Source: Bacteriovorax sp. BAL6_X (GTDB lineage Bacteria > Bdellovibrionota > Bacteriovoracia > Bacteriovoracales > Bacteriovoracaceae). From it: 64,000 nucleotides of DNA. The notes under the pieces were generated by a model. That model saw nothing but the letters and a program-made list of their open reading frames with translations. It made no database searches and had not been told where the DNA came from. Location: NCBI RefSeq assembly GCF_000443995.1, contig NZ_AUMC01000008.1:124001-188000 (forward strand), read 5' to 3'. This document shows positions 1-64,000 of the stretch, piece after piece (position 1 is the stretch's first letter; each line of letters starts with the position of its first letter). A program made the translations under genes and the position numbers.

Positions 1-453
1 TGCCCCTTCAGGAAGTACAAGAAAGTCGATTTTATTCTCTTCAAAACTCTTAATTAAATCTTCTTGAAAGCCTAGAGAGATATGAATTGAAAGGTCTTTT
101 TCATTCTCAGCAAAAGTTAAAAGCTCATTAGCAAGCCAAGATTTCCCAACACCAGTAAGAGTACCGATGCGTATCTTTCCTTTCATTTCATCTTTATTAT
201 CTTTAATTTGGACAAGGGTTTCATCCATATCATTAAGAAAGTTTGTTGCAAGCTCATAGAGCTTCTCACCTTCTTGAGTTAGAACAACCTTCTTACCAGT
301 TCTCTTAAAGGCCTTAACGCCTATTTTAGTCTCTAAATTCTTAACAGATTGAGAGATGGCAGATTGAGTTACATTTAGGTCCTCGGCTGCACGAGAAAAG
401 CTTTCTGCACGGGCCACGGCCACGAGTGTTTGTAATTGGCTTGTTTCTAGCAT
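1..453 (-). CDS. LysR-family transcriptional regulator (C-terminus beyond window)
   Basis: Reading leftwards from an ATG at 453 gives MLETSQLQTLVAVARAES, followed by a winged helix-turn-helix with the typical LysR run AAEDLNVTQSAISQSVKNLE at about residues 23-42. The first part of the effector-binding domain (GKIRIGTLTGVGKSWLANEL) follows. About 151 codons are visible; a normal LysR protein has about 300, so the rest lies outside the window and the target and effector are unknown. A perfect 20-bp palindrome sits 20 bp upstream of the start, as expected for an autoregulatory LysR operator. Family call is secure; function is not. Confidence 0.9.
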   Translation of the reverse strand, partial: MLETSQLQTLVAVARAESFSRAAEDLNVTQSAISQSVKNLETKIGVKAFKRTGKKVVLTQEGEKLYELATNFLNDMDETLVQIKDNKDEMKGKIRIGTLTGVGKSWLANELLTFAENEKDLSIHISLGFQEDLIKSFEENKIDFLVLPEGA

Positions 454-472
454 AATTTTAACCTTATCTTAA

Positions 473-492
473 GTATAAGTTATAACTTATAC
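473..492. promoter_or_regulatory. Perfect 20-bp palindrome, candidate LysR operator
   Basis: GTATAAGTTATAACTTATAC is its own reverse complement. It lies between the lysR start (453) and the end of the exported-protein gene (539). It contains the T-N11-A pattern of LysR boxes. Autoregulation is inferred from position only. Confidence 0.55.
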
Positions 493-538
493 CAAAAATG
501 AACATTTGTAAATAACAACTCTGTCAAATAATTGTAAA

Positions 539-1054
539 TTAGAAGAAAAACGTTACTCCAAAGGAATGGTTTGTAATAACAGGAGTAAGCAGATTCATGA
601 AAGATATTTGAAAGTCCTTACCTTTGTAAAGACTAAAGTTCACTTCCGCACCGATGATTGGAACAAAGTAGAAGTCACCAATATTGGCAAAGTACGCCCC
701 TTCACTGAAGTCAAAACCATTCTCATCAAAATGATAGAAGCCTGCTGTACCATTAATCTCAACATACTTATTACGATAAAAATTATAACTTTGGGTAACA
801 CCCCAAATTGGCTCACAGTACGAATTCTCCCCTACAAGTAGTCCAGTGGACCAGTCGTAAGCATAGTTGAATCGTACTGAGTGCAATTCATTATAAATAA
901 CTCCGCTTCCCTCTGATAGCTCATTACAAAGTGGCCTTGCATTCGGGCCGGATGGCCTTTGAATATGCGGCGTAATCCCTCCATAAATATATGTAAGGTT
1001 CATTGCCTGCGTGCTTGTGGCCATCAAGAATAGTGCGATTATTAGTTTCTTCAC
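539..1054 (-). CDS. Exported protein, probable small outer-membrane beta-barrel
   Basis: 171 residues. The start appears to be GTG at 1054, because this gives a textbook signal peptide (MKKLIIALFLMATSTQA, cleavage near residue 17). The mature part alternates aromatic and polar residues in strand-like blocks and ends in FGVTFFF; a terminal Phe is the usual outer-membrane barrel C-terminus. No named family is recognised. It lies upstream of, and on the same strand as, the lysR gene, with 85 bp between them that hold a palindrome. Outer-membrane location is inferred. Confidence 0.7.
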   Translation of the reverse strand: MKKLIIALFLMATSTQAMNLTYIYGGITPHIQRPSGPNARPLCNELSEGSGVIYNELHSVRFNYAYDWSTGLLVGENSYCEPIWGVTQSYNFYRNKYVEINGTAGFYHFDENGFDFSEGAYFANIGDFYFVPIIGAEVNFSLYKGKDFQISFMNLLTPVITNHSFGVTFFF

Positions 1055-1276
1055 ATGAATATATGAAGCAATGATAGTGCCAATCTTTTAAAGAGGAATC
1101 AAAGACTTAGGCCGACTAAAAATTGAACATATATAGCTGATTAGTTTAAAAAATAGTCATTTAATGTCGGCCACTATTAAAATTTAAAATAAGCTAAACG
1201 TGTATTGAATATAAACACTAAAGGAATTTCTACATCAAATGAAATAACCATACACTATCCATTGTATATTTATTAA

Positions 1277-2368
1277 ATGTTCAAATCTCAAAAATTATTC
1301 ATCACAATTCTAATACTACTATCCACATCAATTTTTGCGAACGACTGCCAAGATATTCGACTCGACCAGGGTGAGAATGCGCCTTTTAAGAACTTGCCAA
1401 TTCATGATCAAATGTATGGAAAGCAGAAAGATTCTCAAATGTGCTATGCATTTGCAGGTTCTCAATTTATCGATGCAGTTATACAAAATGACTTAAAAGC
1501 AAAGGGACATATTACATCACCAATAACATCAGCACTACAAACGAAACTATCACCGACAAGAGCAAATGGGAGCAGAGTCAACCTACTCTCCAACATATCA
1601 AGAGGAGCTGGCCGCTCCGGACTAGGAGTCGGCCAGATTAATATCCTCTTTAATCAGCTAAGACAGGGTTACAGCTGTGATCAAAATTTTCTGACTTCAA
1701 TTGGAATTAAGGATCCAAATACTTTCTGGGAACCATTCGTATACGAGTTCTACTCGAATAAGACAGTAGAAGAAAAAATAAATTCTGTAAAAGAAGAGCT
1801 ACGACTTCGTGGTGTAAAAGAAGGTTTTTTCGATATTGTGAATGATGAAACTTTGGCGATTGCAGTTACAAAAAAAGGCTTCTACTTAAGAGAGCAAGCT
1901 ATCTTTGATAAGATATGTGAAAATAATAAAATCGAACTCAGTCTGCCAGAACTTGAGTACCATGACTACTCTCCTAGCGATGTTGGTTATAATGAAACAG
2001 ATGATGAATTCAAGAAACGTTTTCAAGTTGATGAAGTAAACCCACATGCCATCCAAAATATAAGCACAAGTCTTGAATCAGGAAACAACTTACCGGTTAT
2101 TGTAGATATCTGTGCGGAAGTCTTAACAGAAAAAGAAAAGAGCTTTAAACGCTCACTACCTGCTATGAATGGGAGCTGTAGCAATCACTCAGTCCTTGTG
2201 ATTGGCCAAAGAAAGGCCATGGACAACTCATGCCAATACCTCGTTAGAAATAGCTGGGGAGATTATAGAAATTATGACGAGGCCTGGGAAGTTGATGAGA
2301 AAGGACAGATATGGGTTGATGCTAAAACACTATCAAGTAGTATCCTAAAAGTTATTCATGCAAAATAA
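1277..2368 (+). CDS. Secreted papain-like (C1 family) cysteine protease
   Basis: 363 residues with a signal peptide (about residues 1-21). The catalytic set of clan CA is visible in order: oxyanion Gln50, Cys56 in SQMCYAFAG, His304 in SNHSVLVIG, and Asn325 in VRNSWGDY. The spacing from Cys to His (about 250 residues) is longer than in papain, with a helical, charged segment around residues 160-260 inserted. There is no obvious inhibitory propeptide, since the active-site Cys is only about 35 residues after the signal cleavage site. It stands alone. Extracellular or periplasmic proteolysis, perhaps of prey or host protein, is inferred from the family. Confidence 0.82.
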   Translation: MFKSQKLFITILILLSTSIFANDCQDIRLDQGENAPFKNLPIHDQMYGKQKDSQMCYAFAGSQFIDAVIQNDLKAKGHITSPITSALQTKLSPTRANGSRVNLLSNISRGAGRSGLGVGQINILFNQLRQGYSCDQNFLTSIGIKDPNTFWEPFVYEFYSNKTVEEKINSVKEELRLRGVKEGFFDIVNDETLAIAVTKKGFYLREQAIFDKICENNKIELSLPELEYHDYSPSDVGYNETDDEFKKRFQVDEVNPHAIQNISTSLESGNNLPVIVDICAEVLTEKEKSFKRSLPAMNGSCSNHSVLVIGQRKAMDNSCQYLVRNSWGDYRNYDEAWEVDEKGQIWVDAKTLSSSILKVIHAK

Positions 2369-2370
2369 AA

Positions 2371-2394
2371 AAGGGCCGTATAAATACGGCCCTT
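2371..2394 (-). terminator. Rho-independent terminator of fusA (possibly bidirectional)
   Basis: A 10-bp stem AAGGGCCGTA/TACGGCCCTT with a four-base loop. On the minus strand it is followed by a T-rich run (ttttttatttt), so it mainly serves fusA. It also lies directly behind the plus-strand protease gene. Confidence 0.85.
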
Positions 2395-2425
2395 CGAATA
2401 TAAATCAATATTTTTAAATATCGGC

Positions 2426-4591
2426 TTAATCTTCGTTTGCTAATTTCTCTTTACGTTCTTTCATAACTGTCTCTTGAATATTTGAAGGACAGTCAACGTA
2501 TCTTGCAAATTCCATCGTGTATGATGCTTTACCTTGAGACATCGATCTTAGGTCATTTGAGTAACCAAACATCTCTGAAAGTGGTACTTCAGCGTTGATG
2601 ATAACTTCTCCACCCGGATCAGTTTCTGAACCTTGGATCATCCCTCTTCTTGAAGAAAGGTCACCAATTACAGAACCTTGGAATTCATCTGGAGTTGTAA
2701 CTTCAACTTTCATAACTGGTTCCATAAGAACTGGTTGTGCTTTGTTGATAGCTTGTCTCATCGCTTGTCTTGCAGCAATACGGAATGCCATATCTGAAGA
2801 GTCAACGTCGTGTGACTTACCGTCTCTTAAGAATACTTCACAGTTAATAACTGGGAATGCAGCAAGAGGACCTTTATCCATAACGTCTTGGAAACCTTTT
2901 TCACAGGCACCGATGAATTCGTTAGGAATCGAACCACCTTTAATTTCGTTATTGAATTTAAATACCTGATCTTCTTTATCCTTATCTTCTTCAGCAAGAG
3001 GCTTAAGTAGACCAACAACCTGACCAAATTGACCAGAACCACCAGTTTGCTTCTTGTGAGTGTAATCAAAAGTAGCTTCAGTTCTGATTGTTTCACGGTA
3101 GTTAACCTGAGGAGCACCAACTTGTACTTCTGCACCGAACTCACGCTTTAATCTTTCTACGTAAATTTCAAGGTGTAGCTCACCCATACCAGCAATACGT
3201 GTTTCACCTGATTCTTCATCAGTGTATACGTGGAATGTCGGGTCTTCTTTAATAAATTTTGCAAGACCTTTAGACATTTTCGCTTGCTCGTTCTTATCCT
3301 TACAAGAAATCGAAAGCTCGATAACAGGGATTGGAACGTGGATACCTTCAAGAGAAAGGTTTAAGTTATCGTCGTTACCTACGAATGTATCCCCTGATGC
3401 ACAGTCGATACCTACGATAGCAATGATATCACCAGCGTGAGCTGTATCGATATTCTCTCTATCGTTAGAGTTCATACGAACCATACGTCCGATACGTACT
3501 TTTTTACCAGTTCTTGTATTATAAACAGTATCACCTTTATTTAGTGTACCTCTATAGATTCTTGTATAAGTCAGCTGACCAAATTGCTCATCAGTGATCT
3601 TAAATGCCATCGCAAGTAGATCTTCTGCTGGATCTGGATTAATTGTAACTGTTTCATCTGTATCTGAATCAACAGCAGTTGGTAGAGCACAAGTAAGTGG
3701 TGAAGGAAGGTATCTTGCAACAGCTTCAAGAAGTGCTTGAACACCTTTATTCTTGAATGCAGACCCCATGTAAACAGGAGTAAGTTGAAGAGATTGAACA
3801 CCTTTCTTAATACACATGTGAAGTTGTTCTTCAGTTGGCTCATTACCTTCTAGGTATGCTTCCATAACTTCATCATCGTACTCAGCTACAGCGTCAACCA
3901 TTTCAGATCTTAGTTCTTCCATCTGCTCAACAAGATCAGCTGGACATTCTTCGATTCTTACGTTTTCACCGTTATCACCATCAAAGTACATTGCTTGCTT
4001 AGTTACTAAGTCAACAACACCTGTGAACTGATCTTCTGCACCAATAGGGATTTGCATAAGAACAGCATTGTGGTTTAGCTTTTCTTTAAGTGCGTCACGT
4101 CCATTAAATGGGTTTGCTCCCATACGGTCCATCTTGTTTAAGAAGGCCATTCTAGGAACGTTATATCTTTTCATCTGTCTGTCTACAGTGATTGACTGAG
4201 ACTGAACACCAGATACTGAACAAAGAACTAGGATTGCACCATCTAGTACACGTAGTGATCTTTCAACCTCAACAGTGAAGTCAACGTGACCCGGAGTATC
4301 GATTAGGTTTACACGAGTGTCTTTCTCAACACCGTCAGCAAAAGTTGTCCCTTTACCTGTAATACCTTTCCAGTGTGCTGTCGTTGCAGCAGATGTAATT
4401 GTAATCCCTTTTTCCTTCTCTAGCTCCATGTGGTCCATAGTTGCACCAGCACCACCACCACGAACATCTTCGATCTTGTGGATCATGTCACAATAAAAAA
4501 GGATACGCTCTGAAAGAGTAGTCTTACCAGAGTCGATGTGCGCCGAAATACCGATGTTTCTCGTTTTCGCCATCAGCTTGTTGTTAATCAT
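2426..4591 (-). CDS. fusA: Translation elongation factor G, mitochondrial-EFG1/spdEFG1-like
   Basis: 721 residues, full length. EF-G is the GTPase that moves tRNA and mRNA through the ribosome. G1 is AHIDSGKTT, G3 is DTPGHVDF and G4 is NKMD; domains II-V follow. The wording resembles mitochondrial EFG1 rather than E. coli FusA: RNIGISAHIDSGKTTLSER at the N-terminus, GGGAGATMDHMELEKEKG in switch I, and EMFGYSNDLRSMSQGKASYT near the C-terminus. The start at 4591 is supported by GGAG seven bases upstream. Codon use is biased, as in highly expressed genes. It stands alone, without tuf or rps genes. Confidence 0.96.
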   Translation of the reverse strand: MINNKLMAKTRNIGISAHIDSGKTTLSERILFYCDMIHKIEDVRGGGAGATMDHMELEKEKGITITSAATTAHWKGITGKGTTFADGVEKDTRVNLIDTPGHVDFTVEVERSLRVLDGAILVLCSVSGVQSQSITVDRQMKRYNVPRMAFLNKMDRMGANPFNGRDALKEKLNHNAVLMQIPIGAEDQFTGVVDLVTKQAMYFDGDNGENVRIEECPADLVEQMEELRSEMVDAVAEYDDEVMEAYLEGNEPTEEQLHMCIKKGVQSLQLTPVYMGSAFKNKGVQALLEAVARYLPSPLTCALPTAVDSDTDETVTINPDPAEDLLAMAFKITDEQFGQLTYTRIYRGTLNKGDTVYNTRTGKKVRIGRMVRMNSNDRENIDTAHAGDIIAIVGIDCASGDTFVGNDDNLNLSLEGIHVPIPVIELSISCKDKNEQAKMSKGLAKFIKEDPTFHVYTDEESGETRIAGMGELHLEIYVERLKREFGAEVQVGAPQVNYRETIRTEATFDYTHKKQTGGSGQFGQVVGLLKPLAEEDKDKEDQVFKFNNEIKGGSIPNEFIGACEKGFQDVMDKGPLAAFPVINCEVFLRDGKSHDVDSSDMAFRIAARQAMRQAINKAQPVLMEPVMKVEVTTPDEFQGSVIGDLSSRRGMIQGSETDPGGEVIINAEVPLSEMFGYSNDLRSMSQGKASYTMEFARYVDCPSNIQETVMKERKEKLANED

Positions 4592-4703
4592 TCTTAACTC
4601 CGTTTTGAGGTTGTTAATATTTAATTGAGTCCAAATAAAAATGGATGACCAAATTTATATAGTATCGTTCATAAGTTATAATAATCAGTGTTGCATATTA
4701 GTG

Positions 4704-4742
4704 AAAAAAGCCATTCAAGTCAACGAGTTATAAGGCTTTTTT
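4704..4742. promoter_or_regulatory. AAAAAAGCC/GGCTTTTTT hairpin between divergent genes
   Basis: A 9-bp perfect inverted repeat with a 21-base loop, flanked by A and T tracts so that it could form a terminator-like RNA in either direction. It lies upstream of both fusA and the plus-strand gene at 4851. Role unknown; attenuation is one possibility. Confidence 0.35.
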
Positions 4743-4776
4743 GAGCTTAAAATAAAGAATATTTAAGTATTTATTT

Positions 4777-4817
4777 TTGACAAACGTGTTGACAAAAAAT
4801 GACCTAATTCTTAAAAA
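4777..4817 (+). promoter_or_regulatory. Candidate sigma70-type promoter for the gene at 4851
   Basis: Two exact TTGACA boxes occur at 4777-4782 and 4789-4794. The second is followed after 17 bp by TAAAAA (4812-4817), a reasonable -10. An AAAGGA ribosome-binding site precedes the ATG at 4851. Confidence 0.5.
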
Positions 4818-4850
4818 ATCTTTCGCACAAATTTAAAAGGAATAAACTGA

Positions 4851-5540
4851 ATGTCTTCTCAACTTAGTAAACAAGACCTATATGAGTCTGTTAAAACCCT
4901 TGTCGAAAGCGACGCGTCACGAATTCACCTTGGTCAACATAAATTATACACGCTCTTCAGTGTTGCGTTCCAATATATGTTATTTAAGTCAACAAAAGAG
5001 GCCGGTGCTTATATTATCCGAGTCCAAGACGCAAAACTTGCTCAAAAGCTTGCTCGTAAGTCTAAAGACGAATCAACGCGTAAGTTCCTTACACAGTTGC
5101 AAATTCCAAGAAAAATTAAGTATGGAAAATCAACTTTCTACTTAGATTTTTTTAACATTGCTAGCTGGAATATCACTAGAGATTTAAACCCTGCCAATAT
5201 TAAGGGCTCACTTATTGTACGTGATACAAGTGAAGAGTCTCCTGTTAAGCAAATTATGGCACTTCAAGCTGAAGCCGCTATGAATGAAGCAATTCTAGAG
5301 GGTCACGAAGATGCCCAAATTGATATCCCAGAACTTCCTGAGGACTTCTATTTTACTCATCTAGTTGAAGCCGCACCAAAGAATATCTTAATTGCCTTTG
5401 ATGAAGTCATGGAAGAAGGCCTATTAAACAAATATAGCTTTGAAGCAATCAACTTCCCTTTCATAAAGAAAGAGGTTCAAAAAACAATCTCTGGTGTCAC
5501 GATCTCGAAAGATCTTGATTGGGATAATATCGACGACTAA
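4851..5540 (+). CDS. Conserved-looking cytoplasmic protein of unknown function
   Basis: 229 residues, no signal peptide, no membrane segment, no motif I recognise. The N-terminal half is basic and helical (around residues 60-105). The C-terminal part is acidic and ends DLDWDNIDD. It has a good ribosome-binding site (AAAGGA), a strong promoter-like region and its own terminator, so it is a real single-gene unit. It is divergent from fusA, but nothing ties it functionally to translation. Confidence 0.75.
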   Translation: MSSQLSKQDLYESVKTLVESDASRIHLGQHKLYTLFSVAFQYMLFKSTKEAGAYIIRVQDAKLAQKLARKSKDESTRKFLTQLQIPRKIKYGKSTFYLDFFNIASWNITRDLNPANIKGSLIVRDTSEESPVKQIMALQAEAAMNEAILEGHEDAQIDIPELPEDFYFTHLVEAAPKNILIAFDEVMEEGLLNKYSFEAINFPFIKKEVQKTISGVTISKDLDWDNIDD

Positions 5541-5559
5541 TTAAATTTAGATATTATAT

Positions 5560-5583
5560 GGGCCGGAAAATTCCGGCCTTTTA
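5560..5583 (+). terminator. Rho-independent terminator
   Basis: GGCCGGAA/TTCCGGCC forms an 8-bp stem followed by TTTT, directly after the stop of the gene at 4851-5540. Confidence 0.85.
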
Positions 5584-5590
5584 ACTGATA

Positions 5591-7198
5591 TTAGTTTAAT
5601 GCACTAGTATTGGCATGAAAGTACTGATCCACACTAAAGTCATAAGGGCGAACAACGAACAGACCATCGAGTAGTCCAACAATAAACCTCCCGTATCCTT
5701 GAGCTGCATTTCCACCTGAAATATTTGCAACGATATCGGCCATGTCAACTTGATTAACAATTTTTGTACCAGCAGCTGTTCCGTCAGATTGCAAAACCGT
5801 TATCACTTGAGCACCATCATTAACCATATACACAAAGGTTCCAGGATTATTTGTTCTAAATGAACGATAAGATGTATAGAGTTTAAAATCATTAATTGTT
5901 GGATCTGTAGTGTATGGGTAAATTAAATTATCAATTTCAGTAACGACAGAATCCTTGATTTTGACAAACATATGCTTAGTACCGACTCCATCTTCTATGT
6001 ACCTAATATGGCTAATAATCCCATTGGTATTTTCATAATTGGTCTGACTATAGTTGATACCATTTACTTGTGCGTTCATTTCGTGAATTTGAATTGGTGC
6101 TTGCGAAGTTATCTCTCCACTTGTTTCATAAACTCGGCTTCTTAGATCCGTCACCATGGGATCCGGGTCTATATCGTAATCTTCAACAAAGTAAAATATT
6201 CCGTTTTCCTCACCTAAAAAATGTGCATTTGACGTATAAAACCTTGACTCTGCAACTTGAGTGTCAGTATTGATACAAGTGAGATGGTTCCCCGTCGAAG
6301 CAGATAATTGAAAACAAAAATATGAATCATTAAATGCTAATTCATTTTCGTAAAAGCTCACACCAGAAACAGTACCAGGTAAAGACGAAACTTCTGTAAT
6401 AACTTCATCTGCTCCCATATGATAAATCGTTCGATTAGTAGATGAATAAATATAGAGAGAATTATTAACAACCGTAAACTTTCGCGGATCAAGTCCCGCG
6501 GCTCCAGCTATATAATCATCAACAACTCTTGTTCCACTCACTGTGCCATCCGTCACCCATAGCTCTGGACCATTGACTGCGTCGCCACCTTTAAAATACA
6601 TCTTATCATTAAAGAGGACATTTCGTTCCCTTATATTAACAGTGTTATAGTAAGTATTTGAAACAGTTTTTAGCATCTTAGTCCCAGCAACTGTCGTATC
6701 AGTCACCCATAGATCATAAGTTGAGGCAGCAGATTTAATAATAAAGAATAATTGATTTCCAACTCGATTTAAAAAAATTGGATCTGATTGAGTGTCACCA
6801 AAACCAGGAATTGTTGCCAGAACATTAAAATTATTATTCTTATCAATTAGAATGATGTCGTAATTTGGAGAATTAAAACCTGCAACAATCACTCCATTAG
6901 AAAATGTGTAGTGGTTCCCAATTGAATCAGGTGCCAGCGTATCAGTATTAGACATCTTTGAATAAGCAAAGCTAGTATTAGGGACTTGAACCGTGTCAGC
7001 TTCTAGGCCATAGCTTAGATAAACTTCGTTGCCGGCGCCAGTATCGTTAATCATTAGAAATGAGAATGTAGAAGTTGTAATAACTTTCCCAACTCCATCA
7101 TCTGAGAAAGAACTTGAGCGATCATCAAAATCAAACTCTATACGAGAAACACAGGAAGTAAAAAGAACTACAGATAAAATAAAATTTAGATATTTAAT
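5591..7198 (-). CDS. ELWxxDGT-repeat lipoprotein, probable ATT start
   Basis: About 535 residues. The body holds repeats such as ELWVTDGTVSGTRVV and DLWVTDTTVAGTKML, the signature of ELWxxDGT-repeat surface proteins thought to form beta-propellers. The first ATG in frame (7054) leaves no export signal. Reading on upstream in the same frame gives I/M-KYLNFILSVVLFTSC, a lipoprotein signal with lipobox Cys16. No ATG, GTG or TTG exists between this and the upstream stop, but ATT at 7198-7196 has AGAGG five bases before it. I therefore place the start at ATT. Likely anchored to a membrane, facing out. Partner unknown. Confidence 0.72.
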   Translation of the reverse strand: MKYLNFILSVVLFTSCVSRIEFDFDDRSSSFSDDGVGKVITTSTFSFLMINDTGAGNEVYLSYGLEADTVQVPNTSFAYSKMSNTDTLAPDSIGNHYTFSNGVIVAGFNSPNYDIILIDKNNNFNVLATIPGFGDTQSDPIFLNRVGNQLFFIIKSAASTYDLWVTDTTVAGTKMLKTVSNTYYNTVNIRERNVLFNDKMYFKGGDAVNGPELWVTDGTVSGTRVVDDYIAGAAGLDPRKFTVVNNSLYIYSSTNRTIYHMGADEVITEVSSLPGTVSGVSFYENELAFNDSYFCFQLSASTGNHLTCINTDTQVAESRFYTSNAHFLGEENGIFYFVEDYDIDPDPMVTDLRSRVYETSGEITSQAPIQIHEMNAQVNGINYSQTNYENTNGIISHIRYIEDGVGTKHMFVKIKDSVVTEIDNLIYPYTTDPTINDFKLYTSYRSFRTNNPGTFVYMVNDGAQVITVLQSDGTAAGTKIVNQVDMADIVANISGGNAAQGYGRFIVGLLDGLFVVRPYDFSVDQYFHANTSALN

Positions 7199-7416
7199 AG
7201 ATACCTCTAAAATTGAACATGTTGCTTCTTTATCGAACTAAATTATAAACACTTGAACAAAAGATGAAATTTTTACGATACGACGTGTTTAAGAAATGTT
7301 TTTTATTTTCATCATGAATGTAGTTTTCGTTGGTTAAGCCACAACTCTAAATTATGGCCAAAGAGAATTTTTTAGGTGTCATAGAGGTTGATAATCGAAC
7401 CACGCGAGTTCCAGGC

Positions 7417-7651
7417 CCTGCACTTTGTGCGAAAATAGTATTTCAATATAAAATAGTTTTAGTTGCGAAGACTGTACCCGACTCGTCCCCTTATGGTCAC
7501 GATGACCTGTATGTCTGCGAGAGGCAGGAGCCGAAGCAGACCCTGGGACTCGCTGGGTTGAATAGCGTCATCTGCTCCTGCACTTTGTGCGAAAATAGTA
7601 TTTCAATATAAAATAGTTTTAGTTGCGAAGACTGTACCCGACTCGTCCCCT
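7417..7651. repeat. 75-bp direct repeat, two copies (7417-7491 and 7577-7651)
   Basis: The block beginning CCTGCACTTTGTGCG and ending ACTCGTCCCCT is identical in both copies, 160 bp apart. The right copy overlaps the end of a second repeat family by six bases, so the island looks like a recent tandem duplication with an internal deletion. Confidence 0.9.
7509..7541. repeat. Dispersed 33-bp repeat, copy 1
   Basis: Begins GTATGTCTGCGAGAGGCAGG and ends AGCAGAC. It is almost identical to 50611-50642, 43 kb away. The ends GTCTGC and GCAGAC are inverted, so it can fold as a small hairpin. Confidence 0.75.
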
Positions 7652-7692
7652 CCTGGGACTCGCTGGGTTGAATAGCGTCATCTGCTCCTGCA
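7542..7692. repeat. 41-bp direct repeat, two copies (7542-7582 and 7652-7692)
   Basis: The block beginning CCTGGGACTCGCTGGG and ending CTGCTCCTGCA is identical in both copies. The copies bracket the second copy of the 75-bp repeat. Confidence 0.9.
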
Positions 7693-7701
7693 GATGACGC
7701 T
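7674..7701. repeat. 11-bp perfect hairpin
   Basis: AGCGTCATCTG, six-base loop, CAGATGACGCT. The left arm is the end of the 41-bp repeat; the right arm is present only once. It lies about 50 bp before the MarC-family gene. It could be a terminator-like structure, but there is no T tract. Confidence 0.6.
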
Positions 7702-7749
7702 AACAAAAAACTAACTTGAATAATATCTGAAAGTTGTCATAATGATTTT

Positions 7750-8385
7750 ATGGAAATTAGTATCATGGTCTCTTTCTTTGTTGCATTATTATCTGTCGTA
7801 AACCCAATTGGAGCACTTCCAATGTTTATGGGACTTACAAAAAACCTTTCAAAAACACAAAGAAGAAGTATGGTTCGAGTCTGCTCAATAGCAGTATTTG
7901 TTACATTAATCATTTCCCTATTTATTGGAAAAAAAATCTTATCATTCTTCGGTATCTCAATTGGTGCCTTCACTGTAGGAGGGGGGATTCTAATCTTCTC
8001 AATGGCAACTTCCATGATCAATGCTAAAGATGTTGAGTCTAAACTAACTCAAGAAGAAATGGATGATGATTCAATTCGAGAAGTCGGAATTGTTCCACTT
8101 GCAATTCCGCTACTGGCCGGCCCAGGTGCTATTTCAACAACCATCATCTATGCTCAAAATTTAACTTCTCCATTAGATTGGGCCTTAAGTATTCCAATTA
8201 TTTTCTTGGCCGTTCTTTGTATTTACATTGCACTCATTAATGCCAATCGTATTAGTGAGAAAGTTGGCCAACTAGGTGTTAATGTCACAACACGAGTCAT
8301 GGGACTCTTCCTTCTAGCAATGTCAGTAGAGATGATAACAAATGGACTGGCTTCAATTCTACCAATTCTAAAGGCCAAACTTTAG
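7750..8385 (+). CDS. MarC/NAAT-family integral membrane protein
   Basis: 211 residues with six hydrophobic segments. Family hallmarks are present: SVVNPIGALPMF in the first segment and VPLAIPLLAGPGAISTTI in the middle. The length is usual for the MarC/YchE/YhgN family. Members were once linked to multiple antibiotic resistance and to amino-acid transport; the real substrate is unknown. There is no strong ribosome-binding site before the ATG. It is followed by the carboxypeptidase gene after about 60 bp, on the same strand. Confidence 0.88.
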   Translation: MEISIMVSFFVALLSVVNPIGALPMFMGLTKNLSKTQRRSMVRVCSIAVFVTLIISLFIGKKILSFFGISIGAFTVGGGILIFSMATSMINAKDVESKLTQEEMDDDSIREVGIVPLAIPLLAGPGAISTTIIYAQNLTSPLDWALSIPIIFLAVLCIYIALINANRISEKVGQLGVNVTTRVMGLFLLAMSVEMITNGLASILPILKAKL

Positions 8386-8446
8386 CGCATAACTCAATGC
8401 CCCCACTTCTTGACCTACGATTTTATATTCTCTAGAATTGAGCTTC

Positions 8447-9784
8447 ATGTTTATAATTAAGAGCTTACTTACTATATTTATCACACTATCTTTTGCTCAT
8501 GCGACTAATCACCAAGCAATTGAAAAGAAGTGGTTATCCGTTTCAAAAGAATTTAACTTAGACCCAAACGAGCACGGCTTCTGCTATATTTATCAAGATA
8601 AAGTCTATGGCAAGAATGCACATTTGAAGGCCCGCCTAGCATCGACAAGTAAACCCATTACCTCACTTATGGCACTTGAAACATTAGGGCCAAATTTTCA
8701 ATATGAAACTAAAATCTATTCTAATGGAAGTAGTATTCACCTAGAGGGTTCAAATGATGGAATGTTTAGTGAAGAGAAAATCTTTTATTTAATTGCAGCA
8801 CTAAATGCAAACGCAATTACGAATCTCGATACAATTAGTTTTGATGAAAACACTCCTATTTTTGCCATTGCGCTAAGGCCATATATGAGTATGAGTGAAG
8901 CCTGGTATTCCAAAGAATATAATATAGAGCAGTTGCAAGAATACTTTAACTTGAGTCGTAATAAGAAAATTCAAACGCGACTAAAAGAGTTCTTACAAAA
9001 AACTGGAGAAGATAGACTAAGAGAATTAGGCCTTCCACTAAAGGCCTCCGCTTATAAAATGAGAGTTGACAACGTAATCTTCACAAATACAAACCCTCTT
9101 AAGGACATTAAATCAACTTATCTAATCAAGTCTCCTCGCCTGCTTAATTATTTAAAATTTCAAAACTCTGTCTCACACAATTGGCTATCTGATATTACCT
9201 ATAAAAGCTATGGTGCAGAGAAATTCTCTAGCTGGTTTTTACAAAACCTAGTGGAAGAGAAGCTTGGAAATGACTACTATCAAAAGAGAATTGGTTTTAG
9301 TGAAAATGAAGCAAATGTGAAGCTCTATACAGGATCGGGACTTGATTCAAAGATCGATGGCAATAGAGTCGACAACTACGCCACCTGTGCCATTGTCTTA
9401 AGCTCTTATATCGAACTTGAAAATAGCTTACACCAATCAGGAAATTCACTTGAACACACTCTTCCTATTGCAGGCATTGATATTGGAACGCTTTCAAAGA
9501 GATTAAATTCACAAAGAAATAAAGGGGCCATTCTAGCGAAAACAGGAACCCTCATGAACACCAAATCACTATCTGGTAAAATTTCAACACAAAAAGGGCC
9601 AGTCTTCTTTGGCTACTTCCATCACGTGTTTAAGGCAAATGGCCGTGATCAATATAATGCTAAAATTGTTCAAGATCTAATGACAGAGTTTATGATTGAA
9701 GAATTTGGTGGTGCAAAGAAAATAAAGAATTATATAAAACCAAAACCTTTTATCCCATTAGAAGGCACAGTGGAAGAGATTTAA
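8447..9784 (+). CDS. dacB: D-alanyl-D-alanine carboxypeptidase, PBP4/S13 family
   Basis: About 445 residues with a signal peptide (MFIIKSLLTIFITLSFAHA). The penicilloyl-serine motifs are visible: SxxK as STSK (about residue 66), the SG...N motif in YTGSGLDSKIDGN, and KTG in LAKTGTLMNTKSLSG. The spacing fits family S13 (DacB), which trims and cleaves peptidoglycan peptides in the periplasm. A TTG nine bases upstream (8438) could also start the gene. I prefer the ATG because it gives the tidier signal peptide. The stop codon abuts the start of the ankyrin gene, so the two are probably co-translated. Confidence 0.85.
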   Translation: MFIIKSLLTIFITLSFAHATNHQAIEKKWLSVSKEFNLDPNEHGFCYIYQDKVYGKNAHLKARLASTSKPITSLMALETLGPNFQYETKIYSNGSSIHLEGSNDGMFSEEKIFYLIAALNANAITNLDTISFDENTPIFAIALRPYMSMSEAWYSKEYNIEQLQEYFNLSRNKKIQTRLKEFLQKTGEDRLRELGLPLKASAYKMRVDNVIFTNTNPLKDIKSTYLIKSPRLLNYLKFQNSVSHNWLSDITYKSYGAEKFSSWFLQNLVEEKLGNDYYQKRIGFSENEANVKLYTGSGLDSKIDGNRVDNYATCAIVLSSYIELENSLHQSGNSLEHTLPIAGIDIGTLSKRLNSQRNKGAILAKTGTLMNTKSLSGKISTQKGPVFFGYFHHVFKANGRDQYNAKIVQDLMTEFMIEEFGGAKKIKNYIKPKPFIPLEGTVEEI

Positions 9785-10258
9785 ATGAATAAGTCAGTTA
9801 TTCCAATAATTATCTTTTTAATAGGGCTTGCTACTTATATCTCTAATGAAAGTACAAAGTCCGTTCAAGAAAAATATCAAGAACCAACTCCAATTAATGC
9901 AATTGAATCACCAGTTGCACAAAAACAAGCGGCGCTACAGAAAAAACCTGAGAAAGCAATCTCTAAGAATGAACAGGCCAATCACAATCTCCTAGGAGCA
10001 CTAGCAGACGAACGCGAGGACTTAATTATTCAGGCCTTAAATAATGGCGCTAATCCAAACCTCATCTTTAACAATAGACACTTCACCATGGCCATGGACA
10101 AGAGCTTAAACTGTAATCCAAACGTTTTAAAAGCCTTAATTAAAGCAGGGGCGTATCTTGAACTTAAAGATACGCATGGAAAGAGCGCAATGGATTATGC
10201 AAAAAGAAACGGTAGTCCAGAGTGTATAAAAATATTAAGCGATGCCGGTGTAAACTAA
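9785..10258 (+). CDS. Membrane-anchored ankyrin-repeat protein
   Basis: 157 residues. One N-terminal hydrophobic segment (residues 5-19) serves as anchor or signal, followed by a Gln/Lys/Pro-rich linker. About two to three ankyrin repeats lie at residues 70-157, with motifs such as ALNNGANPNLIF, LIKAGAYLELKDTHGKSAMDYA and ILSDAGVN. Its ATG directly follows the carboxypeptidase stop (TAAATG). Coupling to a periplasmic PBP4 suggests a partner or inhibitor in the same compartment; this is inference. Confidence 0.8.
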   Translation: MNKSVIPIIIFLIGLATYISNESTKSVQEKYQEPTPINAIESPVAQKQAALQKKPEKAISKNEQANHNLLGALADEREDLIIQALNNGANPNLIFNNRHFTMAMDKSLNCNPNVLKALIKAGAYLELKDTHGKSAMDYAKRNGSPECIKILSDAGVN

Positions 10259-10269
10259 AAAGAAAATTG

Positions 10270-10390
10270 GGCCTTGGTTTTTACTTTAAGAAGAAAAGAT
10301 AGGATTTTAGAACAAGAGAAAAAAACAGATTCCTGTTTTTCAGCATGGCCGGTAGAAGTGATTTGGGACTCTTTTTAAAGAACCAAGGCC
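10270..10390. ncRNA. Candidate structured RNA element
   Basis: GGCCTTGGTT (10270-10279) pairs perfectly with AACCAAGGCC (10381-10390), closing a 121-base loop. Inside is an 8-bp hairpin AAAAACAG-ATTC-CTGTTTTT (10321-10340). It lies directly after the ankyrin gene. There is no match to any RNA family I can name. It could be a long 3' structure, a small RNA or a decayed gene. Confidence 0.28.
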
Positions 10391-10511
10391 GTCCAACCAT
10401 TGATACTATTAATTAAGCAACGAGCGTGCCAACTTTTAAATATCCAAATTAATAATGACATAAGTAAAATCAAACACTTATTACTGGAGCAAAAAGGTCA
10501 CTGAGGTCAAA

Positions 10512-10583
10512 ATGAACTCGTTTGATAAAATGCAGAAAGGGTTCAAAACGCACACCGCGCTGCATCGTTCGCATATCTTTTGA
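10512..10583 (+). CDS. Possible 23-residue small ORF
   Basis: ATG AAC TCG ... TGA with GAGG five bases upstream. The peptide begins MNSFDKMQKGFKTHT. It lies in the otherwise empty 10259-10586 gap, tail to tail with the cysteine desulfurase gene. A good ribosome-binding site is the only support. Confidence 0.22.
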   Translation: MNSFDKMQKGFKTHTALHRSHIF

Positions 10584-10586
10584 GTT

Positions 10587-11741
10587 CTATGATAAGAATT
10601 TAGATAAAACTGGATCTAGTTTGGAAATAATAGATTCAACTTCTTGCGAAAATGGAGAGAGAGAAAATCGGATAACATTTGTAGCGGCCTGATCACTTAG
10701 GCCGTAAGCCTTTGCAATACGTGAAGGTTTGATAATACCAGACGCACAAGCAGAGCCACTAGAAGCACAAATTCCGGCCATATCTAGTGCCATCATAACA
10801 GTATTAATATTCTTGTCGTGCACACTGAAAAATATTGTAGTGGCATTTCTCATTTTTGCCTTAGCACCAATGATAGTAATTTTTTGGCCAAAGTTTTTAA
10901 TCAGCCAATTTTCAATTTCATCTTTTACGCCTTGAGCTCTTTCAATATTTGAATGTGAAAGATTGTAATCGAGTGCAAGATTAATTGTATGAACGCTAAA
11001 GGCATTTTCAGTCCCAGAGCGCATTGCCTTTTGTTGGCCACCACCACGAATTAATGGAGTCCAACTCGCTTCTTTAGAGACAAGTGTAAAGCCGACGCCT
11101 TTAAGCGCGCCAAATTTATGACCAGAAAAAGTATAGTAATCAAGGCCAAGGTTAATCTGGTTCCAATTTTTGATTTTTCCAACAACCTGTACACAATCAA
11201 CATGAACGCAAGCGCCAGTTTCTTCCTTAACTTTTAGAACCTCATCAAGATCCCACACGACACCGTTTTCATTATTCACATATGTGAAGTTAATGAGTTT
11301 CTCGCCTTTGAATTCATTTAAGGCGTCAACGACTTCTTGTCTATCAAAGTCACCCTCATGTGTTCTCAAGACGTGAAAAGTACCACCAAGAAGCTCAACG
11401 TGTTCTTTCTGATTAACCATACTCGAGTGGTCAACATCAAAGCAGAAGACATGAAAACTTTCCTTTGCTTTTAAAGCGTTAAAGCAAAAACCTTTTACAA
11501 CACTATTAATGGCCTCTGTAGCGCCTGAGTGAAAAAAGACATCATACTTTGTAGCATTGAAAGTATCTTGAATTTTTTTAATGGTTTGATTAATTAAGGA
11601 TTTTGATTTCTTTCCCACTTGGTGAATCGAAGCTGGATTACCAAAGTAGACGGCCCCCTCGCAAAGCCAGTCTTGAACTGGTTTAACCAAGGGGGCCGTA
11701 GCATTATAATCTAAGTAGAGATAATTATTGATTAATTTCAC
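10587..11741 (-). CDS. iscS: Cysteine desulfurase, NifS/IscS family
   Basis: 384 residues. This PLP enzyme takes sulfur from cysteine for Fe-S clusters and tRNA thiolation. Visible: the N-terminal YLDYNATAP, His105 in DVDHSSM, PLP Lys209 in SGHKFGALKG, and the mobile catalytic Cys332 in SSGSACASG. The short SSGSACASG loop is typical of group I enzymes. The start overlaps the end of the upstream Rrf2 regulator by 17 bp, so the two form one unit. No iscU, hscA or fdx follows; it ends at a gene-free gap, so scaffold genes must be elsewhere. Confidence 0.92.
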   Translation of the reverse strand: MKLINNYLYLDYNATAPLVKPVQDWLCEGAVYFGNPASIHQVGKKSKSLINQTIKKIQDTFNATKYDVFFHSGATEAINSVVKGFCFNALKAKESFHVFCFDVDHSSMVNQKEHVELLGGTFHVLRTHEGDFDRQEVVDALNEFKGEKLINFTYVNNENGVVWDLDEVLKVKEETGACVHVDCVQVVGKIKNWNQINLGLDYYTFSGHKFGALKGVGFTLVSKEASWTPLIRGGGQQKAMRSGTENAFSVHTINLALDYNLSHSNIERAQGVKDEIENWLIKNFGQKITIIGAKAKMRNATTIFFSVHDKNINTVMMALDMAGICASSGSACASGIIKPSRIAKAYGLSDQAATNVIRFSLSPFSQEVESIISKLDPVLSKFLS

Positions 11742-12285
11742 CTAAACCTGATCTAATTCCTGAAGCGTACTCGCTGAATGCACTTTCATTTGAAGTGTTC
11801 TGAGTAGCAGCTTCTACAGTTTGAGTAGTTTGCTCATTAGAAGTTTCCTCACCTCTAACTTCAGACTCAACCTCACCAGATTTTCTTACAAGGTCACCTA
11901 AAGAAGTTGTCGTTAGGTATTCGCTCATAATGAAACCAAGGTTTTGAAAGTAGTTCTTAGACAGGTGAAATTCAACAGTGCTTGCTTGCTCTGCTTCTGT
12001 TCCAAGAATGTCTTTAGCTGGATTAATATTTTCTCCAACACATTCAAGTACATCTTTAATTGTAATTTCTTCCATTGAACGAGCAAGAACATAACCACCA
12101 CCTGGTCCTCTTACCGACTTAACAGCTTGGCCATTTCTTAGCTTTCTGAAAAGTTGTTCAAGGTAGTGAAGTGAAATGTTTTGTCTTTCTGAAATTTCCT
12201 GAAGTCTTACAGGGTTTCCGTTGCTGTGAGTAGTTAGGTCAAGCATTGCTCTAACTGCGTAGCGTCCTTTCGAAGTGAGTCTCAT
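11725..12285 (-). CDS. Rrf2/IscR-family regulator lacking the cluster cysteines
   Basis: 186 residues. The winged helix is clear: MRLTSKGRYAVRAMLDL, ISLHYLEQLFRKLR and VRGPGGGYVLAR, very close to IscR. IscR binds a [2Fe-2S] cluster through three Cys in the segment after helix 5. Here that segment (NINPAKDILGTEAEQAST) has none; the only Cys nearby is in VLECVGE. The C-terminus is a polar Glu/Thr/Ser-rich tail. A strong GGAGGAA ribosome-binding site precedes the ATG. Overlap with iscS suggests it controls Fe-S assembly, but sensing must differ from E. coli IscR. Confidence 0.85.
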   Translation of the reverse strand: MRLTSKGRYAVRAMLDLTTHSNGNPVRLQEISERQNISLHYLEQLFRKLRNGQAVKSVRGPGGGYVLARSMEEITIKDVLECVGENINPAKDILGTEAEQASTVEFHLSKNYFQNLGFIMSEYLTTTSLGDLVRKSGEVESEVRGEETSNEQTTQTVEAATQNTSNESAFSEYASGIRSGLGEINQ

Positions 12286-12621
12286 TGGTCTTCCTCCATA
12301 AATCCAAATGTTAAATAAAAAATTGTTTTAAACTTTAAGCAAATAAATTGTGTGCTAATTAAGGACTCGCATTCCGTGCTATCCTTTCAAGTGAAAGATT
12401 TATTCCGTTAAAATCTTTCTCATAAATATTATGTCAGCCCACAAGTCTTAAAGTCAACTTGATTTAATCAATTATTATAAAAAAATATTTTTTCTTTACT
12501 GAGGAACTAGGAAGACAGTGAGAAGTCAATAATTTCTATATGTTAGAAGAATTATCGAAGAAAATAACATGATATGCCAAACAGAGTTAATCGGTTATTT
12601 CTGCCCACTTGTTAGAAGATG
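12286..12621. other. 336-bp gene-free gap upstream of the Rrf2 gene
   Basis: AT-rich, no coding frame. It holds the regulator's promoter region and two inverted repeats: CTTTCA-AG-TGAAAG (12384-12397) and GAAAGATTT-9 nt-AAATCTTTC (12393-12419). These overlap, and could be operator sites for the Rrf2 protein. The rest, next to tsaE, shows nothing clear. Confidence 0.45.
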
Positions 12622-13077
12622 TTAAAAAATAATTTTCTTTAAAAAATAGTTTCGAGAAGCGTTCTCTTCGTCTTCTTTTTTGTCATTGGTTTCAATACTT
12701 AATTGAAAATAATTGAAATCATCAGAAAGCTCACGGTAGATATCTCTGATATAATCCTTACCCCATTCAACAAGAAAGTATTTTTTCTCATCTAGGTACA
12801 TTGCTAGCTCAAGGTGGATAATCTCTTCGGCCGAATCAAGACGGTAGAAGTCTGCATGGACAATATCGCCACAATCATTGATAAGGGAATATGTTGGTGA
12901 ACCTGATTTATCTTCACCAAGGAAGACATTAGTAAACGTAGTCTTACCAGCACCAACTGGCCCATCAAGAATAACAACAGATGGATCACTTAATGATTCT
13001 TTTAGTTCGACAATAATATTTGAAATATCACTTTGGTAAACTTTTTTCCAATGCCTAACATCTTGATAGTCAAACAA
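12622..13077 (-). CDS. tsaE: tRNA threonylcarbamoyladenosine biosynthesis ATPase TsaE
   Basis: 151 residues, usual length. TsaE is the small P-loop ATPase that works with TsaB and TsaD in making t6A at position 37 of ANN-decoding tRNAs. Walker A is GPVGAGKTTFTN (residues 39-50). The family motifs SPTYSLIN, HADFYRL and LVEWG follow. It lies at the end of the cdaA-cdaR-glmM-pdxJ run, 80 bp after pdxJ. The acidic/Lys-rich C-terminus (NDKKEDEENASR) is unremarkable. No tsaB or tsaD is nearby. Confidence 0.93.
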   Translation of the reverse strand: MFDYQDVRHWKKVYQSDISNIIVELKESLSDPSVVILDGPVGAGKTTFTNVFLGEDKSGSPTYSLINDCGDIVHADFYRLDSAEEIIHLELAMYLDEKKYFLVEWGKDYIRDIYRELSDDFNYFQLSIETNDKKEDEENASRNYFLKKIIF

Positions 13078-13157
13078 CAGGTGCTCCTTAGAATTAATTG
13101 CTTAGATATTTATTTTCCACGATAAAGATCAATAAGCAATCAAAGGCAAACCATACC

Positions 13158-13922
13158 TTAGTTAACTGGATGGTTTCTAAATAAATTTAACATATCCTTA
13201 GTAACATTAGAGATACCACTAAATACGGCCTGAGACACAATCCAGTGACCTATATTGTATTCAGCAAATAGTCCTCGCTCTAAAAGCGGTCTAACACTCT
13301 CCATTGTAAGGCCATGACCTGCATGGAATGCAACAGCTGAACCTTCAAGTGCTTTGAAGCACTCAACATAACTATTTAAGTGAGGATTTAAATCCCCTTC
13401 TTTCAGGAAATCGATTGCAAAAGCACCCGTATGGATTTCTACAGCATCGGCCTTAAGTTCAATGGCCTTCTTCATCACCTCTGTCGAAGCTTCAACAAAA
13501 AGAGAAATCTTCGTTTTAGGTGAATGCTCTCTTAGGTAGGCCATTGTCTGAGAAACTTTGTCATAGTTAGCAGATGATAGGTCTAGTCCACCTTCAGTTG
13601 TCTTCTCTTCTCTCTTTTCAGGAACAAGACAAATCCAATCGGGCTTAAAGTCAGCTGCGATTTCAACAATTTCTTTAGCACAACCAATTTCAAGGTTAAG
13701 TGGTTTTTCAAAGCGCTTTGTTACGGCCATAACACTAGTTAAGTCTGTATCTTGAATATGTCTTCTATCTTCACGTAAGTGAATAGTAATTTGATCAGCA
13801 CCGGCCATTAAAACATCTTGGGCGGCATTTGCAACACTTGGGTAGCCTTCATCTCTTTGTTGTCTAAGAGTTGCTACGTGATCAATATTTACACCAAGTC
13901 TTGGAATCAATTTATCAGTCAT
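13158..13922 (-). CDS. pdxJ: Pyridoxine 5'-phosphate synthase
   Basis: 254 residues, usual for PdxJ, which condenses 1-deoxy-xylulose-5-phosphate with 3-amino-2-oxopropyl phosphate to give pyridoxine 5'-phosphate. Family signatures: LGVNIDHVATLRQQR at the N-terminus, ITIHLREDRRHI, NLEIGCAKEI, and AFHAGHGLTMESV. The ATG shares one base with the stop of glmM (TAATG), implying translational coupling. TIM-barrel cytoplasmic enzyme. Confidence 0.96.
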   Translation of the reverse strand: MTDKLIPRLGVNIDHVATLRQQRDEGYPSVANAAQDVLMAGADQITIHLREDRRHIQDTDLTSVMAVTKRFEKPLNLEIGCAKEIVEIAADFKPDWICLVPEKREEKTTEGGLDLSSANYDKVSQTMAYLREHSPKTKISLFVEASTEVMKKAIELKADAVEIHTGAFAIDFLKEGDLNPHLNSYVECFKALEGSAVAFHAGHGLTMESVRPLLERGLFAEYNIGHWIVSQAVFSGISNVTKDMLNLFRNHPVN

Positions 13923-15286
13923 TATGCAATTTCCTTTTTAAGTGCGCTTACAAGACGATCACAGACAGCATTAATTTTGTCTTCGCAACGTCCTTCAACC
14001 ATAACACGAGCTAAAGGCTCAGTTCCTGAGTATCGGAAAATCACACGTCCTTCCTCTCCTAACTCTTTTTCACATGCCTTAAGTTCTGCTGCAAAAGTTG
14101 GCATCTCTTCGACCTTCTTCTTTTGTGAAACAGAAACGTTCTTTAAAACTTGTGGATATAATTCAACGTCACGAGACAATTCATTAATCGACTTCTTAAA
14201 GAAGTAAGTCGCTTCAATTGATTTAAGGGCCGCCAGTGTCCCATCACCAGTTGTTGCATGCTCTAGAAAAATAATATGTCCAGAAGGCTCTCCACCAAGC
14301 AGGGCATTCTCACTTCTCATGTATTCCATAATGTAGCGATCACCAACTGCGGTACGGTGAAACTTAAGGCCTAGCTTTTTCAAGTAGTTTTCAAGTCCAA
14401 GGTTTGACATAATAGTCCCAACTACAGTGTCACCTTTTTGAAGCTTACCTTGCTCAAGTAATAGCCTAGCAAAAATACCAATAAGTTTATCACCTTTAAT
14501 GAGTCCACCATCTTTATCAATGACTTGAATACGATCAGCATCTCCATCAAGGCAGAATCCCATATCCGCACGTAGTTTTACAACTTCTTGGCTTGCAAGT
14601 GTTGGGTGTAGGCTTCCACAATTTAAATTAATATTTTGCCCATTAGGATTTACTCCTAGTGGAAAGACTTCAGCTCCGAGCTCACTCATCACAAGAGGAG
14701 CGACTTTATAACTGGCACCATTCGCACAATCAACAACGACACGCATACCAGTCAGGTCGCACTCCTCATCAATTGCAGATTTAACGTGAACAACGTAGCG
14801 TCCTTCAACTCCTTCAAGTCTTTTTGCACGGCCAATTTCGGCCCCAACCTTAGGAGGAATTAACTTAGGGTTCAGAACAAGCTCTTCAAGTTCAAGCTCT
14901 ACTTCATCAGGAAGCTTAAACCCATGAGCATCAAAAAGTTTTATTCCATTATCATCGTAATCGTTATGTGAAGCCGAAATCATTACTCCAGCATCTGCAC
15001 GCATTGAAGTTGTTACAAAGGCAACACCTGGCGTTGGTAGAGGACCTGTAAAGATAACTCTTCCGCCTTGTGAAAGTACACCCGCTGAAAATGCCTGCTC
15101 AATCATATAGCAACTAAGCCTAGTGTCTTTACCAACAATGATAAGAGGTGTTTTCTTATTTTTATTCTTCTTTTGGAAATAAAATGTAACGGCACGGCCA
15201 AGGGCAGTTGCGATCTCAGGGACCATAGGATAAATATTTGCCTTACCTCTAATTCCATCTGTTCCAAATAATTTTCTTTCTGTCAT
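13922..15286 (-). CDS. glmM: Phosphoglucosamine mutase
   Basis: 454 residues. GlmM converts glucosamine-6-phosphate to glucosamine-1-phosphate on the way to UDP-GlcNAc. The N-terminus LFGTDGIRGKAN is diagnostic. The phosphoserine is Ser106 in ISASHNDYDDNGIKLF (the usual Pro after ASHN is Asp here). The metal loop is DGDADRIQV, the sugar loop GGEPSGHII, and the phosphate loop RYSGTEPLARVMVEG. It is third in cdaA-cdaR-glmM, a conserved order in which CdaR and GlmM modulate CdaA. It shares one base with pdxJ. Confidence 0.96.
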   Translation of the reverse strand: MTERKLFGTDGIRGKANIYPMVPEIATALGRAVTFYFQKKNKNKKTPLIIVGKDTRLSCYMIEQAFSAGVLSQGGRVIFTGPLPTPGVAFVTTSMRADAGVMISASHNDYDDNGIKLFDAHGFKLPDEVELELEELVLNPKLIPPKVGAEIGRAKRLEGVEGRYVVHVKSAIDEECDLTGMRVVVDCANGASYKVAPLVMSELGAEVFPLGVNPNGQNINLNCGSLHPTLASQEVVKLRADMGFCLDGDADRIQVIDKDGGLIKGDKLIGIFARLLLEQGKLQKGDTVVGTIMSNLGLENYLKKLGLKFHRTAVGDRYIMEYMRSENALLGGEPSGHIIFLEHATTGDGTLAALKSIEATYFFKKSINELSRDVELYPQVLKNVSVSQKKKVEEMPTFAAELKACEKELGEEGRVIFRYSGTEPLARVMVEGRCEDKINAVCDRLVSALKKEIA

Positions 15287-15287
15287 T

Positions 15288-16220
15288 TTATCTACTCACT
15301 TTAATTATTTCGGGGTGTATTTTTAATAAATGAACATCCTCAGGAAGTTCTGCTCTTAGACGAATATCGGCACTTCTTCCCATATCAGAAGGGATTTCTG
15401 CATAAACCTTAACTTCACTCGCCTTTATATCATTTCGTCCTGTCGTTAGTACATCTAAAGAGACTTTTCTAATACGAGAGCGAAATTTTATATTAGGCGA
15501 AACAAATAGTATTGGAATATTCTTAAGCGTTAAGTTCGCCTTTTGAGGCCTAATATCATATTTGAAGTTAATTGTATCACTTTCACCATAACGAAGAAAC
15601 TCTGGAAGATCTTCAAGTTGTATTGGAACCTCTCCTCGTCCAGATAACTCTGATAGATCAATCAGACGTGTCTTCACCTGCCCAACAGTTCTCATAATAT
15701 CACGAGCACCTTCAATTTTAATTTTAGAGCGATTAATTGAAGAAGAAATAAGCTTAAGCTCCTTTGGCAGATTATTCATATAATTTACCTTTATCGGAAC
15801 ATTCTTATAGATCAGCTTATCTAATTTAATTGTTAAATGCTTTGGTTTAATATCCACAACTTCAACGCCAAATGGAACAATCAAATCAGTCTCACTAATT
15901 GAGTACTTAACTTGTTTTGTGGAGCGATTTACCTTCATCTTCTTTAAATCAACCTGTAGCTTCAAATGATCATCACCATGAAAGTCTTTCAAGAATGCAC
16001 GGGCACCTTTTAAAGTTACGTGAATTTCATTTGCCGAAACAGAGGTAACATCCATACTTGTCGCAGGAAGAATCTCAAGGTTATATATTCTCTCCGTTGT
16101 AATTGGTTCAGAGTTTACAACATAGAACCATAAAAAGACGGCCAAAATAATACTTAGCAGAGTTAGTAGTTGATTTTGAATTAATTCAAATAGATTATTA
16201 CTTTTAATTTTCTTTAACAT
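15288..16220 (-). CDS. cdaR: YbbR-domain protein, CdaA regulator
   Basis: 310 residues. One N-terminal membrane helix (about 16-34) is followed by YbbR repeats outside the membrane, each beginning with a strand such as KNVPIKVNYMNNLP or LKNIPILFVSPN. In Firmicutes CdaR binds the membrane part of CdaA and tunes its activity. It starts one base after the cdaA stop and ends one base before glmM, so the three are one transcript. Confidence 0.88.
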   Translation of the reverse strand: MLKKIKSNNLFELIQNQLLTLLSIILAVFLWFYVVNSEPITTERIYNLEILPATSMDVTSVSANEIHVTLKGARAFLKDFHGDDHLKLQVDLKKMKVNRSTKQVKYSISETDLIVPFGVEVVDIKPKHLTIKLDKLIYKNVPIKVNYMNNLPKELKLISSSINRSKIKIEGARDIMRTVGQVKTRLIDLSELSGRGEVPIQLEDLPEFLRYGESDTINFKYDIRPQKANLTLKNIPILFVSPNIKFRSRIRKVSLDVLTTGRNDIKASEVKVYAEIPSDMGRSADIRLRAELPEDVHLLKIHPEIIKVSR

Positions 16221-16221
16221 C

Positions 16222-17025
16222 TTATGCCTGCCCTACGATTTGAGATTGTAGATCAAGTCTCTTTCCTGCCCACGCTTTCTTAAGCATCATGCGTAACTCA
16301 TTTTCATTGTGTGAATAGAAGAACTGGCCATTAATACATAATTTAACCTTGCCTGTCTCTTCACTGACGATGATAACGATGGCATCAGACACTTCAGAAA
16401 CCCCAAGGGCCGCACGGTGGCGTGTTCCAAAGTGGCGATCAATTTCAATATTTTTAGAAAGCGGCAGGAAGCAGCCTGCTGCCAAGATCTTTCCATCTCT
16501 CAAAATAATTGCACCATCGTGCAGTGGAGAGATTGTTTGAAAGATTGAGTAAATAAGATCTGAGTGAATGGTTGCATCGATAATCGTTCCAGTATCAATA
16601 TAATTTTGGAGTCCATTCTTTCTTTCAATTACAATGAGAGCTCCAGTCCTCTCTTTTGAAAGGGCCGTTACACTTTTTATAACTTCTTCAATATCATAAT
16701 TTACCGGAGAGCGATCAAAGAAGTTAAACATCTTCCTACCTGTCCCAACCGTTGCAAGAGCTGCTCGTAATTGATCTTGAAAGATAACGATGAAAATAAT
16801 GAAGATATAATCAAAGAAGTGTTCGAGAATCCAGTTAACTGTATAGAGATTGTATTTAATCCCAAGAGTATAAAGAATAGCAAGGAAAACCATTCCAAGT
16901 AGAACTTGAATGGCCCTCGTCCCTTTTACGATCTTTAAAACCTGATAGATCATAAGAGCAACAATGCCCATGTCGAAGAAATCTTTAATACTTAATTGCT
17001 TTAGTAGCGTTGAAAATAATGTCAT
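16222..17025 (-). CDS. cdaA: Diadenylate cyclase (c-di-AMP synthase)
   Basis: 267 residues, usual for CdaA. Three N-terminal membrane helices (about 18-85) precede a DisA_N (DAC) domain. Both catalytic motifs are intact: DGA at 170-172 in PLHDGAIIL and RHR at 202-204 in FGTRHRAALG. It makes c-di-AMP from two ATP. It opens a tight operon with cdaR, glmM, pdxJ and tsaE. I see no good ribosome-binding site. Only 40 bp separate it from the divergent yjbQ, so promoters overlap. Confidence 0.95.
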   Translation of the reverse strand: MTLFSTLLKQLSIKDFFDMGIVALMIYQVLKIVKGTRAIQVLLGMVFLAILYTLGIKYNLYTVNWILEHFFDYIFIIFIVIFQDQLRAALATVGTGRKMFNFFDRSPVNYDIEEVIKSVTALSKERTGALIVIERKNGLQNYIDTGTIIDATIHSDLIYSIFQTISPLHDGAIILRDGKILAAGCFLPLSKNIEIDRHFGTRHRAALGVSEVSDAIVIIVSEETGKVKLCINGQFFYSHNENELRMMLKKAWAGKRLDLQSQIVGQA

Positions 17026-17065
17026 AATATATAAGTTGCTAAATATTTAAAATGTTTGGAGTTTA

Positions 17066-17488
17066 ATGATGCCTATAAAAACGCAGATAGTAAACACATC
17101 AGGTGAAGGCTTTTACGACATAACTAAAGAGATCCGACAATGTCTTAGAGATCTGGCCCCACAAAATACTGATGGTATCCTAGTGTGTCAAATTCAGCAC
17201 ACCAGTGCCGCGTTGTGTATCAATGAGGCATTTGACCCAAGTGCAAAGCTGGACATGGAGAACTTTCTAAAGCATCTGGCACCAAGAAACCTCTCATTCA
17301 TTACTCACACAGCAGAAGGAGCTGATGACTCGCCTTCTCATATGAAGTCAATACTTATGCAAACATCCCTTACATTGATCGTTGAAAGTGGTGAGCTAGA
17401 TATTGGTCAATGGTCGGGAATATATCTTTGTGAATTTCGAGATGCCCCTCATATGAGGAAAGTGAAAGTGAAATTTCTTCAAGGCTAG
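17066..17488 (+). CDS. YjbQ family protein (UPF0047)
   Basis: 140 residues. Family signatures: QIQHTSAALCINEAFDP, a metal-site region HTAEGADDSPSHMKS, and the C-terminal GIYLCEFRDAPHMRKVKV. The family has weak thiamine-phosphate synthase activity, but its physiological role is not settled. Two ATGs in a row (17066, 17069) follow TTGGAG; either could be used. It is divergent from cdaA and has its own terminator. Confidence 0.9.
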   Translation: MMPIKTQIVNTSGEGFYDITKEIRQCLRDLAPQNTDGILVCQIQHTSAALCINEAFDPSAKLDMENFLKHLAPRNLSFITHTAEGADDSPSHMKSILMQTSLTLIVESGELDIGQWSGIYLCEFRDAPHMRKVKVKFLQG

Positions 17489-17496
17489 AATCACAG

Positions 17497-17523
17497 AGGC
17501 CCTGAAAATCAGGGCCCTTGCTT
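17497..17523 (+). terminator. Rho-independent terminator after yjbQ
   Basis: GGCCCTGA-AAA-TCAGGGCC, an 8-bp stem, followed by CTTGCTTT. It lies between yjbQ and the convergent rplT. Confidence 0.8.
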
Positions 17524-17568
17524 TATATAGTTTTGTTTGTGTTTTATTAAATCAAATAGTTTAATGAA

Positions 17569-17913
17569 TTATTTTGTTGATTCGTAGATTGCTTTGAATC
17601 CGTCGAAATCTCTTGCAGCGATTTCAGCAAGCATCTTTCTGTTGATTTCAACATTGTTCTTCTTAAGCTGTCCCATGAACTTTGAATAAGAAGTACCAAG
17701 AAGCTTAGCAGCTGCAGAAATACGTACGATCCAAAGTCTTCTCATATCTCTTTTAAGAAGTCTTCTACCGATGTATCTGTAGTGTAATGCTCTTTTTACT
17801 GTTTCAGAAGCGTGATAGTATTTAGTTCTTCTTGAAAAGTGAAAACCTTTCGCTAATTTAAGAACCTTATTTCTTCTCGCTCTTGCTTTAAAACCTCTTC
17901 TAACTCTAGACAT
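17569..17913 (-). CDS. rplT: 50S ribosomal protein L20
   Basis: 114 residues, very basic. Starts MSRVRRGFKARARRNKVLK, with RLWIVRISAAAKLLGTSYSKF in the middle, all typical of L20. L20 binds 23S rRNA early in assembly and in several bacteria represses its own operon. It is last in infC-rpmI-rplT. The 141-bp gap before it is unusually long for ribosomal genes. Confidence 0.97.
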   Translation of the reverse strand: MSRVRRGFKARARRNKVLKLAKGFHFSRRTKYYHASETVKRALHYRYIGRRLLKRDMRRLWIVRISAAAKLLGTSYSKFMGQLKKNNVEINRKMLAEIAARDFDGFKAIYESTK

Positions 17914-18054
17914 AATTTACTCCATTTTTTTGACGTTTGGGGACCAAGTGAATGGTTCTTTCGTTCTTTCCCAAAAATCAGGTTAAAAAAACAATTTTGC
18001 CGATTTTAAGTTTCGACCAACTCAATCATTTTTGAATAGCTTGCGCTTAGAAAA

Positions 18055-18252
18055 TTAAGCGTAAGGTAGACATCTCTTTACACGAGCAACATCTGAAGCG
18101 TGAACATAGTCAGTTTTACCTGCTCTTTTCTTTGCATCAGTTGGCTTCTTTTCAAGAATGTGTCTTAGGTTAGCTCTTTTTCTTTTGAACTTTCCGTTAC
18201 CTACTGGCTTAAATCTTTTAGCTACAGCTCTTCTAGTCTTCATTTTTGGCAT
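18055..18252 (-). CDS. rpmI: 50S ribosomal protein L35
   Basis: 65 residues. MPKMKTRRAVAKRFK, then GKFKRKRANLRHILEKK and the usual basic tail. AAGGAG lies seven bases before the ATG. It is preceded by a perfect palindrome in the leader. Middle gene of the infC-rpmI-rplT operon. Confidence 0.97.
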   Translation of the reverse strand: MPKMKTRRAVAKRFKPVGNGKFKRKRANLRHILEKKPTDAKKRAGKTDYVHASDVARVKRCLPYA

Positions 18253-18271
18253 TTTATACTCCTTGAATTTT

Positions 18272-18289
18272 ACTCACCTTAAGGTGAGT
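18272..18289 (-). promoter_or_regulatory. 18-bp perfect palindrome in the rpmI leader
   Basis: ACTCACCTTAAGGTGAGT, flanked by GAATT and AATTC that could lengthen the stem. It ends about 20 bases before the rpmI ATG and contains an SD-like AAGGTGAG. Possible L20-responsive or translation-control hairpin. Inferred from position only. Confidence 0.45.
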
Positions 18290-18450
18290 CGAGAATTCAA
18301 CAAAATACAACAAAACTATAAGTGCATATTTTTATCAGGTTTAACCACTTAATGCAAAGAATAATCGATAAAATGAAAAAAAATATCAAGAACTTAGGAT
18401 AGGAAAAGCATGAGTGCCCAACGTAAAATCGAGCACTTACAGTATTTTGA

Positions 18451-19005
18451 CTACTTAGCTTTCTTAACTGGGGCAACGATTGTAATAATACGGTTCCCCA
18501 TCATTTTAATAGGAGATTCGATTGCTGCACCAGCTTCTTCACAAACCCCATTTAGGATCGTTTCGAATTTCTCTTTCCCCATATCTTTATAGGCCATTTC
18601 ACGACCTCTAAATTGCATAACAAATTTAACCTTGTCTCCACCTTCTAAGAACTTGTAGGCTCTTTTAAGCTTAGTTTCAAGATCATGCGCTTCAATATTT
18701 GGACGTAATTGAATTTCTTTTAGCTGAACCTTGGCCTGTTTCTTCTTAGCTTCAGCAGCTTTCTTTTGAAGAGCATACTTATACTTCCCATAGTCCATTA
18801 GCTTTACAACTGGTGGTTTAGCTGTTGGAGCAATCTCAATAAGGTCCACACCAAGTTCATCCGCAATTTCGCGAGCTCTATCAATAGATACAACCCCGTA
18901 TTGTTCTTCATCACTCATTAGTCGACATTCAGAAATTCTAATTTGCTCGTTAATTCTTGGGCCTCTTTCTTTTCTTGGCCTTCCACCTCTAAAATTGTTG
19001 CTAAT
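18451..19005 (-). CDS. infC: Translation initiation factor IF-3, ATT start
   Basis: About 184 residues (E. coli has 180). IF-3 prevents subunit joining and proofreads the start codon. The first in-frame ATG (18918) cuts off the N-terminal domain. Reading upstream gives SNNFRGGRPRKERGPRINEQ and then IRISECRLMSDEEQYGVVSID, the standard IF-3 N-terminus. The frame opens at ATT (19005-19003), just after an in-frame TGA, with an exact GGAGGTGA six bases before. AUU starts are the classical basis of infC autoregulation. The C-terminal domain has KEIQLRPNIEAHDLETKLK and MQFRGREMAY. First gene of infC-rpmI-rplT. Confidence 0.95.
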   Translation of the reverse strand: MSNNFRGGRPRKERGPRINEQIRISECRLMSDEEQYGVVSIDRAREIADELGVDLIEIAPTAKPPVVKLMDYGKYKYALQKKAAEAKKKQAKVQLKEIQLRPNIEAHDLETKLKRAYKFLEGGDKVKFVMQFRGREMAYKDMGKEKFETILNGVCEEAGAAIESPIKMMGNRIITIVAPVKKAK

Positions 19006-19121
19006 AAATCACCTCCGGAAATAAACCAATTATTAGCGAATCAGTTATTTTCAATAATTACAATTCTAATGGCTGACCACTAGGATTGCAAACATAACAA
19101 AAAATATACCCACAGTATACA

Positions 19122-19538
19122 TTATTGAATGAGATATTTCTCATAAAAAGACAGATATTGTCCGCCGTGAGACGTAATTCTTATAAAATACTCCTCAGAC
19201 AAGCAAAGATCAGTATATATATTCTTAATTCTTGTGTAATCCTTTAGCTTTTCAACTCCAAACTCACAACTTTCAAGCTCTCCAGCATGAAGATCAAAGC
19301 TCTCAAGATGTTTATTTTGAAGATTGCCAATCATTGGAACGCCAACTCTATAATTTTCTAGTTTATCATCAGCAAAAACAAAGAGTTCATCACTTTTAAA
19401 ATGAATAAGTTGACCATGAACAATCTCAGACATAAGTCTTGCAGCATTCGCAAAAACTTTTGAAAAGTCTTCTTCCCAAGCACCCACGGCCAATCTGATA
19501 TTTCCAATTTTTCGTTTAACTATCTTCGTTTCCATCAT
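19122..19538 (-). CDS. Unknown cytoplasmic protein, coupled to CDF transporter
   Basis: 138 residues, no signal peptide or membrane segment. I recognise no family. Mixed alpha/beta composition, with GNIRLAVGAWEEDFSKVFANAARLMS near the N-terminus. Its ATG abuts the stop of the CDF gene (TAAATG), so it is probably co-translated with it; a second ATG follows at once. A role linked to metal export is a guess from coupling. Confidence 0.7.
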   Translation of the reverse strand: MMETKIVKRKIGNIRLAVGAWEEDFSKVFANAARLMSEIVHGQLIHFKSDELFVFADDKLENYRVGVPMIGNLQNKHLESFDLHAGELESCEFGVEKLKDYTRIKNIYTDLCLSEEYFIRITSHGGQYLSFYEKYLIQ

Positions 19539-20441
19539 TTAATCCTTATGTCCTTCATCATCTGGTTCCATGTGAATTAAGATATCAACATCGCGACAAT
19601 AATCTTTTAACATAACCCTTAAACGGTCTTCAACTGTGTGAGCAATATCATGGGCCTTTCCAAGAGAAAGGTCGGGCTCAAGAAGTAAATGAAAATCAAT
19701 TTGCATCCAATTAGAGTTACCACGTGCACGAAAGTTATGAATGTCACGAACATGCTTTATATCTTCAAGTGACGAAATATATTTATCCTTTAAAATAGGG
19801 GCCACATCTAAAAGATCATTCAAATTTTCAAGAGTAATCTGAATCCCTAAGTAAATTAAATAAAGAATTATTAATCCACCAACAATATAATCAATTAAGT
19901 AAACTTCAAAGTAGGCAGCAACAATTGAGATCAAAACACCAAAGCTAATAATCATATCACCAAAAGTGTGACTACTATCTGCTGTTAATATTTGAGAATT
20001 TAGCTCTCGCCCTTTACGTCCTTCATAAGAAGAAACCCAATAACTCATTATTATCGAAATAATAATTGAAAAAACAGGGACAGGGCCAAATAGCCCATAC
20101 TTTGTCTGCGTTCCCATGATGAGGTCATGATAATCAAGACCTAGTTTAATTGCCGAGCAAAAGAGCATAAAGGCAATGATTAATGCCCCAAGGTTTTCGA
20201 ATTTATGATGGCCATAATTATGTCTACGGTCGCGTGGTTTTGAAGCTAGAGCGATTGTAACGATACCAAGTAGGTTTGATGTTCCATCAAAGGCAGACTC
20301 AATCCCAGATGAACGAAGAGAAATGAAGTTAAATTCGATACCTGCAAGAATCTTTACAAGAGCAACAGTTAAATTTAAAAAGAAAGTAATAATTAAAACT
20401 TTCTTGATTTCTTTTTCTCTCTTAGATAACTCTAGATGCAA
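19539..20441 (-). CDS. Cation diffusion facilitator (CDF) metal exporter
   Basis: 300 residues. Six membrane segments, then a cytoplasmic domain. The transport-site residues appear as SGIESAFDGTSNLLG in helix 2 and DSSHTFGDMIISFG in helix 5 (D-H/D pattern). The loop HNYGHHKFENLGA is diagnostic. The C-terminal domain has HDIAHTVEDRLR and DVDILIHMEPDD. FieF-like; zinc or ferrous iron is the likely cargo, but the helix-2 residues (E and D rather than two Asp) leave the metal open. Confidence 0.9.
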   Translation of the reverse strand: MHLELSKREKEIKKVLIITFFLNLTVALVKILAGIEFNFISLRSSGIESAFDGTSNLLGIVTIALASKPRDRRHNYGHHKFENLGALIIAFMLFCSAIKLGLDYHDLIMGTQTKYGLFGPVPVFSIIISIIMSYWVSSYEGRKGRELNSQILTADSSHTFGDMIISFGVLISIVAAYFEVYLIDYIVGGLIILYLIYLGIQITLENLNDLLDVAPILKDKYISSLEDIKHVRDIHNFRARGNSNWMQIDFHLLLEPDLSLGKAHDIAHTVEDRLRVMLKDYCRDVDILIHMEPDDEGHKD

Positions 20442-20453
20442 GATATCTCCTAT

Positions 20454-22238
20454 TTAAACAACTTTGAAGTTTAACTTCAGTTGATCTTTCAATGTTTTTT
20501 CAGTCGATTGGATAAACTCATCAAGCTTCACTCTATTTGTAATGACATAAGAGTTGTCCTCATAACCAAGAACTCCAATTTGTTCAAAATATGTAAGGGC
20601 AGTCTTCATAAGCTCAACATTCTGACTTTCAGCAAATCGAATAATACGTTGACTAAGGATTTCGGCCTTAAAAACATCAACAAAGCGCTTCATATAATCT
20701 GCCGCCTTAAAGTGATCGACTCCATCCTTTTGAAAACTCTCAAGAGTAAGGGCCGAAACAATGTAGGCCTCATTTATATACGTTAAACTACGTGCAAAAA
20801 GGCTAAGTTTTGAAGCAACTTCATATAAGTCTCTATTGGTAAATTCGATAGCATCTTGTAAATTTGTGATCTCTCTCCCAACAGCATTACTTAATATTCG
20901 AAGCGTTTTGGCATAGTATTCTTTTACCGTTGGTAGGTAGAACTCCATCTTAAGCATATCTCTTTGCTTAACAAAGAAGGCCTTAAGCTCATCAACATTA
21001 TCAATTTCACCACTAAAAACATTGAACCAAGCTAATGAAATCGTCCAAGGGATGATAAAGTGGTGAACAATAGTATTCTTAAAAAACAAGAGTTCACCGC
21101 GACAATTTTTCTTAATTGCATAAAAAAGAGATGTACCTTCACTTTGGCCAATTACATCAACTTTGTTATTACCAATGAGAATATCCATAGCGCGACCAAT
21201 GGAGTCTTCTAATTTATTCGGCCTTAATCCCTCTGTAAAAGGAATATCATACTGCTGGCAGTATTCTAAAATTGCCTGAGCTTTTAAAATAATATCATTC
21301 CACTTTAGTGCACCACTCGATTCATCTAATAAGATTAAGACTAAGAGGTTTGTAGGTGTAATTACCATCTGGTCCCCAACACTTCTAAAGCACTTAAAAG
21401 CAAGTTTTCTTACATTAAGCTTATTCTGTTCAGGATCATCTAGCTTATGAGCATATTGTGGTTTACCAAGCGAAATATGAATTTTGCCAAATTGATAGGC
21501 CATAAGTTTAAAGAGTCCAAACAGTTGTCCTGTCGATTCCTTCACTTTCTTTCCACCCATCATCTCTTTCGCTAGTGCCTTCTGCTCTGGAACATACTCA
21601 TGAGCAATACTAACAGGAACGAATGCAAGTCCACGCTCTTTAGCGTCTGGAAGATGTGAGTGGGCCTCAAGTAGCATTTGATATAGGCCATACTTAGGGG
21701 GTCTAAGTTTCCCAGACCTCGTTCTTCCACCTTCAAAGAAGAACTCAATTGGCTCCTTGCGCTTTAAAAGAGCAAAGAGATATGCTTCCATCGTAAACTT
21801 ATAGAGAATATCGTTTTGAAAACTTCTTCGAATAAAGAAGCAACCAGACTTTCTAAAGATCTTACCAATTGGAAAAATATTTAAATTATCACCACCAGCA
21901 ACGTAGAGCATACGTTTATACTGCTTAAAGAACTTATAGTTGATTGCAATATAATCAGCATGAGACTGATGATTTGGTACAAGAACTACACTTGCCTCTT
22001 CTAAAAGAGCATTGAGATCTGTTCCATTTTCATTGAAGCTTACCCCATCATATAAACGAGGAAGAGTAGCATCAAAGAATTTTGCCATGGATTTAAGATA
22101 TGACGGAGAATAGTCGGCCTTCATTTCATTAAAGTTGGCGACAACCTTCTTTTTTGTTTGAATTGGATTATCACTTTCTTTAATTCTTTTTATAAGTTTC
22201 GGATAACTTAATAAATCGTCAAGAACACTATTTCCCAT
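20454..22238 (-). CDS. plsB: PlsB-like glycerol-3-phosphate acyltransferase
   Basis: 594 residues, against about 800 for E. coli PlsB. Acyltransferase motifs in order: NHQSHADYIAI (HX4D), FFIRRSFQND, EFFFEGGRTRSGKLRPPKYG, and VPVSIAHEYVPE. These match PlsB rather than PlsC. The N-terminus is shorter than in E. coli, and the C-terminal helical region is kept. PlsB makes lysophosphatidic acid, the first step in phospholipid synthesis. It sits 14 bp after the IMPDH-like gene and 12 bp before the CDF gene, all on one transcript. Confidence 0.87.
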   Translation of the reverse strand: MGNSVLDDLLSYPKLIKRIKESDNPIQTKKKVVANFNEMKADYSPSYLKSMAKFFDATLPRLYDGVSFNENGTDLNALLEEASVVLVPNHQSHADYIAINYKFFKQYKRMLYVAGGDNLNIFPIGKIFRKSGCFFIRRSFQNDILYKFTMEAYLFALLKRKEPIEFFFEGGRTRSGKLRPPKYGLYQMLLEAHSHLPDAKERGLAFVPVSIAHEYVPEQKALAKEMMGGKKVKESTGQLFGLFKLMAYQFGKIHISLGKPQYAHKLDDPEQNKLNVRKLAFKCFRSVGDQMVITPTNLLVLILLDESSGALKWNDIILKAQAILEYCQQYDIPFTEGLRPNKLEDSIGRAMDILIGNNKVDVIGQSEGTSLFYAIKKNCRGELLFFKNTIVHHFIIPWTISLAWFNVFSGEIDNVDELKAFFVKQRDMLKMEFYLPTVKEYYAKTLRILSNAVGREITNLQDAIEFTNRDLYEVASKLSLFARSLTYINEAYIVSALTLESFQKDGVDHFKAADYMKRFVDVFKAEILSQRIIRFAESQNVELMKTALTYFEQIGVLGYEDNSYVITNRVKLDEFIQSTEKTLKDQLKLNFKVV

Positions 22239-22252
22239 ACCTTAAGCCTTTC

Positions 22253-23314
22253 TTATCTTTTACCGTGTGGCTTACTTTCGGCCATACCCGATGATGACAT
22301 TTCCATAAACAGTGCTGCTTCACTCATATTTAAAAGTTTATCAACACCAAGATAAGTCATTCCAGAACGAATTCCACCTGTTAATTCGTTGATAATTCCT
22401 TCAGTAGGACCTTTACAAGGAATCATAGTATCTACACCTTCAGCGGCCATACCTTTTGGAAGCTCTCCACGCCATGAAACTTGCGCGGCCTTCGAGGCCA
22501 TCCCACGGTATTCTTTCATACCACCCTTAACTTCACCTGGAGTTTCAAGCGCTCCGGATAATAGAGAGCCGGCCATGCAAGAGCTGGCACCAGCACTAAG
22601 TGCTTTTACCATATCACCAGAGTTCTTAAGGCCACCATCAGCAATTACCGGCACACCTGCTTTTTGTGCTTCAGCAACACACATTGCAATGGCCGTTAAT
22701 TGAGGAACGCCATGTCCAGTGATAATTCTTGTCGTACACATACTACCAGGTCCAATTCCAACCTTTACAGCATCTGCACCTTTATCAATCATACGCTTAA
22801 CTCCATCGGGAGTTGCAACATTTCCTGCAATCACATCAATTTGCGGATAATTCTTTTTTATATACTCAAGAACTTCCATCATCATGATTGAATCACCATG
22901 TGCGATATCAACAGTAAGAATTTCAACTCCAAGAGCTGCAAGAAGATCAGCTCTTTTCTTACCTTCTTCCTTAACTCCAACTGATGCTGCAATTGGAAGA
23001 TTGATTGAATGTTCTTTAAAATAGCTTTGAATTGCTTTAACGTCTTCAACTTGTTGCTCAGGAGACATGAATCTGTGAAGAATACCAACTCCACCTAAAC
23101 GTCCCATCTCCATTGCCATTTCAGGGCCTGTAACCGTGTCCATGTTAGCGGCAATAATAGGAATTTCAATTGAATGATTCTTAGTAATCTTTGTCTTAAG
23201 ATCAGTGTGTCGACGAGATGATATCTCGGAGTATCTCGGAACTAATAAAACATCGTCAAAAGTTAAACCTTTTCCACGAGTAAGAATACCATTTGCCTTG
23301 AATGTTAAGTCCAT
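22253..23314 (-). CDS. IMP dehydrogenase/GMP reductase family enzyme without CBS domains
   Basis: 353 residues: a TIM barrel starting [21 protein letters not shown], with [16 protein letters not shown], the glycine loop and catalytic Cys193 in [11 protein letters not shown], and [15 protein letters not shown]. The barrel carries no CBS pair, and the region after [13 protein letters not shown] lacks the Arg-Tyr flap of true IMPDH. Length and the DIAHGDS strand resemble GMP reductase (GuaC), which returns GMP to IMP. A CBS-less IMPDH is the alternative; no second copy is visible. First of a minus-strand run with plsB. Confidence 0.8.
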
Positions 23315-23417
23315 TAATCTCCCCTAAATCTAGAAACTTGTGTGCGTTATAACGAAGAAATAATAACATTGTCGAAATAACACGCACAAGGTAATTTTTA
23401 GAGTTTATATCTTGGAC

Positions 23418-24539
23418 CTACTTGAAGGTATACAGACGATATCGCGATGAAATAAAAGCGAGGAAATCTTCGTCTTGTGTCATACTTCCAAACACAGCTG
23501 AGTATGCTGAGCCTAGATCAAAACGTTGTGTAATTTGGCCACGAGAATCTATATAGTAAACAGTCTTGCCAACAGTTGTTACAACTAGCCCATCTTTCCA
23601 AACGGCCAGTGAAGAAACAGCAAGTTCATCCACTTTAATACGCTTTACTTCATTAAACGAGGAATCAATAAAGACGACTTCACCATTTATGCTACCAAAA
23701 GCAGCAAGTTTTCCACCATCAACAAGAACACCTTTTCGGTTTGATTGAAATGCAAGCTTCTTATAAAGAACGCCAGACTTCAGATCAATAACTTCCATTT
23801 TATCATCAACTGAACCAACAATAAGTTTAGAATTAAAAACCGTCGGTTTCATATCAACATCAACAAATTTCTGACCTGCACTCATGCGTCTTTCCCACAG
23901 GACTTGGCCTTCTTCCAGAGAGAAGCAAATAAAGTAGCCATCAGCAAAGCCAGCATAGACTTTATTACCAGAAATTAAAGCAGTTGAAGTTCGTTGAACT
24001 GTTGAGTAATAAGGAACAGATCTCTTATATGACCATATAACTCTTCCAGTATAAGCGTCGATATTAAACAGTTTATGATTTCTTGTATGAATAAAAAGAC
24101 GCCCATTGTGGACAACAGGAGTTGAATCAACACCTGCGTCTAAATCAAACTCATACGCTAACTCACCCTTATTAAAGTCATAAGCATACACGCGACCAGT
24201 ATTGTCTCCGAAGATCAATAAATTCTCGTAAACAATTGGTGCACTTGTCATCTGACCTTTAATATTTAAAGACCATAGTAGCCTGCCTGTTTCAACATTA
24301 TAAGCATTAAAGTGACCACGGCCATCGGCTGCAAAAAGTTGGCCATCGTGAATTAAAGGCGAGGCCAGCGAAATAGGAAGATTACCACTTTCGTAACTTG
24401 GCTCTAAGTTCTTCGCCCATGCTAGCGTTAGAGGTTTTGTCTTTAGCTTATCAGCAGACAACTTTGCTTTGACACCATTTAGTGTTGAACAAGAAGTAAG
24501 AAGTATGGCCACAGTCGTGGCCGTTAGAATTTTTATCAT
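23418..24539 (-). CDS. bamB: Outer-membrane assembly lipoprotein BamB
   Basis: 373 residues. Lipoprotein signal MIKILTATTVAILLTSC with Cys17. The rest is a PQQ-type beta-propeller with repeated blades such as LFAADGRGHFNAYNVETGRLLW, GRLFIHTRNHKLFNIDAYTG and KVYAGFADGYFICFSLEEG. BamB is the propeller lipoprotein of the BAM complex that inserts barrels into the outer membrane. It starts four bases after a YfgM-like gene, the same pairing as yfgM-bamB in E. coli. Confidence 0.9.
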   Translation of the reverse strand: MIKILTATTVAILLTSCSTLNGVKAKLSADKLKTKPLTLAWAKNLEPSYESGNLPISLASPLIHDGQLFAADGRGHFNAYNVETGRLLWSLNIKGQMTSAPIVYENLLIFGDNTGRVYAYDFNKGELAYEFDLDAGVDSTPVVHNGRLFIHTRNHKLFNIDAYTGRVIWSYKRSVPYYSTVQRTSTALISGNKVYAGFADGYFICFSLEEGQVLWERRMSAGQKFVDVDMKPTVFNSKLIVGSVDDKMEVIDLKSGVLYKKLAFQSNRKGVLVDGGKLAAFGSINGEVVFIDSSFNEVKRIKVDELAVSSLAVWKDGLVVTTVGKTVYYIDSRGQITQRFDLGSAYSAVFGSMTQDEDFLAFISSRYRLYTFK

Positions 24540-24543
24540 AAGA

Positions 24544-25206
24544 TTACTTAATTTTTGCTAAGTAGCTCTTAGCTAATGATTTGTAGACGTTTTGAGTTGT
24601 AAGAGTCAGAACTTTATCAAAGTGGGCCTTAGCCTTTGCCATGTCACCCTTTTGAAAGTACATACGGCCAAGATCAAGCTCAACACGTCCCATTGTAAGG
24701 TTATTTTCATTATTCTTAAGTGCTGTTAAAGATGCAATGGCACCATCAATTTCATTAAGATCTTCTTGAACCACGGCCTTTCTTAAATTAACAAAGTAAG
24801 ACTGTAGAGAAGTTCCTGGTTGCATCTTTGTAAGAATATCTAGTGCAATCTTGTTCTCACCTTTATTAGTAAGGTAATCAACTGCAAGTAAGCTCGTTGC
24901 AAATGAAGCTGAAGTACTTGCATAGTCATTTAAAAGAAGTCCTAGCTCTGCACTCATTGCCGCAGCATCTAGTCCACCTTCTTGATATTTCTTTAAAGAC
25001 CCTTGCTCAAATTGGTAGAAAGCAGTTGCAGCCTTTTCATTCGTTTGTGCTTTTGTGTAAGAAAAGATTCCATATCCACCAATGGCAGCTACAATTAAGA
25101 GAATCAGTCCTAGAAATAAAGCTTTGTTTTGAGCGATAAACGCTCCAAGCTCAGTTGAATTTAATTCAGAATTTAGGCCATCATTTGGCGCTACCTGTGT
25201 TGTCAT
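24544..25206 (-). CDS. YfgM-like membrane-anchored TPR protein
   Basis: 220 residues. Cytoplasmic N-terminus, one membrane helix (about 31-50, LFLGLILLIVAAIGGYGIFSY), then a periplasmic TPR-like helical domain, with the last repeat ELDLGRMYFQKGDMAKAKAHFDK. The layout matches YfgM, an ancillary SecYEG/periplasmic chaperone-network protein. Directly upstream of bamB with a four-base gap. The name rests on layout and synteny. Confidence 0.78.
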   Translation of the reverse strand: MTTQVAPNDGLNSELNSTELGAFIAQNKALFLGLILLIVAAIGGYGIFSYTKAQTNEKAATAFYQFEQGSLKKYQEGGLDAAAMSAELGLLLNDYASTSASFATSLLAVDYLTNKGENKIALDILTKMQPGTSLQSYFVNLRKAVVQEDLNEIDGAIASLTALKNNENNLTMGRVELDLGRMYFQKGDMAKAKAHFDKVLTLTTQNVYKSLAKSYLAKIK

Positions 25207-25327
25207 CCATTACCCTCTGGTTAAAAATTTTTATCATTTTAATAAAGAACATTGAAAGTTGTCAAAAATACATGAGTATTGTTAAAATATATTTACTCAT
25301 AATTAGGAAAAAGGAAAATTACGCACC

Positions 25328-25807
25328 ATGAAAAGGATTTCACTAGTAATAGCAGCTTTTATTATCTCTTTTAACACTCTTGCACTGGAGCGTGTTGGAC
25401 GCCTAGGAATAGGCTTTTCAAATACAGTTAATGATAATATTCCATCACTTTCAATTAAAGTTCAACGCAGCACAACGTTTGCTTATGGTGCAATATTTGG
25501 CGTCAATACTGCTGATAACGGAGGGTGGCACGGTGGAATTCGCCTTTATCGCAATATCTTTGATGAACCATATCTAACTTTCTATGCTGTAGGGGCCGCA
25601 GTTTTACTAAATAATAAAAATCCTGGCCAAGACTCAGACTCAGGTTTCCAGGGGGACCTCGGGTTTGGAACAGAGTTCTCATTTCAAGGAGTCGACAGCA
25701 TTGGCTTTAGTACTGAATTCGGTATTCGTTTTGAAAATATTGATGAATTTGAAGTGACGACAATGGGTGAACACTTTATAACTGCTGGTTTCCACTTCTA
25801 CCTATAA
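25328..25807 (+). CDS. Exported protein, probable outer-membrane barrel
   Basis: 159 residues. Signal peptide MKRISLVIAAFIISFNTLA. The mature part starts LERVGRLGIGF and has alternating strand-like segments, ending FITAGFHFYL. No named family seen. Next gene begins 16 bp later and has the same character, so the two are probably one transcript. Confidence 0.72.
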   Translation: MKRISLVIAAFIISFNTLALERVGRLGIGFSNTVNDNIPSLSIKVQRSTTFAYGAIFGVNTADNGGWHGGIRLYRNIFDEPYLTFYAVGAAVLLNNKNPGQDSDSGFQGDLGFGTEFSFQGVDSIGFSTEFGIRFENIDEFEVTTMGEHFITAGFHFYL

Positions 25808-25822
25808 GCTACGGATAAATTA

Positions 25823-26590
25823 ATGTTTAAAAATATAATCATACTCCTCACAGCGCTACTATTTTTCCAAGGCCTTTCGCTGGCCCAAGAAGGAATGATC
25901 GGTGCAGACGATGATCTCAATATCGGTGGTGACATCTTTTCAGACTTTAATGAAGACCTTGAAGAGTCTCAAATTTATGAAGATGAGCGCTATTATAAAT
26001 ATGGACGTTTTTTTTCTTTCTCTATGGCAATTGGTTATACGACGTGGACGGGTAATCGTGGAATGCTATATGAAGACCTGCCACCAACATTTGGTTTAAC
26101 AATTCAGTATTTTTCAGATTTTCAATCAGCTTGGAATATAGGTTTTGCATATTCTAAACACAACATTACGCTTACCTATCCAACTCAAGGTATCCAACAG
26201 TTTCCAACATCAGTTGATATCTCCATGCTTAGATTCTATTTTGGATATCGCTATTATATCGATACATCAAACCTTGGAACGGCCATCACTTATTCAAACC
26301 CTTATCTAACGGCAAGGTTTGAATATTGGTACGAACAGGAAAAGATCGCAAACCAAGATGGTGAAGTAGAAGATTCTTACGGAGGAGTTGGAATTGCACT
26401 TGGTGGTGGACTTGAGTTCCCTATTAAAATAAAAGAATCATACGTAAATGTTGAGGCACTGGTTCACTCAGTCGCCCTACAAGATGTACGTACTATAAAA
26501 TATGCTCCTGCCACAAAGGGTGGGCCAGGAGTGAGTGACCTGACTGGTTTCGCATTCACTCTTATGGTTGGGTATGTTTGGAATTGGTAG
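25823..26590 (+). CDS. Exported protein, probable outer-membrane barrel
   Basis: 255 residues with signal peptide (about 1-21), an acidic stretch DDDLNIGGDIFSDFNEDLEE after it, then barrel-like strands (FFSFSMAIGYTTWTG, LTIQYFSDFQSAWNIGFAYS, FYFGYRYYI) and C-terminal MVGYVWNW. An aromatic end fits an outer-membrane barrel. Follows the similar gene at 25328. Function unknown. Confidence 0.74.
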   Translation: MFKNIIILLTALLFFQGLSLAQEGMIGADDDLNIGGDIFSDFNEDLEESQIYEDERYYKYGRFFSFSMAIGYTTWTGNRGMLYEDLPPTFGLTIQYFSDFQSAWNIGFAYSKHNITLTYPTQGIQQFPTSVDISMLRFYFGYRYYIDTSNLGTAITYSNPYLTARFEYWYEQEKIANQDGEVEDSYGGVGIALGGGLEFPIKIKESYVNVEALVHSVALQDVRTIKYAPATKGGPGVSDLTGFAFTLMVGYVWNW

Positions 26591-26633
26591 CGCATCCGCT
26601 GCAAAATGATTGATAATCATTTTGAGCGGTGCG
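26591..26633. repeat. Long hairpin at the edge of the tandem array
   Basis: CGCA-T-CCGCT-G-CAAAATGATT pairs with AATCATTTTGAGCGGTGCG: 19 bp with two single-base bulges and a GAT loop. The right arm is also the first part of the 103-bp repeat unit. It may serve as a terminator for the barrel gene, though no T tract follows. Confidence 0.7.
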
Positions 26634-26942
26634 TGCGCAGTCGTTTGTAATGACGTAGAACCAATAATCTCAACGAGCTTTAGCGAGTTGATGATTGCAA
26701 AGCGCAAACTTAATATGCACCATTTTGAGCGGTGCGTGCGCAGTCGTTTGTAATGACTTAGAACCAATAATCTCAACGAGCTTTAGCGAGTTGATGATTG
26801 CAAAGCGCAAACTTAATATGCACCATTTTGAGCGGTGCGTGCGCAGTCGTTTGTAATGACGTAGAACCAATAATCTCAACGAGTTTTAGCGAGTTGATGA
26901 TTGCAAAGCGCAAACTTAATATGCACCATTTTGAGCGGTGCG
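26618..26942. repeat. Tandem array, three 103-bp units plus a 16-bp partial unit
   Basis: Units start at 26618, 26721 and 26824, each with CATTTTGAGCGGTGCG; the partial unit is 26927-26942. The copies differ by only a couple of single bases (GACGTAG or GACTTAG; GAGCTTTAG or GAGTTTTAG). The period is not a multiple of three, so antisense open frames through the array change frame at each copy and are not real genes. It fills the gap between the barrel gene and DoxX. Confidence 0.95.
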
Positions 26943-26992
26943 ATCTAAAGTAAAACGCAAAAAGAAATAAACAACATAACAAGGATAATTAA

Positions 26993-27367
26993 ATGAACAG
27001 ATTAAATTCAGACCTTGGCTGGCTAGTACTAAGAGTTTCAACAGCTCTAATGATGCTATTAGCTCATGGATGGGGCAAGCTTGCTAACTTCACAACTCTT
27101 TTAACAAAATTCCCAGACCCAATTAGACTAGGAGTTCCATTTTCACTAACAGCAACAGTTTTTGCAGAAGTATTTTGTCAGGCCTTCATTATCATTGGTT
27201 TTAAAACTCGTTGGTTTGCAGCGATCTCAGCAGTAACAATGCTAGTTGCAGCATTTGTAATTCACGGAAATGATCCATTTGCTTCAAAAGAAAAGGCACT
27301 ACTATATGCCGTAATATATATTGCTATTTTCTTTTCAAATGGTGGAAAGTATTCTGTTAAAGCATAG
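26993..27367 (+). CDS. DoxX-family membrane protein
   Basis: 124 residues, four hydrophobic segments, with LVLRVSTALMMLLAHGWGKL at the start, typical of DoxX/DoxD. Members are small quinone-associated or redox-linked membrane proteins; the function here is unknown. AAGGATAATTAA precedes the ATG. The last 11 bases overlap the convergent nnrD gene. Confidence 0.87.
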   Translation: MNRLNSDLGWLVLRVSTALMMLLAHGWGKLANFTTLLTKFPDPIRLGVPFSLTATVFAEVFCQAFIIIGFKTRWFAAISAVTMLVAAFVIHGNDPFASKEKALLYAVIYIAIFFSNGGKYSVKA

Positions 27368-28205
27368 TATTTCGAATATAGGGGAAGAGGTCACTGGCCA
27401 CACTTCCCCTAATCCCTTCTTCACTTTCTTTTAATAAATCAGCGGCCCGGCCATGCACCCAAACCCCAAGACAAGCGGCCTCATCTAAGCTTAATCCCTG
27501 GGCCAAGAAGCTTCCAATAATGCCTGCAAGGATATCTCCAGTTCCGGCCATTGCAAGAATAGCGTTACCTGTTTTGTTCTCGTAAGCGACACTCTGTGAG
27601 GCCACTAAAGTCTCATGCCCCTTGAGAACACAAGTACTTGAAAACTTCATGATTTTTTTTACAGATGATAGTCGATGTTTTGAAACTTCTTCACGTGGGA
27701 CATTTAGAAGCCTTGCTGCCTCACCTTCATGTGGTGTGATAATAGCATTTACTAACTTTATTGGATTCTGGGCCTGTGATAAAAACCAGAGGGCGTCCGC
27801 ATCTACGACTTTATTATGAGAGAGATGACAGAAGTGATCCCACATGAATCGACCCCATTCATCTCGACCAAGGCCTGGGCCAAGGACTACGCTTGTGGCC
27901 TTCTTTAAAATAGCATTTGCGTGCTCAATGCCTTTTTCATTGGCTTCGATTCCTCGAACCATAAGCTCTGGGCGTCCGGCCAGAACACCAGATACACTTG
28001 CTTTTTGAGTAAGCACACTCACCATTCCTGCACCTGATCTGAGAGCACCTTCTGCAGCAAGCCTTGCAGCACCAGCATAGCCTGAATTGCCACCAATTAC
28101 GACAACATGACCAAAGCTATACTTATTAACTTCTTTGTTCATTAAAGGAAGCTTTCTTAAAAGAGAAAAAGGAAAGTCATTACTCATATCTTCTCGTATC
28201 GGCAA
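27357..28205 (-). CDS. nnrD: ADP-dependent NAD(P)H-hydrate dehydratase
   Basis: 282 residues, ribokinase-like fold. Repairs hydrated NAD(P)H. Signatures: HVVVIGGNSGYAGAARLAAEGALRSGAGMV, TPHEGEAARLL, and the catalytic AMAGTGDILAGIIG. The fused epimerase domain found in many bacteria (NnrE, YjeF N-terminus) is absent, so epimerisation needs another gene. Confidence 0.9.
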   Translation of the reverse strand: MPIREDMSNDFPFSLLRKLPLMNKEVNKYSFGHVVVIGGNSGYAGAARLAAEGALRSGAGMVSVLTQKASVSGVLAGRPELMVRGIEANEKGIEHANAILKKATSVVLGPGLGRDEWGRFMWDHFCHLSHNKVVDADALWFLSQAQNPIKLVNAIITPHEGEAARLLNVPREEVSKHRLSSVKKIMKFSSTCVLKGHETLVASQSVAYENKTGNAILAMAGTGDILAGIIGSFLAQGLSLDEAACLGVWVHGRAADLLKESEEGIRGSVASDLFPYIRNTML

Positions 28206-28269
28206 GCCGTTCGAATAGTTTCGAGTAAAGTCAAATCTAGAGAATAATTAAGAATTTATTAATTAAAAA

Positions 28270-28296
28270 AAGGCCCTCAATCGAGGGCCCCTTTTT
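28270..28296 (-). terminator. Rho-independent terminator of rnc-era-der
   Basis: GGCCCTC-AATC-GAGGGCC with A tracts on the left and T tracts on the right, so it can act in both directions. On the minus strand it is followed by ttttttt. It starts right at the der stop codon. Confidence 0.88.
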
Positions 28297-30113
28297 TATT
28301 TTGAAACTTTCTTCATGCGGTTTTGTAAATCTGTCCCCGTTCTGAAAATCAGGTGGATTGGAGTGTTGTCCAGAGGAAATGCACCACGAAGGCCATTCTT
28401 TAGATAACGACGATAGTTTTCAGGAATCCCCTTCGACTTATTCGTATAGAATAAGAATGTTGGTGGATCGGCCTTGATTTGAGATGCGTACTTAACACGG
28501 AATCTCTTACCACGTGATCCCTTAAGAATAATTGGGTGTCTTTCAATAAGTTCAAATACGAAACGGTTTAGAGCACCCGTTGCAATTGACTGTCTTCTAA
28601 TAAAGATTGTCTTTGCAAGGATTTTCTTAAGACGCTTAAGTCCTCTCTTATGTTTTGCAGAAATAGGAATGATGTCGCAGTAATTTAGCCAAGGCATTTT
28701 ATCGCGAATATTTAAAAGCCACTCTTTACGTGCTTCTTGATCCTTAAAAGTATCCCCCATGAGATCAACTTTATTAAGACATACGATGACTGAAGCACCT
28801 TTTTCAATAGCAATATCAAGAAGACGCTTGTCTTGATGAGAAACACCTTTAACCGCATCGATCATATAAATACATACATCACTGTCTGCAATACTTCTTA
28901 GGGAACGATATACAGATTGCGACTCAACAAAGTCATCAATTTTCTTCTGTTTTCTAATACCTGCAGTGTCGACGATGTGGATTGAGCGCCAATGGCTGCC
29001 TTCGATTTCTGCTTCGAGCAGAGATTCGGCTTCACCTTCACTCGATTCTTCTCCAGGGCCAGCATCATTACTTTCTTCGCCGAAAACTTGAGCTTCCATA
29101 CGAGTTACAGATGTTTCATCAAGCTCTTCGTCTTGTTCAAGCATCGCATCTTCTAGACCTTCTAATTCATAATCATCTAACTCAGTCTCAACTTCCTCTT
29201 CAAGATCATAAGAAGAAATTAGCTCGTTATAAAGATCAGGGTTATTCTTTTTGAAATCTTCGTACTGAGAACGTAGAAGATTATCATTCTTAAAGAATGC
29301 CTTGGCCTCATCAAGCTTCTTAGCATCTTCTCCAAGGAAAAGATCAAAGTAGCCATCAATTGGGTCCACAGTTGTTCCAGCAATATCAGAAACAAGGGCG
29401 CGTTCACTTCCAAGAAGTTGATTTAGAAGAGTTGATTTACCAGCGTTTGGTGCACCAATAAGAGCAAGCTTTGCCACAACATTTTCTCGAGGTGTAACAC
29501 CTTTTTGTAGAGCAGAGATATTCATGACATCATTTGATTCTGAAAATGCCATCATCTCACGGTGGATATTTTCGCGAAGGTTTTCCATTCCTAGGCCATG
29601 GGCCGCGGAAGTAACAAACATTTCATCATTATTTATACCAAGTTCATAGAATGCATATTCATCGCCGTCTTGAGCACTTGAATCAAATTTATTAACGATA
29701 AGCCACATTTTCTTCTTTTGTTTTCTAATGAAGTTAGCAATTGTCTTATCAAACGGCAGAACACCTTCTCTAACATCAACGACAAAGAGAACAAGGTCTG
29801 ACTCTTCAATCGCCTGATGAGCGTGGTCTGTCATGATGTTGAAGAATTTATTTGCATTAATTTCTTGGTCATTCTTTCCATTCTCATCAACTTGAGTTGG
29901 ATAGAAACCACCGGTATCAACAAGAATTGCATCTAATGGGCGATCCTCATCTGCATCACTGAAAGTTGTAATTCCGTAGTGACGATCACGAGTAACACCT
30001 GGCATATCATGTGTAATGGCCTTAAATTGTTTCTTCATTAATCGGTTGAACACGGAACTCTTTCCAACATTCGGTCGTCCAATTAATGAGATGATCATTG
30101 ATCGTTTTTGCAT
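28296..30113 (-). CDS. der: Ribosome-assembly GTPase Der (EngA) with a large acidic insertion
   Basis: 605 residues; Der is normally 440-490. Two GTPase domains and a C-terminal KH-like domain (about 510-605). Domain 1: GRPNVGKS (12-19), DTGG (66-69), NKFD (141-144). Domain 2: GAPNAGKS (220-227), AGTT (245-248), DTAG (382-385), NKVD (447-450). Between switch I and DTAG of domain 2, where Der has about 20 residues, there are over 110, mostly Glu/Asp-rich (about 259-373). Frame is open throughout. Third gene of rnc-era-der. Confidence 0.94.
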
Positions 30114-30140
30114 ATTAAAGTCCTATTTTTTATATATAAA

Positions 30141-31109
30141 TTATCTTTTTTTCCAAACACGTGCAGAGTTTGTTGCTCTAGGAAGACCAAGTTCTTCTAG
30201 AACAAAGTTATTCTTAAACCATTTCGGAGAAACCTTAACGTGTAGATTTAAGTGAACTGTCCCATCAGTCATAGCAGCGATTTTCTTACGTGCACGCATA
30301 CCAATTTCTTTAATCATTGTTCCTTTAGATCCAACAACGATTGCACGTTGTGATGGACGGTTTACAAGGATAGAAGCTGAAATGTGAGCTGCAAATGCAC
30401 CTGTCTTATCTTTAAAGTCTTTATACTCATCGATAACAACGGCCATTTCATATGGAAGCTCATCTTTTAATAATTCAAAAGCTTGTTCACGAATATATTC
30501 CGTCGCAAAGAATCGTTGCGACTTATTTGAAATTGCACCGTCTAGGTAGTAGTGAGAACCCGGCTTCGCTTCATCGCAAAGAGCGGCGGTTAGTAAGTGA
30601 ACATTATCTCCGGCCTTAGTTGAAATACAGAAGAATCTCTCAATTGACGGGATAACTTCTTTAGCTTGTTCAAATACTTTATCTAGAGGAAGCGCTTCTG
30701 CATTTTCAACACGATCTGACTTAGTAAATACTAGCCAAGTTTTTGATAACTCTTTTCCACCAATATACTCTTTAAAGTCTTTGATTTGTCCAAGGATATC
30801 TTTTGTTAAGTCAATAAGAAGAAGGTTTACATCAACACCATCAACACCTTCTACTGCTTGTTGATTAATTCTTTTATTTAGTTCCTGACTTGCCTTGTGT
30901 AGACCTGGAGTGTCTACTAATACAACTTCAGTATGATCAACTGTAAAAACGGCATGAAATTTATTACGAGTTGTTTGTGGCTTGCTCGTTACAATTGAAA
31001 GGTCCATACCAAGTAAGTAGTTTACAAGTGAACTCTTTCCTACGTTTGGAGCTCCAACGATAGCGGCCATAAGTGATTTGTTGTCTGGGTGTTGATTTTC
31101 TAATAACAT
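30141..31109 (-). CDS. era: GTPase Era
   Basis: 322 residues. Binds the 3' end of 16S rRNA and helps 30S maturation. G1 GAPNVGKSS, the Era-specific QTTRNKF, G3 DTPGLHK, G4 TKSD. The KH domain holds IVGSKGTMIKEIGMRARKKI. ACGGAGAAG precedes the ATG. Lies between rnc and der with short gaps (15 and 27 bp), all in one rRNA-processing operon. Confidence 0.96.
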   Translation of the reverse strand: MLLENQHPDNKSLMAAIVGAPNVGKSSLVNYLLGMDLSIVTSKPQTTRNKFHAVFTVDHTEVVLVDTPGLHKASQELNKRINQQAVEGVDGVDVNLLLIDLTKDILGQIKDFKEYIGGKELSKTWLVFTKSDRVENAEALPLDKVFEQAKEVIPSIERFFCISTKAGDNVHLLTAALCDEAKPGSHYYLDGAISNKSQRFFATEYIREQAFELLKDELPYEMAVVIDEYKDFKDKTGAFAAHISASILVNRPSQRAIVVGSKGTMIKEIGMRARKKIAAMTDGTVHLNLHVKVSPKWFKNNFVLEELGLPRATNSARVWKKR

Positions 31110-31124
31110 AACTTCTCCGTAAAA

Positions 31125-31979
31125 TTAAAGACGATCTAATAAATTATTTTTTAAGCATTTCTTTGCAATTTCTTTTGTTCCATTTTTTTTACTATGAGAC
31201 ATTAGCTCACAGATATATTGCTCATTTACATAGAGCTCAATTTTAAATTCTTGTCCAATCTTTGTGGCACGATATTCAGGGAGACTTTTAAAACGGGCCA
31301 GTGTTTCCTCTTGTAGTTTTGTCTTTGGGTCAAAGTCTATTAGCTTCTTTTCGCAAAAGAATTTTTCTCCGACTTCCTTCTCATACATGCTCAAAACTGT
31401 ATTTAAATACTCGTCGGCACGATCAACACCTTGGTCTATCGCGACTGCTCCAAGAAGTGATTCAAATAAGTCACAAAGAATTCCACTATTAACTTCTTCC
31501 TCTAACTCTCCCTTTCCAACAATTAAGAAAGAAGATAGACCTAAGAAATTAGCGAGTCCGCTTAGACTTTCTTCATTAACAAGAGCACTACGAAGCTTTG
31601 AAAGCTGGCCTTCGTTCATCTCATCAAAATTAAGAAAGAGATTCTTTGTCACAAATGCACCAAGAACAGAGTCTCCGTAAAACTCTAATCTCTCATAGCT
31701 TTTTACTTTTACCTTGGCCTCATGAGCATATGAGCTATGTGTAAAGGCACGCATCAGAAGTGCGTTATCTTTAAAATTTAAATTGAAAGTAGCTAAAAGC
31801 TTCTCTTCAATATTTGAATATTTAAGGAATGTATCAATTAAGAATTTGTGATTTTGCTCTAATGCACCACTAGCATTTGTATCACTTGATTGCTTAAAAT
31901 TTGCAATCGTGTGCACATAAAATGCATGGGCAAATGGATTACTCTTCCCTTTCGGGCCGAGTGAGGTCGTCTCGAGCAT
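31125..31979 (-). CDS. rnc: Ribonuclease III with N-terminal extension
   Basis: 284 residues against about 225 for E. coli. The catalytic signature is ERLEFYGDSVLGAFV with the second acidic pair in LCDLFESLLGAVA. The C-terminal dsRNA-binding domain starts DPKTKLQEE and ends NGTKEIAKKCLKNNLL. The first 50-55 residues (Asn/Ser/Lys-rich) precede the usual RNase III start. The long start is favoured by TAGGTGATT before the ATG. Processes rRNA and other double-stranded RNA. First in rnc-era-der. Confidence 0.93.
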   Translation of the reverse strand: MLETTSLGPKGKSNPFAHAFYVHTIANFKQSSDTNASGALEQNHKFLIDTFLKYSNIEEKLLATFNLNFKDNALLMRAFTHSSYAHEAKVKVKSYERLEFYGDSVLGAFVTKNLFLNFDEMNEGQLSKLRSALVNEESLSGLANFLGLSSFLIVGKGELEEEVNSGILCDLFESLLGAVAIDQGVDRADEYLNTVLSMYEKEVGEKFFCEKKLIDFDPKTKLQEETLARFKSLPEYRATKIGQEFKIELYVNEQYICELMSHSKKNGTKEIAKKCLKNNLLDRL

Positions 31980-32112
31980 AAATCACCTAATATTGAATTG
32001 TTAAGGCCATTTATAATGCTTTATCCCACCAATTGCAAGCTTAAGCTTCTTCTTGTGAAATAATAACAGGTTCGATAATATATTCAGTAATATACGTAGT
32101 TTAAGGATGGAT

Positions 32113-33087
32113 ATGGAAATCGCAACTGCCAATAAAAATAAGTTAGAAAAATGGCAAAAGGCCTTCTTCAAAAAGATTGAGGCCAAAGGCCGAAGTCTTA
32201 ATACAATAAAGAATTATCGAACAGACCTGGCCTGCTTTAACCAATATGTAACAGAAAGCGCTAAGCAGACAAGTATTGAACACTATTCAATCCCAGAGAT
32301 TCTTGAATATGGAAAGTACTTAGAGAGCAAGTATAATTCTGATAACTCACGTCGCCGCCGAGTTCAGGCCCTAAGAATTTTCTTCGACCACTTAGTAGAA
32401 GAAGGTGTTTTTAATGCCAACCCTGTTCGAAAAATTCCAACTTCACCAAAATTTCTGGATATACCAAGACCTGCAACCTTCTCTCATATAAAGAGTCTGT
32501 GGCATACGCTCTTAAATGATCAACGTATGGCCAAGAACGATCTTGAAAAACTAAAGGCCAAGAGAAATGGGATTATCTTTAGTGCCATTTATCTTGGGGG
32601 ACTTAAAGTAAGTGAGCTTTCAAAAATTAAAGTTTCAAGCTTTTCTTTTAGAGACGAAATCAAAGCAGTCATCACACATGAAAAGCGTGACCCCTATACA
32701 GTTACCTTCCCTGCTATATTTGGCCGTTTATTCTATGAGTATATCGAGCTACTTGAAAAAGTAAAAAAAGAGCAGGGCCACAACTTCCCTCATCTTCTCT
32801 TTAATGCCAATGCCCATAAGATTCTTTCCGGAGGACTATCGGCCCGTGGCATGGAGTTATTATTTGAGGAGTGGCGCAGCCAATTGATGATTCAAATTAC
32901 ACCAAAGTCACTACGTCAGTCTTGTATCTTTACTTGGCTTCACAATGGAGTTAATGAGACAACAATGAAAGAGTGGTTAGGAGTCTCTCCAGCATATTCT
33001 TTAAAACCGTATAAAGAACATATGGATAAGCATTTCTACAATGACCAATTTATTGAGCTTGCCATGAATGAAGACAAGCTCATTTAA
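32113..33087 (+). CDS. Tyrosine recombinase-like protein with degenerate active site
   Basis: About 324 residues with a SAM-like N-terminal core-binding domain (about 10-105) and a catalytic-domain fold. XerC/D-like wording persists (LGGLKVSELSKIKV, TPKSLRQSCIFTWLHNG, PYKEHM), but several catalytic residues differ. Counting from the ATG at 32107, Arg I is Lys167, the His of HxLR is Lys267, Arg270 is kept, the His of LGHS is Val293, and Tyr302 may be the nucleophile. The start at 32113 has AAGG at ideal spacing; 32107 is the other option. Probably a DNA-binding relative without recombinase activity. Confidence 0.82.
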   Translation: MEIATANKNKLEKWQKAFFKKIEAKGRSLNTIKNYRTDLACFNQYVTESAKQTSIEHYSIPEILEYGKYLESKYNSDNSRRRRVQALRIFFDHLVEEGVFNANPVRKIPTSPKFLDIPRPATFSHIKSLWHTLLNDQRMAKNDLEKLKAKRNGIIFSAIYLGGLKVSELSKIKVSSFSFRDEIKAVITHEKRDPYTVTFPAIFGRLFYEYIELLEKVKKEQGHNFPHLLFNANAHKILSGGLSARGMELLFEEWRSQLMIQITPKSLRQSCIFTWLHNGVNETTMKEWLGVSPAYSLKPYKEHMDKHFYNDQFIELAMNEDKLI

Positions 33088-33089
33088 GA

Positions 33090-33977
33090 CTAGTAAGAAT
33101 TTTTAATTGGTACAGGTCTGTCATATACTGGCAGGCCAGCATCCTTATCAAGATGCCAACGATCAGTATAAAGTTCATCTTTCTCAATTCGATAGAAGTC
33201 TAGGTCTTGATCAAGCTTATCTAGCTTATAAATAAGTTCAGCTTGAAGACGAACCTGATCGTTCTTTTTTGAAAGAAGTAAATTCAATGCCTCATCTTTT
33301 TTTCTTTGAAGCTCGAGAATTTGCTTATCGTAATCGGCCGCGACTTCCACTTGCTTTTGTGAAAAGCCCCAGACAAATTTATTCACGTCATTTAACTGGA
33401 ACGTAAAATCTCTTTTTTTAGCTAGTAAAGATAGGCGGTAGCGAGAGGCCTCTTTTATCCTGGCCGCAAGTGTTTTACTTTCAAAGACAAGGATCGTTCC
33501 TCTCCTTAATGTTGAGTTTTCACCCCAACAATCCTCAAGGTCCTTTGCATAAATTGTTATATACTTGTCTTCACTGGCACGTACATGTCCTTTACAGCGA
33601 TCATTGTCCATATTTCTTGCGACATTAAAATAAACAACATCTGATGGCTTAAGAAATTTCACATTACGAGACTCAACCTGAATTTTAAAAACAGTTGAAG
33701 TTGGATCTTTGTCGGTAACACGACCAGAGAATTTAGAATAGTCGATACTCGGATCATAGAAAGTATCAAAGCCATGATCATTAATATAATTCTCATAGGC
33801 ATTATAGTCCTTCTTAATATTTTTATTGCGTACATCGTCCTTCTTGATGATAAAACCGTCAGCATTGGCCTGCACCATACCTTGGGCCATAATCAATGAA
33901 AACATTAGAAGTATTAATCTCATATACTCATTATAGCGCAAAACGTCTTTACTAAAAGAGGTAGAAAACTTGTCCAT
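33090..33977 (-). CDS. Exported protein with coiled coil, unknown function
   Basis: 295 residues. Hydrophobic export signal at about 19-36 (MRLILLMFSLIMAQGMVQA). The start at 33977 has GGGGAGGAG but gives a long n-region; an internal ATG at 33923 gives a standard signal peptide. The middle (FSGRVTDKDPTSTVFKIQVE) looks like a small beta domain. A helical, Lys/Leu-rich stretch at 210-255 (YDKQILELQRKKDEALNLLL) is probably a coiled coil. No family recognised. Its end lies two bases from the recombinase stop. Confidence 0.72.
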   Translation of the reverse strand: MDKFSTSFSKDVLRYNEYMRLILLMFSLIMAQGMVQANADGFIIKKDDVRNKNIKKDYNAYENYINDHGFDTFYDPSIDYSKFSGRVTDKDPTSTVFKIQVESRNVKFLKPSDVVYFNVARNMDNDRCKGHVRASEDKYITIYAKDLEDCWGENSTLRRGTILVFESKTLAARIKEASRYRLSLLAKKRDFTFQLNDVNKFVWGFSQKQVEVAADYDKQILELQRKKDEALNLLLSKKNDQVRLQAELIYKLDKLDQDLDFYRIEKDELYTDRWHLDKDAGLPVYDRPVPIKNSY

Positions 33978-34036
33978 TACTCCTCCCCATGTTAAATTTC
34001 TTTATTAATTTTTTATATTTCCCTTAGGAGCAAAAT

Positions 34037-34681
34037 ATGCAATTTTTTATCGATACAGGTGATATCAACGAAATTAAAGAAGCAGCGAAATGGGGCATCA
34101 TTGATGGTGTAACAACAAACCCATCAATCATTGCAAAAACAGGTCGTTCACAAGTTGAAGTTATCAAGGATATTTGTGAAATCATTGATGGGCCAATCTC
34201 TGCAGAAGTTATTGCAACTGACAAAGATGGTATGATTAAAGAAGGAAGTGAACTTGCAAAAATTCACAGTAATATCGTTATTAAGCTTCCATTAACGGAA
34301 GACGGAATCGCTGCATGTAAGTGGTTCAGTGAAAACGGAATCAAAACTAATGTAACTCTGTGTTTTAGTTCTAACCAAGCTCTGCTAGCAGCTAAGAATG
34401 GTGCGACTTATATCTCTCCATTTATTGGAAGATTAGATGATATTGGTGCAGATGGAATGACTCTAATCCAAGAAATCCGTCATATGTATGATATCTATGG
34501 ATTTGAAACAGAGGTCCTAGCAGCTTCAGTACGTCACGCAGATCACGTGAAACATTGCTCAATGGTTGGTGCAGATGTTGCGACAATGCCATTTGGTGTA
34601 ATTAAGTCGCTATTTGGTCACCCACTAACAGAAAAGGGACTGGCTCAATTTCTGGCCGATCACGCAAAATCACAAAAGTAA
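34037..34681 (+). CDS. tal: Transaldolase, short TalC/FSA type
   Basis: 214 residues, the compact class. [20 protein letters not shown] and [13 protein letters not shown] are diagnostic; the Schiff-base Lys is in NIVIKLPLT (about residue 83). [14 protein letters not shown] and [19 protein letters not shown] complete the barrel. It links the pentose phosphate pathway to glycolysis; sequence alone does not separate transaldolase from fructose-6-phosphate aldolase fully. AGGAG precedes the ATG. Single-gene unit with a strong terminator. Confidence 0.92.
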
Positions 34682-34728
34682 TCACATTTGTCATATTTTA
34701 AGAATAAATGTAAATAAGATTTATGATT

Positions 34729-34762
34729 ACGGGGGCTTACGGCCCCCGTTCTTTATTTTTTC
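34729..34762 (+). terminator. Rho-independent terminator after transaldolase
   Basis: ACGGGGGC-TTAC-GGCCCCCGT-style stem followed by TCTTTATTTTTT. Confidence 0.9.
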
Positions 34763-34854
34763 TAAATTTAATATCCCACGGACCGATATCTATTAAAATA
34801 GTGCTTAATGGCACTTATCCGAGCATATTGCTCTCCTATTGATAAAGGTTTGGG

Positions 34855-35742
34855 ATGAAGTTTATTAAATCAACTTTTCTATTAGCGTGTTTTTGTGCGG
34901 CGACTATCTCCTGCGTTGAAGAACCAGATAAGGGACCTTCAATTAGCTCACTCCCATTGCGCTGGAATGCATCGGCACTACCTTTAACAGTAAAAGTCCA
35001 CAATGACTTCAGTAATATCAATGATCTTGATGGTGGCTCAGATAGCCTCCCCTTAGCAGATGAAGATGACGGAAACTACCTAGAATACGACATGATGGAA
35101 GAGATGCAAAAGGCATGGAATGATGCCGATGATGCTAGAGACTACTTTGTCTTAGGTCATGGCCAAGCGGCTTCCCGCGATCCAGCTTCAGACCTGGACG
35201 ATTATTATGATGGAGAAATCGGAATCTATATTACACAAGATTGGTATGCAGATGTTGGCTTCGGGGTTCTTGCCATCACCTCCTACTTTGCTGAACATAA
35301 GGGCAGTTACCTTAGAATGGTTCATGGTGATATTATTGTCAATTTACAAGACTATTGGTTCACTTTTGATAATACCAATGAAACTTCTTCTTATTATGAT
35401 ATGCCATCTGTTATTCTCCATGAGCTTGGCCATTTAATTGGGCTTAAGCATACTAATTCAAAATCAGTAGAGTCCATCATGTATCCTCAATTAGGTGGAG
35501 GAGAAAAGAAAAGATCCTTAAGTTTCTACGACTCAAAAATAATTCAAAACCTCTATGATAATGCAACAGCGATGAGCGCTGGAGTACGGACTGCTGCTCT
35601 TGGTAGTAGTGATGAGACAACTAAGTCAGAAGAGCCTGTCGATAAACCTAAACTTATCCATGGCTATATTGAACTACGTACAGATGGAAATTGTCGCCAC
35701 TACCAAGATGGTAAATTAATTGATACTCACAAGGCCTTTTAG
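34855..35742 (+). CDS. Matrixin-like metalloprotease lipoprotein
   Basis: 295 residues. Lipoprotein signal MKFIKSTFLLACFCAATISC with lipid Cys20. The zinc site HELGHLIGLKH (His189, Glu190, His193, His199) and the Met-turn SIMYP (about 207-211) define a metzincin of the M10/matrixin type. An acidic calcium-site-like stretch (LADEDDGNYLEYD) comes earlier. No cysteine-switch propeptide seen. About 70 residues follow the catalytic domain. AAAGG precedes the ATG. Likely faces the periplasm or surface; possibly degrades prey or matrix protein. Confidence 0.86.
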   Translation: MKFIKSTFLLACFCAATISCVEEPDKGPSISSLPLRWNASALPLTVKVHNDFSNINDLDGGSDSLPLADEDDGNYLEYDMMEEMQKAWNDADDARDYFVLGHGQAASRDPASDLDDYYDGEIGIYITQDWYADVGFGVLAITSYFAEHKGSYLRMVHGDIIVNLQDYWFTFDNTNETSSYYDMPSVILHELGHLIGLKHTNSKSVESIMYPQLGGGEKKRSLSFYDSKIIQNLYDNATAMSAGVRTAALGSSDETTKSEEPVDKPKLIHGYIELRTDGNCRHYQDGKLIDTHKAF

Positions 35743-35800
35743 TCTATAGTGCAAGGTTTGCTCTCTTAAAAATAACGGTAATTTATGGCCTAATATTATT

Positions 35801-36463
35801 ATGGCCACAATTCTAGACGACACAGATAAAACGTCATTTCCAATTGATGAGGAGACGCTAAAGGATAATTCAAAATTAATCCTTTGCCCTGACTGTGATG
35901 AACTCTACGAATTTAAATTAATTGCTCCGAGACAAAAGGCCGTTTGCCAGTGCTGTGGATACACTCTCTACCGCGGCGATAGCACAATTCTCATGGTAAA
36001 GGTTCTAACGGTATCGGGACTTTTATTATTCTATCCGGCATTCTTTTTACCCGTTTTGAAAATTCATATGGCAGGAAGTAATTTAGAAACATCGACTTAT
36101 CAGTCTGTCTTCGCTTTTGCCACTAAAGCATATTGGCCAATAGCAATCTCTGTTATTCTCTTTGCGATTCTAATTCCACTTTTTAGATTGCTCGTTTATT
36201 TATCAATTTTTATTAAAAATAAGTTTATTAATCAGAGTATTTCTAAGCCACTACTTAAGTACTTAGCCCCTTCTCATGAATGGTCTATGGTCGATGTCTA
36301 CTTCATGGGTATTATTGTGACGGTTTCGAAAATGGTCGATCGCTCTGACGTTGAACTTACTATTGGGACTCTTAGCCTGGTCTTACTTATGATTAATAAC
36401 ATTCTACTTCAATCAGTTACTCACTTTGATGAATTATGGAAGAAGCTTTATGAGAGGAATTGA
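35801..36463 (+). CDS. PqiA-family membrane protein, first half
   Basis: 220 residues. An N-terminal zinc ribbon (CPDC ... CQCC, about 29-57) and four membrane segments typical of a PqiA domain, with the family stretch HEWSMVDVYFMGIIVTVSKM. E. coli PqiA/LetA is one chain with two such modules; here they are two genes. It overlaps the second by 14 bases. Inner-membrane partner of the MCE tunnel protein. Confidence 0.86.
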   Translation: MATILDDTDKTSFPIDEETLKDNSKLILCPDCDELYEFKLIAPRQKAVCQCCGYTLYRGDSTILMVKVLTVSGLLLFYPAFFLPVLKIHMAGSNLETSTYQSVFAFATKAYWPIAISVILFAILIPLFRLLVYLSIFIKNKFINQSISKPLLKYLAPSHEWSMVDVYFMGIIVTVSKMVDRSDVELTIGTLSLVLLMINNILLQSVTHFDELWKKLYERN

Positions 36464-37046
36464 TCATCAAAAGGCATTGTGCCCTAAGTGCCAAAAAGTA
36501 AATTCAATTCTTACCTGTACGAGATGTGGTGCGAAGATTGAACTTAGAAATTACGAAGGAATCTCTCGTTGCAAAGCCTATCTCATTGCGGCCATTGCCC
36601 TCTACATACCAGCAAACCTTCTTCCCATAATGACAGTTCTAACGTTCAATAGAGGCACTCCAAGGACAATCCTCGGTGGTGTTCTAAACTTAATCACATT
36701 AAAGATGTACCCTATTGCCATGATTGTATTTGCGGCCAGTATAATTGTCCCAATATTTAAAATCATTTCACTTTGGTATATCATTGATAATATAAATACT
36801 TTAGATGAGAGAAAAAAGAAGAAGTTAACAAAGCTTTATCGAGTTGTTCATATCGTTGGGAAATGGTCTATGCTTGATATCTTTGTTATTGCCCTCCTTG
36901 TTATACTTGTTAATGTTGAATTCATTTCTCAAATAAAAGCAGAGCCTGCTGTGCTCTACTTCACAGCAGTCGTAATACTAACCATCTTAGCGTCAAATGA
37001 AGTGGACACAAGATTAATCTGGGATAATAAGGAAAGATATGAGTAA
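36450..37046 (+). CDS. PqiA-family membrane protein, second half
   Basis: About 198 residues. A second zinc ribbon (CPKC ... CTRC) followed by a PqiA domain with PANLLPIMTVLTF and GKWSMLDIFVIALLVILV. I choose the ATG at 36450 (GGAAG seven bases upstream) over 36426, which lacks a ribosome-binding site. It overlaps the previous gene by 14 bases and the MCE gene by 8. Together the two equal one PqiA/LetA. Confidence 0.87.
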   Translation: MRGIDHQKALCPKCQKVNSILTCTRCGAKIELRNYEGISRCKAYLIAAIALYIPANLLPIMTVLTFNRGTPRTILGGVLNLITLKMYPIAMIVFAASIIVPIFKIISLWYIIDNINTLDERKKKKLTKLYRVVHIVGKWSMLDIFVIALLVILVNVEFISQIKAEPAVLYFTAVVILTILASNEVDTRLIWDNKERYE

Positions 37047-38610
37047 CGGAAAACCTCAAGTTGTTAGCAAAAAAGGAATAAATCCAATTTGGTTCTTTCC
37101 CGTAGCTGCTGTTTCAATTGGGATCTGGCTTTTATATACAAACTTAATGGCCCGTGCCTCATATATTACAATCAACTTCAAAAATGCAGATGGAATTATC
37201 CCAGGTAAGACTACGATTATCTACAAGGGAACAATTGTTGGCCGTGTAAAGGATACTGAGCTTAATAAAAATCTCACAAGTGTTGCTGTCCATGTAGAAA
37301 TGAACCCTCGTATGCGCGACTACTTATCAAAAGATACGAAGTTTTGGCTTGTAAGCCCCACGGTAAACCTATCAGGTATTTCAGGTCTAGGTACCATTAT
37401 TAGTGGTAAATTCATTAATATGCATCCAGCAAAGGGAAAATTTATTAGGAATTTTGATGCTCTTAATGAGACTCCACGCAGTCTTAGAAGTGATGGTATC
37501 TATATAAAACTCAATGCTAATAAACTTGGCTCTATCTCTAACGGCTCACCAATTTACTACAATAAAATTCAAGTAGGAGAAGTCACTAGTTATGATCTTG
37601 ATATGGAAAGAGATGGAGTCGATATTACAGTTTTCATTGAAAGCCGTTATCAAAACCTAATTCATTCGACTTCAAGATTCTACAACGTCAGTGGAATGCA
37701 AGTTGATGCTTCACTTACGGGGGTAAAAGTACAAACAGAATCTTTGGCCTCACTAGTTAAAGGCGGTATCTCATTTGTAAACTTTGAAAGTGATAACAAG
37801 ACAGTTCTTAAGCAAAATTTTGAAAAAAGTTTTAAACTCTATACTTCTTATGAGGAAACAATACCAGGAAAGGAAATTGAAATCGAATTCCCACTAGGTA
37901 GCGCTGTTTCAAAAGTTAAAACTCCAATTAAATTTAGAAGTATTGTTATTGGATATGTGACAGGATCAAAAATTGATCGTAATAAATCAACACTTACAGT
38001 ACAAGCGACAATAAAGAAAGAATTTGAAAATATTGTCGTTAAGGGAGCAAAGTTTTGGGAAGTTAAGCCTAAAATTTCCCTTAGTGGGATTGAGTCGATC
38101 GATGCCCTTACAGGAAATTATATTGCTGTGGATATCGGCCGTTCAAGATATAATAAAGGTAAGCAAACAGATAGCTTTAAGGCGCTAAGACAAGCACCTC
38201 TAAAAGAAGTACACAATAAATTTGGGCAAAGGCTTAGTCTTTATAGTGACCGCAGAAATTCTCTCGCAAAAGGGCAAGGTGTTTACTACCGTGGAATCCA
38301 GGTTGGCGTAATCACAGATGTAAGACTCAATACACGAGCTAAGAATATTATTGCTGAGATCTTCGTAAATTCTCCTTATCATAGACTTTTGAAGGAAGAG
38401 ACGAAATTTTGGAATGTAAGCGGTGTCGACGTAGAATTTGGACTTTTTTCAGGAGCTAAAATAAGCACTCAATCCCTAGAGACTCTCTTCTCTGGAGGAG
38501 TTGAATTTGCTACGCCTGAGAGATTCACAAAAAGAAAGAAGAATTACTTTAAAATTCACAAAAAGGCCAATAGTGAGTGGTTAGAATGGAAACCGATTAT
38601 TGAATTATAA
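37039..38610 (+). CDS. PqiB/LetB-like MCE protein with four MCE domains
   Basis: 523 residues. One N-terminal membrane helix (about 16-36), then four MCE domains at roughly 41-135, 153-250, 278-368 and 397-492. Each has the G..V.Y.G..VG.V core (for example IIYKGTIVGRV and GVYYRGIQVGVI) and an F-W/Y-x-V strand (KFWLV, RFYNV, KFWEV, KFWNV). E. coli PqiB has three plus a coiled-coil needle, LetB seven. Here no needle follows the last domain. Such proteins form tunnels for lipids across the periplasm. Third gene of the operon. Confidence 0.9.
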   Translation: MSNGKPQVVSKKGINPIWFFPVAAVSIGIWLLYTNLMARASYITINFKNADGIIPGKTTIIYKGTIVGRVKDTELNKNLTSVAVHVEMNPRMRDYLSKDTKFWLVSPTVNLSGISGLGTIISGKFINMHPAKGKFIRNFDALNETPRSLRSDGIYIKLNANKLGSISNGSPIYYNKIQVGEVTSYDLDMERDGVDITVFIESRYQNLIHSTSRFYNVSGMQVDASLTGVKVQTESLASLVKGGISFVNFESDNKTVLKQNFEKSFKLYTSYEETIPGKEIEIEFPLGSAVSKVKTPIKFRSIVIGYVTGSKIDRNKSTLTVQATIKKEFENIVVKGAKFWEVKPKISLSGIESIDALTGNYIAVDIGRSRYNKGKQTDSFKALRQAPLKEVHNKFGQRLSLYSDRRNSLAKGQGVYYRGIQVGVITDVRLNTRAKNIIAEIFVNSPYHRLLKEETKFWNVSGVDVEFGLFSGAKISTQSLETLFSGGVEFATPERFTKRKKNYFKIHKKANSEWLEWKPIIEL

Positions 38611-38616
38611 GCATAA

Positions 38617-38643
38617 AAAAGCCTCGCATCGCGAGGCCTTTTC
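38617..38643. terminator. Bidirectional Rho-independent terminator
   Basis: AAAAAAGCCTCGC-ATC-GCGAGGCCTTTT, between the convergent MCE operon and the regulator gene ending at 38663. It has A tracts on one side and T tracts on the other. Confidence 0.9.
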
Positions 38644-38662
38644 ATTTGTATATTATTTAATT

Positions 38663-40606
38663 TTAAGCAACTTTTTTATCTTTATCCACTTCAGGAGCTT
38701 CTAGTTGATCAAGTATCTCTTGAGAATAAATCAACTTTTTACGAAGGGCCTCACGTGAGATTCCCATCTCTTTTGCAGCCTTAGACTTATTTCCAAAATT
38801 TCTTTTAATCTCATTAAGAATCATTTCACGCTCAACAAGAGCAAGACGATCTTTTAGAGGAAGTGTAAAATCTGTGACATGATCAATCTGTCCAAATTGC
38901 TTCTGCTTCATTGAAATATCAACTAGCGGAGATACTCCGTCATTGATTTCAATATCAGATATAATATGTGACTTTGGATGATATAGCACAGCTCTTTCAA
39001 TACATTTCTTTAATTCATAAATATTTCCAGGCCAGTCATACTGTAGGATTTGTTCCATAACCTTTTTAGAAAAACTCTTAAGTAAAAGGCCTTGTCTTTT
39101 ACACTCAACCTTTAAGAAATACTCAACAAGCATTTCAATATCATCTTCACGGCGTCTTAGTGGATCGATATTAATTTGAGCTTGTGATAAAAACTCAAAA
39201 AGATCACGATGAAATAGTCCCTCATCAGTTAGGATTCCAAGATCCTTAATCGATGTTGCCATAATACGACAATCAATACTTACAATACCACCTGAAGTAC
39301 CTCTGTTTGAGATAACTTCAAACAGTCTCTCTTGCCATTCGTAAGAAAGATTTTCAATATGATTAAGAACGACTGTTCCACCTTGTGTTTTCGAAAAAAC
39401 ACATTGATTTTCATCTGGGCCAAATAGCTGGGCCTCTAACTTATCCGTATCTTGTAATTTACAATTCACAGTATTTACTTCATGTAGTCCGCGCTTACCT
39501 TCAAAGTGCAGAACTGTTGCATAAAGATTCTTTCCAACTCCCTTCTCACCTGTAATAAGAACTGGACTATCAAGATCCTTTAGCTTTGAAATCGAGCTTC
39601 TCATCGACTTAACACCTGTTGTGTTTCCAATGATTGCATACTGACGATCATATGGAGCAGAGAAACGACGGATTTTTGAATTATTCGAGATAGGGTTAAA
39701 GCTATGGAATACTGATGAGAAAACAAGAGCTAAAACCTTCATTGTTTTTTCATCTTCAATAGTAAAACGATTTTCATTTCGCTTATTAATAACTTCAATT
39801 ACACCAATAATCTTATCTTCACGGTTATAAATAGGATAACAAATAATTGATTTTGTCGTGAATCCATTTTGCTCATCAAAGGCATTATTAAATCGCGACT
39901 CATCACTTTCAGTACAAATATTTAATGCGACCCCCGTTGTGAAAACAGAACCTGCAACACCAAGGCGATAATCAAACTTCAGGCCCGTCTTATCTAACCC
40001 TAAAGCAGCAATTGCTTCAAGCTCATTTGTATCTGGATTGATTAAAAAGATTGAAGAACGTTGTGCATTCAAAATACGAATAACTTCTTCAAGCATTGTA
40101 TCAAGAAAGCCTTCTTTATCACCAAAGTGAGTAATATCTTTGAATAGAGAAAGTAAAAGCGAGAACATTTCAAATCCTTCATTTGGATCTGTATAACGTT
40201 CTTTTAGTGCTGATTGAATCAGACAATCTTTTAATCTTTCTGAAGAAAAGCTCATGATATATGACTCTAGAAATTTATTAATTCCTTTTTCAACGTCAAG
40301 CTCAACACCATAGATAATCTCTTCATCTTCTAAAACATTTGAGAAGGCACGAACAACTCGCCCAGTTAAATCAAGATGCTTCTTTTTAAACTGAAGAGAA
40401 ACTTCTAGTTCTGTTCCAACAGAAATTCTCTCGTGTGTCTTAAAACCAAAACCAGTGATTGAAATATCAACAAGTTTAGCGTCATCGATATATTCGAGAT
40501 GGCCAACTTCATCTTCTTTTTGAATGAGAAAACGTAAGTTATCCGCTTCTTCAACTGGAATTCTAAATGATTGAAAGAACTTAAATTCTGAAAAACTGGC
40601 GAGCAT
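38663..40606 (-). CDS. PilZ-GAF-AAA+-Fis regulator, EBP-like but lacking GAFTGA
   Basis: 647 residues. N-terminal PilZ-like domain (about 10-110, DISITGFGF matching D-x-S-x-x-G, but the RxxxR motif is not clear). GAF domain about 165-300. An AAA+ domain follows with Walker A-like GEKGVGKN (353-360). The sigma54-binding GAFTGA loop is absent (the place reads LFGPDENQCVFSKTQGG), and Walker B is VVLNHIE in place of LFLDEI. The Fis helix-turn-helix near 590-630 is intact (NKSKAAKEMGISREALRKKL). Probably regulates without activating sigma54 by ATP hydrolysis. Divergent from speD. Confidence 0.88.
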   Translation of the reverse strand: MLASFSEFKFFQSFRIPVEEADNLRFLIQKEDEVGHLEYIDDAKLVDISITGFGFKTHERISVGTELEVSLQFKKKHLDLTGRVVRAFSNVLEDEEIIYGVELDVEKGINKFLESYIMSFSSERLKDCLIQSALKERYTDPNEGFEMFSLLLSLFKDITHFGDKEGFLDTMLEEVIRILNAQRSSIFLINPDTNELEAIAALGLDKTGLKFDYRLGVAGSVFTTGVALNICTESDESRFNNAFDEQNGFTTKSIICYPIYNREDKIIGVIEVINKRNENRFTIEDEKTMKVLALVFSSVFHSFNPISNNSKIRRFSAPYDRQYAIIGNTTGVKSMRSSISKLKDLDSPVLITGEKGVGKNLYATVLHFEGKRGLHEVNTVNCKLQDTDKLEAQLFGPDENQCVFSKTQGGTVVLNHIENLSYEWQERLFEVISNRGTSGGIVSIDCRIMATSIKDLGILTDEGLFHRDLFEFLSQAQINIDPLRRREDDIEMLVEYFLKVECKRQGLLLKSFSKKVMEQILQYDWPGNIYELKKCIERAVLYHPKSHIISDIEINDGVSPLVDISMKQKQFGQIDHVTDFTLPLKDRLALVEREMILNEIKRNFGNKSKAAKEMGISREALRKKLIYSQEILDQLEAPEVDKDKKVA

Positions 40607-40704
40607 GATAATCCCCTCATTAATGCTTTACAGTTATTAATCGGTAAAATTTGGTTAAAACTTTAGGGTAATGCCCAAAATTATTGGCTATAAAATATAT
40701 AGGA

Positions 40705-40719
40705 TGGCCCTCTTTATGC
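40705..40719 (+). promoter_or_regulatory. Candidate sigma54 -24/-12 element upstream of speD
   Basis: TGGCCCTCTTTATGC fits TGGCAC-N5-TTGC at the key GG and GC with the right 10-bp spacing. It lies about 120 bp before the speD ATG. Such short matches arise by chance, so the call is weak. Confidence 0.25.
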
Positions 40720-40837
40720 CCTTATTACTTGCCTGATGGACTAACAAGCAATAAGATGTGACATTAAAATTAGTTGTAATATTGAGTACTTGCACCACCT
40801 AGGGTAAGTAGCTAGGTATTTAAAAATTGGATGAAAT

Positions 40838-41770
40838 ATGATTTTTGAAGGTTCAGAAAAGAAGGCCGAAATTATCGTTAAAGATGGCCTTAACTTACTA
40901 GAAATCCCTGATACTTTTTGGGCCCAGCTAGTTGAAAAAGCGAAAGCGACAATCCTTTCAAGTGTAAAAAATGAAAAGTTGAAAGCATTTCTACTTTCAG
41001 AGTCCTCTCTCTTTGTTTGGGAAGACAGAATGCTTATTATTACTTGTGGCCAGACGACACTTATTCAGGCCATTGACTTTTTTACTAGTGAATACGGAAA
41101 GGATTCAATTAAACAACTTATCTTTCAAAGAAAGAATGAGTACTTCTCTCATATGCAGCACTCAACTTTTATGGATGATATTAAACTTCTAGAAAATAAA
41201 TTTGATGGAACAGCATTTCGTTTCGGCAATATTGATGATCACCACAACTATATTTATTTCCTCGATCGAGAATACACTCCGTCTGTAGATGATCACACAT
41301 TTGAACTTCTAATGTACGAAATATCTTGTGAAGCGAGAAAACTTCTTACCGATGAAAATGTAACAAAAGAGCAGATCAGAGATTTATTAAAACTAGATGA
41401 AATCCTACCAGGTTTTGAACTTGATGATTTTGTCTTCAACCCATATGGCTATTCTTTAAATGCCATCAAGGATGACAACTACTTCACTTGCCACATTACT
41501 CCGCAAGAAGAGTGTCCGTATATTAGTTTTGAAACAGATATTGATATGAAGGAAATTGCTGGAGTGCTAATTGATGCAATGGAGCCAATCTCTTATGACT
41601 TCATTGAGTTCTGTCCAAATCAAGATGGAAACTGCGGGCTCAATGTAAACCCTGGAGAATACAAGGCAAAGACGCAAGTTGAAAGCTATTTAAAATGCGG
41701 CTATATCATGTACTTTTCACACTTTTATAAATTACGTACAAACCGCTTAACACCATACAAATTACTTTAA
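40838..41770 (+). CDS. speD: Eukaryotic-type S-adenosylmethionine decarboxylase proenzyme
   Basis: 310 residues. It resembles human/plant AdoMetDC along its full length: FEGSEKKAE (substrate-site Glu), the self-cleavage site LSESSLF with Glu55-Ser56 (pyruvoyl Ser), Cys70 in ITCGQTT, and FNPYGYSLNAI plus TCHITPQEE with Ser206 and His219, the processing residues of the human enzyme. Bacterial SpeD is usually a shorter protein of other sequence. The enzyme gives decarboxylated AdoMet, the aminopropyl donor. speE starts 23 bp downstream, on the same transcript. Confidence 0.93.
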   Translation: MIFEGSEKKAEIIVKDGLNLLEIPDTFWAQLVEKAKATILSSVKNEKLKAFLLSESSLFVWEDRMLIITCGQTTLIQAIDFFTSEYGKDSIKQLIFQRKNEYFSHMQHSTFMDDIKLLENKFDGTAFRFGNIDDHHNYIYFLDREYTPSVDDHTFELLMYEISCEARKLLTDENVTKEQIRDLLKLDEILPGFELDDFVFNPYGYSLNAIKDDNYFTCHITPQEECPYISFETDIDMKEIAGVLIDAMEPISYDFIEFCPNQDGNCGLNVNPGEYKAKTQVESYLKCGYIMYFSHFYKLRTNRLTPYKLL

Positions 41771-41793
41771 TAAAATAATATCAGGAGACAGTT

Positions 41794-42660
41794 ATGCACA
41801 GTAACCTATGGATCGAAGAAAGATATAAAGATTTTTACGGGATGAGATATAAAGTAGAGAATGTTCTTTACTCGAAGAAAACAGAATTCCAAACTGTAGA
41901 CGTTGTCGAAACAAAGGGGCATGGAAAAATGCTTCTAAACGACGGACTAGTAATGGTAACAGAAAGAGATGAGATTGCTTATCACGATATGATTTCTCAC
42001 GTGCCACTATTTGTTCACCCAAATCCAAAAAACGTACTTGTTATCGGTGGTGGTGACGGTGGAACAGCAAGAGAAGTACTTCGTCATTCTTCAGTTGAAA
42101 AATGTACAATGGTTGAAATTGATGGTGCTGTTTGTGAAGCATGTATTGAATTCATTCCACAAACTGCAGAAGTTCTAAAAGGTCACCCAAAACTAGATCT
42201 AATCATCGGCGACGGTGTTAAATTTGTTCAAGAAACAACAGAGAAGTTTGATGTTATCATCATCGACTCAACTGACCCAATTGGACCAGCGGCCCCTCTA
42301 TTTGGCCCTGAGTTTTACACTAATGTAAATAAGTGCCTTGCTGAAAACGGTATCGTTGTTTCTCAAGGAGAATCGCCTTGGTTTGAGGCAGAAATTCAAA
42401 AGAGTATGCTCGGTGTTCTAAATGATATTTTCAAAAATACATTTATCTATAACTTCTCTAACCTAACATATCCTGGTGGACTGTGGTCATTTACTTTTGC
42501 AACAAAAGGCGACATTCACCCAATAAACGATTTTAGAGAAGACGCAGTAGCAGCAAGCGGACTTGAGTTCTCTTACTACAATGCAGGACTTCATAAGGCA
42601 GCATTCTACCTGCCAACATTTATGAAGAAAAACCTTGAAGGACTAATCCAAAACCCTTAA
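41794..42660 (+). CDS. speE: Spermidine synthase
   Basis: 288 residues. Moves the aminopropyl group of decarboxylated AdoMet to putrescine. Signatures: DGLVMVTERDEIAYHDMISHVPLF, VLVIGGGDGGTAREVLRH (nucleotide site), IDSTDPIGPA, and the gate-loop region QGESPWF. Usual length. Follows speD with AGGAG before the ATG. Its substrates come from speD and from the ADC/agmatinase pair at 44.6-47.5 kb. Confidence 0.95.
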   Translation: MHSNLWIEERYKDFYGMRYKVENVLYSKKTEFQTVDVVETKGHGKMLLNDGLVMVTERDEIAYHDMISHVPLFVHPNPKNVLVIGGGDGGTAREVLRHSSVEKCTMVEIDGAVCEACIEFIPQTAEVLKGHPKLDLIIGDGVKFVQETTEKFDVIIIDSTDPIGPAAPLFGPEFYTNVNKCLAENGIVVSQGESPWFEAEIQKSMLGVLNDIFKNTFIYNFSNLTYPGGLWSFTFATKGDIHPINDFREDAVAASGLEFSYYNAGLHKAAFYLPTFMKKNLEGLIQNP

Positions 42661-42675
42661 GGAAAAAGGATAATA

Positions 42676-43140
42676 ATGCAATACTGGCTCTTTAAAAGCG
42701 AACCTGATGCTTTCTCTATTGATGACCTCGCAAGGCGTCCGAAACAATCGGAATCTTGGGATGGAGTGCGAAACTATCAGGCCCGCAACTTCATGAGAGA
42801 TGAGATAAAACTTGGAGACAAGGTCTTCTTCTATCACTCAAGTTGCAAAGAGCCAGCTATCGTGGGACTTGCAGAAGTAGTCAAAGAGTCACATCCAGAT
42901 AAGACGCAATTTGATGAGAAATCAAAGTACTTTGACCCAAAGGCCACAAAAGAAGCTCCACGCTGGTTTCTTGTTGATATAAAATTTGTCGAAAAATTTT
43001 CTAAAGCATTAACGCTAAAAGAAATGAAAGCTGATAGTCGCTTTGAGGAGATGCCTTTGGTAAAAAAAGGCTCTCGCCTATCCATCATGCCAATTCCTAA
43101 AAAGATAGCGGCAACAATTTTAAAAGATATTAAAAACTAG
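42676..43140 (+). CDS. EVE-domain protein
   Basis: 154 residues, all of it an EVE domain: YWLFKSEPDAFSIDDL, WDGVRNYQARNFMRD, GDKVFFYHSSCKEPAIVGLAEV, PRWFLVDIKF. EVE folds recognise modified bases in DNA or RNA. It starts 15 bp after speE and so may share its transcript; no functional tie to polyamines is known to me. Ends overlap the next, convergent gene by 21 bases. Confidence 0.92.
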   Translation: MQYWLFKSEPDAFSIDDLARRPKQSESWDGVRNYQARNFMRDEIKLGDKVFFYHSSCKEPAIVGLAEVVKESHPDKTQFDEKSKYFDPKATKEAPRWFLVDIKFVEKFSKALTLKEMKADSRFEEMPLVKKGSRLSIMPIPKKIAATILKDIKN

Positions 43141-43401
43141 AGTTTGCATAAACTCGCGCCCAAAAGTTGTATAACTTAGAAATAAAGTCACAAAGGATAA
43201 GACTAGGCCAATTGTAAAGAAGCTTAGTATAACAAGGCCAGTACGCCCTATAAGTGCTTTAATTGGTTGCTTATAGTAAAGAGACAAATGTGAAAGATCA
43301 TTGTGTCCATGAACACCACCAAATTTATACTCCTGAACGCCACTATCTTGTGCTTCTTCAGATGTATTTAAATCGACATCAGATAGGTCTTGAATTGGCA
43401 T
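43120..43401 (-). CDS. Small single-pass membrane protein, unknown
   Basis: 93 residues. An acidic N-terminus (residues 1-22) is followed by one or two hydrophobic segments (about 55-80, GLVILSFFTIGLVLSFVTLF). GGVHGHNDLSHLSLYYKQP in the middle is distinctive, but I do not recognise it. Convergent with the EVE gene. Confidence 0.6.
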   Translation of the reverse strand: MPIQDLSDVDLNTSEEAQDSGVQEYKFGGVHGHNDLSHLSLYYKQPIKALIGRTGLVILSFFTIGLVLSFVTLFLSYTTFGREFMQTLVFNIF

Positions 43402-43480
43402 TTCCCACTACTCCTCACACCAGCTTCATTCGCTGATATGAAGAGTATCGGTAAATACTTAAATTATTTTAATGATTCAC

Positions 43481-44539
43481 TTATTGAATAATCTGAGATT
43501 CTTGGGATTGTTGATTAGTTGCTGAAATTACGGCATTTTCTTCAATTAATTCAGAGTCGTCGCCGCGGCCAATCGTTTCTTCAACTAAATCCATTTTAGT
43601 TGTCATAATTTCACATGCCGTCTCAATTTGCCCTCTAACTTCTTCAACCTCACAAGCAATATCTTGTTTTGAGTCTAAGTATGAATCAATCTCGTCACGA
43701 CAAATTGCTAACTTTTCAATTAGTTGATCTTGATTTCCACGGTAAGTTTCTTCCAGATTTGAAAGAAGCCCAATTACATTATTAAAGAATTTTGCAAGAT
43801 TACGACTTAGGCCTTCAAGTTCACTACTACTTTGAGACATTTCGGAGTCATTGAGTAAACTTGCTTGAACATCAACACGAAAGCTTAGTGTCTTTAGTTG
43901 AAAGATAATATCTTTCATATCCTGGAATTCATTCATAAACTTTTCAAAAGTTTCTTGGAATTTAGAATCCCCTTCTTCTGTTTCATTCTTAGCATCACTT
44001 TGCTTTGGTAATTCTTTAATGAACTCAAGAGCTTTTTCTCTTAATTCATTAATAGAATCAACGATTGGCCCCATTCCTTTATGTCCATCATTAATCACAA
44101 GTATTTGATCCTTAATGTCTTCCATCGTATTTTGAAGTTCAATATTCATTAATTCAAATTGAGAGATTTGTTCTTTTTGACTTTCAACAGCTTCCATTTC
44201 TTGTGAGAGCTTGATTTGAAGTGACTTCTTACTTTCTTTTAATTCTTTCATTTCACTCGTCAGTCTTTCAACTTCTAGGCGTAATAATTCACTATCATTA
44301 AAGAGACGCATTTTCGCGTAATATTCTTTAATCATAGGAATGATAGCAACAATAGCAAGGACCCCAGCTAAGACCATAAAAATAAGATTGTATAAGCTTC
44401 TTGAAATAAGCCAATTATAGATAAGAACACCATGTGTCATCAAAGATAGTGCACATATAATGAAGTAATTCGATTTTGATGCTGGCGATTTTGGTTGTTT
44501 TGGTGGTTTGATTGAATTCTTTTCAATTTTTAAAGACAT
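43481..44539 (-). CDS. Membrane protein with long coiled coil, unknown
   Basis: About 352 residues from the ATG at 44539 (AGGGA upstream). A TTG 16 codons earlier extends the frame but gives an unlikely N-terminus. Basic, Pro/Lys-rich start, two membrane helices (about 27-75), then a cytoplasmic helical region with heptad-like Leu/Glu/Lys (LRLEVERLTSEMKELKESKK) to about residue 330. The layout recalls methyl-accepting or scaffold proteins, but no HAMP or signalling motif is seen. Follows speA on the same strand by about 110 bp. Confidence 0.72.
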   Translation of the reverse strand: MSLKIEKNSIKPPKQPKSPASKSNYFIICALSLMTHGVLIYNWLISRSLYNLIFMVLAGVLAIVAIIPMIKEYYAKMRLFNDSELLRLEVERLTSEMKELKESKKSLQIKLSQEMEAVESQKEQISQFELMNIELQNTMEDIKDQILVINDGHKGMGPIVDSINELREKALEFIKELPKQSDAKNETEEGDSKFQETFEKFMNEFQDMKDIIFQLKTLSFRVDVQASLLNDSEMSQSSSELEGLSRNLAKFFNNVIGLLSNLEETYRGNQDQLIEKLAICRDEIDSYLDSKQDIACEVEEVRGQIETACEIMTTKMDLVEETIGRGDDSELIEENAVISATNQQSQESQIIQ

Positions 44540-44647
44540 GTTATCGATCCCTGACAAACTTTCTTTTAATAATACAATAATTATCAAACACTAAAGTAAG
44601 TAAGTCAATTATCAGAGACCGATAATTTTTAACAACTTATGACAGTT

Positions 44648-46561
44648 TTATTTTAAGTAAGTATAGCTTTTGAGACAATCTTCATAGAAGTCTACAAGAG
44701 ACACACCATCACGAGGACGAATCCTTCCACGTGACACCTGACGATCAATATAGCGTTTTACTTTAAAGGCCATAAACTCAGGATTATACTGCATTGTTGA
44801 AAGAACCTGACGTGCAGAATTTCCTTCAACAGTCTCTTCAATATAAAATCCCTTTGGATCGTCACTATCTGCGTAGACGTGAACTTCATTAACTCGTCCA
44901 AAAAGGTTGTGCATATCACCCATAACATCCTGGTAGGCTCCTGTTAAGAAAATACCAATGCGATACTCCTCACCTTCATTTAGCTGATGAACTGCAATTG
45001 TCTTTTTAAACCCTTCATCAGGATCATAAAAGCGATCAATCTTCCCATCACTATCACATGTAATATCTGCAAGAGTTGATCTCTTAAGAGGTTTTTCGTT
45101 AAGACGTGTAAGTGGAACAACAGGTAGAACTTGTTCGATGGCCCAGCTGTCACATGCAGATTGAAACACAGAAAAGTTACATAAGTATTGGCCACTTAGG
45201 GTATTCTCAAGATCCTGCATTAGTTCCGATTGAAAATCTTCTTCAGGAACTAGAGAATTAATTTCTTTAAGAATACGCAGATGCATAGTCTCAATTTTCG
45301 CTCGTTCTTCAAGCTCAAGAATCCCAAGTTTAAAAGCATGAATTGAATCAGTCTTAATTTTCAAAGCATCATTATATGCTTCTTGCCAATTTTTTGTTTT
45401 TTCTAAAACTTCACCAACTTGTCTCATCTCAGTAACGAGATTATGTTCACCTGTTTCTTGCTTAGTTGAAAACTCAATCTTTGTGTTATCAATTTCACCA
45501 ATGATATTTGTGATAACGCAACTATGGTGTGCCGTGATTGCGCGTCCACTCTCAGTGATAATATGCGGGTGCTCGACACCTTCTAGATCACATACAGACT
45601 TTAGTCCGTAAACGATATCAGTAATATAGTCTGTAATTGAATAATTAATTGATGAATCGTTTGTTGAGTTTGTCCCATCGTAGTCAACACCAAGTCCACC
45701 ACCAACATCAAAATACTGCAGAGGAGCACCAATTTTTTGCATCTTACAATAGATTCGAGAGCCCTCTTCAATTGCTTCTTTAATTGAGCGGATATCAGTA
45801 ATTTGAGATCCAATATGGAAGTGAAAGAGCTTTAACATATCCAAGCGATCATGCTTTTTTAAGAACTCAATGGCCAAGATAATTTCAGAAGTCGTTAAAC
45901 CAAACTTCGCCTTATCTCCACCACTAGATTCCCATTTACCGCGGCCCTTAACAGACATGCGGCCTCGAATTCCAATAAATGGAATTACCCCATGCTCCTT
46001 ACCAAGCTCAACAAGCATGCGCAGTTCAGAGAATTTTTCAATAACGACAAATATCTTACGTCCTAGTTTTGCTCCAAGTATAGCAAGCTTTAGATAGTCA
46101 CGATCTTTGTAACCGTTTAAAACAGTAAGAGAGTCGGCGTTATTATTATAGGCAAGAGCAGAAAGAAGCTCAGGCTTAGATCCAGCTTCAAGTCCGTAAT
46201 TGTAGCGAGAGCCAGCATCAACAATTTCTTCAACGACTTCTCTCATTTGGTTTACCTTGACAGGGTAAACACCAAAAAATTTCCCGCGATAATCTTCATC
46301 ATCAATTACCTTTTGAAAGGTATTATTTAAAAGCTTTACTTGCGAGCGTAAAATATCATGGAAACGAATTACTAAAGGAAGTTGAATTCCTTGTTCTTTT
46401 GCTTCTTCAATAACGTCATTAATAACGATTCCAACATTCTTATTTGGATTTGGAGTCGCTTTAAGTTGTCCATTTTCTTCGATCTTAAAATAACCGTTAC
46501 TCCACTTACTTACGTTGTAGAGGCGATCAGAATCTTGAATTGTCCAAGTCTCATTTGTCAT
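44648..46561 (-). CDS. speA: Biosynthetic arginine decarboxylase
   Basis: 637 residues, usual for SpeA. Turns arginine into agmatine and CO2; PLP alanine-racemase-type fold. The PLP Lys lies in YPVKVNQMREVVEE; FHIGSQITDIRSIKEA, YFDVGGGLGVDYDG and ITESGRAITAHHS are characteristic. Near the C-terminus, a stretch with GAYQDVMGDMHNLFGRVNEVH completes the site. It begins 21 bp after agmatinase, so the order speB-speA is one transcript. Confidence 0.96.
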   Translation of the reverse strand: MTNETWTIQDSDRLYNVSKWSNGYFKIEENGQLKATPNPNKNVGIVINDVIEEAKEQGIQLPLVIRFHDILRSQVKLLNNTFQKVIDDEDYRGKFFGVYPVKVNQMREVVEEIVDAGSRYNYGLEAGSKPELLSALAYNNNADSLTVLNGYKDRDYLKLAILGAKLGRKIFVVIEKFSELRMLVELGKEHGVIPFIGIRGRMSVKGRGKWESSGGDKAKFGLTTSEIILAIEFLKKHDRLDMLKLFHFHIGSQITDIRSIKEAIEEGSRIYCKMQKIGAPLQYFDVGGGLGVDYDGTNSTNDSSINYSITDYITDIVYGLKSVCDLEGVEHPHIITESGRAITAHHSCVITNIIGEIDNTKIEFSTKQETGEHNLVTEMRQVGEVLEKTKNWQEAYNDALKIKTDSIHAFKLGILELEERAKIETMHLRILKEINSLVPEEDFQSELMQDLENTLSGQYLCNFSVFQSACDSWAIEQVLPVVPLTRLNEKPLKRSTLADITCDSDGKIDRFYDPDEGFKKTIAVHQLNEGEEYRIGIFLTGAYQDVMGDMHNLFGRVNEVHVYADSDDPKGFYIEETVEGNSARQVLSTMQYNPEFMAFKVKRYIDRQVSRGRIRPRDGVSLVDFYEDCLKSYTYLK

Positions 46562-46582
46562 TTCTTAAACTTCCTTTTCTTA

Positions 46583-47497
46583 CTAAGACTTCGTTTTGCT
46601 AGTTAAAAGTAGAATCATTTCCCTTACAACTTTTGCAGCAAAAACAGAACTATTCCCAGATGAGTCAATCTCAGGAGCTAGCTCAACAATATCACAACCT
46701 ACTATATTCTTTTCTAATAGGATTTTTACAAAACTAATAAATGAATGAAAGTCTTCTCCACCAGGCTCTGGTGTTCCAGTTCCAGGAAAGAAACTTGGAT
46801 CGAAGTAGTCCAAATCAAGTGTTAAGTATACCGGACGATTCGCCGGGATTGCACGAACTCGATCTAAGAACTCTGCACGCGATTTTGCAATAGTTCCATT
46901 CTCATTCATGTACTCATATTCTTCTTTTGTACCAGAGCGAATCCCATATTGAATAAGATTATGCTTTGGCCCAAAGTGATCAAGGCTTCGCTTGATAATT
47001 GAGGCATGTGAATAATGGTAACCAAGATATCCATCACGAAGATCAGCATGAGCATCAAGATGAATTAAAACAAGATCCTCAAAGTCTTGCAGGTACTTCT
47101 TAATTGGAGCATAAGAAATTGAATGCTCTCCACCAAGAGTCATAATTTTTATATCGTTTTCTTTTAAATTAATATGATCAAAATTCTCTTCGAAACAAGC
47201 AGTCGCAACCTTCCAACTCTCCTCTTGTTGATCTGCAACTGGAAGATTTCCAAGATCATAGAAAGTGCAATCTTCAGTTGAAAGATCAAGATATGGTGAA
47301 TAGGTTTCAATACCATCAGAAACTTCTCTTAAAGCATCTGGCCCTAAGCGTGTCCCCTTTCTAAAACATGCCGTTCCATCAAAACCAAAACCAACAAGGT
47401 TAACACTATGAGGTCTAACTTCGTCAGTAACAATTGCCATATCGTAAGGCGTATTTGGGGCCTCAAGCCCCGCTAATTTCCATAAGTTCTTTTCCAT
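46583..47497 (-). CDS. speB: Agmatinase (SpeB-like ureohydrolase)
   Basis: 304 residues. Cleaves agmatine to putrescine and urea. The binuclear Mn site is visible: GGEHSI, HLDAHADLRDGY, and LTLDLDYFDPSFFPGTGTPEPGG. The last matches the agmatinase/arginase signature. Placed directly upstream of speA; with speD and speE it completes a route from arginine to spermidine. Substrate is inferred from context; related enzymes use guanidinobutyrate or arginine. Confidence 0.92.
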   Translation of the reverse strand: MEKNLWKLAGLEAPNTPYDMAIVTDEVRPHSVNLVGFGFDGTACFRKGTRLGPDALREVSDGIETYSPYLDLSTEDCTFYDLGNLPVADQQEESWKVATACFEENFDHINLKENDIKIMTLGGEHSISYAPIKKYLQDFEDLVLIHLDAHADLRDGYLGYHYSHASIIKRSLDHFGPKHNLIQYGIRSGTKEEYEYMNENGTIAKSRAEFLDRVRAIPANRPVYLTLDLDYFDPSFFPGTGTPEPGGEDFHSFISFVKILLEKNIVGCDIVELAPEIDSSGNSSVFAAKVVREMILLLTSKTKS

Positions 47498-47600
47498 AGG
47501 CTACTAATAAATCCTAATGGAATTTGAGTCAATTTAAATTGATATGAAAGTGTAAAAAAGTGGCCGAGATTTGCTTTTAAGTCACTAAAATGACTAAACT

Positions 47601-48743
47601 TTAATCAATCTGGTTCTTTCTTGCCGTAACCTCAGTTCGAGTCATTGGTGCATGAAAAACTGCGAAGTCAATTGACTCACGAAACATCTTCCAATACTTC
47701 TTATGATTGCGATTATCACTTGAAGGCAGCTCTAGCGTATAGGTAGGAATCTTTCTCTCATTTCCAGCAAAATTTCCTAAACTTCCAGGAAAGAAAGGAT
47801 AGTTCTTCACACGATACCCATTGGCCTTCTTACTCATTGTATTAAGAAGTTCTTCGGCCTTTAGCGCAAGGCCATCTTCTTCATGTATATGATTAGAAAC
47901 GACCGGGCCATCATAATCAAGAATCGTTAATGGGGCGTGAACTGTAATAATCTTATTTGGATTATAACGAGAGATAATATTCACTTGAAAGATCGTCTCT
48001 TGTTCTGAGTTTGCAACTTTACCAGGGTACCTACGCTTGGCCGCTCCGTAACGAGTTTTCCATAGGTGGAGGGCCTTCTTATCCCAGTCCTTAGTTGGAA
48101 AGTTTCTATTTGGATCAATTCCACGCGAGTTTGTTCTAGTAGGTCTTCTCTTAAAGAATGAGTCAGGAGAGACAATTGGGGCAACAGCAACGAGATTATT
48201 TTTTAACTTCTTTTGCCCTTCAATTGTAGCAACCTCGTGATAAAGGTGGTGTAAAATATCAAAGCAAAATTTGATCGGTGTAATTTCATCACCATGAACA
48301 CCACATAGAACTAAGGTCATATTCTTAGGCTCTTGTTTATGTTCTTCCTCGTCTCCAAAGACTGTCCACATAATCGGTCGTCCTTGATGTGTGTCTCTCA
48401 CATGAATCCACTTATACGAGTCACAATGAGACTCTCCCCATCCGTACTTTTTAAATTTCTTATCGATATCACCACAAAATGATTTTACGCGCTTTGTATT
48501 TTCAACAGTTGAAAACTCATTCTTATGAGAATGATCAGTAAAGCCTAAATCATCACTAGTTATGGCCTTCTTAGGTTGCTCAATTTTTTTTCTTGCGACT
48601 TCAGCTTGCTTGGCCACTTCTGGGGCCTTTGAAACGGCATTTCCGTCTTGGTCACTATTGATAAGCTCAACACCAGAACAAGAAAGTAAAACGATAATTA
48701 AAGAGAATAAAGTTGTATAATTAAATATTGATAATCGATTCAT
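47601..48743 (-). CDS. M14 zinc carboxypeptidase lipoprotein, MpaA-like
   Basis: About 380 residues. Lipoprotein signal MNRLSIFNYTTLFSLIIVLLSC. I start at the ATG that gives the neatest signal (48743); ATG 48752 and TTG 48761 are in frame too. Zinc ligands His and Glu are in LCGVHGDEITP, the arginine/Asn substrate pocket in DPNRNFP, the third ligand in TVHAPL, and the catalytic Glu in YTLELPSS. Closest in style to murein-peptide amidase MpaA. It would act in the periplasm or outer membrane on peptidoglycan peptides; inferred. Divergent from an ATP-grasp gene. Confidence 0.84.
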   Translation of the reverse strand: MNRLSIFNYTTLFSLIIVLLSCSGVELINSDQDGNAVSKAPEVAKQAEVARKKIEQPKKAITSDDLGFTDHSHKNEFSTVENTKRVKSFCGDIDKKFKKYGWGESHCDSYKWIHVRDTHQGRPIMWTVFGDEEEHKQEPKNMTLVLCGVHGDEITPIKFCFDILHHLYHEVATIEGQKKLKNNLVAVAPIVSPDSFFKRRPTRTNSRGIDPNRNFPTKDWDKKALHLWKTRYGAAKRRYPGKVANSEQETIFQVNIISRYNPNKIITVHAPLTILDYDGPVVSNHIHEEDGLALKAEELLNTMSKKANGYRVKNYPFFPGSLGNFAGNERKIPTYTLELPSSDNRNHKKYWKMFRESIDFAVFHAPMTRTEVTARKNQID

Positions 48744-48830
48744 AGCTACCATTAAGGCCAAATTAATATAGTGTTATAATATCATATATAATTTATAGAT
48801 ATTCAATATTTTAGTGAGATATTACGCAAT

Positions 48831-49694
48831 ATGAAAAGCCAAAACTTACTCATTTTAACAACCAACCCGAGGCTTTATGCCTGTATACAACTCGAAGCAG
48901 CGTTCAATGAAGCGACTCATTCGTGCCGTTTCTCTGATCCATACTCCGTTAGTAACGAGGACATGGCCTGGGCCGATGTTGTGATCAATCGTAACACAGG
49001 CCTTAACTATAATGATGATGACCTTGAAAATATGGCCATACTCGAGCAAAAAAAAATGATTAATCCTGTTACTTGTTCACGTGTACTAAGAGATAAGTTC
49101 CTACAGTGGCTACACTTCAAAGAAATTCTTGAACCGTCACAGGTAATTGAAACTTATTTACTTAAACAAGAACCTATCTATGCAGGAAAGCAAAACAAAT
49201 GGGTTTTCAAAACAACACGTGGTCAACAGGCCAAAGGGGTCTACCCATCAACTAATATCATTCAGGATCGAAGGGACTTAATTGATAAAGGTGATCTCAA
49301 CTATATCATCCAGCCCTATGTTGAATTAAAATCTGAATGGCGTGTTCTATTATTTAAGGGCCTATCTTCAAATAGAATTAAGAAACTCATTATTAGAAAG
49401 TCACCGAAGAATACACAAAACGAATTTCATATTCTTAATTTTGCTTCTAGTAGTTGTGAGATGATTGAAGAAGATAAAACCCCACGACAGGTACTTTCTA
49501 TCACAGATACTATTGTCAATGAGCTTGATTTCTACTTTATCAGCGTTGATATCTTAGAAGAAGAACGAGGCGGTTTTCGTCTAATCGAGGTTAATGGTTG
49601 TCCAGGAATGGCCCAAAGCGACGAGCTAATCCTCGCCTCAAAGCATCAATTAACTATGGCCCAATTATTCACAAAGAGAGTTATAAATAGCTGA
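48831..49694 (+). CDS. RimK-like ATP-grasp ligase
   Basis: 287 residues. ATP-grasp features: KWVFKTTRGQQAKGVYPS (nucleotide loop), the IIQPYVELKSEWRVLLF strand, and FRLIEVNGCPGMAQSDE (metal ligands). A RimK-type enzyme joins an amino acid to a peptide or protein by an acyl phosphate. Its substrate is unknown. It is divergent from the M14 peptidase with about 90 bp between, so both may share control: one makes and the other breaks a peptide bond. Confidence 0.82.
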   Translation: MKSQNLLILTTNPRLYACIQLEAAFNEATHSCRFSDPYSVSNEDMAWADVVINRNTGLNYNDDDLENMAILEQKKMINPVTCSRVLRDKFLQWLHFKEILEPSQVIETYLLKQEPIYAGKQNKWVFKTTRGQQAKGVYPSTNIIQDRRDLIDKGDLNYIIQPYVELKSEWRVLLFKGLSSNRIKKLIIRKSPKNTQNEFHILNFASSSCEMIEEDKTPRQVLSITDTIVNELDFYFISVDILEEERGGFRLIEVNGCPGMAQSDELILASKHQLTMAQLFTKRVINS

Positions 49695-49790
49695 AATTCC
49701 ATTTTAGCGGTCAAATATATTTATCATACCTCAATTTTTTGTTTGATTATTAAAACTTTTGACGATAAGATCAAATGAGGAGTTAAGTTA

Positions 49791-50015
49791 ATGTATATTT
49801 GTATATGTAACGCCATTACACAAGATATGCTCGATAATGCAATCAAGCAGGGTCAGACAGAGAAAGAGGTTATCAATAGCCTTGGTATCGGAAATTCATG
49901 CGGTGTTTGCTTACTAGAACAAGTTTCTTCTGGCCTTGCTAAGAAGAATCTAAAAGCTAATCAGAAAGAGCAGTCCAGTGAAGTTAAGAATAACTTAAGT
50001 CCAGTCAAAAAATAA
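49791..50015 (+). CDS. bfd: Bacterioferritin-associated ferredoxin
   Basis: 74 residues. Four Cys in the Bfd pattern (CICNA near the start, and SCGVC about 30 residues later) bind a [2Fe-2S] cluster. Bfd gives electrons to bacterioferritin to release iron. A Lys/Gln/Ser-rich tail of about 20 residues extends past the usual end. Strong AGGAG before the ATG. Bfr starts 67 bp downstream. Confidence 0.93.
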   Translation: MYICICNAITQDMLDNAIKQGQTEKEVINSLGIGNSCGVCLLEQVSSGLAKKNLKANQKEQSSEVKNNLSPVKK

Positions 50016-50082
50016 AATCCTTGAAACACATCCCAATCTTCTATAGCATTAATCCATAATTAATTATTGAAAGGGATTAATC

Positions 50083-50565
50083 ATGAAAGGTGATCAAGAC
50101 GTAATCAAAGCATTAAATAATGTTCTTACAAAAGAATTAACGGCCATTAACCAATACTTTCTTCATGCAAGAATGCTTGAAGACTGGGGACTCGATAAGA
50201 TCGGCCACCTTGAGTACAAAGCAAGTATTGATGAGATGAAATACGCTGATGAAGTTATTAAGAGAATTCTCTTCTTGGAAGGACTACCTAATCTTCAAAA
50301 GCTTGAGAGAATCAGAATTGGTCAGAATGTAAAAGAAATCATCGAAGCAGACCTTGAAACAGAAGCTGAAACTGTACCATTATTAAAAGAAGCAATCGAG
50401 CTTTGCGAAAGTAAACAAGATTATGTTTCTCGTGATCTTTTATCTAAGATCCTTGACTCAGAAGAAGAGCATGTCGACTGGCTAGAGACTCAACTTTCAC
50501 TTATTGAAAAGGTTGGTATTGAAAATTACATGCAATCTCAAATTGAAATGAAAACAGGACACTAG
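50083..50565 (+). CDS. bfr: Bacterioferritin
   Basis: 160 residues, usual length. Four-helix bundle with di-iron ligands (Glu18 in LTKELTAINQYF, Glu51 and the haem-ligand Met52 in SIDEMKYADEVIKRILFLEG, and LDSEEEHVDWLETQL). Stores iron as a mineral in the cytoplasm and binds haem between subunits. Follows bfd; the ferrochelatase fusion converges from the other side. Confidence 0.96.
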   Translation: MKGDQDVIKALNNVLTKELTAINQYFLHARMLEDWGLDKIGHLEYKASIDEMKYADEVIKRILFLEGLPNLQKLERIRIGQNVKEIIEADLETEAETVPLLKEAIELCESKQDYVSRDLLSKILDSEEEHVDWLETQLSLIEKVGIENYMQSQIEMKTGH

Positions 50566-50576
50566 TCCAAAATGAT

Positions 50577-50607
50577 AAAAGCCTCGCTTAGCGAGGCTTT
50601 TTTTTTA
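50577..50607. terminator. Rho-independent terminator between bfr and the hemH fusion
   Basis: AAAAGCCTCGC-TTA-GCGAGGCTTTTTTTTT, a 7-bp stem with a long T tract on the plus strand. Confidence 0.92.
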
Positions 50608-50610
50608 TCC

Positions 50611-50642
50611 GTATGTCTGCGAGAGGCAGGGCCGCAGCAGAC
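50611..50642. repeat. Dispersed 32-bp repeat, copy 2
   Basis: GTATGTCTGCGAGAGGCAGG ... AGCAGAC, matching 7509-7541 with one base deleted and one changed. It lies just behind a terminator and touches the stop codon of the ferrochelatase fusion. Confidence 0.75.
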
Positions 50643-53074
50643 TATACATTTGTTTCTTGCGGTTTTGGAAGTCTCGCAATCATAAGAATTGGAATAATTA
50701 AGAAGATACTTCCAAGATAATATGGAGCCGCAGAACTGTAGCGCCAGTAAACAAGAGAGGCTACGATTGGCCCAATAACTCTTGCTAGTGCTCCAAGGGA
50801 TCTAAAGACACCAATGACATGCCCCTGGCTTTGTGCCGGTGAATACATTGAAACAAGTGAAGTTAGACATGGGATAACTAGTGACGATCCTACAGCTAAG
50901 AAAAATAGACCACCGTAAACAAGCCAAGAAGATTCGGCCAGGCCAATTAGAACAAGACCTGGAATAATTGTCACAAGACCTTGAAGCGCCATACGCTTCT
51001 CACCTACTGTATGGGCCTTACGACGAACATATCCACCTTGAACAAGTGCTAAGATAAGACCGATAAAGATAAACATATAAGCGTTATCCATCGATGAGTA
51101 GCTTAGCCTTTCCGCCGCTAAGAATGTTAAAGTAAATTCCATCCCACTAAATGCTAGTAGAAATAAGAAGTAACCAAAGTTTGTTAGGTTAACACCTTTA
51201 TATGGAAGTGGCCTGAAAAGTGTAATCGGATTTGCACTTCTCTCACTCTCATGCTTTCCACGCTTAGCTTCAGGAAGAGTTTCATCAAATTTATTAAATA
51301 AGTTGATTAAGTTAAATAGTGAAAGAACACCAGCTACTATTGCGGCCATTGAAAATGGGTTCACGCCGTAATCAGCAAGCACTGGGTAAATCTTAGTTAG
51401 ATCAAATAGTGAAAGAATCCCACCCATTGCTGGCCCAATTATGAAACCTAGAGCGAAGGCAATACCAATCGTTGCCATCCCTTTTGAACGGTTCTTCTTT
51501 GTTGTCACATCGGCCACAACAGCTGTTGCTGTCGAGATATTCCCCCCCATGATCCCACCAATGAAGCGAGCAATAATTAGGATTGTAAAATTACCGGCAA
51601 CTGCCCACAGGACATAACTTATAAATAGTCCAAAGACTGAAACGAGAAGTACCGGCTTTCTTCCAATGCGATCTGAAATTGTTCCCCAAATTGGTGCTGC
51701 AACAAATTGTAATAGTGAATAAAGTGCACCAAGCGCACCACCAAAGAGTACGATAGCAGAGAAATTACTTGCTCCTCCAGCTTGAGTTAGCGTATCGATT
51801 GAACCAAAGATCGCTTTTAAGAAAACATTATCAGCATCAACAGTTAAGTAATACTTAGCAAGTGCTGGAAATAGTGGGAAGATAATTGAGAATCCCACAA
51901 GATCTAAAAATAAAGTTAAAAAGACGATCTTAAGCGACTTCTTAGCATTATCACTTAATGGCTCCGATTCCATTGTTTGCTTTGGCATATCCATGTATTT
52001 TTCCTCTTCTAATTGATATTCTATTTTTTCGACATCTTTTGGGTTCTCACAAAGTGTTTCAACATAGTCAGCAAAACCTTTGGCCCAATTTTCGTCATCA
52101 TTCAAACACGCAATAGCGTGAATATGAGTTCCAAACTCTTCAACTTCTTCTTGCAGCTCCGTTCCAATCTCATCAATTGTTTCTAAACAATCTGCAACGA
52201 AGGCCGGGCAATAAACAGCAATATTCTTTGCGCCACCCTTTGCAAGATTCACAGTGTATTCATCTGTATATGGGGTTAGCCACTCCTCACTTCCAAAGCG
52301 AGATTGGTAAGTCATGTGAATTTTTTCAGGATCAATGCCAACCACCCCTTGCTTGATAAACTCGAAAGTTTCAAAGCAGTGCTGATAGTATGGATCCTTC
52401 TTATAAATAACTCTCCTCTTTGGAATACCATGGAAGGAGATCACTAACTCATCAATATTCTCATTAGCAAGCTTCTCATTAATCTTCTCAATTGAGTTAT
52501 CAATAAAAGCATGGAGACGGTGAAAATTTGTAATCACCTCAAAGTTTGGAATTCTGACTTTTGTCTCTAAAAGTTTTCCAAAGAAGTCAATTCCACTTGC
52601 AATTGTTGATTCTGAATATTGTGGAAACATAGGAATCACGATTAGCTTTTGAGCAGGATCTTTTCTCTCATCAAGCTCCCTTTCCCACTTCGCATAAACG
52701 TCAGCAACCTTTGGCCCACAAAGTAAGAAAGCATGCTCAACTTCAATATGCTCAGGAGTTAGCTCATTTACTCGATGAGTAAACTCACGAGTAATTCTCG
52801 TTAATGGAAATTCACTTCCTTCCCAAATTCTTTTATATAATGCTGCTGACCTTTTAGGTCTAAACGGGAGAACAAAGAGGTTTAAAATTATTTTCCAGAC
52901 CCTAGGATCAATGTCGACGACTCTTGGATCGGCCAAAAACTCCCTTAAGTATTTACGCACATCCGATGTCGATGGAGACTCAGGAGAACCAAGTTGAACA
53001 AGAACAACCTTAGTAACCTTGTGTCCATCTTTTTTACCAACTGGAAATGTTAAATGATCATGACGCATTGCCAT
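50642..53074 (-). CDS. hemH: Ferrochelatase fused to an MFS transporter
   Basis: 810 residues in one open frame. Residues about 20-345 are a full ferrochelatase: VVLVQLGSPESP at the start, catalytic His215 in ISFHGIPKR, SRFGSEEWLTPY, and Glu298 in CLETIDEIG. It inserts ferrous iron into protoporphyrin. Residues about 380-810 are a 12-helix MFS transporter of the TetA/MdtG type, with GTISDRIGRKPVLL in loop 2-3. An acidic linker joins them. Met361 (51994) has AGAGGA upstream, so the transporter may also be made alone. The fusion is new to me; haem or porphyrin transport coupled to synthesis is inferred. Confidence 0.93.
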   Translation of the reverse strand: MAMRHDHLTFPVGKKDGHKVTKVVLVQLGSPESPSTSDVRKYLREFLADPRVVDIDPRVWKIILNLFVLPFRPKRSAALYKRIWEGSEFPLTRITREFTHRVNELTPEHIEVEHAFLLCGPKVADVYAKWERELDERKDPAQKLIVIPMFPQYSESTIASGIDFFGKLLETKVRIPNFEVITNFHRLHAFIDNSIEKINEKLANENIDELVISFHGIPKRRVIYKKDPYYQHCFETFEFIKQGVVGIDPEKIHMTYQSRFGSEEWLTPYTDEYTVNLAKGGAKNIAVYCPAFVADCLETIDEIGTELQEEVEEFGTHIHAIACLNDDENWAKGFADYVETLCENPKDVEKIEYQLEEEKYMDMPKQTMESEPLSDNAKKSLKIVFLTLFLDLVGFSIIFPLFPALAKYYLTVDADNVFLKAIFGSIDTLTQAGGASNFSAIVLFGGALGALYSLLQFVAAPIWGTISDRIGRKPVLLVSVFGLFISYVLWAVAGNFTILIIARFIGGIMGGNISTATAVVADVTTKKNRSKGMATIGIAFALGFIIGPAMGGILSLFDLTKIYPVLADYGVNPFSMAAIVAGVLSLFNLINLFNKFDETLPEAKRGKHESERSANPITLFRPLPYKGVNLTNFGYFLFLLAFSGMEFTLTFLAAERLSYSSMDNAYMFIFIGLILALVQGGYVRRKAHTVGEKRMALQGLVTIIPGLVLIGLAESSWLVYGGLFFLAVGSSLVIPCLTSLVSMYSPAQSQGHVIGVFRSLGALARVIGPIVASLVYWRYSSAAPYYLGSIFLIIPILMIARLPKPQETNV

Positions 53075-53138
53075 TGTTCCTTGATAATGTTAAATTAAGT
53101 AAATATAACCTATCAAAATAATTCAAGAGAGTCGATAA

Positions 53139-53702
53139 ATGTCAGCATCGAAAAAATCTATTAAACAAACGAAAACAAAGTCGAAAGCAAAGCAATCACC
53201 GAAAGGAAGAAATGTAAAAGAACTAGATGCATTTGCACTAGGTTCAGCAAATACAGAGTATCCAGATACTTATGCTCCAGATGTACTAGAGGCCTTTGAC
53301 AACAAGAACCCAGGAAGTGACGCTTGGACAACATTTGTGTGTACAGAGTTCACATCCCTATGCCCAAAAACAGGCCAGCCTGACTTTGCTCGTATCTACA
53401 TTAATTATATTGCAGATAAGAAGATGGTTGAGTCTAAGTCTTTAAAGCTATATCTATTTAGTTTTAGGAACCACGGTGACTTCCACGAAGATTGTGTGCA
53501 AAAAATTTGTGACGATTTAACAAAGCTTATGAAGCCAAAATACGTTGAAGTTATTGGTGAATTCACACCAAGAGGTGGGATTTGTATCTATCCATATGCC
53601 TCAAATTCCAACAATAAGAAGATTTATAAGGATATTCGTGCAAAAAGATTTAGCGAATATGCTCCAGGTAAGTATACAATGGACTTATCTAAAATTTATT
53701 AA
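53139..53702 (+). CDS. queF: NADPH-dependent 7-cyano-7-deazaguanine reductase
   Basis: 187 residues. Reduces preQ0 to preQ1 for queuosine in tRNA. Signatures: FTSLCPKTGQPDFARIYINY with the catalytic Cys and Asp, VESKSLKLYLFSFRNHGDFHE, and GEFTPRGGICIYPY. It has an extra N-terminal Lys/Ser-rich region (about 35 residues). No queC, D or E is near. Confidence 0.95.
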   Translation: MSASKKSIKQTKTKSKAKQSPKGRNVKELDAFALGSANTEYPDTYAPDVLEAFDNKNPGSDAWTTFVCTEFTSLCPKTGQPDFARIYINYIADKKMVESKSLKLYLFSFRNHGDFHEDCVQKICDDLTKLMKPKYVEVIGEFTPRGGICIYPYASNSNNKKIYKDIRAKRFSEYAPGKYTMDLSKIY

Positions 53703-53724
53703 TTTAGCTTGAAATGAGGAAAAT

Positions 53725-53931
53725 ATGAGCCTTGGAATTACAGAAAGTTTAATTATCCTAGCTATCATTATTCTACTTTTTGGAGGGAAGAAGCTTCCAG
53801 AACTTGGTAAGTCTCTAGGAAAGGCCATTACAGGCTTTAAACATGGACTTAAAGAAGAAGATCAGCAGGACAATACCAATACTGCCAGCAAAATCGAAGA
53901 CCAATCAAAGAACGAAAATAAGAATAGCTAG
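53725..53931 (+). CDS. tatA: Twin-arginine translocase subunit TatA/E
   Basis: 68 residues. N-terminal membrane helix (SLIILAIIILLFGGKKLPELG), then an amphipathic helix (KSLGKAITGFKHGL) and a polar tail, all typical of TatA. TatA forms the pore for folded proteins with twin-Arg signals. TatB and TatC are not next to it. Begins 22 bp after queF, with GAGGA before the ATG. Confidence 0.94.
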   Translation: MSLGITESLIILAIIILLFGGKKLPELGKSLGKAITGFKHGLKEEDQQDNTNTASKIEDQSKNENKNS

Positions 53932-53934
53932 TTT

Positions 53935-54321
53935 CTAATTTTGTAGAACAGTTATTACCTGCTTAAGGGTAAATGGTTTTGGAAGAATACCACTAACACC
54001 TTTGCCCTTAATCGTCTCAGAATTAATCGAACAATCACCTGTAGCAAGAATAAAAGGGGGCATCTTCTCTTTTAAGACACCTTGTGCTTGTGATGCAAGC
54101 TCCATCCCATTTACTTCAGGCATTTGATAATCCGAAATTACATGCGAATACGTATGTTCACCTAGAGCATTTAAGGCCGCACTTGCATTTGCACAAGCAT
54201 CAACTTGATACCCTTCCATCTGTAAAGCATCTTGTAAAAGCTCTAAGATTTCTATTTGGTCATCTACTAATAGAATGCGTTTTGCTTCTGGACTTTGTGG
54301 AATAGACATTGATTCAATCAT
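53935..54321 (-). CDS. Single-domain response regulator
   Basis: About 128 residues, a receiver domain without an output. KRILLVDDQIEILELL has the acidic pair, ISDYQMPEVNGMEL the phospho-Asp, and GILPKPFTLKQV the Lys. The longest frame begins at 54390, but its first 23 codons run over the upstream terminator, so I start at ATG 54321 (54309 is possible). CheY-like signalling to an unknown partner. Converges with tatA. Confidence 0.87.
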   Translation of the reverse strand: MIESMSIPQSPEAKRILLVDDQIEILELLQDALQMEGYQVDACANASAALNALGEHTYSHVISDYQMPEVNGMELASQAQGVLKEKMPPFILATGDCSINSETIKGKGVSGILPKPFTLKQVITVLQN

Positions 54322-54350
54322 ATATATGCTCTCTTTTGTTATAACAAAAA

Positions 54351-54381
54351 TAAAAAAACCTATCTTTCGATAGGTCTTTTT
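54351..54381 (-). terminator. Rho-independent terminator of rpsP-khpA
   Basis: ACCTATC-TTTC-GATAGGT, with an AAAAAAA run on the left that becomes a T tract on the minus strand, directly behind khpA. Confidence 0.85.
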
Positions 54382-54410
54382 AAAACACAATATTTATTGA
54401 TTCAAGTAAA

Positions 54411-54653
54411 TTATTCTATAATTTCTAAAACAGATCTTTTTTTCAACTTAGTTGAAGCAGCATTAAGAATAGTTCTTAGTGCGCGAGCTGTTTTCCCTTG
54501 CTTCCCAATAACTTTACCAAGGTCAGTTTTATCAACCTTAAGTTCGATAACTGTTGTTTGTTCACCAACAATCTCGTTTACTTCTACTTGCTCTGGCATA
54601 TCAACTAATGCGCGACTAACTGTATCGATTAAGTCTTTTAACTCACTCATCAT
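54411..54653 (-). CDS. khpA: KH-domain RNA-binding protein KhpA
   Basis: 80 residues. One KH domain with GKVIGKQGKTARALRTIL (the GxxG loop). In Gram-positives KhpA pairs with KhpB in RNA control of cell division. Follows rpsP by 56 bp, the usual order. Confidence 0.92.
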   Translation of the reverse strand: MMSELKDLIDTVSRALVDMPEQVEVNEIVGEQTTVIELKVDKTDLGKVIGKQGKTARALRTILNAASTKLKKRSVLEIIE

Positions 54654-54709
54654 GAACTCCTTCTACAAAAATGCCGTTTTATGCTTTTTTAAATGAAAAA
54701 CAAAAATTA

Positions 54710-54958
54710 CTAGTTAAGAGTAACTTTGTTCTTCTTTAGAAGTGTTCTTACAGTATCAGAAATTGTAGCACCTTTACCAAGTAGCTCAGAGATTCTCTCA
54801 GCTTTGATATCGATAAGGTTATTTTCTTTAAGTTGTGGGTTATATTGACCTAATTTCTCGCTGAATTTTCCGTCTCTTGCATTTCTTGAGTCAGCTGCAA
54901 CGATTGTGTAAATAGGCATGTGAGTTCTACCACCGCGTTGTAATCTAATTGTTAACAT
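54710..54958 (-). CDS. rpsP: 30S ribosomal protein S16
   Basis: 82 residues, typical. MLTIRLQRGGRTHMPIYTIVAADSR, FSEKLGQYNP, and ERISELLGKGATISDTVRTLLKK. First of the rpsP-khpA unit; no rimM, trmD or rplS follows, which often do. Confidence 0.97.
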   Translation of the reverse strand: MLTIRLQRGGRTHMPIYTIVAADSRNARDGKFSEKLGQYNPQLKENNLIDIKAERISELLGKGATISDTVRTLLKKNKVTLN

Positions 54959-55098
54959 TAAGTACTCCTACATCAATTTGTAACGCTTATAATAAATATA
55001 TTAAATAATTCCTAAATAAATAATTGATTTTAAAAAGATAAGCAATATCTTTTTTCAAATTTTTAATTAGAACCGTAATGTATTAAAATATATGTCAT

Positions 55099-55806
55099 AT
55101 GACAAGCAAAGAAAGCGAAAGTGCAAAATTTATCGACCTTCACGGCCATTCAAGGCCAAACAAAACAGCTCCTATTGAGGATTTTTGCATTTATTCATAC
55201 TCACCGCAAATCAATGACTTACCCCAAGCGGGTCAATTTTTTAGTGCAGGAGTCCACCCATGGAGGCTATCAGGCGCCAAAGAAAGTTTTGAGCAAGTTA
55301 AGAAACTTAGTCATATGGAGCTGTGTCTTATGATTGGAGAGGCCGGCCTTGATCGCGCTATCGACACAGACCTAAAAAAACAAGAAAAAGTCTTTAGCTG
55401 GCATATTGAATTGGCCAACCAACTAAATAAGCCTCTCATAATTCACAATGTAAGATGTCTATCTGAAATTTTTCGCCTTCATAAGTCCTACCCTGGCCAT
55501 ACGCCTTGGGTACTTCATGACTTTAATGGAACGCTTAGTGATATGAATAACTCTCATGAGCGCAGAATCTACACCAGCCTAGGCCCCCGCTTCTTCGAGT
55601 CGTCTAATGCTAAAATTAGCAGCACCATCTTGAATAATAAAGTGGACTTAGAGTATATCTTCTTTGAAACTGATGATCGTCGAGATCTAAAGGTTTCGGC
55701 CATCTACCGAGAATTCGCGATTAGGCAAGAACTCGAGCTAACTGAACTAAAGGAACAAATTTGGCACAACCTCGTACACCTTCTTGGCAAAAGTTTGAGA
55801 ACCTAA
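55099..55806 (+). CDS. TatD-family metal-dependent hydrolase
   Basis: 235 residues. FIDLHGHS (usually ID-THCH), SAGVHPW, MIGEAGLDR, PLIIHNVRC and FETDDRRD follow the TatD metal-ligand order. The first motif has Gly between the two His, as required. TatD proteins are DNases or proofreading nucleases; the role here is uncertain. Its end overlaps the dus gene by 46 bases. Confidence 0.8.
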   Translation: MTSKESESAKFIDLHGHSRPNKTAPIEDFCIYSYSPQINDLPQAGQFFSAGVHPWRLSGAKESFEQVKKLSHMELCLMIGEAGLDRAIDTDLKKQEKVFSWHIELANQLNKPLIIHNVRCLSEIFRLHKSYPGHTPWVLHDFNGTLSDMNNSHERRIYTSLGPRFFESSNAKISSTILNNKVDLEYIFFETDDRRDLKVSAIYREFAIRQELELTELKEQIWHNLVHLLGKSLRT

Positions 55807-56822
55807 TTGAATTTAGAGCGCTTTTAGCTCCTATGGTAGGACTCTCACATGTTGCGCTTAGAGAGGCCCTTAGGCCCTATTTCCCAGAGAATATAAAGAC
55901 CTTATGGGCCACAGAAATGCTAAACTCAAGAAGACTACCTGACCAAGTTCTTGGAGAGACTCCTGAAACTTTTAAAAGCGAATCTGACTACGGACTTTAT
56001 CCACAAATACTTTGTAATGAAGAAAGATATATTGAAAAGGCCATCCCGAAACTAGAGGCCTGGGGAGCAAGTGCCATTGATATCAATATGGGCTGCCCAG
56101 TAAAAAAAGCCTTAAAGCACAACTACGGTGTTTCATTAATGGGTGATACAAAGTATGCAGCAAGTGTTGTGGAGATGGTTAAAAGACACGCTACTGTTCC
56201 TGTCTCAGTAAAACTTAGGGCCGGTCATCAAAACGATAAGAACTTTCTTTTAGACTTCTGTAGTGCGCTTAAAGAGGCCGGAGCTGATTGGCTCATCTTA
56301 CACCCAAGGCTAGCGGCCCAAAAAAGAAAAGGTGTTGCAGACTGGGAGCAAATCAAGTTCTTACAAGAAAGTATCGATATTCCAATAATTGGTAATGGCG
56401 ATATTCAAGATCACGGCGACATTGCCCAAATGCTTAATGAAACAGGCTGCCAGGCCGTTATGCTAGGACGCTCTCTAACAGCAAAGCCTTGGTTAATTAC
56501 TCAATTTGCGGCCGATCAAGGCCATGAATTAAACGACTTCCAAAAACAATTCCTAAGCGAAGACCCTCACCTACATGCTCGTTACTATGGTGAATTTGTG
56601 AAGGCCTATATAAGTGCTTGCTTTAAATACTACGAATCAAAGGCCGCCCTTAAACGCATTCGCTTCTTTTTAAAAGTTGGGCATGTATGGCTTAACTTTG
56701 GCCATAGTTTTACGAAGAAACTTTTTGGATTAGAAAGTGCGCAAGCATACAGTGATGCCATAGATCTTTATATGGATAATTCTTCATTAAAAATTTCGAA
56801 AAGAACGAATTTACGTTACTAG
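55761..56822 (+). CDS. dus: tRNA-dihydrouridine synthase
   Basis: 353 residues from a TTG at 55761 with AAAGGA six bases upstream. The Dus start block is APMVGLSHVALREAL. FMN barrel with IDINMGCPVKKALK (catalytic Cys), SVKLRAGH, LILHPR and IIGNGDIQDHGD follow. Catalyses uridine reduction in tRNA D-arms. Overlaps the TatD gene by 46 bases. The last four bases overlap the convergent MerC-like gene. Confidence 0.92.
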   Translation: MAQPRTPSWQKFENLIEFRALLAPMVGLSHVALREALRPYFPENIKTLWATEMLNSRRLPDQVLGETPETFKSESDYGLYPQILCNEERYIEKAIPKLEAWGASAIDINMGCPVKKALKHNYGVSLMGDTKYAASVVEMVKRHATVPVSVKLRAGHQNDKNFLLDFCSALKEAGADWLILHPRLAAQKRKGVADWEQIKFLQESIDIPIIGNGDIQDHGDIAQMLNETGCQAVMLGRSLTAKPWLITQFAADQGHELNDFQKQFLSEDPHLHARYYGEFVKAYISACFKYYESKAALKRIRFFLKVGHVWLNFGHSFTKKLFGLESAQAYSDAIDLYMDNSSLKISKRTNLRY

Positions 56823-57271
56823 TGTTCGCAGTGGTTGCAACGACATAACTTGATATTAAGTAAGTGCGCTGCAATTAGAGCTAGGCCACCAACGATAGAG
56901 GCCACAACTTCAACTGTTCCAATTGAGTGAGAATGCATGTGCATATGTCCAGCATGATCAGATAAAAAGTACTGATTAAAGTGCCCAACTAAAATAGTGG
57001 CCATACCAAGGATACCAATAAAAAGTGGTCTCTTATCATTGTGAACTTTTAAGTTCTTGATAAAAGCATAGAGCCCTACTGGAACTACAATAAAGATCGC
57101 AAGACTGTGAATAAGTGGATTTTCAAAATAAGTGGCCAGTGATGGAACAAAGATAATCAATAATGGAATTGCCATGCAATGTAGGCAACATAAGACAGAG
57201 ACAAGAAGTCCTGCGCGATCCGCTGATTCGTCATATTTAGTTGTTTTAACTTCTTCTATTTTGTTGTCCAT
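56819..57271 (-). CDS. MerC-domain membrane protein
   Basis: About 150 residues from ATG 57271; the longer frame to 57415 has no good start. Four membrane segments, with VSVLCCLHCMAIPLLI giving the MerC-type Cys pairs and a His-rich loop (HAGHMHMHSHS) before the last helix. The Cys/His pattern suggests metal handling or transport; the Cys-rich C-terminus (CRCNHCEH) could bind a metal. Not part of a mercury operon. Confidence 0.8.
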   Translation of the reverse strand: MDNKIEEVKTTKYDESADRAGLLVSVLCCLHCMAIPLLIIFVPSLATYFENPLIHSLAIFIVVPVGLYAFIKNLKVHNDKRPLFIGILGMATILVGHFNQYFLSDHAGHMHMHSHSIGTVEVVASIVGGLALIAAHLLNIKLCRCNHCEH

Positions 57272-57439
57272 AAGCGTCCAATTGATTGATATATGTATAT
57301 ATAGAGAATTCTGTGACTCAAAGCAAGTAATTATTAAAAAATTACCATCATTAAAGTGTTGAAAATACTTTCTAATACGATACACTTGTAACGTAATATT
57401 ATTTACGTGTATCAAGATATCTTGCTGCAGGGGGAAAAA

Positions 57440-58294
57440 ATGAGTGGTTTAGATGATTTTTTAAAAAAGAAGAACAAGCAGGCCAAACATGCACTAACAT
57501 CATCAAGTGATGAAATTGTAAAAAAGTGTCGACACCTGTTAGAAAGAATCCAAGATGAAGGTAGTGAGAAATACGATGAGTTATATGCTCACTTCCGCTT
57601 TCGCTATGACAAAGTAAACGTACAAAAGCATAAGGTTGAAAAATTCTTTGAAGAGCTTCAACAAGAACTCGATCGTCTTGGTAAAGACCCAATGAAAGTT
57701 CTAGCAGAGTACGACAAGCTAATTGAAAAAGAATTAGAGGCCATTGGTCATAGTGAGACATATCAAAATGTTAAGAAGTCGACGAAGAAAGCAATCAACA
57801 GAGTTACAAGAGCTGCAAAAGAGATGTCTGATGATGTTGAAGAAGCCGTTGAAGAAGTAAAACGTACAACTAAGAAAGTTGCAAACGACCTCACAAAGAA
57901 AGCACAAGACGCTAAGAAAGAAGCGAAAAAAGTTGTAAAAAAAGCAACTAAGAAAGTTGCCAAAAAGACTGCGAAGAAAGCAGAAAAGAAAGTGGCCAAG
58001 AAAACGGCCAAAAAGACTGCAAAGAAAGTAGCTAAGAAAACGGCCAAAAAGACTGCAAAGAAAACTGCAAAGAAAGTAGCTAAGAAAACGGTCAAAAAGA
58101 CTGCAAAGAAAACTGCAAAGAAAACTGCAAAGAAAACTGCAAAGAAAGTAGCTAAGAAAACGGCCAAAAAGACTGCAAAGAAAACTGCAAAGAAAGTAGC
58201 TAAGAAAACGGCCAAAAAGACTGCAAAGAAAGTCACTAAAAAGAAAGTCGCTAAAAAAACTGCCAAGAAAGCAACAAAGAAAAAATCAAAATAA
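57440..58294 (+). CDS. Histone-H1-like DNA-binding protein
   Basis: About 284 residues. The first 120 are helical and mixed in charge. The last 110 consist of near-identical Lys/Ala units of the KKTAKK and KKVAKK type, like the C-tail of eukaryotic H1 and Hc1-type bacterial proteins. AGGGGG precedes the ATG at 57440 (an earlier GTG is less likely). The Lys/Ala repeats should bind and compact DNA. Long runs of the same codons create slippage-prone sequence, and the antisense Phe/Val frame there is an artefact. Confidence 0.88.
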   Translation: MSGLDDFLKKKNKQAKHALTSSSDEIVKKCRHLLERIQDEGSEKYDELYAHFRFRYDKVNVQKHKVEKFFEELQQELDRLGKDPMKVLAEYDKLIEKELEAIGHSETYQNVKKSTKKAINRVTRAAKEMSDDVEEAVEEVKRTTKKVANDLTKKAQDAKKEAKKVVKKATKKVAKKTAKKAEKKVAKKTAKKTAKKVAKKTAKKTAKKTAKKVAKKTVKKTAKKTAKKTAKKTAKKVAKKTAKKTAKKTAKKVAKKTAKKTAKKVTKKKVAKKTAKKATKKKSK

Positions 58295-58298
58295 AAAA

Positions 58299-58325
58299 CA
58301 AGGCCCTCGCTTGAGGGCCTTATAT
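58299..58325 (+). terminator. Rho-independent terminator after the H1-like gene
   Basis: AGGCCCTC-GCTT-GAGGGCCT followed by TATATT; an A tract lies before it. Confidence 0.82.
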
Positions 58326-58342
58326 TAGTATCTGGCTATCTT

Positions 58343-58543
58343 GGTACGCGGACACTTTTCGCAAATTCAAAACCTTATCAATATATTCGACCAAATAACG
58401 CCTAATTTCATCACTTTAACAGCAGTTTCAGGGGCCTTAAAGTAGATATAGAGCATATTCTAGGCGTGAGTGAACATTTTTAGCGAATAAAATGCGTTAA
58501 TCATACAACAACTACTTGAAAGGTCGAAAAGTGTCCGCGTACC
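58343..58543. mobile_element. 201-bp MITE-like element with 19-bp perfect terminal inverted repeats
   Basis: Left end GGTACGCGGACACTTTTCG (58343-58361); right end CGAAAAGTGTCCGCGTACC (58525-58543). They are exact inverted copies. Inside, no coding frame, but a second inverted pair ACGCCTA/TAGGCGT (58398-58404 and 58461-58467). It fits exactly between the H1-like terminator and the mgtE stop codon. No clear target duplication. No transposase nearby; if mobile it would need a helper elsewhere. Confidence 0.75.
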
Positions 58544-59878
58544 CTATAAGAGCGCGTGGGCAATAGAGAAATAGATAATGATACCCGTCACATCACAAAT
58601 CGTTGCGACAAAGGGAGTTGAGGCCGTAGCAGGGTCAAAGCGAAGCTTCTTAAGAAGGAATGGTAGCATAGAGCCAACGAGCGTCCCCCACATGACAATA
58701 CAAATAATACTGCAGCCAACGATAAGAGAAATTTTTGCGAAGTTCATTCCGTAGGCGACATTAGCGTCTGGCCAAAAGTAAATTCTCATAAAACCAAAGA
58801 TTCCAAGAATAAATCCCATAAATAGGCCAGAGCCAAGCTCTCTAAAAAAGACACGAAGTGAGTCACTATTTTTTACCTCACCAAGGGCAAGGGCGCGAAT
58901 TACAAGTGTTGATGCTTGAGCACCTGAGTTTCCACCAGATGAAATAATAAGTGGAATAAAAGTTACAAGAGCAACGGTATGAGCAATGGCCGCTTCAAAA
59001 TGAGTCATGGCCGTAGCAGTAAGCATTTGGCCAATAAATAGAATAACTAGCCAACCAAGGCGCTTCTTTGTCATTTCAAAGAATCCAACCTCAAGATAAG
59101 GAGCATCAAGAGACTCAACGGCCGCAATCTTTTGCATATCTTCCGTCGTCTCTTCTTCGACGGCCTTGATGATATCATCAATTGTAATGATCCCTTTCAT
59201 TCGAAACTCTTCATCAACAACCGGCAGAACAACTTGCTCAAAACGACTAAAGACACGACCAATTTCTTCCTGATCCATATTATCAGGAATGGCAATCAGA
59301 TCATCACCTGTTGTCATTAGTTCAGAAATCTTTTGGCCATCACGAGCACCAAAAAGCTCACGCAGTGAAACCACTCCAACAAGCTTTTGAGCAGTATCAA
59401 TCACATAAGTATAATAAATCGTCTCAACATTACTGAGAGTTTGGGTACGGATATAGCGAATGGCCTCTTCCACCATCATATTTGCACGCAGGCGAATATA
59501 ATTGGAATTCATAAGACCACCGGCAACGTCTTCGGCGTATGCCATTAGGGCCATAACTTCAACGCGAGCATGTTTAGCTAAAAGAGATAGAGTCTCTTCA
59601 ACTTGTTCATGATCAAGAAGCTGTAAAATATCGGCCAAGTCATCATAGGCCAAATCATTGGCCCAGCGTCTTTTAAGATTGCGGTCAAATTGTTCAAAAA
59701 GATCGGCTTGATAATTTGAATCGAGAGAGTCAAAGAAGTCTTGGGCCTCTTCTTCTGACATACTATTAAAAGTCGATAAACGCTCAGACTCAGAAAGAGA
59801 AGGCCAATCTTTTAAGGCAATACCAATCTTGGTAAATTGCATTGTATTCTCAATTTCTGGATGAGTTTCGTTTGTCAT
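58544..59878 (-). CDS. mgtE: Magnesium transporter MgtE
   Basis: 444 residues. N-terminal helical domain (about 25-135), two CBS domains (about 140-265), then five membrane helices with the pore region LIISSGGNSGAQASTLVIRALALGE and DPATASTPFVATICDVTG. The TGGNSG-type motif is conserved. Imports Mg2+ with feedback through CBS. Its stop codon touches the MITE-like element. Confidence 0.95.
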   Translation of the reverse strand: MTNETHPEIENTMQFTKIGIALKDWPSLSESERLSTFNSMSEEEAQDFFDSLDSNYQADLFEQFDRNLKRRWANDLAYDDLADILQLLDHEQVEETLSLLAKHARVEVMALMAYAEDVAGGLMNSNYIRLRANMMVEEAIRYIRTQTLSNVETIYYTYVIDTAQKLVGVVSLRELFGARDGQKISELMTTGDDLIAIPDNMDQEEIGRVFSRFEQVVLPVVDEEFRMKGIITIDDIIKAVEEETTEDMQKIAAVESLDAPYLEVGFFEMTKKRLGWLVILFIGQMLTATAMTHFEAAIAHTVALVTFIPLIISSGGNSGAQASTLVIRALALGEVKNSDSLRVFFRELGSGLFMGFILGIFGFMRIYFWPDANVAYGMNFAKISLIVGCSIICIVMWGTLVGSMLPFLLKKLRFDPATASTPFVATICDVTGIIIYFSIAHALL

Positions 59879-59954
59879 TTAATTTGCTCCCACAAAATAC
59901 TAATCGACATTCAAAGTGCAAACTTAAATAAAATTAGCTAGTTAGATTTTAGCT

Positions 59955-60809
59955 TCAAATCTTTACAGGCACTTTAAAAAACGGCGCACCATCTTCTTCG
60001 CTAAAGATGAACTCTCCCCCATTCATATTATATTGAATACTAGGGATTAAAAGTCTAGGAGCACTTAAAACAGCATCACGAGATGTTCTAAAATCCAAGA
60101 ACTCTTCTTTAGTAGTACTTGCCTTACACTGTATATTATTGCGCTTTTGCTTACCAACAGTTGTCTTAAACATAATCTCACGCCCACCTGGTCCATAGTC
60201 ATGGCCGACGTATATACTACAATTATCATCGAGTGAGTAAATTTTTTGAATTGATTCATAAAGATCGTCAGCACTTCCTTTTGGAAAGTCGCAACGGCCA
60301 GTTCCCATATCAGGCATAAAGATAGCATCTCCTACAAAAAGAGCTTCTTTATTAACATATAAACTCATACAAGCTGGAGTGTGGCCAGGAGTCTCAATAA
60401 TTTCGACCTCGATATCATCTGCGACTTTAAAAACCTCGCCTTCACGAGTTAATAAATCAAATTGAGAACCATCTTCTTTTACCTGTGAATGAAAGGCCCC
60501 ATTAAAAACATTTTGTACCTTTTTAATATTTTCATGGATGACGATCTTTGCACCAGGGTAATATTTCTTTAGGCTCGATGCACCAGAAAGATGATCCGCG
60601 TGAACATGACTTTCAAATATATATGAAAGCTCAAGATTATTTTCTTTCAAGAAATCATCAATGAGTAAAACGTCTTTTGTTGACACTAGACCACTTGCGT
60701 AATCAAAATTTAAAACCGGATCGACCACAATGGCCTTTTTTGTTTCTAAAGAGTAAATGATATAAGTCAGAGTATTAGTGTCTTTATCAAAAAAAGAATG
60801 GATCAACAT
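59955..60809 (-). CDS. Metallo-beta-lactamase-fold hydrolase, persulfide-dioxygenase-like
   Basis: 284 residues. Metal motif SHVHADHLSG, further ligands in TPGHTPACMS and FVGDAIFMPD, and YVGHDYGPGG. GRCDFPKGSADDLYESI matches the persulfide-dioxygenase (ETHE1/BLH) branch rather than glyoxalase II. It would oxidise glutathione persulfide to sulfite; substrate is inferred. Stands alone, divergent from sdhC. Confidence 0.87.
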   Translation of the reverse strand: MLIHSFFDKDTNTLTYIIYSLETKKAIVVDPVLNFDYASGLVSTKDVLLIDDFLKENNLELSYIFESHVHADHLSGASSLKKYYPGAKIVIHENIKKVQNVFNGAFHSQVKEDGSQFDLLTREGEVFKVADDIEVEIIETPGHTPACMSLYVNKEALFVGDAIFMPDMGTGRCDFPKGSADDLYESIQKIYSLDDNCSIYVGHDYGPGGREIMFKTTVGKQKRNNIQCKASTTKEEFLDFRTSRDAVLSAPRLLIPSIQYNMNGGEFIFSEEDGAPFFKVPVKI

Positions 60810-60963
60810 TTAAAATTCTCCTAATTCTTGAGGCCCAGTTAAGCCGTGCATCAAAAAATGAAATTCACTTAAAAATTCACTTAAGTTTTGGTGATTAAAG
60901 GATTATAATCCATTCAAATAACATTTTAAAATTTTTATTAAATTAGACAAAGGAAATGTATCA

Positions 60964-61635
60964 ATGTCAGCATTACGCTTTTACTTGACTAACTCCGTTG
61001 CTAAAAAGCAAGTTATGGGAGTTACAGGACTACTTCTGTGTGGATTCCTACTTTCACACATGCTTGGTAACTTTTTACTAATGGTTGGAGCAGACGCTTT
61101 TAACAAGTACGCTTACACGCTTACTTCTAACCCACTAATCTATGTTGCAGAAGCTGGTCTTCTTGTAATCTTTTTAACTCACCTCTTTATGGCCCTAAAA
61201 CTTACGATGGAAAATAAAGCAGCTCGTCCAGTTAATTACTACATGAAGCAACCTACAGGCCGTGGAGCTACTTTCGCATCTTCAACAATGCCATACACAG
61301 GTATGTTAATTCTTTTCTTCATCATCATGCACTTAATTAACTTTAAGTATGGTTCTGTATATATGACAACATTAAATGGAATGGAAGTTCGCGACCTTTA
61401 CAAGACTGTGATTGAGTACTTTGCTTCTCCTCTTAATGTGGGAATGTATGTAGTTTTCATGATTGTTATTGGAATTCACGTATCTCACGGGTTTTGGTCA
61501 GCATTCCAATCAATTGGATTTAACCACCCTAAGTATATGCCAGCGATCAAGTTTCTTTCAAAACTATACGCTGTTGTCTTAACTGTTGGATACTCAACAA
61601 TCGCAATTTGGTGTCACGTTAAGGGAGGAATGTAA
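60964..61635 (+). CDS. sdhC: Succinate dehydrogenase cytochrome b subunit
   Basis: 223 residues, five membrane helices, the single-chain cytochrome b of the Bacillus/epsilon type. Haem-ligand His appear in [30 protein letters not shown] and [10 protein letters not shown]. It binds quinone and two haems. The last base of its stop is the first of the sdhA ATG. Confidence 0.93.
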
Positions 61636-63575
61636 TGACTAATATGAATATCAAAAAAATGGATGGTAAAGTTCCTGCTGGTGACGATATCACTAAAGTA
61701 TGGACTCAACATAAGTTTAATATGAAACTTGTTAACCCTGCCAACAGACGTAAGTTTGAAGTAATCGTTGTTGGTTCTGGTCTTGCTGGTGCATCAGCTG
61801 CTGCAACTCTAGGAGAGCAAGGTTACAATGTTAAATGTTTCTGTCTTCAAGACTCTGCAAGACGTGCACACTCGATTGCAGCTCAAGGTGGTGTTAACGC
61901 TGCTAAAAACTACCCAAATGATGGTGACTCAATCTGGCGTCTATTTTATGACACTGTAAAAGGTGGAGATTACCGTGCACGTGAAGCTAACGTTTATCGT
62001 CTGGCAGAAGTTGCAAACAATATTATCGACCAATGTGCGGCACAAGGTGTTCCTTTTGCACGTGAATACGGTGGAACTCTTTCTAACCGTTCATTTGGTG
62101 GTGCTCAAGTATCACGTACTTTCTATGCTAGAGGACAAACTGGTCAACAGCTTCTTCTAGGTGCTTACTCTTCTCTAATGAAAGAAGTAGGACGTGGAAA
62201 AGTTCAAATGCTAACTCGTCGTGAAATGGTCGACCTAGTAATGGTTGACGGTCGCGCACGTGGTATCATCACAAGAAACGTAATCACTGGTGAATTTGAA
62301 AAGCACGCAGCAGATGCAGTTCTTATGTGTACAGGTGGATACGGAAACGTTTACTACCTATCGACAAACGCAATGACTTCAAATGGTTCGGCAGCATGGA
62401 AGGCCTATAAGAAAGGTGCAATGTTTGCCAACCCATGTTTCACTCAAATTCACCCAACTTGTATCCCAAGACACGGTGAAAACCAGTCGAAACTAACTCT
62501 TATGTCAGAATCTCTAAGAAATGATGGACGAGTATGGGTTCCAAAAGTAGCCGGTGATCACAGAGCACCAAATGATATTCCAGAAGAAGAAAGAGATTAC
62601 TATCTAGAAAGAAAGTATCCTTCATTTGGTAACCTTGTACCTCGTGACGTTGCTTCAAGAAATGCAAAAGAACAAATCGACCAAGGTAAGTCAGTACGAG
62701 CTGGTGAAGAAGCTGTTTATCTAGACTTCGCTACAGCAATCGAGCGTGATGGTGAAGACGCTATTAAAGAGCGCTACGGTAACCTTTTTGATATGTACGA
62801 AAGAATTACTGATGAAAACCCATATAAAGTTCCAATGAGAATCTACCCTGCTGTTCACTACACAATGGGTGGACTATGGGTTGACTACAACCTTCAAACA
62901 ACTGTTCCAGGACTATTTGCTCTTGGTGAAGCGAACTTCTCAGACCACGGTGCAAACCGCCTAGGAGCATCTGCACTTATGCAAGGTCTAGCAGATGGTT
63001 ACTTTGTTGCACCATTTACAGTTCCTAATTATTTAGCATCTGAAAAACTAATGGGGAATAAAGTTGGAACTGATCACCCAGAATTTGACAAGGCACTTAC
63101 TGAATCAAAAAACAGATTCTCTAAGCTTCTTTCAATCAACGGAACAAGATCTGTTGAATCAATTCACAAAGAACTTGGTCAAATCATGTGGAACCATGTT
63201 GGTATGGCAAGAGATGAGAAGACTCTTAAGGCCGGAATTGAAAAGATTAAGAAACTTCGTGAAGTATTTTGGAAAGACGTTAAAGTTACAGGAACAGCAG
63301 ATGGAATCAATATCGAGCTTGAAAAAGCTAACCGTCTTGCAGACTTCCTAGAGCTTGGTGAGCTAATGGCACGCGACGCTCTTGAAAGACCAGAGTCATG
63401 TGGTGGTCACTTCAGAGAAGAGTCTCAGACAGAAGAAAACGAAGCACTTCGTGATGACAATAACTTCTGCCACGCAGCTGTATGGGAATACATGGGTGAA
63501 GGTAGTGAGCCAATTAGAAACGTTGAAGAACTAGACTTCCCTAACGTTCCACTAACACAAAGAAGTTACAAATAA
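61635..63575 (+). CDS. sdhA: Succinate dehydrogenase/fumarate reductase flavoprotein subunit
   Basis: 646 residues. FAD binding [21 protein letters not shown], covalent-FAD His in [42 protein letters not shown] and [22 protein letters not shown] short His/Asp/Met start extension. Second of sdhCAB. Confidence 0.96.
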
Positions 63576-63587
63576 GAGGTATATGAT

Positions 63588-64000
63588 ATGAGTAGCAATA
63601 ATAATATGACACTTCATCTTAAAATCTGGCGTCAAAAGAATCGTGAAGATAAAGGTCAAATGGCCGACTATACATTAGAAAACGTTTCTCCGGATGCTTC
63701 ATTTCTTGAAATGCTAGATCAGTTAAATGAGGAACTTATCCCACAAGGTGTTGAGCCAGTTGCTTTCGACCACGACTGTCGTGAAGGAATCTGTGGAATG
63801 TGTTCTCTAATGATCAACGGTCAAGCACATGGGCCAGAAGCTGAAACAACAACTTGTCAGCTTCACATGAGAAAATTTTCTGATGGTGACACGATCGTAA
63901 TCGAGCCATTTAGAGCAAGAGCTTTTCCTGTTGAAAAAGACCTTATGGTTGATCGTAGTGCATTTGATGAAATCATCGCAGCAGGTGGCTTCGTTTCAGT
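63588..64000 (+). CDS. sdhB: Succinate dehydrogenase iron-sulfur subunit (cut by window end)
   Basis: First about 137 codons visible. [19 protein letters not shown] and the [2Fe-2S] site [17 protein letters not shown] are typical. The 3Fe-4S and 4Fe-4S half lies beyond the window. GAGG precedes the ATG; 12 bp after sdhA. Confidence 0.95.

What the first reader, a model, noticed from the sequence alone, without database searches (positions are those of the whole stretch)
40838..41770. Eukaryotic-type AdoMet decarboxylase in a bacterial polyamine locus
The speD gene looks like human/plant AdoMetDC over its whole length, including the LSESS self-cleavage site and the Ser206/His219 processing pair. 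Bacteria normally use one of two shorter SpeD classes. Placed before spermidine synthase, it is clearly functional. Either horizontal transfer from a eukaryote or an ancient bacterial branch of that class is possible.
Basis: partly seen in the sequence, partly recalled or inferred. Interest (0 to 1): 0.75.

Follow-up and report, generated by a model that had tools for sequence, protein, structure and literature searches.

The report
Two-domain AdoMet decarboxylase in a bacterium
This bacterium prepares the building block for the polyamine spermidine with the same two-domain kind of enzyme that animals and plants use; this is real but not unique, because a quarter of its phylum and at least eight other bacterial phyla have it too, and it did not come recently from a eukaryote.

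Summary
Window 40838-41770 (+) encodes a 310-aa S-adenosylmethionine decarboxylase of the two-domain "class 2" (eukaryotic) type. It matches PF01536 (E 1e-55), has the Glu55-Ser56 cleavage site, Cys70 and the Ser206/His219 processing pair, and its AlphaFold model overlays human AdoMetDC over 296 residues (Z 36.8). It precedes speE, near speA and agmatinase, and the genome has no class 1 SpeD, so it most likely supplies decarboxylated AdoMet for spermidine.

The exotic reading shrinks. Class 2 genes occur in 91 of 369 Bdellovibrionota genomes, and 355 loci were found across GTDB species, in at least nine bacterial phyla. In this phylum class 2 and class 1 largely replace each other. The window protein sits deep in a Bdellovibrionota clade; grouping it directly with eukaryotes is rejected (AU p 0.004). 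It is a long-resident bacterial branch. Bacterial class 2 enzymes are already published (cited in PMC10407285), read there as acquired from eukaryotes.

The ultimate direction stays open: three sampled eukaryotes, a Desulfobacterales clade and a Bdellovibrionota clade form three separate sides of an unrooted tree. Some bacterial forms keep more class 1 similarity than eukaryotic ones, a weak hint of bacterial origin.

The parts
40838..41770 (+). speD, class 2 S-adenosylmethionine decarboxylase proenzyme, 310 aa
   Evidence: ORF; PF01536 E 1e-55; PDB phmmer human AdoMetDC E 1.2e-32; AlphaFold model pLDDT 92.8 matching 1jl0 Z 36.8
40838..41002 (+). codons 1-55, predicted beta chain ending in Glu55; holds Phe3, Glu4, Glu7, Glu11
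   Evidence: aligned to human 1-67; these residues conserved in 146-150 of 151 bacterial sequences; cleavage itself inferred
41003..41005 (+). Ser56, predicted pyruvoyl precursor
   Evidence: Invariant in 151 of 151 bacterial class 2 sequences, equal to human Ser68
41045..41047 (+). Cys70, equivalent of the human catalytic Cys82
   Evidence: 151 of 151
41453..41455 (+). Ser206, processing serine (human Ser229)
   Evidence: 150 of 151
41492..41494 (+). His219, processing histidine (human His243)
   Evidence: 151 of 151
41794..42660 (+). speE, spermidine synthase, 288 aa
   Evidence: TIGR00417 313.7 bits (cut-off 249.6), PRK00811 347 (cut-off 260); the same gene directly follows class 2 speD in 117 of 149 loci counted
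42676..43140 (+). EVE-domain protein following speE
   Evidence: PF01878 E 1e-59; also beside speE in many loci of the same family
44648..46561 (-). speA, biosynthetic arginine decarboxylase
   Evidence: TIGR01273 714 bits, cut-off 624
46583..47497 (-). speB, agmatinase
   Evidence: TIGR01230 223 bits, cut-off 174

Best explanation
The gene is a bacterial class 2 AdoMet decarboxylase that has long been resident in the Bdellovibrionota. The proenzyme folds as two fused class-1-like domains, cleaves itself between Glu55 and Ser56 with help from Ser206 and His219 of the second domain, turns Ser56 into a pyruvoyl group, and decarboxylates AdoMet. The product goes to the SpeE encoded next door, with putrescine made by the nearby SpeA and agmatinase, giving spermidine. 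It takes the place of class 1 SpeD in this genome. Shown here: homology, residues, predicted fold, operon, absence of class 1, and placement in the tree. Inferred: self-cleavage, activity, any putrescine effect, and the product.
For: PF01536 over nearly the whole protein. All processing and catalytic residues present. The model matches the human proenzyme, and Thermotoga class 1b chains match each half separately, residues 4-105 and 148-264. SpeE, SpeA and agmatinase above curated cut-offs. No PF02675 in the genome. In the phylum 91 genomes have class 2 and 159 have class 1, with 10 in both where 39 would be expected; the class 1 form checked in a sister genus is the E. coli type, TIGR03331. 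The gene sits inside a clade of its own family (100/99) within a Bdellovibrionota-dominated group. GC3 is 0.328 against a window median of 0.302, sd 0.037.
Against: No biochemical data. The protein is below the eukaryote-tuned TIGR00535 cut-off (129.5 against 233.15), as were all seven other bacterial class 2 proteins scanned. Human Lys80 in the putrescine site is Ile, and Glu247 is Gln. A tree in which the whole family clade joins the eukaryotes is 35 log units worse but not formally rejected (AU p 0.096). The replacement counts ignore kinship between genomes.
Confidence: 0.9

Rival explanations
1. Recent horizontal transfer: this bacterium, or its genus, took the gene from a eukaryote.
For: The protein type is the one found in eukaryotes; human, potato and T. 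brucei chains are clear relatives.
Against: Closest sequences are same genus and family; the three eukaryotes are among the worst of its hits. Window plus eukaryotes as one clade is rejected, AU p 0.0037. Base composition is native.
Confidence: 0.02
2. One ancient transfer from an early eukaryote to bacteria, followed by spread among bacteria (the published reading).
For: Stated in PMC10407285, citing Li et al. 2019, a paper not held here. The three eukaryotes lie on one side of a branch, so bacteria could be a single derived group. The distribution is patchy: 2 of 395 genomes in the phylum of Desulfonema, 30 of 194 in its order, 8 of 199 in the phylum of an Elusimicrobiota genome.
Against: No bacterial row falls among the eukaryotes. 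Desulfobacterales and Spirochaetota C-domains score medians of 13 and 17 bits against a class 1 model, eukaryotes 3.5-7.9, shuffles at most 5.5.
Confidence: 0.45
3. Class 2 arose in bacteria by fusion of two class 1 domains and eukaryotes acquired it from them.
For: Bacterial class 2 proteins keep more class 1 similarity. PMC10407285 reports SpeD-SpeDC fusions with a degraded second domain in Desulfobacterales, the order where class 2 is also frequent. Several separate, deeply divergent bacterial clades exist.
Against: Only three eukaryotic sequences; the tree is unrooted; eukaryotic branches are long, which alone lowers similarity to class 1. The independent Pfam class 1 model gives only E 0.0018 and 0.011 for two hand-picked best cases and nothing for the window.
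Confidence: 0.4
4. The gene is a class 2 relative with another substrate or role, as known for some SpeD homologues.
For: SpeD homologues that decarboxylate ornithine or arginine are known (PMC10407285). Lys80 and Glu247 differ from human.
Against: Adjacent spermidine synthase, complete putrescine supply, no other AdoMetDC in the genome, class 1 replaced.
Confidence: 0.05

Closest known systems
Class 2 (eukaryotic) AdoMetDC, PF01536; human AMD1 structures 1jl0 and 1msv
   Same: Two-domain proenzyme, Glu-Ser cleavage site, Cys, Ser/His processing pair, acidic putrescine-site residues, fold over 296 residues
   Different: About 30% identity; shorter by some 20 residues; Lys80 to Ile, Ser113 to Gln, Glu247 to Gln; in an operon with speE; below the TIGR00535 cut-off
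Bacterial class 2 AdoMetDC cited in PMC10407285 (Li et al. 2019, Biochem J 476:2579; the paper itself is not held)
   Same: Class 2 enzyme encoded by bacteria
   Different: That work is cited as showing acquisition from eukaryotes; here the type is found widely in Bdellovibrionota and in eight other phyla, and the window gene is long resident. Whether this lineage was among those studied could not be checked.
T. brucei AdoMetDC (5tvf) and potato AdoMetDC (1mhm)
   Same: Same fold and core residues; Ile at the Lys80 position is shared with T. brucei
   Different: One PF01536 gene in the genome, so no prozyme paralogue of that family; no Arg at the potato Arg114 position (Ile95 here)
Class 1a and 1b SpeD (PF02675, TIGR03331, TIGR03330)
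   Same: Same reaction; each half of the window model matches Thermotoga class 1b structures
   Different: No PF02675 match; class 1 subunits have one domain

Membership tests
Class 2 AdoMetDC (PF01536) | Family model over its curated cut-off across most of the protein | tested here: met
   189.7 bits against 22.2, residues 2-250, model 3-288 of 343
Class 2 AdoMetDC (PF01536) | Internal Glu-Ser cleavage site in LSESS, catalytic Cys, Ser/His processing pair | tested here: met
   Glu55, Ser56, Cys70, Ser206, His219
Class 2 AdoMetDC (PF01536) | Two class-1-like domains fused in one chain | tested here: met
   1jl0 Z 36.8 over 296 residues; Thermotoga class 1b on 4-105 and on 148-264
Class 2 AdoMetDC (PF01536) | Autocleavage, pyruvoyl group and AdoMet decarboxylase activity | not testable with these tools
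   Needs expression and assay
Putrescine-activated (animal-type) class 2 AdoMetDC | Acidic putrescine-site residues (human E11, E15, D174, E178, E256) | tested here: met
   E7, E11, D152, E156, E232; D174 and E15 as site residues are named in PMC5201418, the others from my own knowledge
Putrescine-activated (animal-type) class 2 AdoMetDC | Lys80 in the putrescine site (role from my own knowledge) | tested here: not met
   Ile68; Ile or Leu in all 151 bacterial sequences, Ile in T. brucei. So it is not filed as animal-type
NCBI equivalog TIGR00535 | Score above curated cut-off | tested here: not met
   129.5 against 233.15
Class 1 SpeD (PF02675) | Match to the class 1 model | tested here: not met
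   No hit for the protein or anywhere in the genome, while 8 of 14 control genomes rang

The most novel reading that the evidence does not exclude
Class 2 AdoMetDC, described as a eukaryotic invention, arose in bacteria; bacterial lineages kept it, and the ancestor of eukaryotes received it from a bacterium.
Probability: 0.38. Interest if true: 0.7.

Novelty: new member of a known kind. Interest (0 to 1): 0.38.

Why it matters
The gene itself is a further bacterial class 2 AdoMetDC. Its wider value is that the Bdellovibrionota, Desulfobacterales and other lineages give a large, diverse bacterial sample with which the accepted view, that this enzyme was invented in eukaryotes and passed to some bacteria, can be tested directly. 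The alternation of class 2 with the E. coli-type enzyme inside one family is also a natural case of one enzyme form displacing another in the same pathway.

Tried and rejected
Recent transfer from a eukaryote: rejected. Viral source: no class 2 relative in IMG/VR with the patterns used; PMC9992855 also reports none in viruses. Second AdoMetDC in the genome: none found. Reading the 2019 primary paper: not held. More eukaryotic sequences: none available here beyond PDB chains; a search for the motif in papers gave no printed sequences. Rooting by class 1 profiles: the class 2 N-halves give almost no signal and the C-halves a weak one, too weak to root a tree. Promoter and terminator scan: no more promoter-like sites than shuffles give. 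The PF01536 hits in G057 and the second one in G039 lie below the cut-off, and no class 2 relative was found in those stretches.

Full report
Observation. The ORF at 40838-41770 (+) is 310 codons long with an ATG start. It matches Pfam PF01536, the eukaryotic-type AdoMet decarboxylase, at E 1e-55. Against solved structures the best match is human AdoMetDC, E 1.2e-32; a profile of 29 bacterial relatives finds the human proenzyme at E 1.7e-69. The match is far beyond chance. TIGR00535, which I take to be tuned on eukaryotic proteins, gives 129.5 bits, under its cut-off of 233. Seven other bacterial class 2 proteins from seven phyla score 143-194, also under it.

Residues. On an alignment of 151 bacterial sequences with human, potato and T. 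brucei, the window has Glu55-Ser56 (human 67-68), Cys70 (82), Ser206 (229), His219 (243), Phe3 (7), Glu4 (8) and Phe200 (223). The putrescine-site acids are Glu7, Glu11, Asp152, Glu156 and Glu232, with Phe258 and Tyr289; Asp174 and Glu15 of the human site are named in PMC5201418, the rest are from my own knowledge. Differences from human: Lys80 is Ile68 (Ile or Leu in all bacteria, Ile in T. brucei), Ser113 is Gln97, Glu247 is Gln223. The Arg that potato has at the position of human Phe111 is Ile here. Putrescine stimulation is therefore plausible but not certain.

Fold. The AlphaFold model, made from window and locus sequences only, has mean pLDDT 92.8. It matches human 1jl0 over 296 residues, Z 36.8, rmsd 2.2 A; Thermotoga class 1b chains match residues 4-105 and, separately, 148-264, Z 9.4. 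This is the two-domain class 2 architecture.

Surroundings. speE follows 23 bp downstream, then an EVE-domain gene; speA and agmatinase lie on the other strand 2-5 kb away. speE, speA and agmatinase are above curated NCBI cut-offs. The genome (3.23 Mb, 99.98% complete) has no PF02675 protein and one PF01536 protein. So the locus encodes a complete arginine to spermidine route in which this gene is the only recognisable AdoMet decarboxylase. In loci from other genomes, speE directly follows class 2 speD in 78 of 85 Bdellovibrionota loci (the anonymous and named sets overlap), 23 of 35 Desulfobacterales loci, 7 of 8 Elusimicrobiota, 4 of 4 Spirochaetota and 2 of 2 Acidobacteriota; it is not adjacent in the Myxococcota and Gammaproteobacteria sampled.

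Distribution. PF01536 is found in 91 of 369 genomes of the phylum, 53 of 182 genera. That the phylum is Bdellovibrionota follows from anonymous contigs that recur under names: G201:C1 and G269:C25 have the exact lengths of JAUHWH010000007 and DJMA01000033, titled Bdellovibrionia and Bdellovibrionaceae, and G111:C8, of the window's own family, has that of JAURQB010000055, titled Bdellovibrionota. A scan of one genome for each of 84,980 species found 355 class 2 loci; the best 80 lie in Thermodesulfobacteriota (35), Bdellovibrionota (16), Elusimicrobiota (8), Spirochaetota (4), Myxococcota (4), Gammaproteobacteria (3), Acidobacteriota (2), Planctomycetota (1), Eiseniibacteriota (1) and records without a named phylum (6). 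Outside Bdellovibrionota it is patchy: 2 of 395 genomes spread over the phylum of Desulfonema, but 30 of 194 in its order; 8 of 199 in the phylum of an Elusimicrobiota genome. The viral collection gave none.

Replacement. Class 1 (PF02675) occurs in 159 of the 369 genomes; only 10 genomes have both, where 39 would be expected. In the window's own family (taken as handles G000-G127) the counts are 40 and 77 with 9 shared. A class 1 protein checked there is the E. coli type (TIGR03331), and two more of like length match PF02675. Three of the four genomes with both that I looked at (G076, G113, G119) have a ~360-aa class 1 protein beside a ~500-560-aa protein with spermidine-synthase similarity, a different cluster, also present in G004, which lacks class 2. 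The Fisher p values ignore kinship. Of 19 class 2 genomes outside the phylum, 18 have no class 1 match, though their completeness is not told.

Tree. In a 60-row tree the eukaryotes form one side of a branch (98/93), a Desulfobacterales-dominated set another (95/98) and a Bdellovibrionota-dominated set the third (99/96). The window lies in a 13-row set, 100/99, of its own family plus two Gammaproteobacteria and one Myxococcota row, which look like transfers between bacteria. A 91-row tree agrees. Joining the window alone with the eukaryotes costs 72 log units, AU p 0.0037; joining the whole 13-row set costs 35 units, p 0.096, which is not a formal rejection. By BLAST the window's best hits are 66% and 64% identical (same genus), then 54-48% (same family); T. 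brucei, human and potato rank among the last. Human is as similar to Desulfobacterales proteins (bit scores up to 187) as to potato (171).

Direction. The tree is unrooted. Bacterial C-halves mostly score above the eukaryotic ones against a class 1 model built here: Desulfobacterales median 13.2, best 25.3, Spirochaetota median 17.4, Bdellovibrionota median 9.1, window 7.5, eukaryotes 3.5-7.9, shuffled at most 5.5; but Elusimicrobiota, Gammaproteobacteria and Acidobacteriota medians (4.4-4.9) are no better than the eukaryotes. The independent Pfam class 1 model finds two of the best bacterial cases at E 0.0018 and 0.011, below its cut-off, and none of the eukaryotes, nor the window. This hints that some bacterial forms are nearer to the class 1 ancestor, but faster change in eukaryotes would give the same pattern, and the cases were picked for their score.

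Limits of the eukaryotic sample. The potato beta chain (residues 1-72) was taken from the bait, which hit 1mhm_B over 1-72 but was not printed. The human row follows the printed 1msv and 1jl0 chains, each of which carries one mutation where the other has the natural residue, with the first few residues from memory. The T. brucei row ends at alpha-chain residue 239 of 285.

Known work. PMC10407285 says that some bacteria encode class 2 AdoMetDC, that phylogeny indicates they came from eukaryotes (citing Li et al. 2019), that class 2 appears to be a eukaryotic invention, and that SpeD-SpeDC fusions with a degraded C-terminal domain exist in Lentisphaerota and Desulfobacterales. The 2019 paper could not be read.

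Verdict. A real, probably functional class 2 AdoMetDC; a new member of a known bacterial set; not a recent eukaryotic acquisition; ultimate direction open.

Noticed in passing
L177, L178, L180, L183: Genomes of the same family carry a ~360-aa PF02675 protein next to a ~500-560-aa protein with spermidine-synthase similarity and a ~366-390-aa protein (no Pfam match for the L177 one); a conserved cluster apart from speD-speE, perhaps a use of decarboxylated AdoMet outside spermidine synthesis.
   Followed up: partly
L069:1087-1887 and 1868-3499 (-); L068:955-1875: Very divergent class 2 relatives in another family of the phylum; the L069 one (266 aa, only its N part matches PF01536) overlaps by a few bases a 543-aa protein with a spermidine-synthase domain.
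   Followed up: partly
window 42676-43140: An EVE-domain gene follows speE and is kept beside it in many loci of the family; its link to polyamines is unknown.
   Followed up: no
window 38663-40606 (-): A sigma-54 activator with PilZ and GAF domains is transcribed away from speD and is conserved there in the closest relatives; a possible regulator.
   Followed up: no
L078:3609-5921: A Desulfobacterales class 2 ORF of 770 codons, far longer than the usual 310; another open frame of 790 in G1103; possible N-terminal fusion or simply a missed start.
   Followed up: no
L152-L171: Another family of the phylum (genus g52 and relatives) carries class 1b SpeD as the N-terminal part of a ~430-aa protein, apparently fused to spermidine synthase.
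   Followed up: partly
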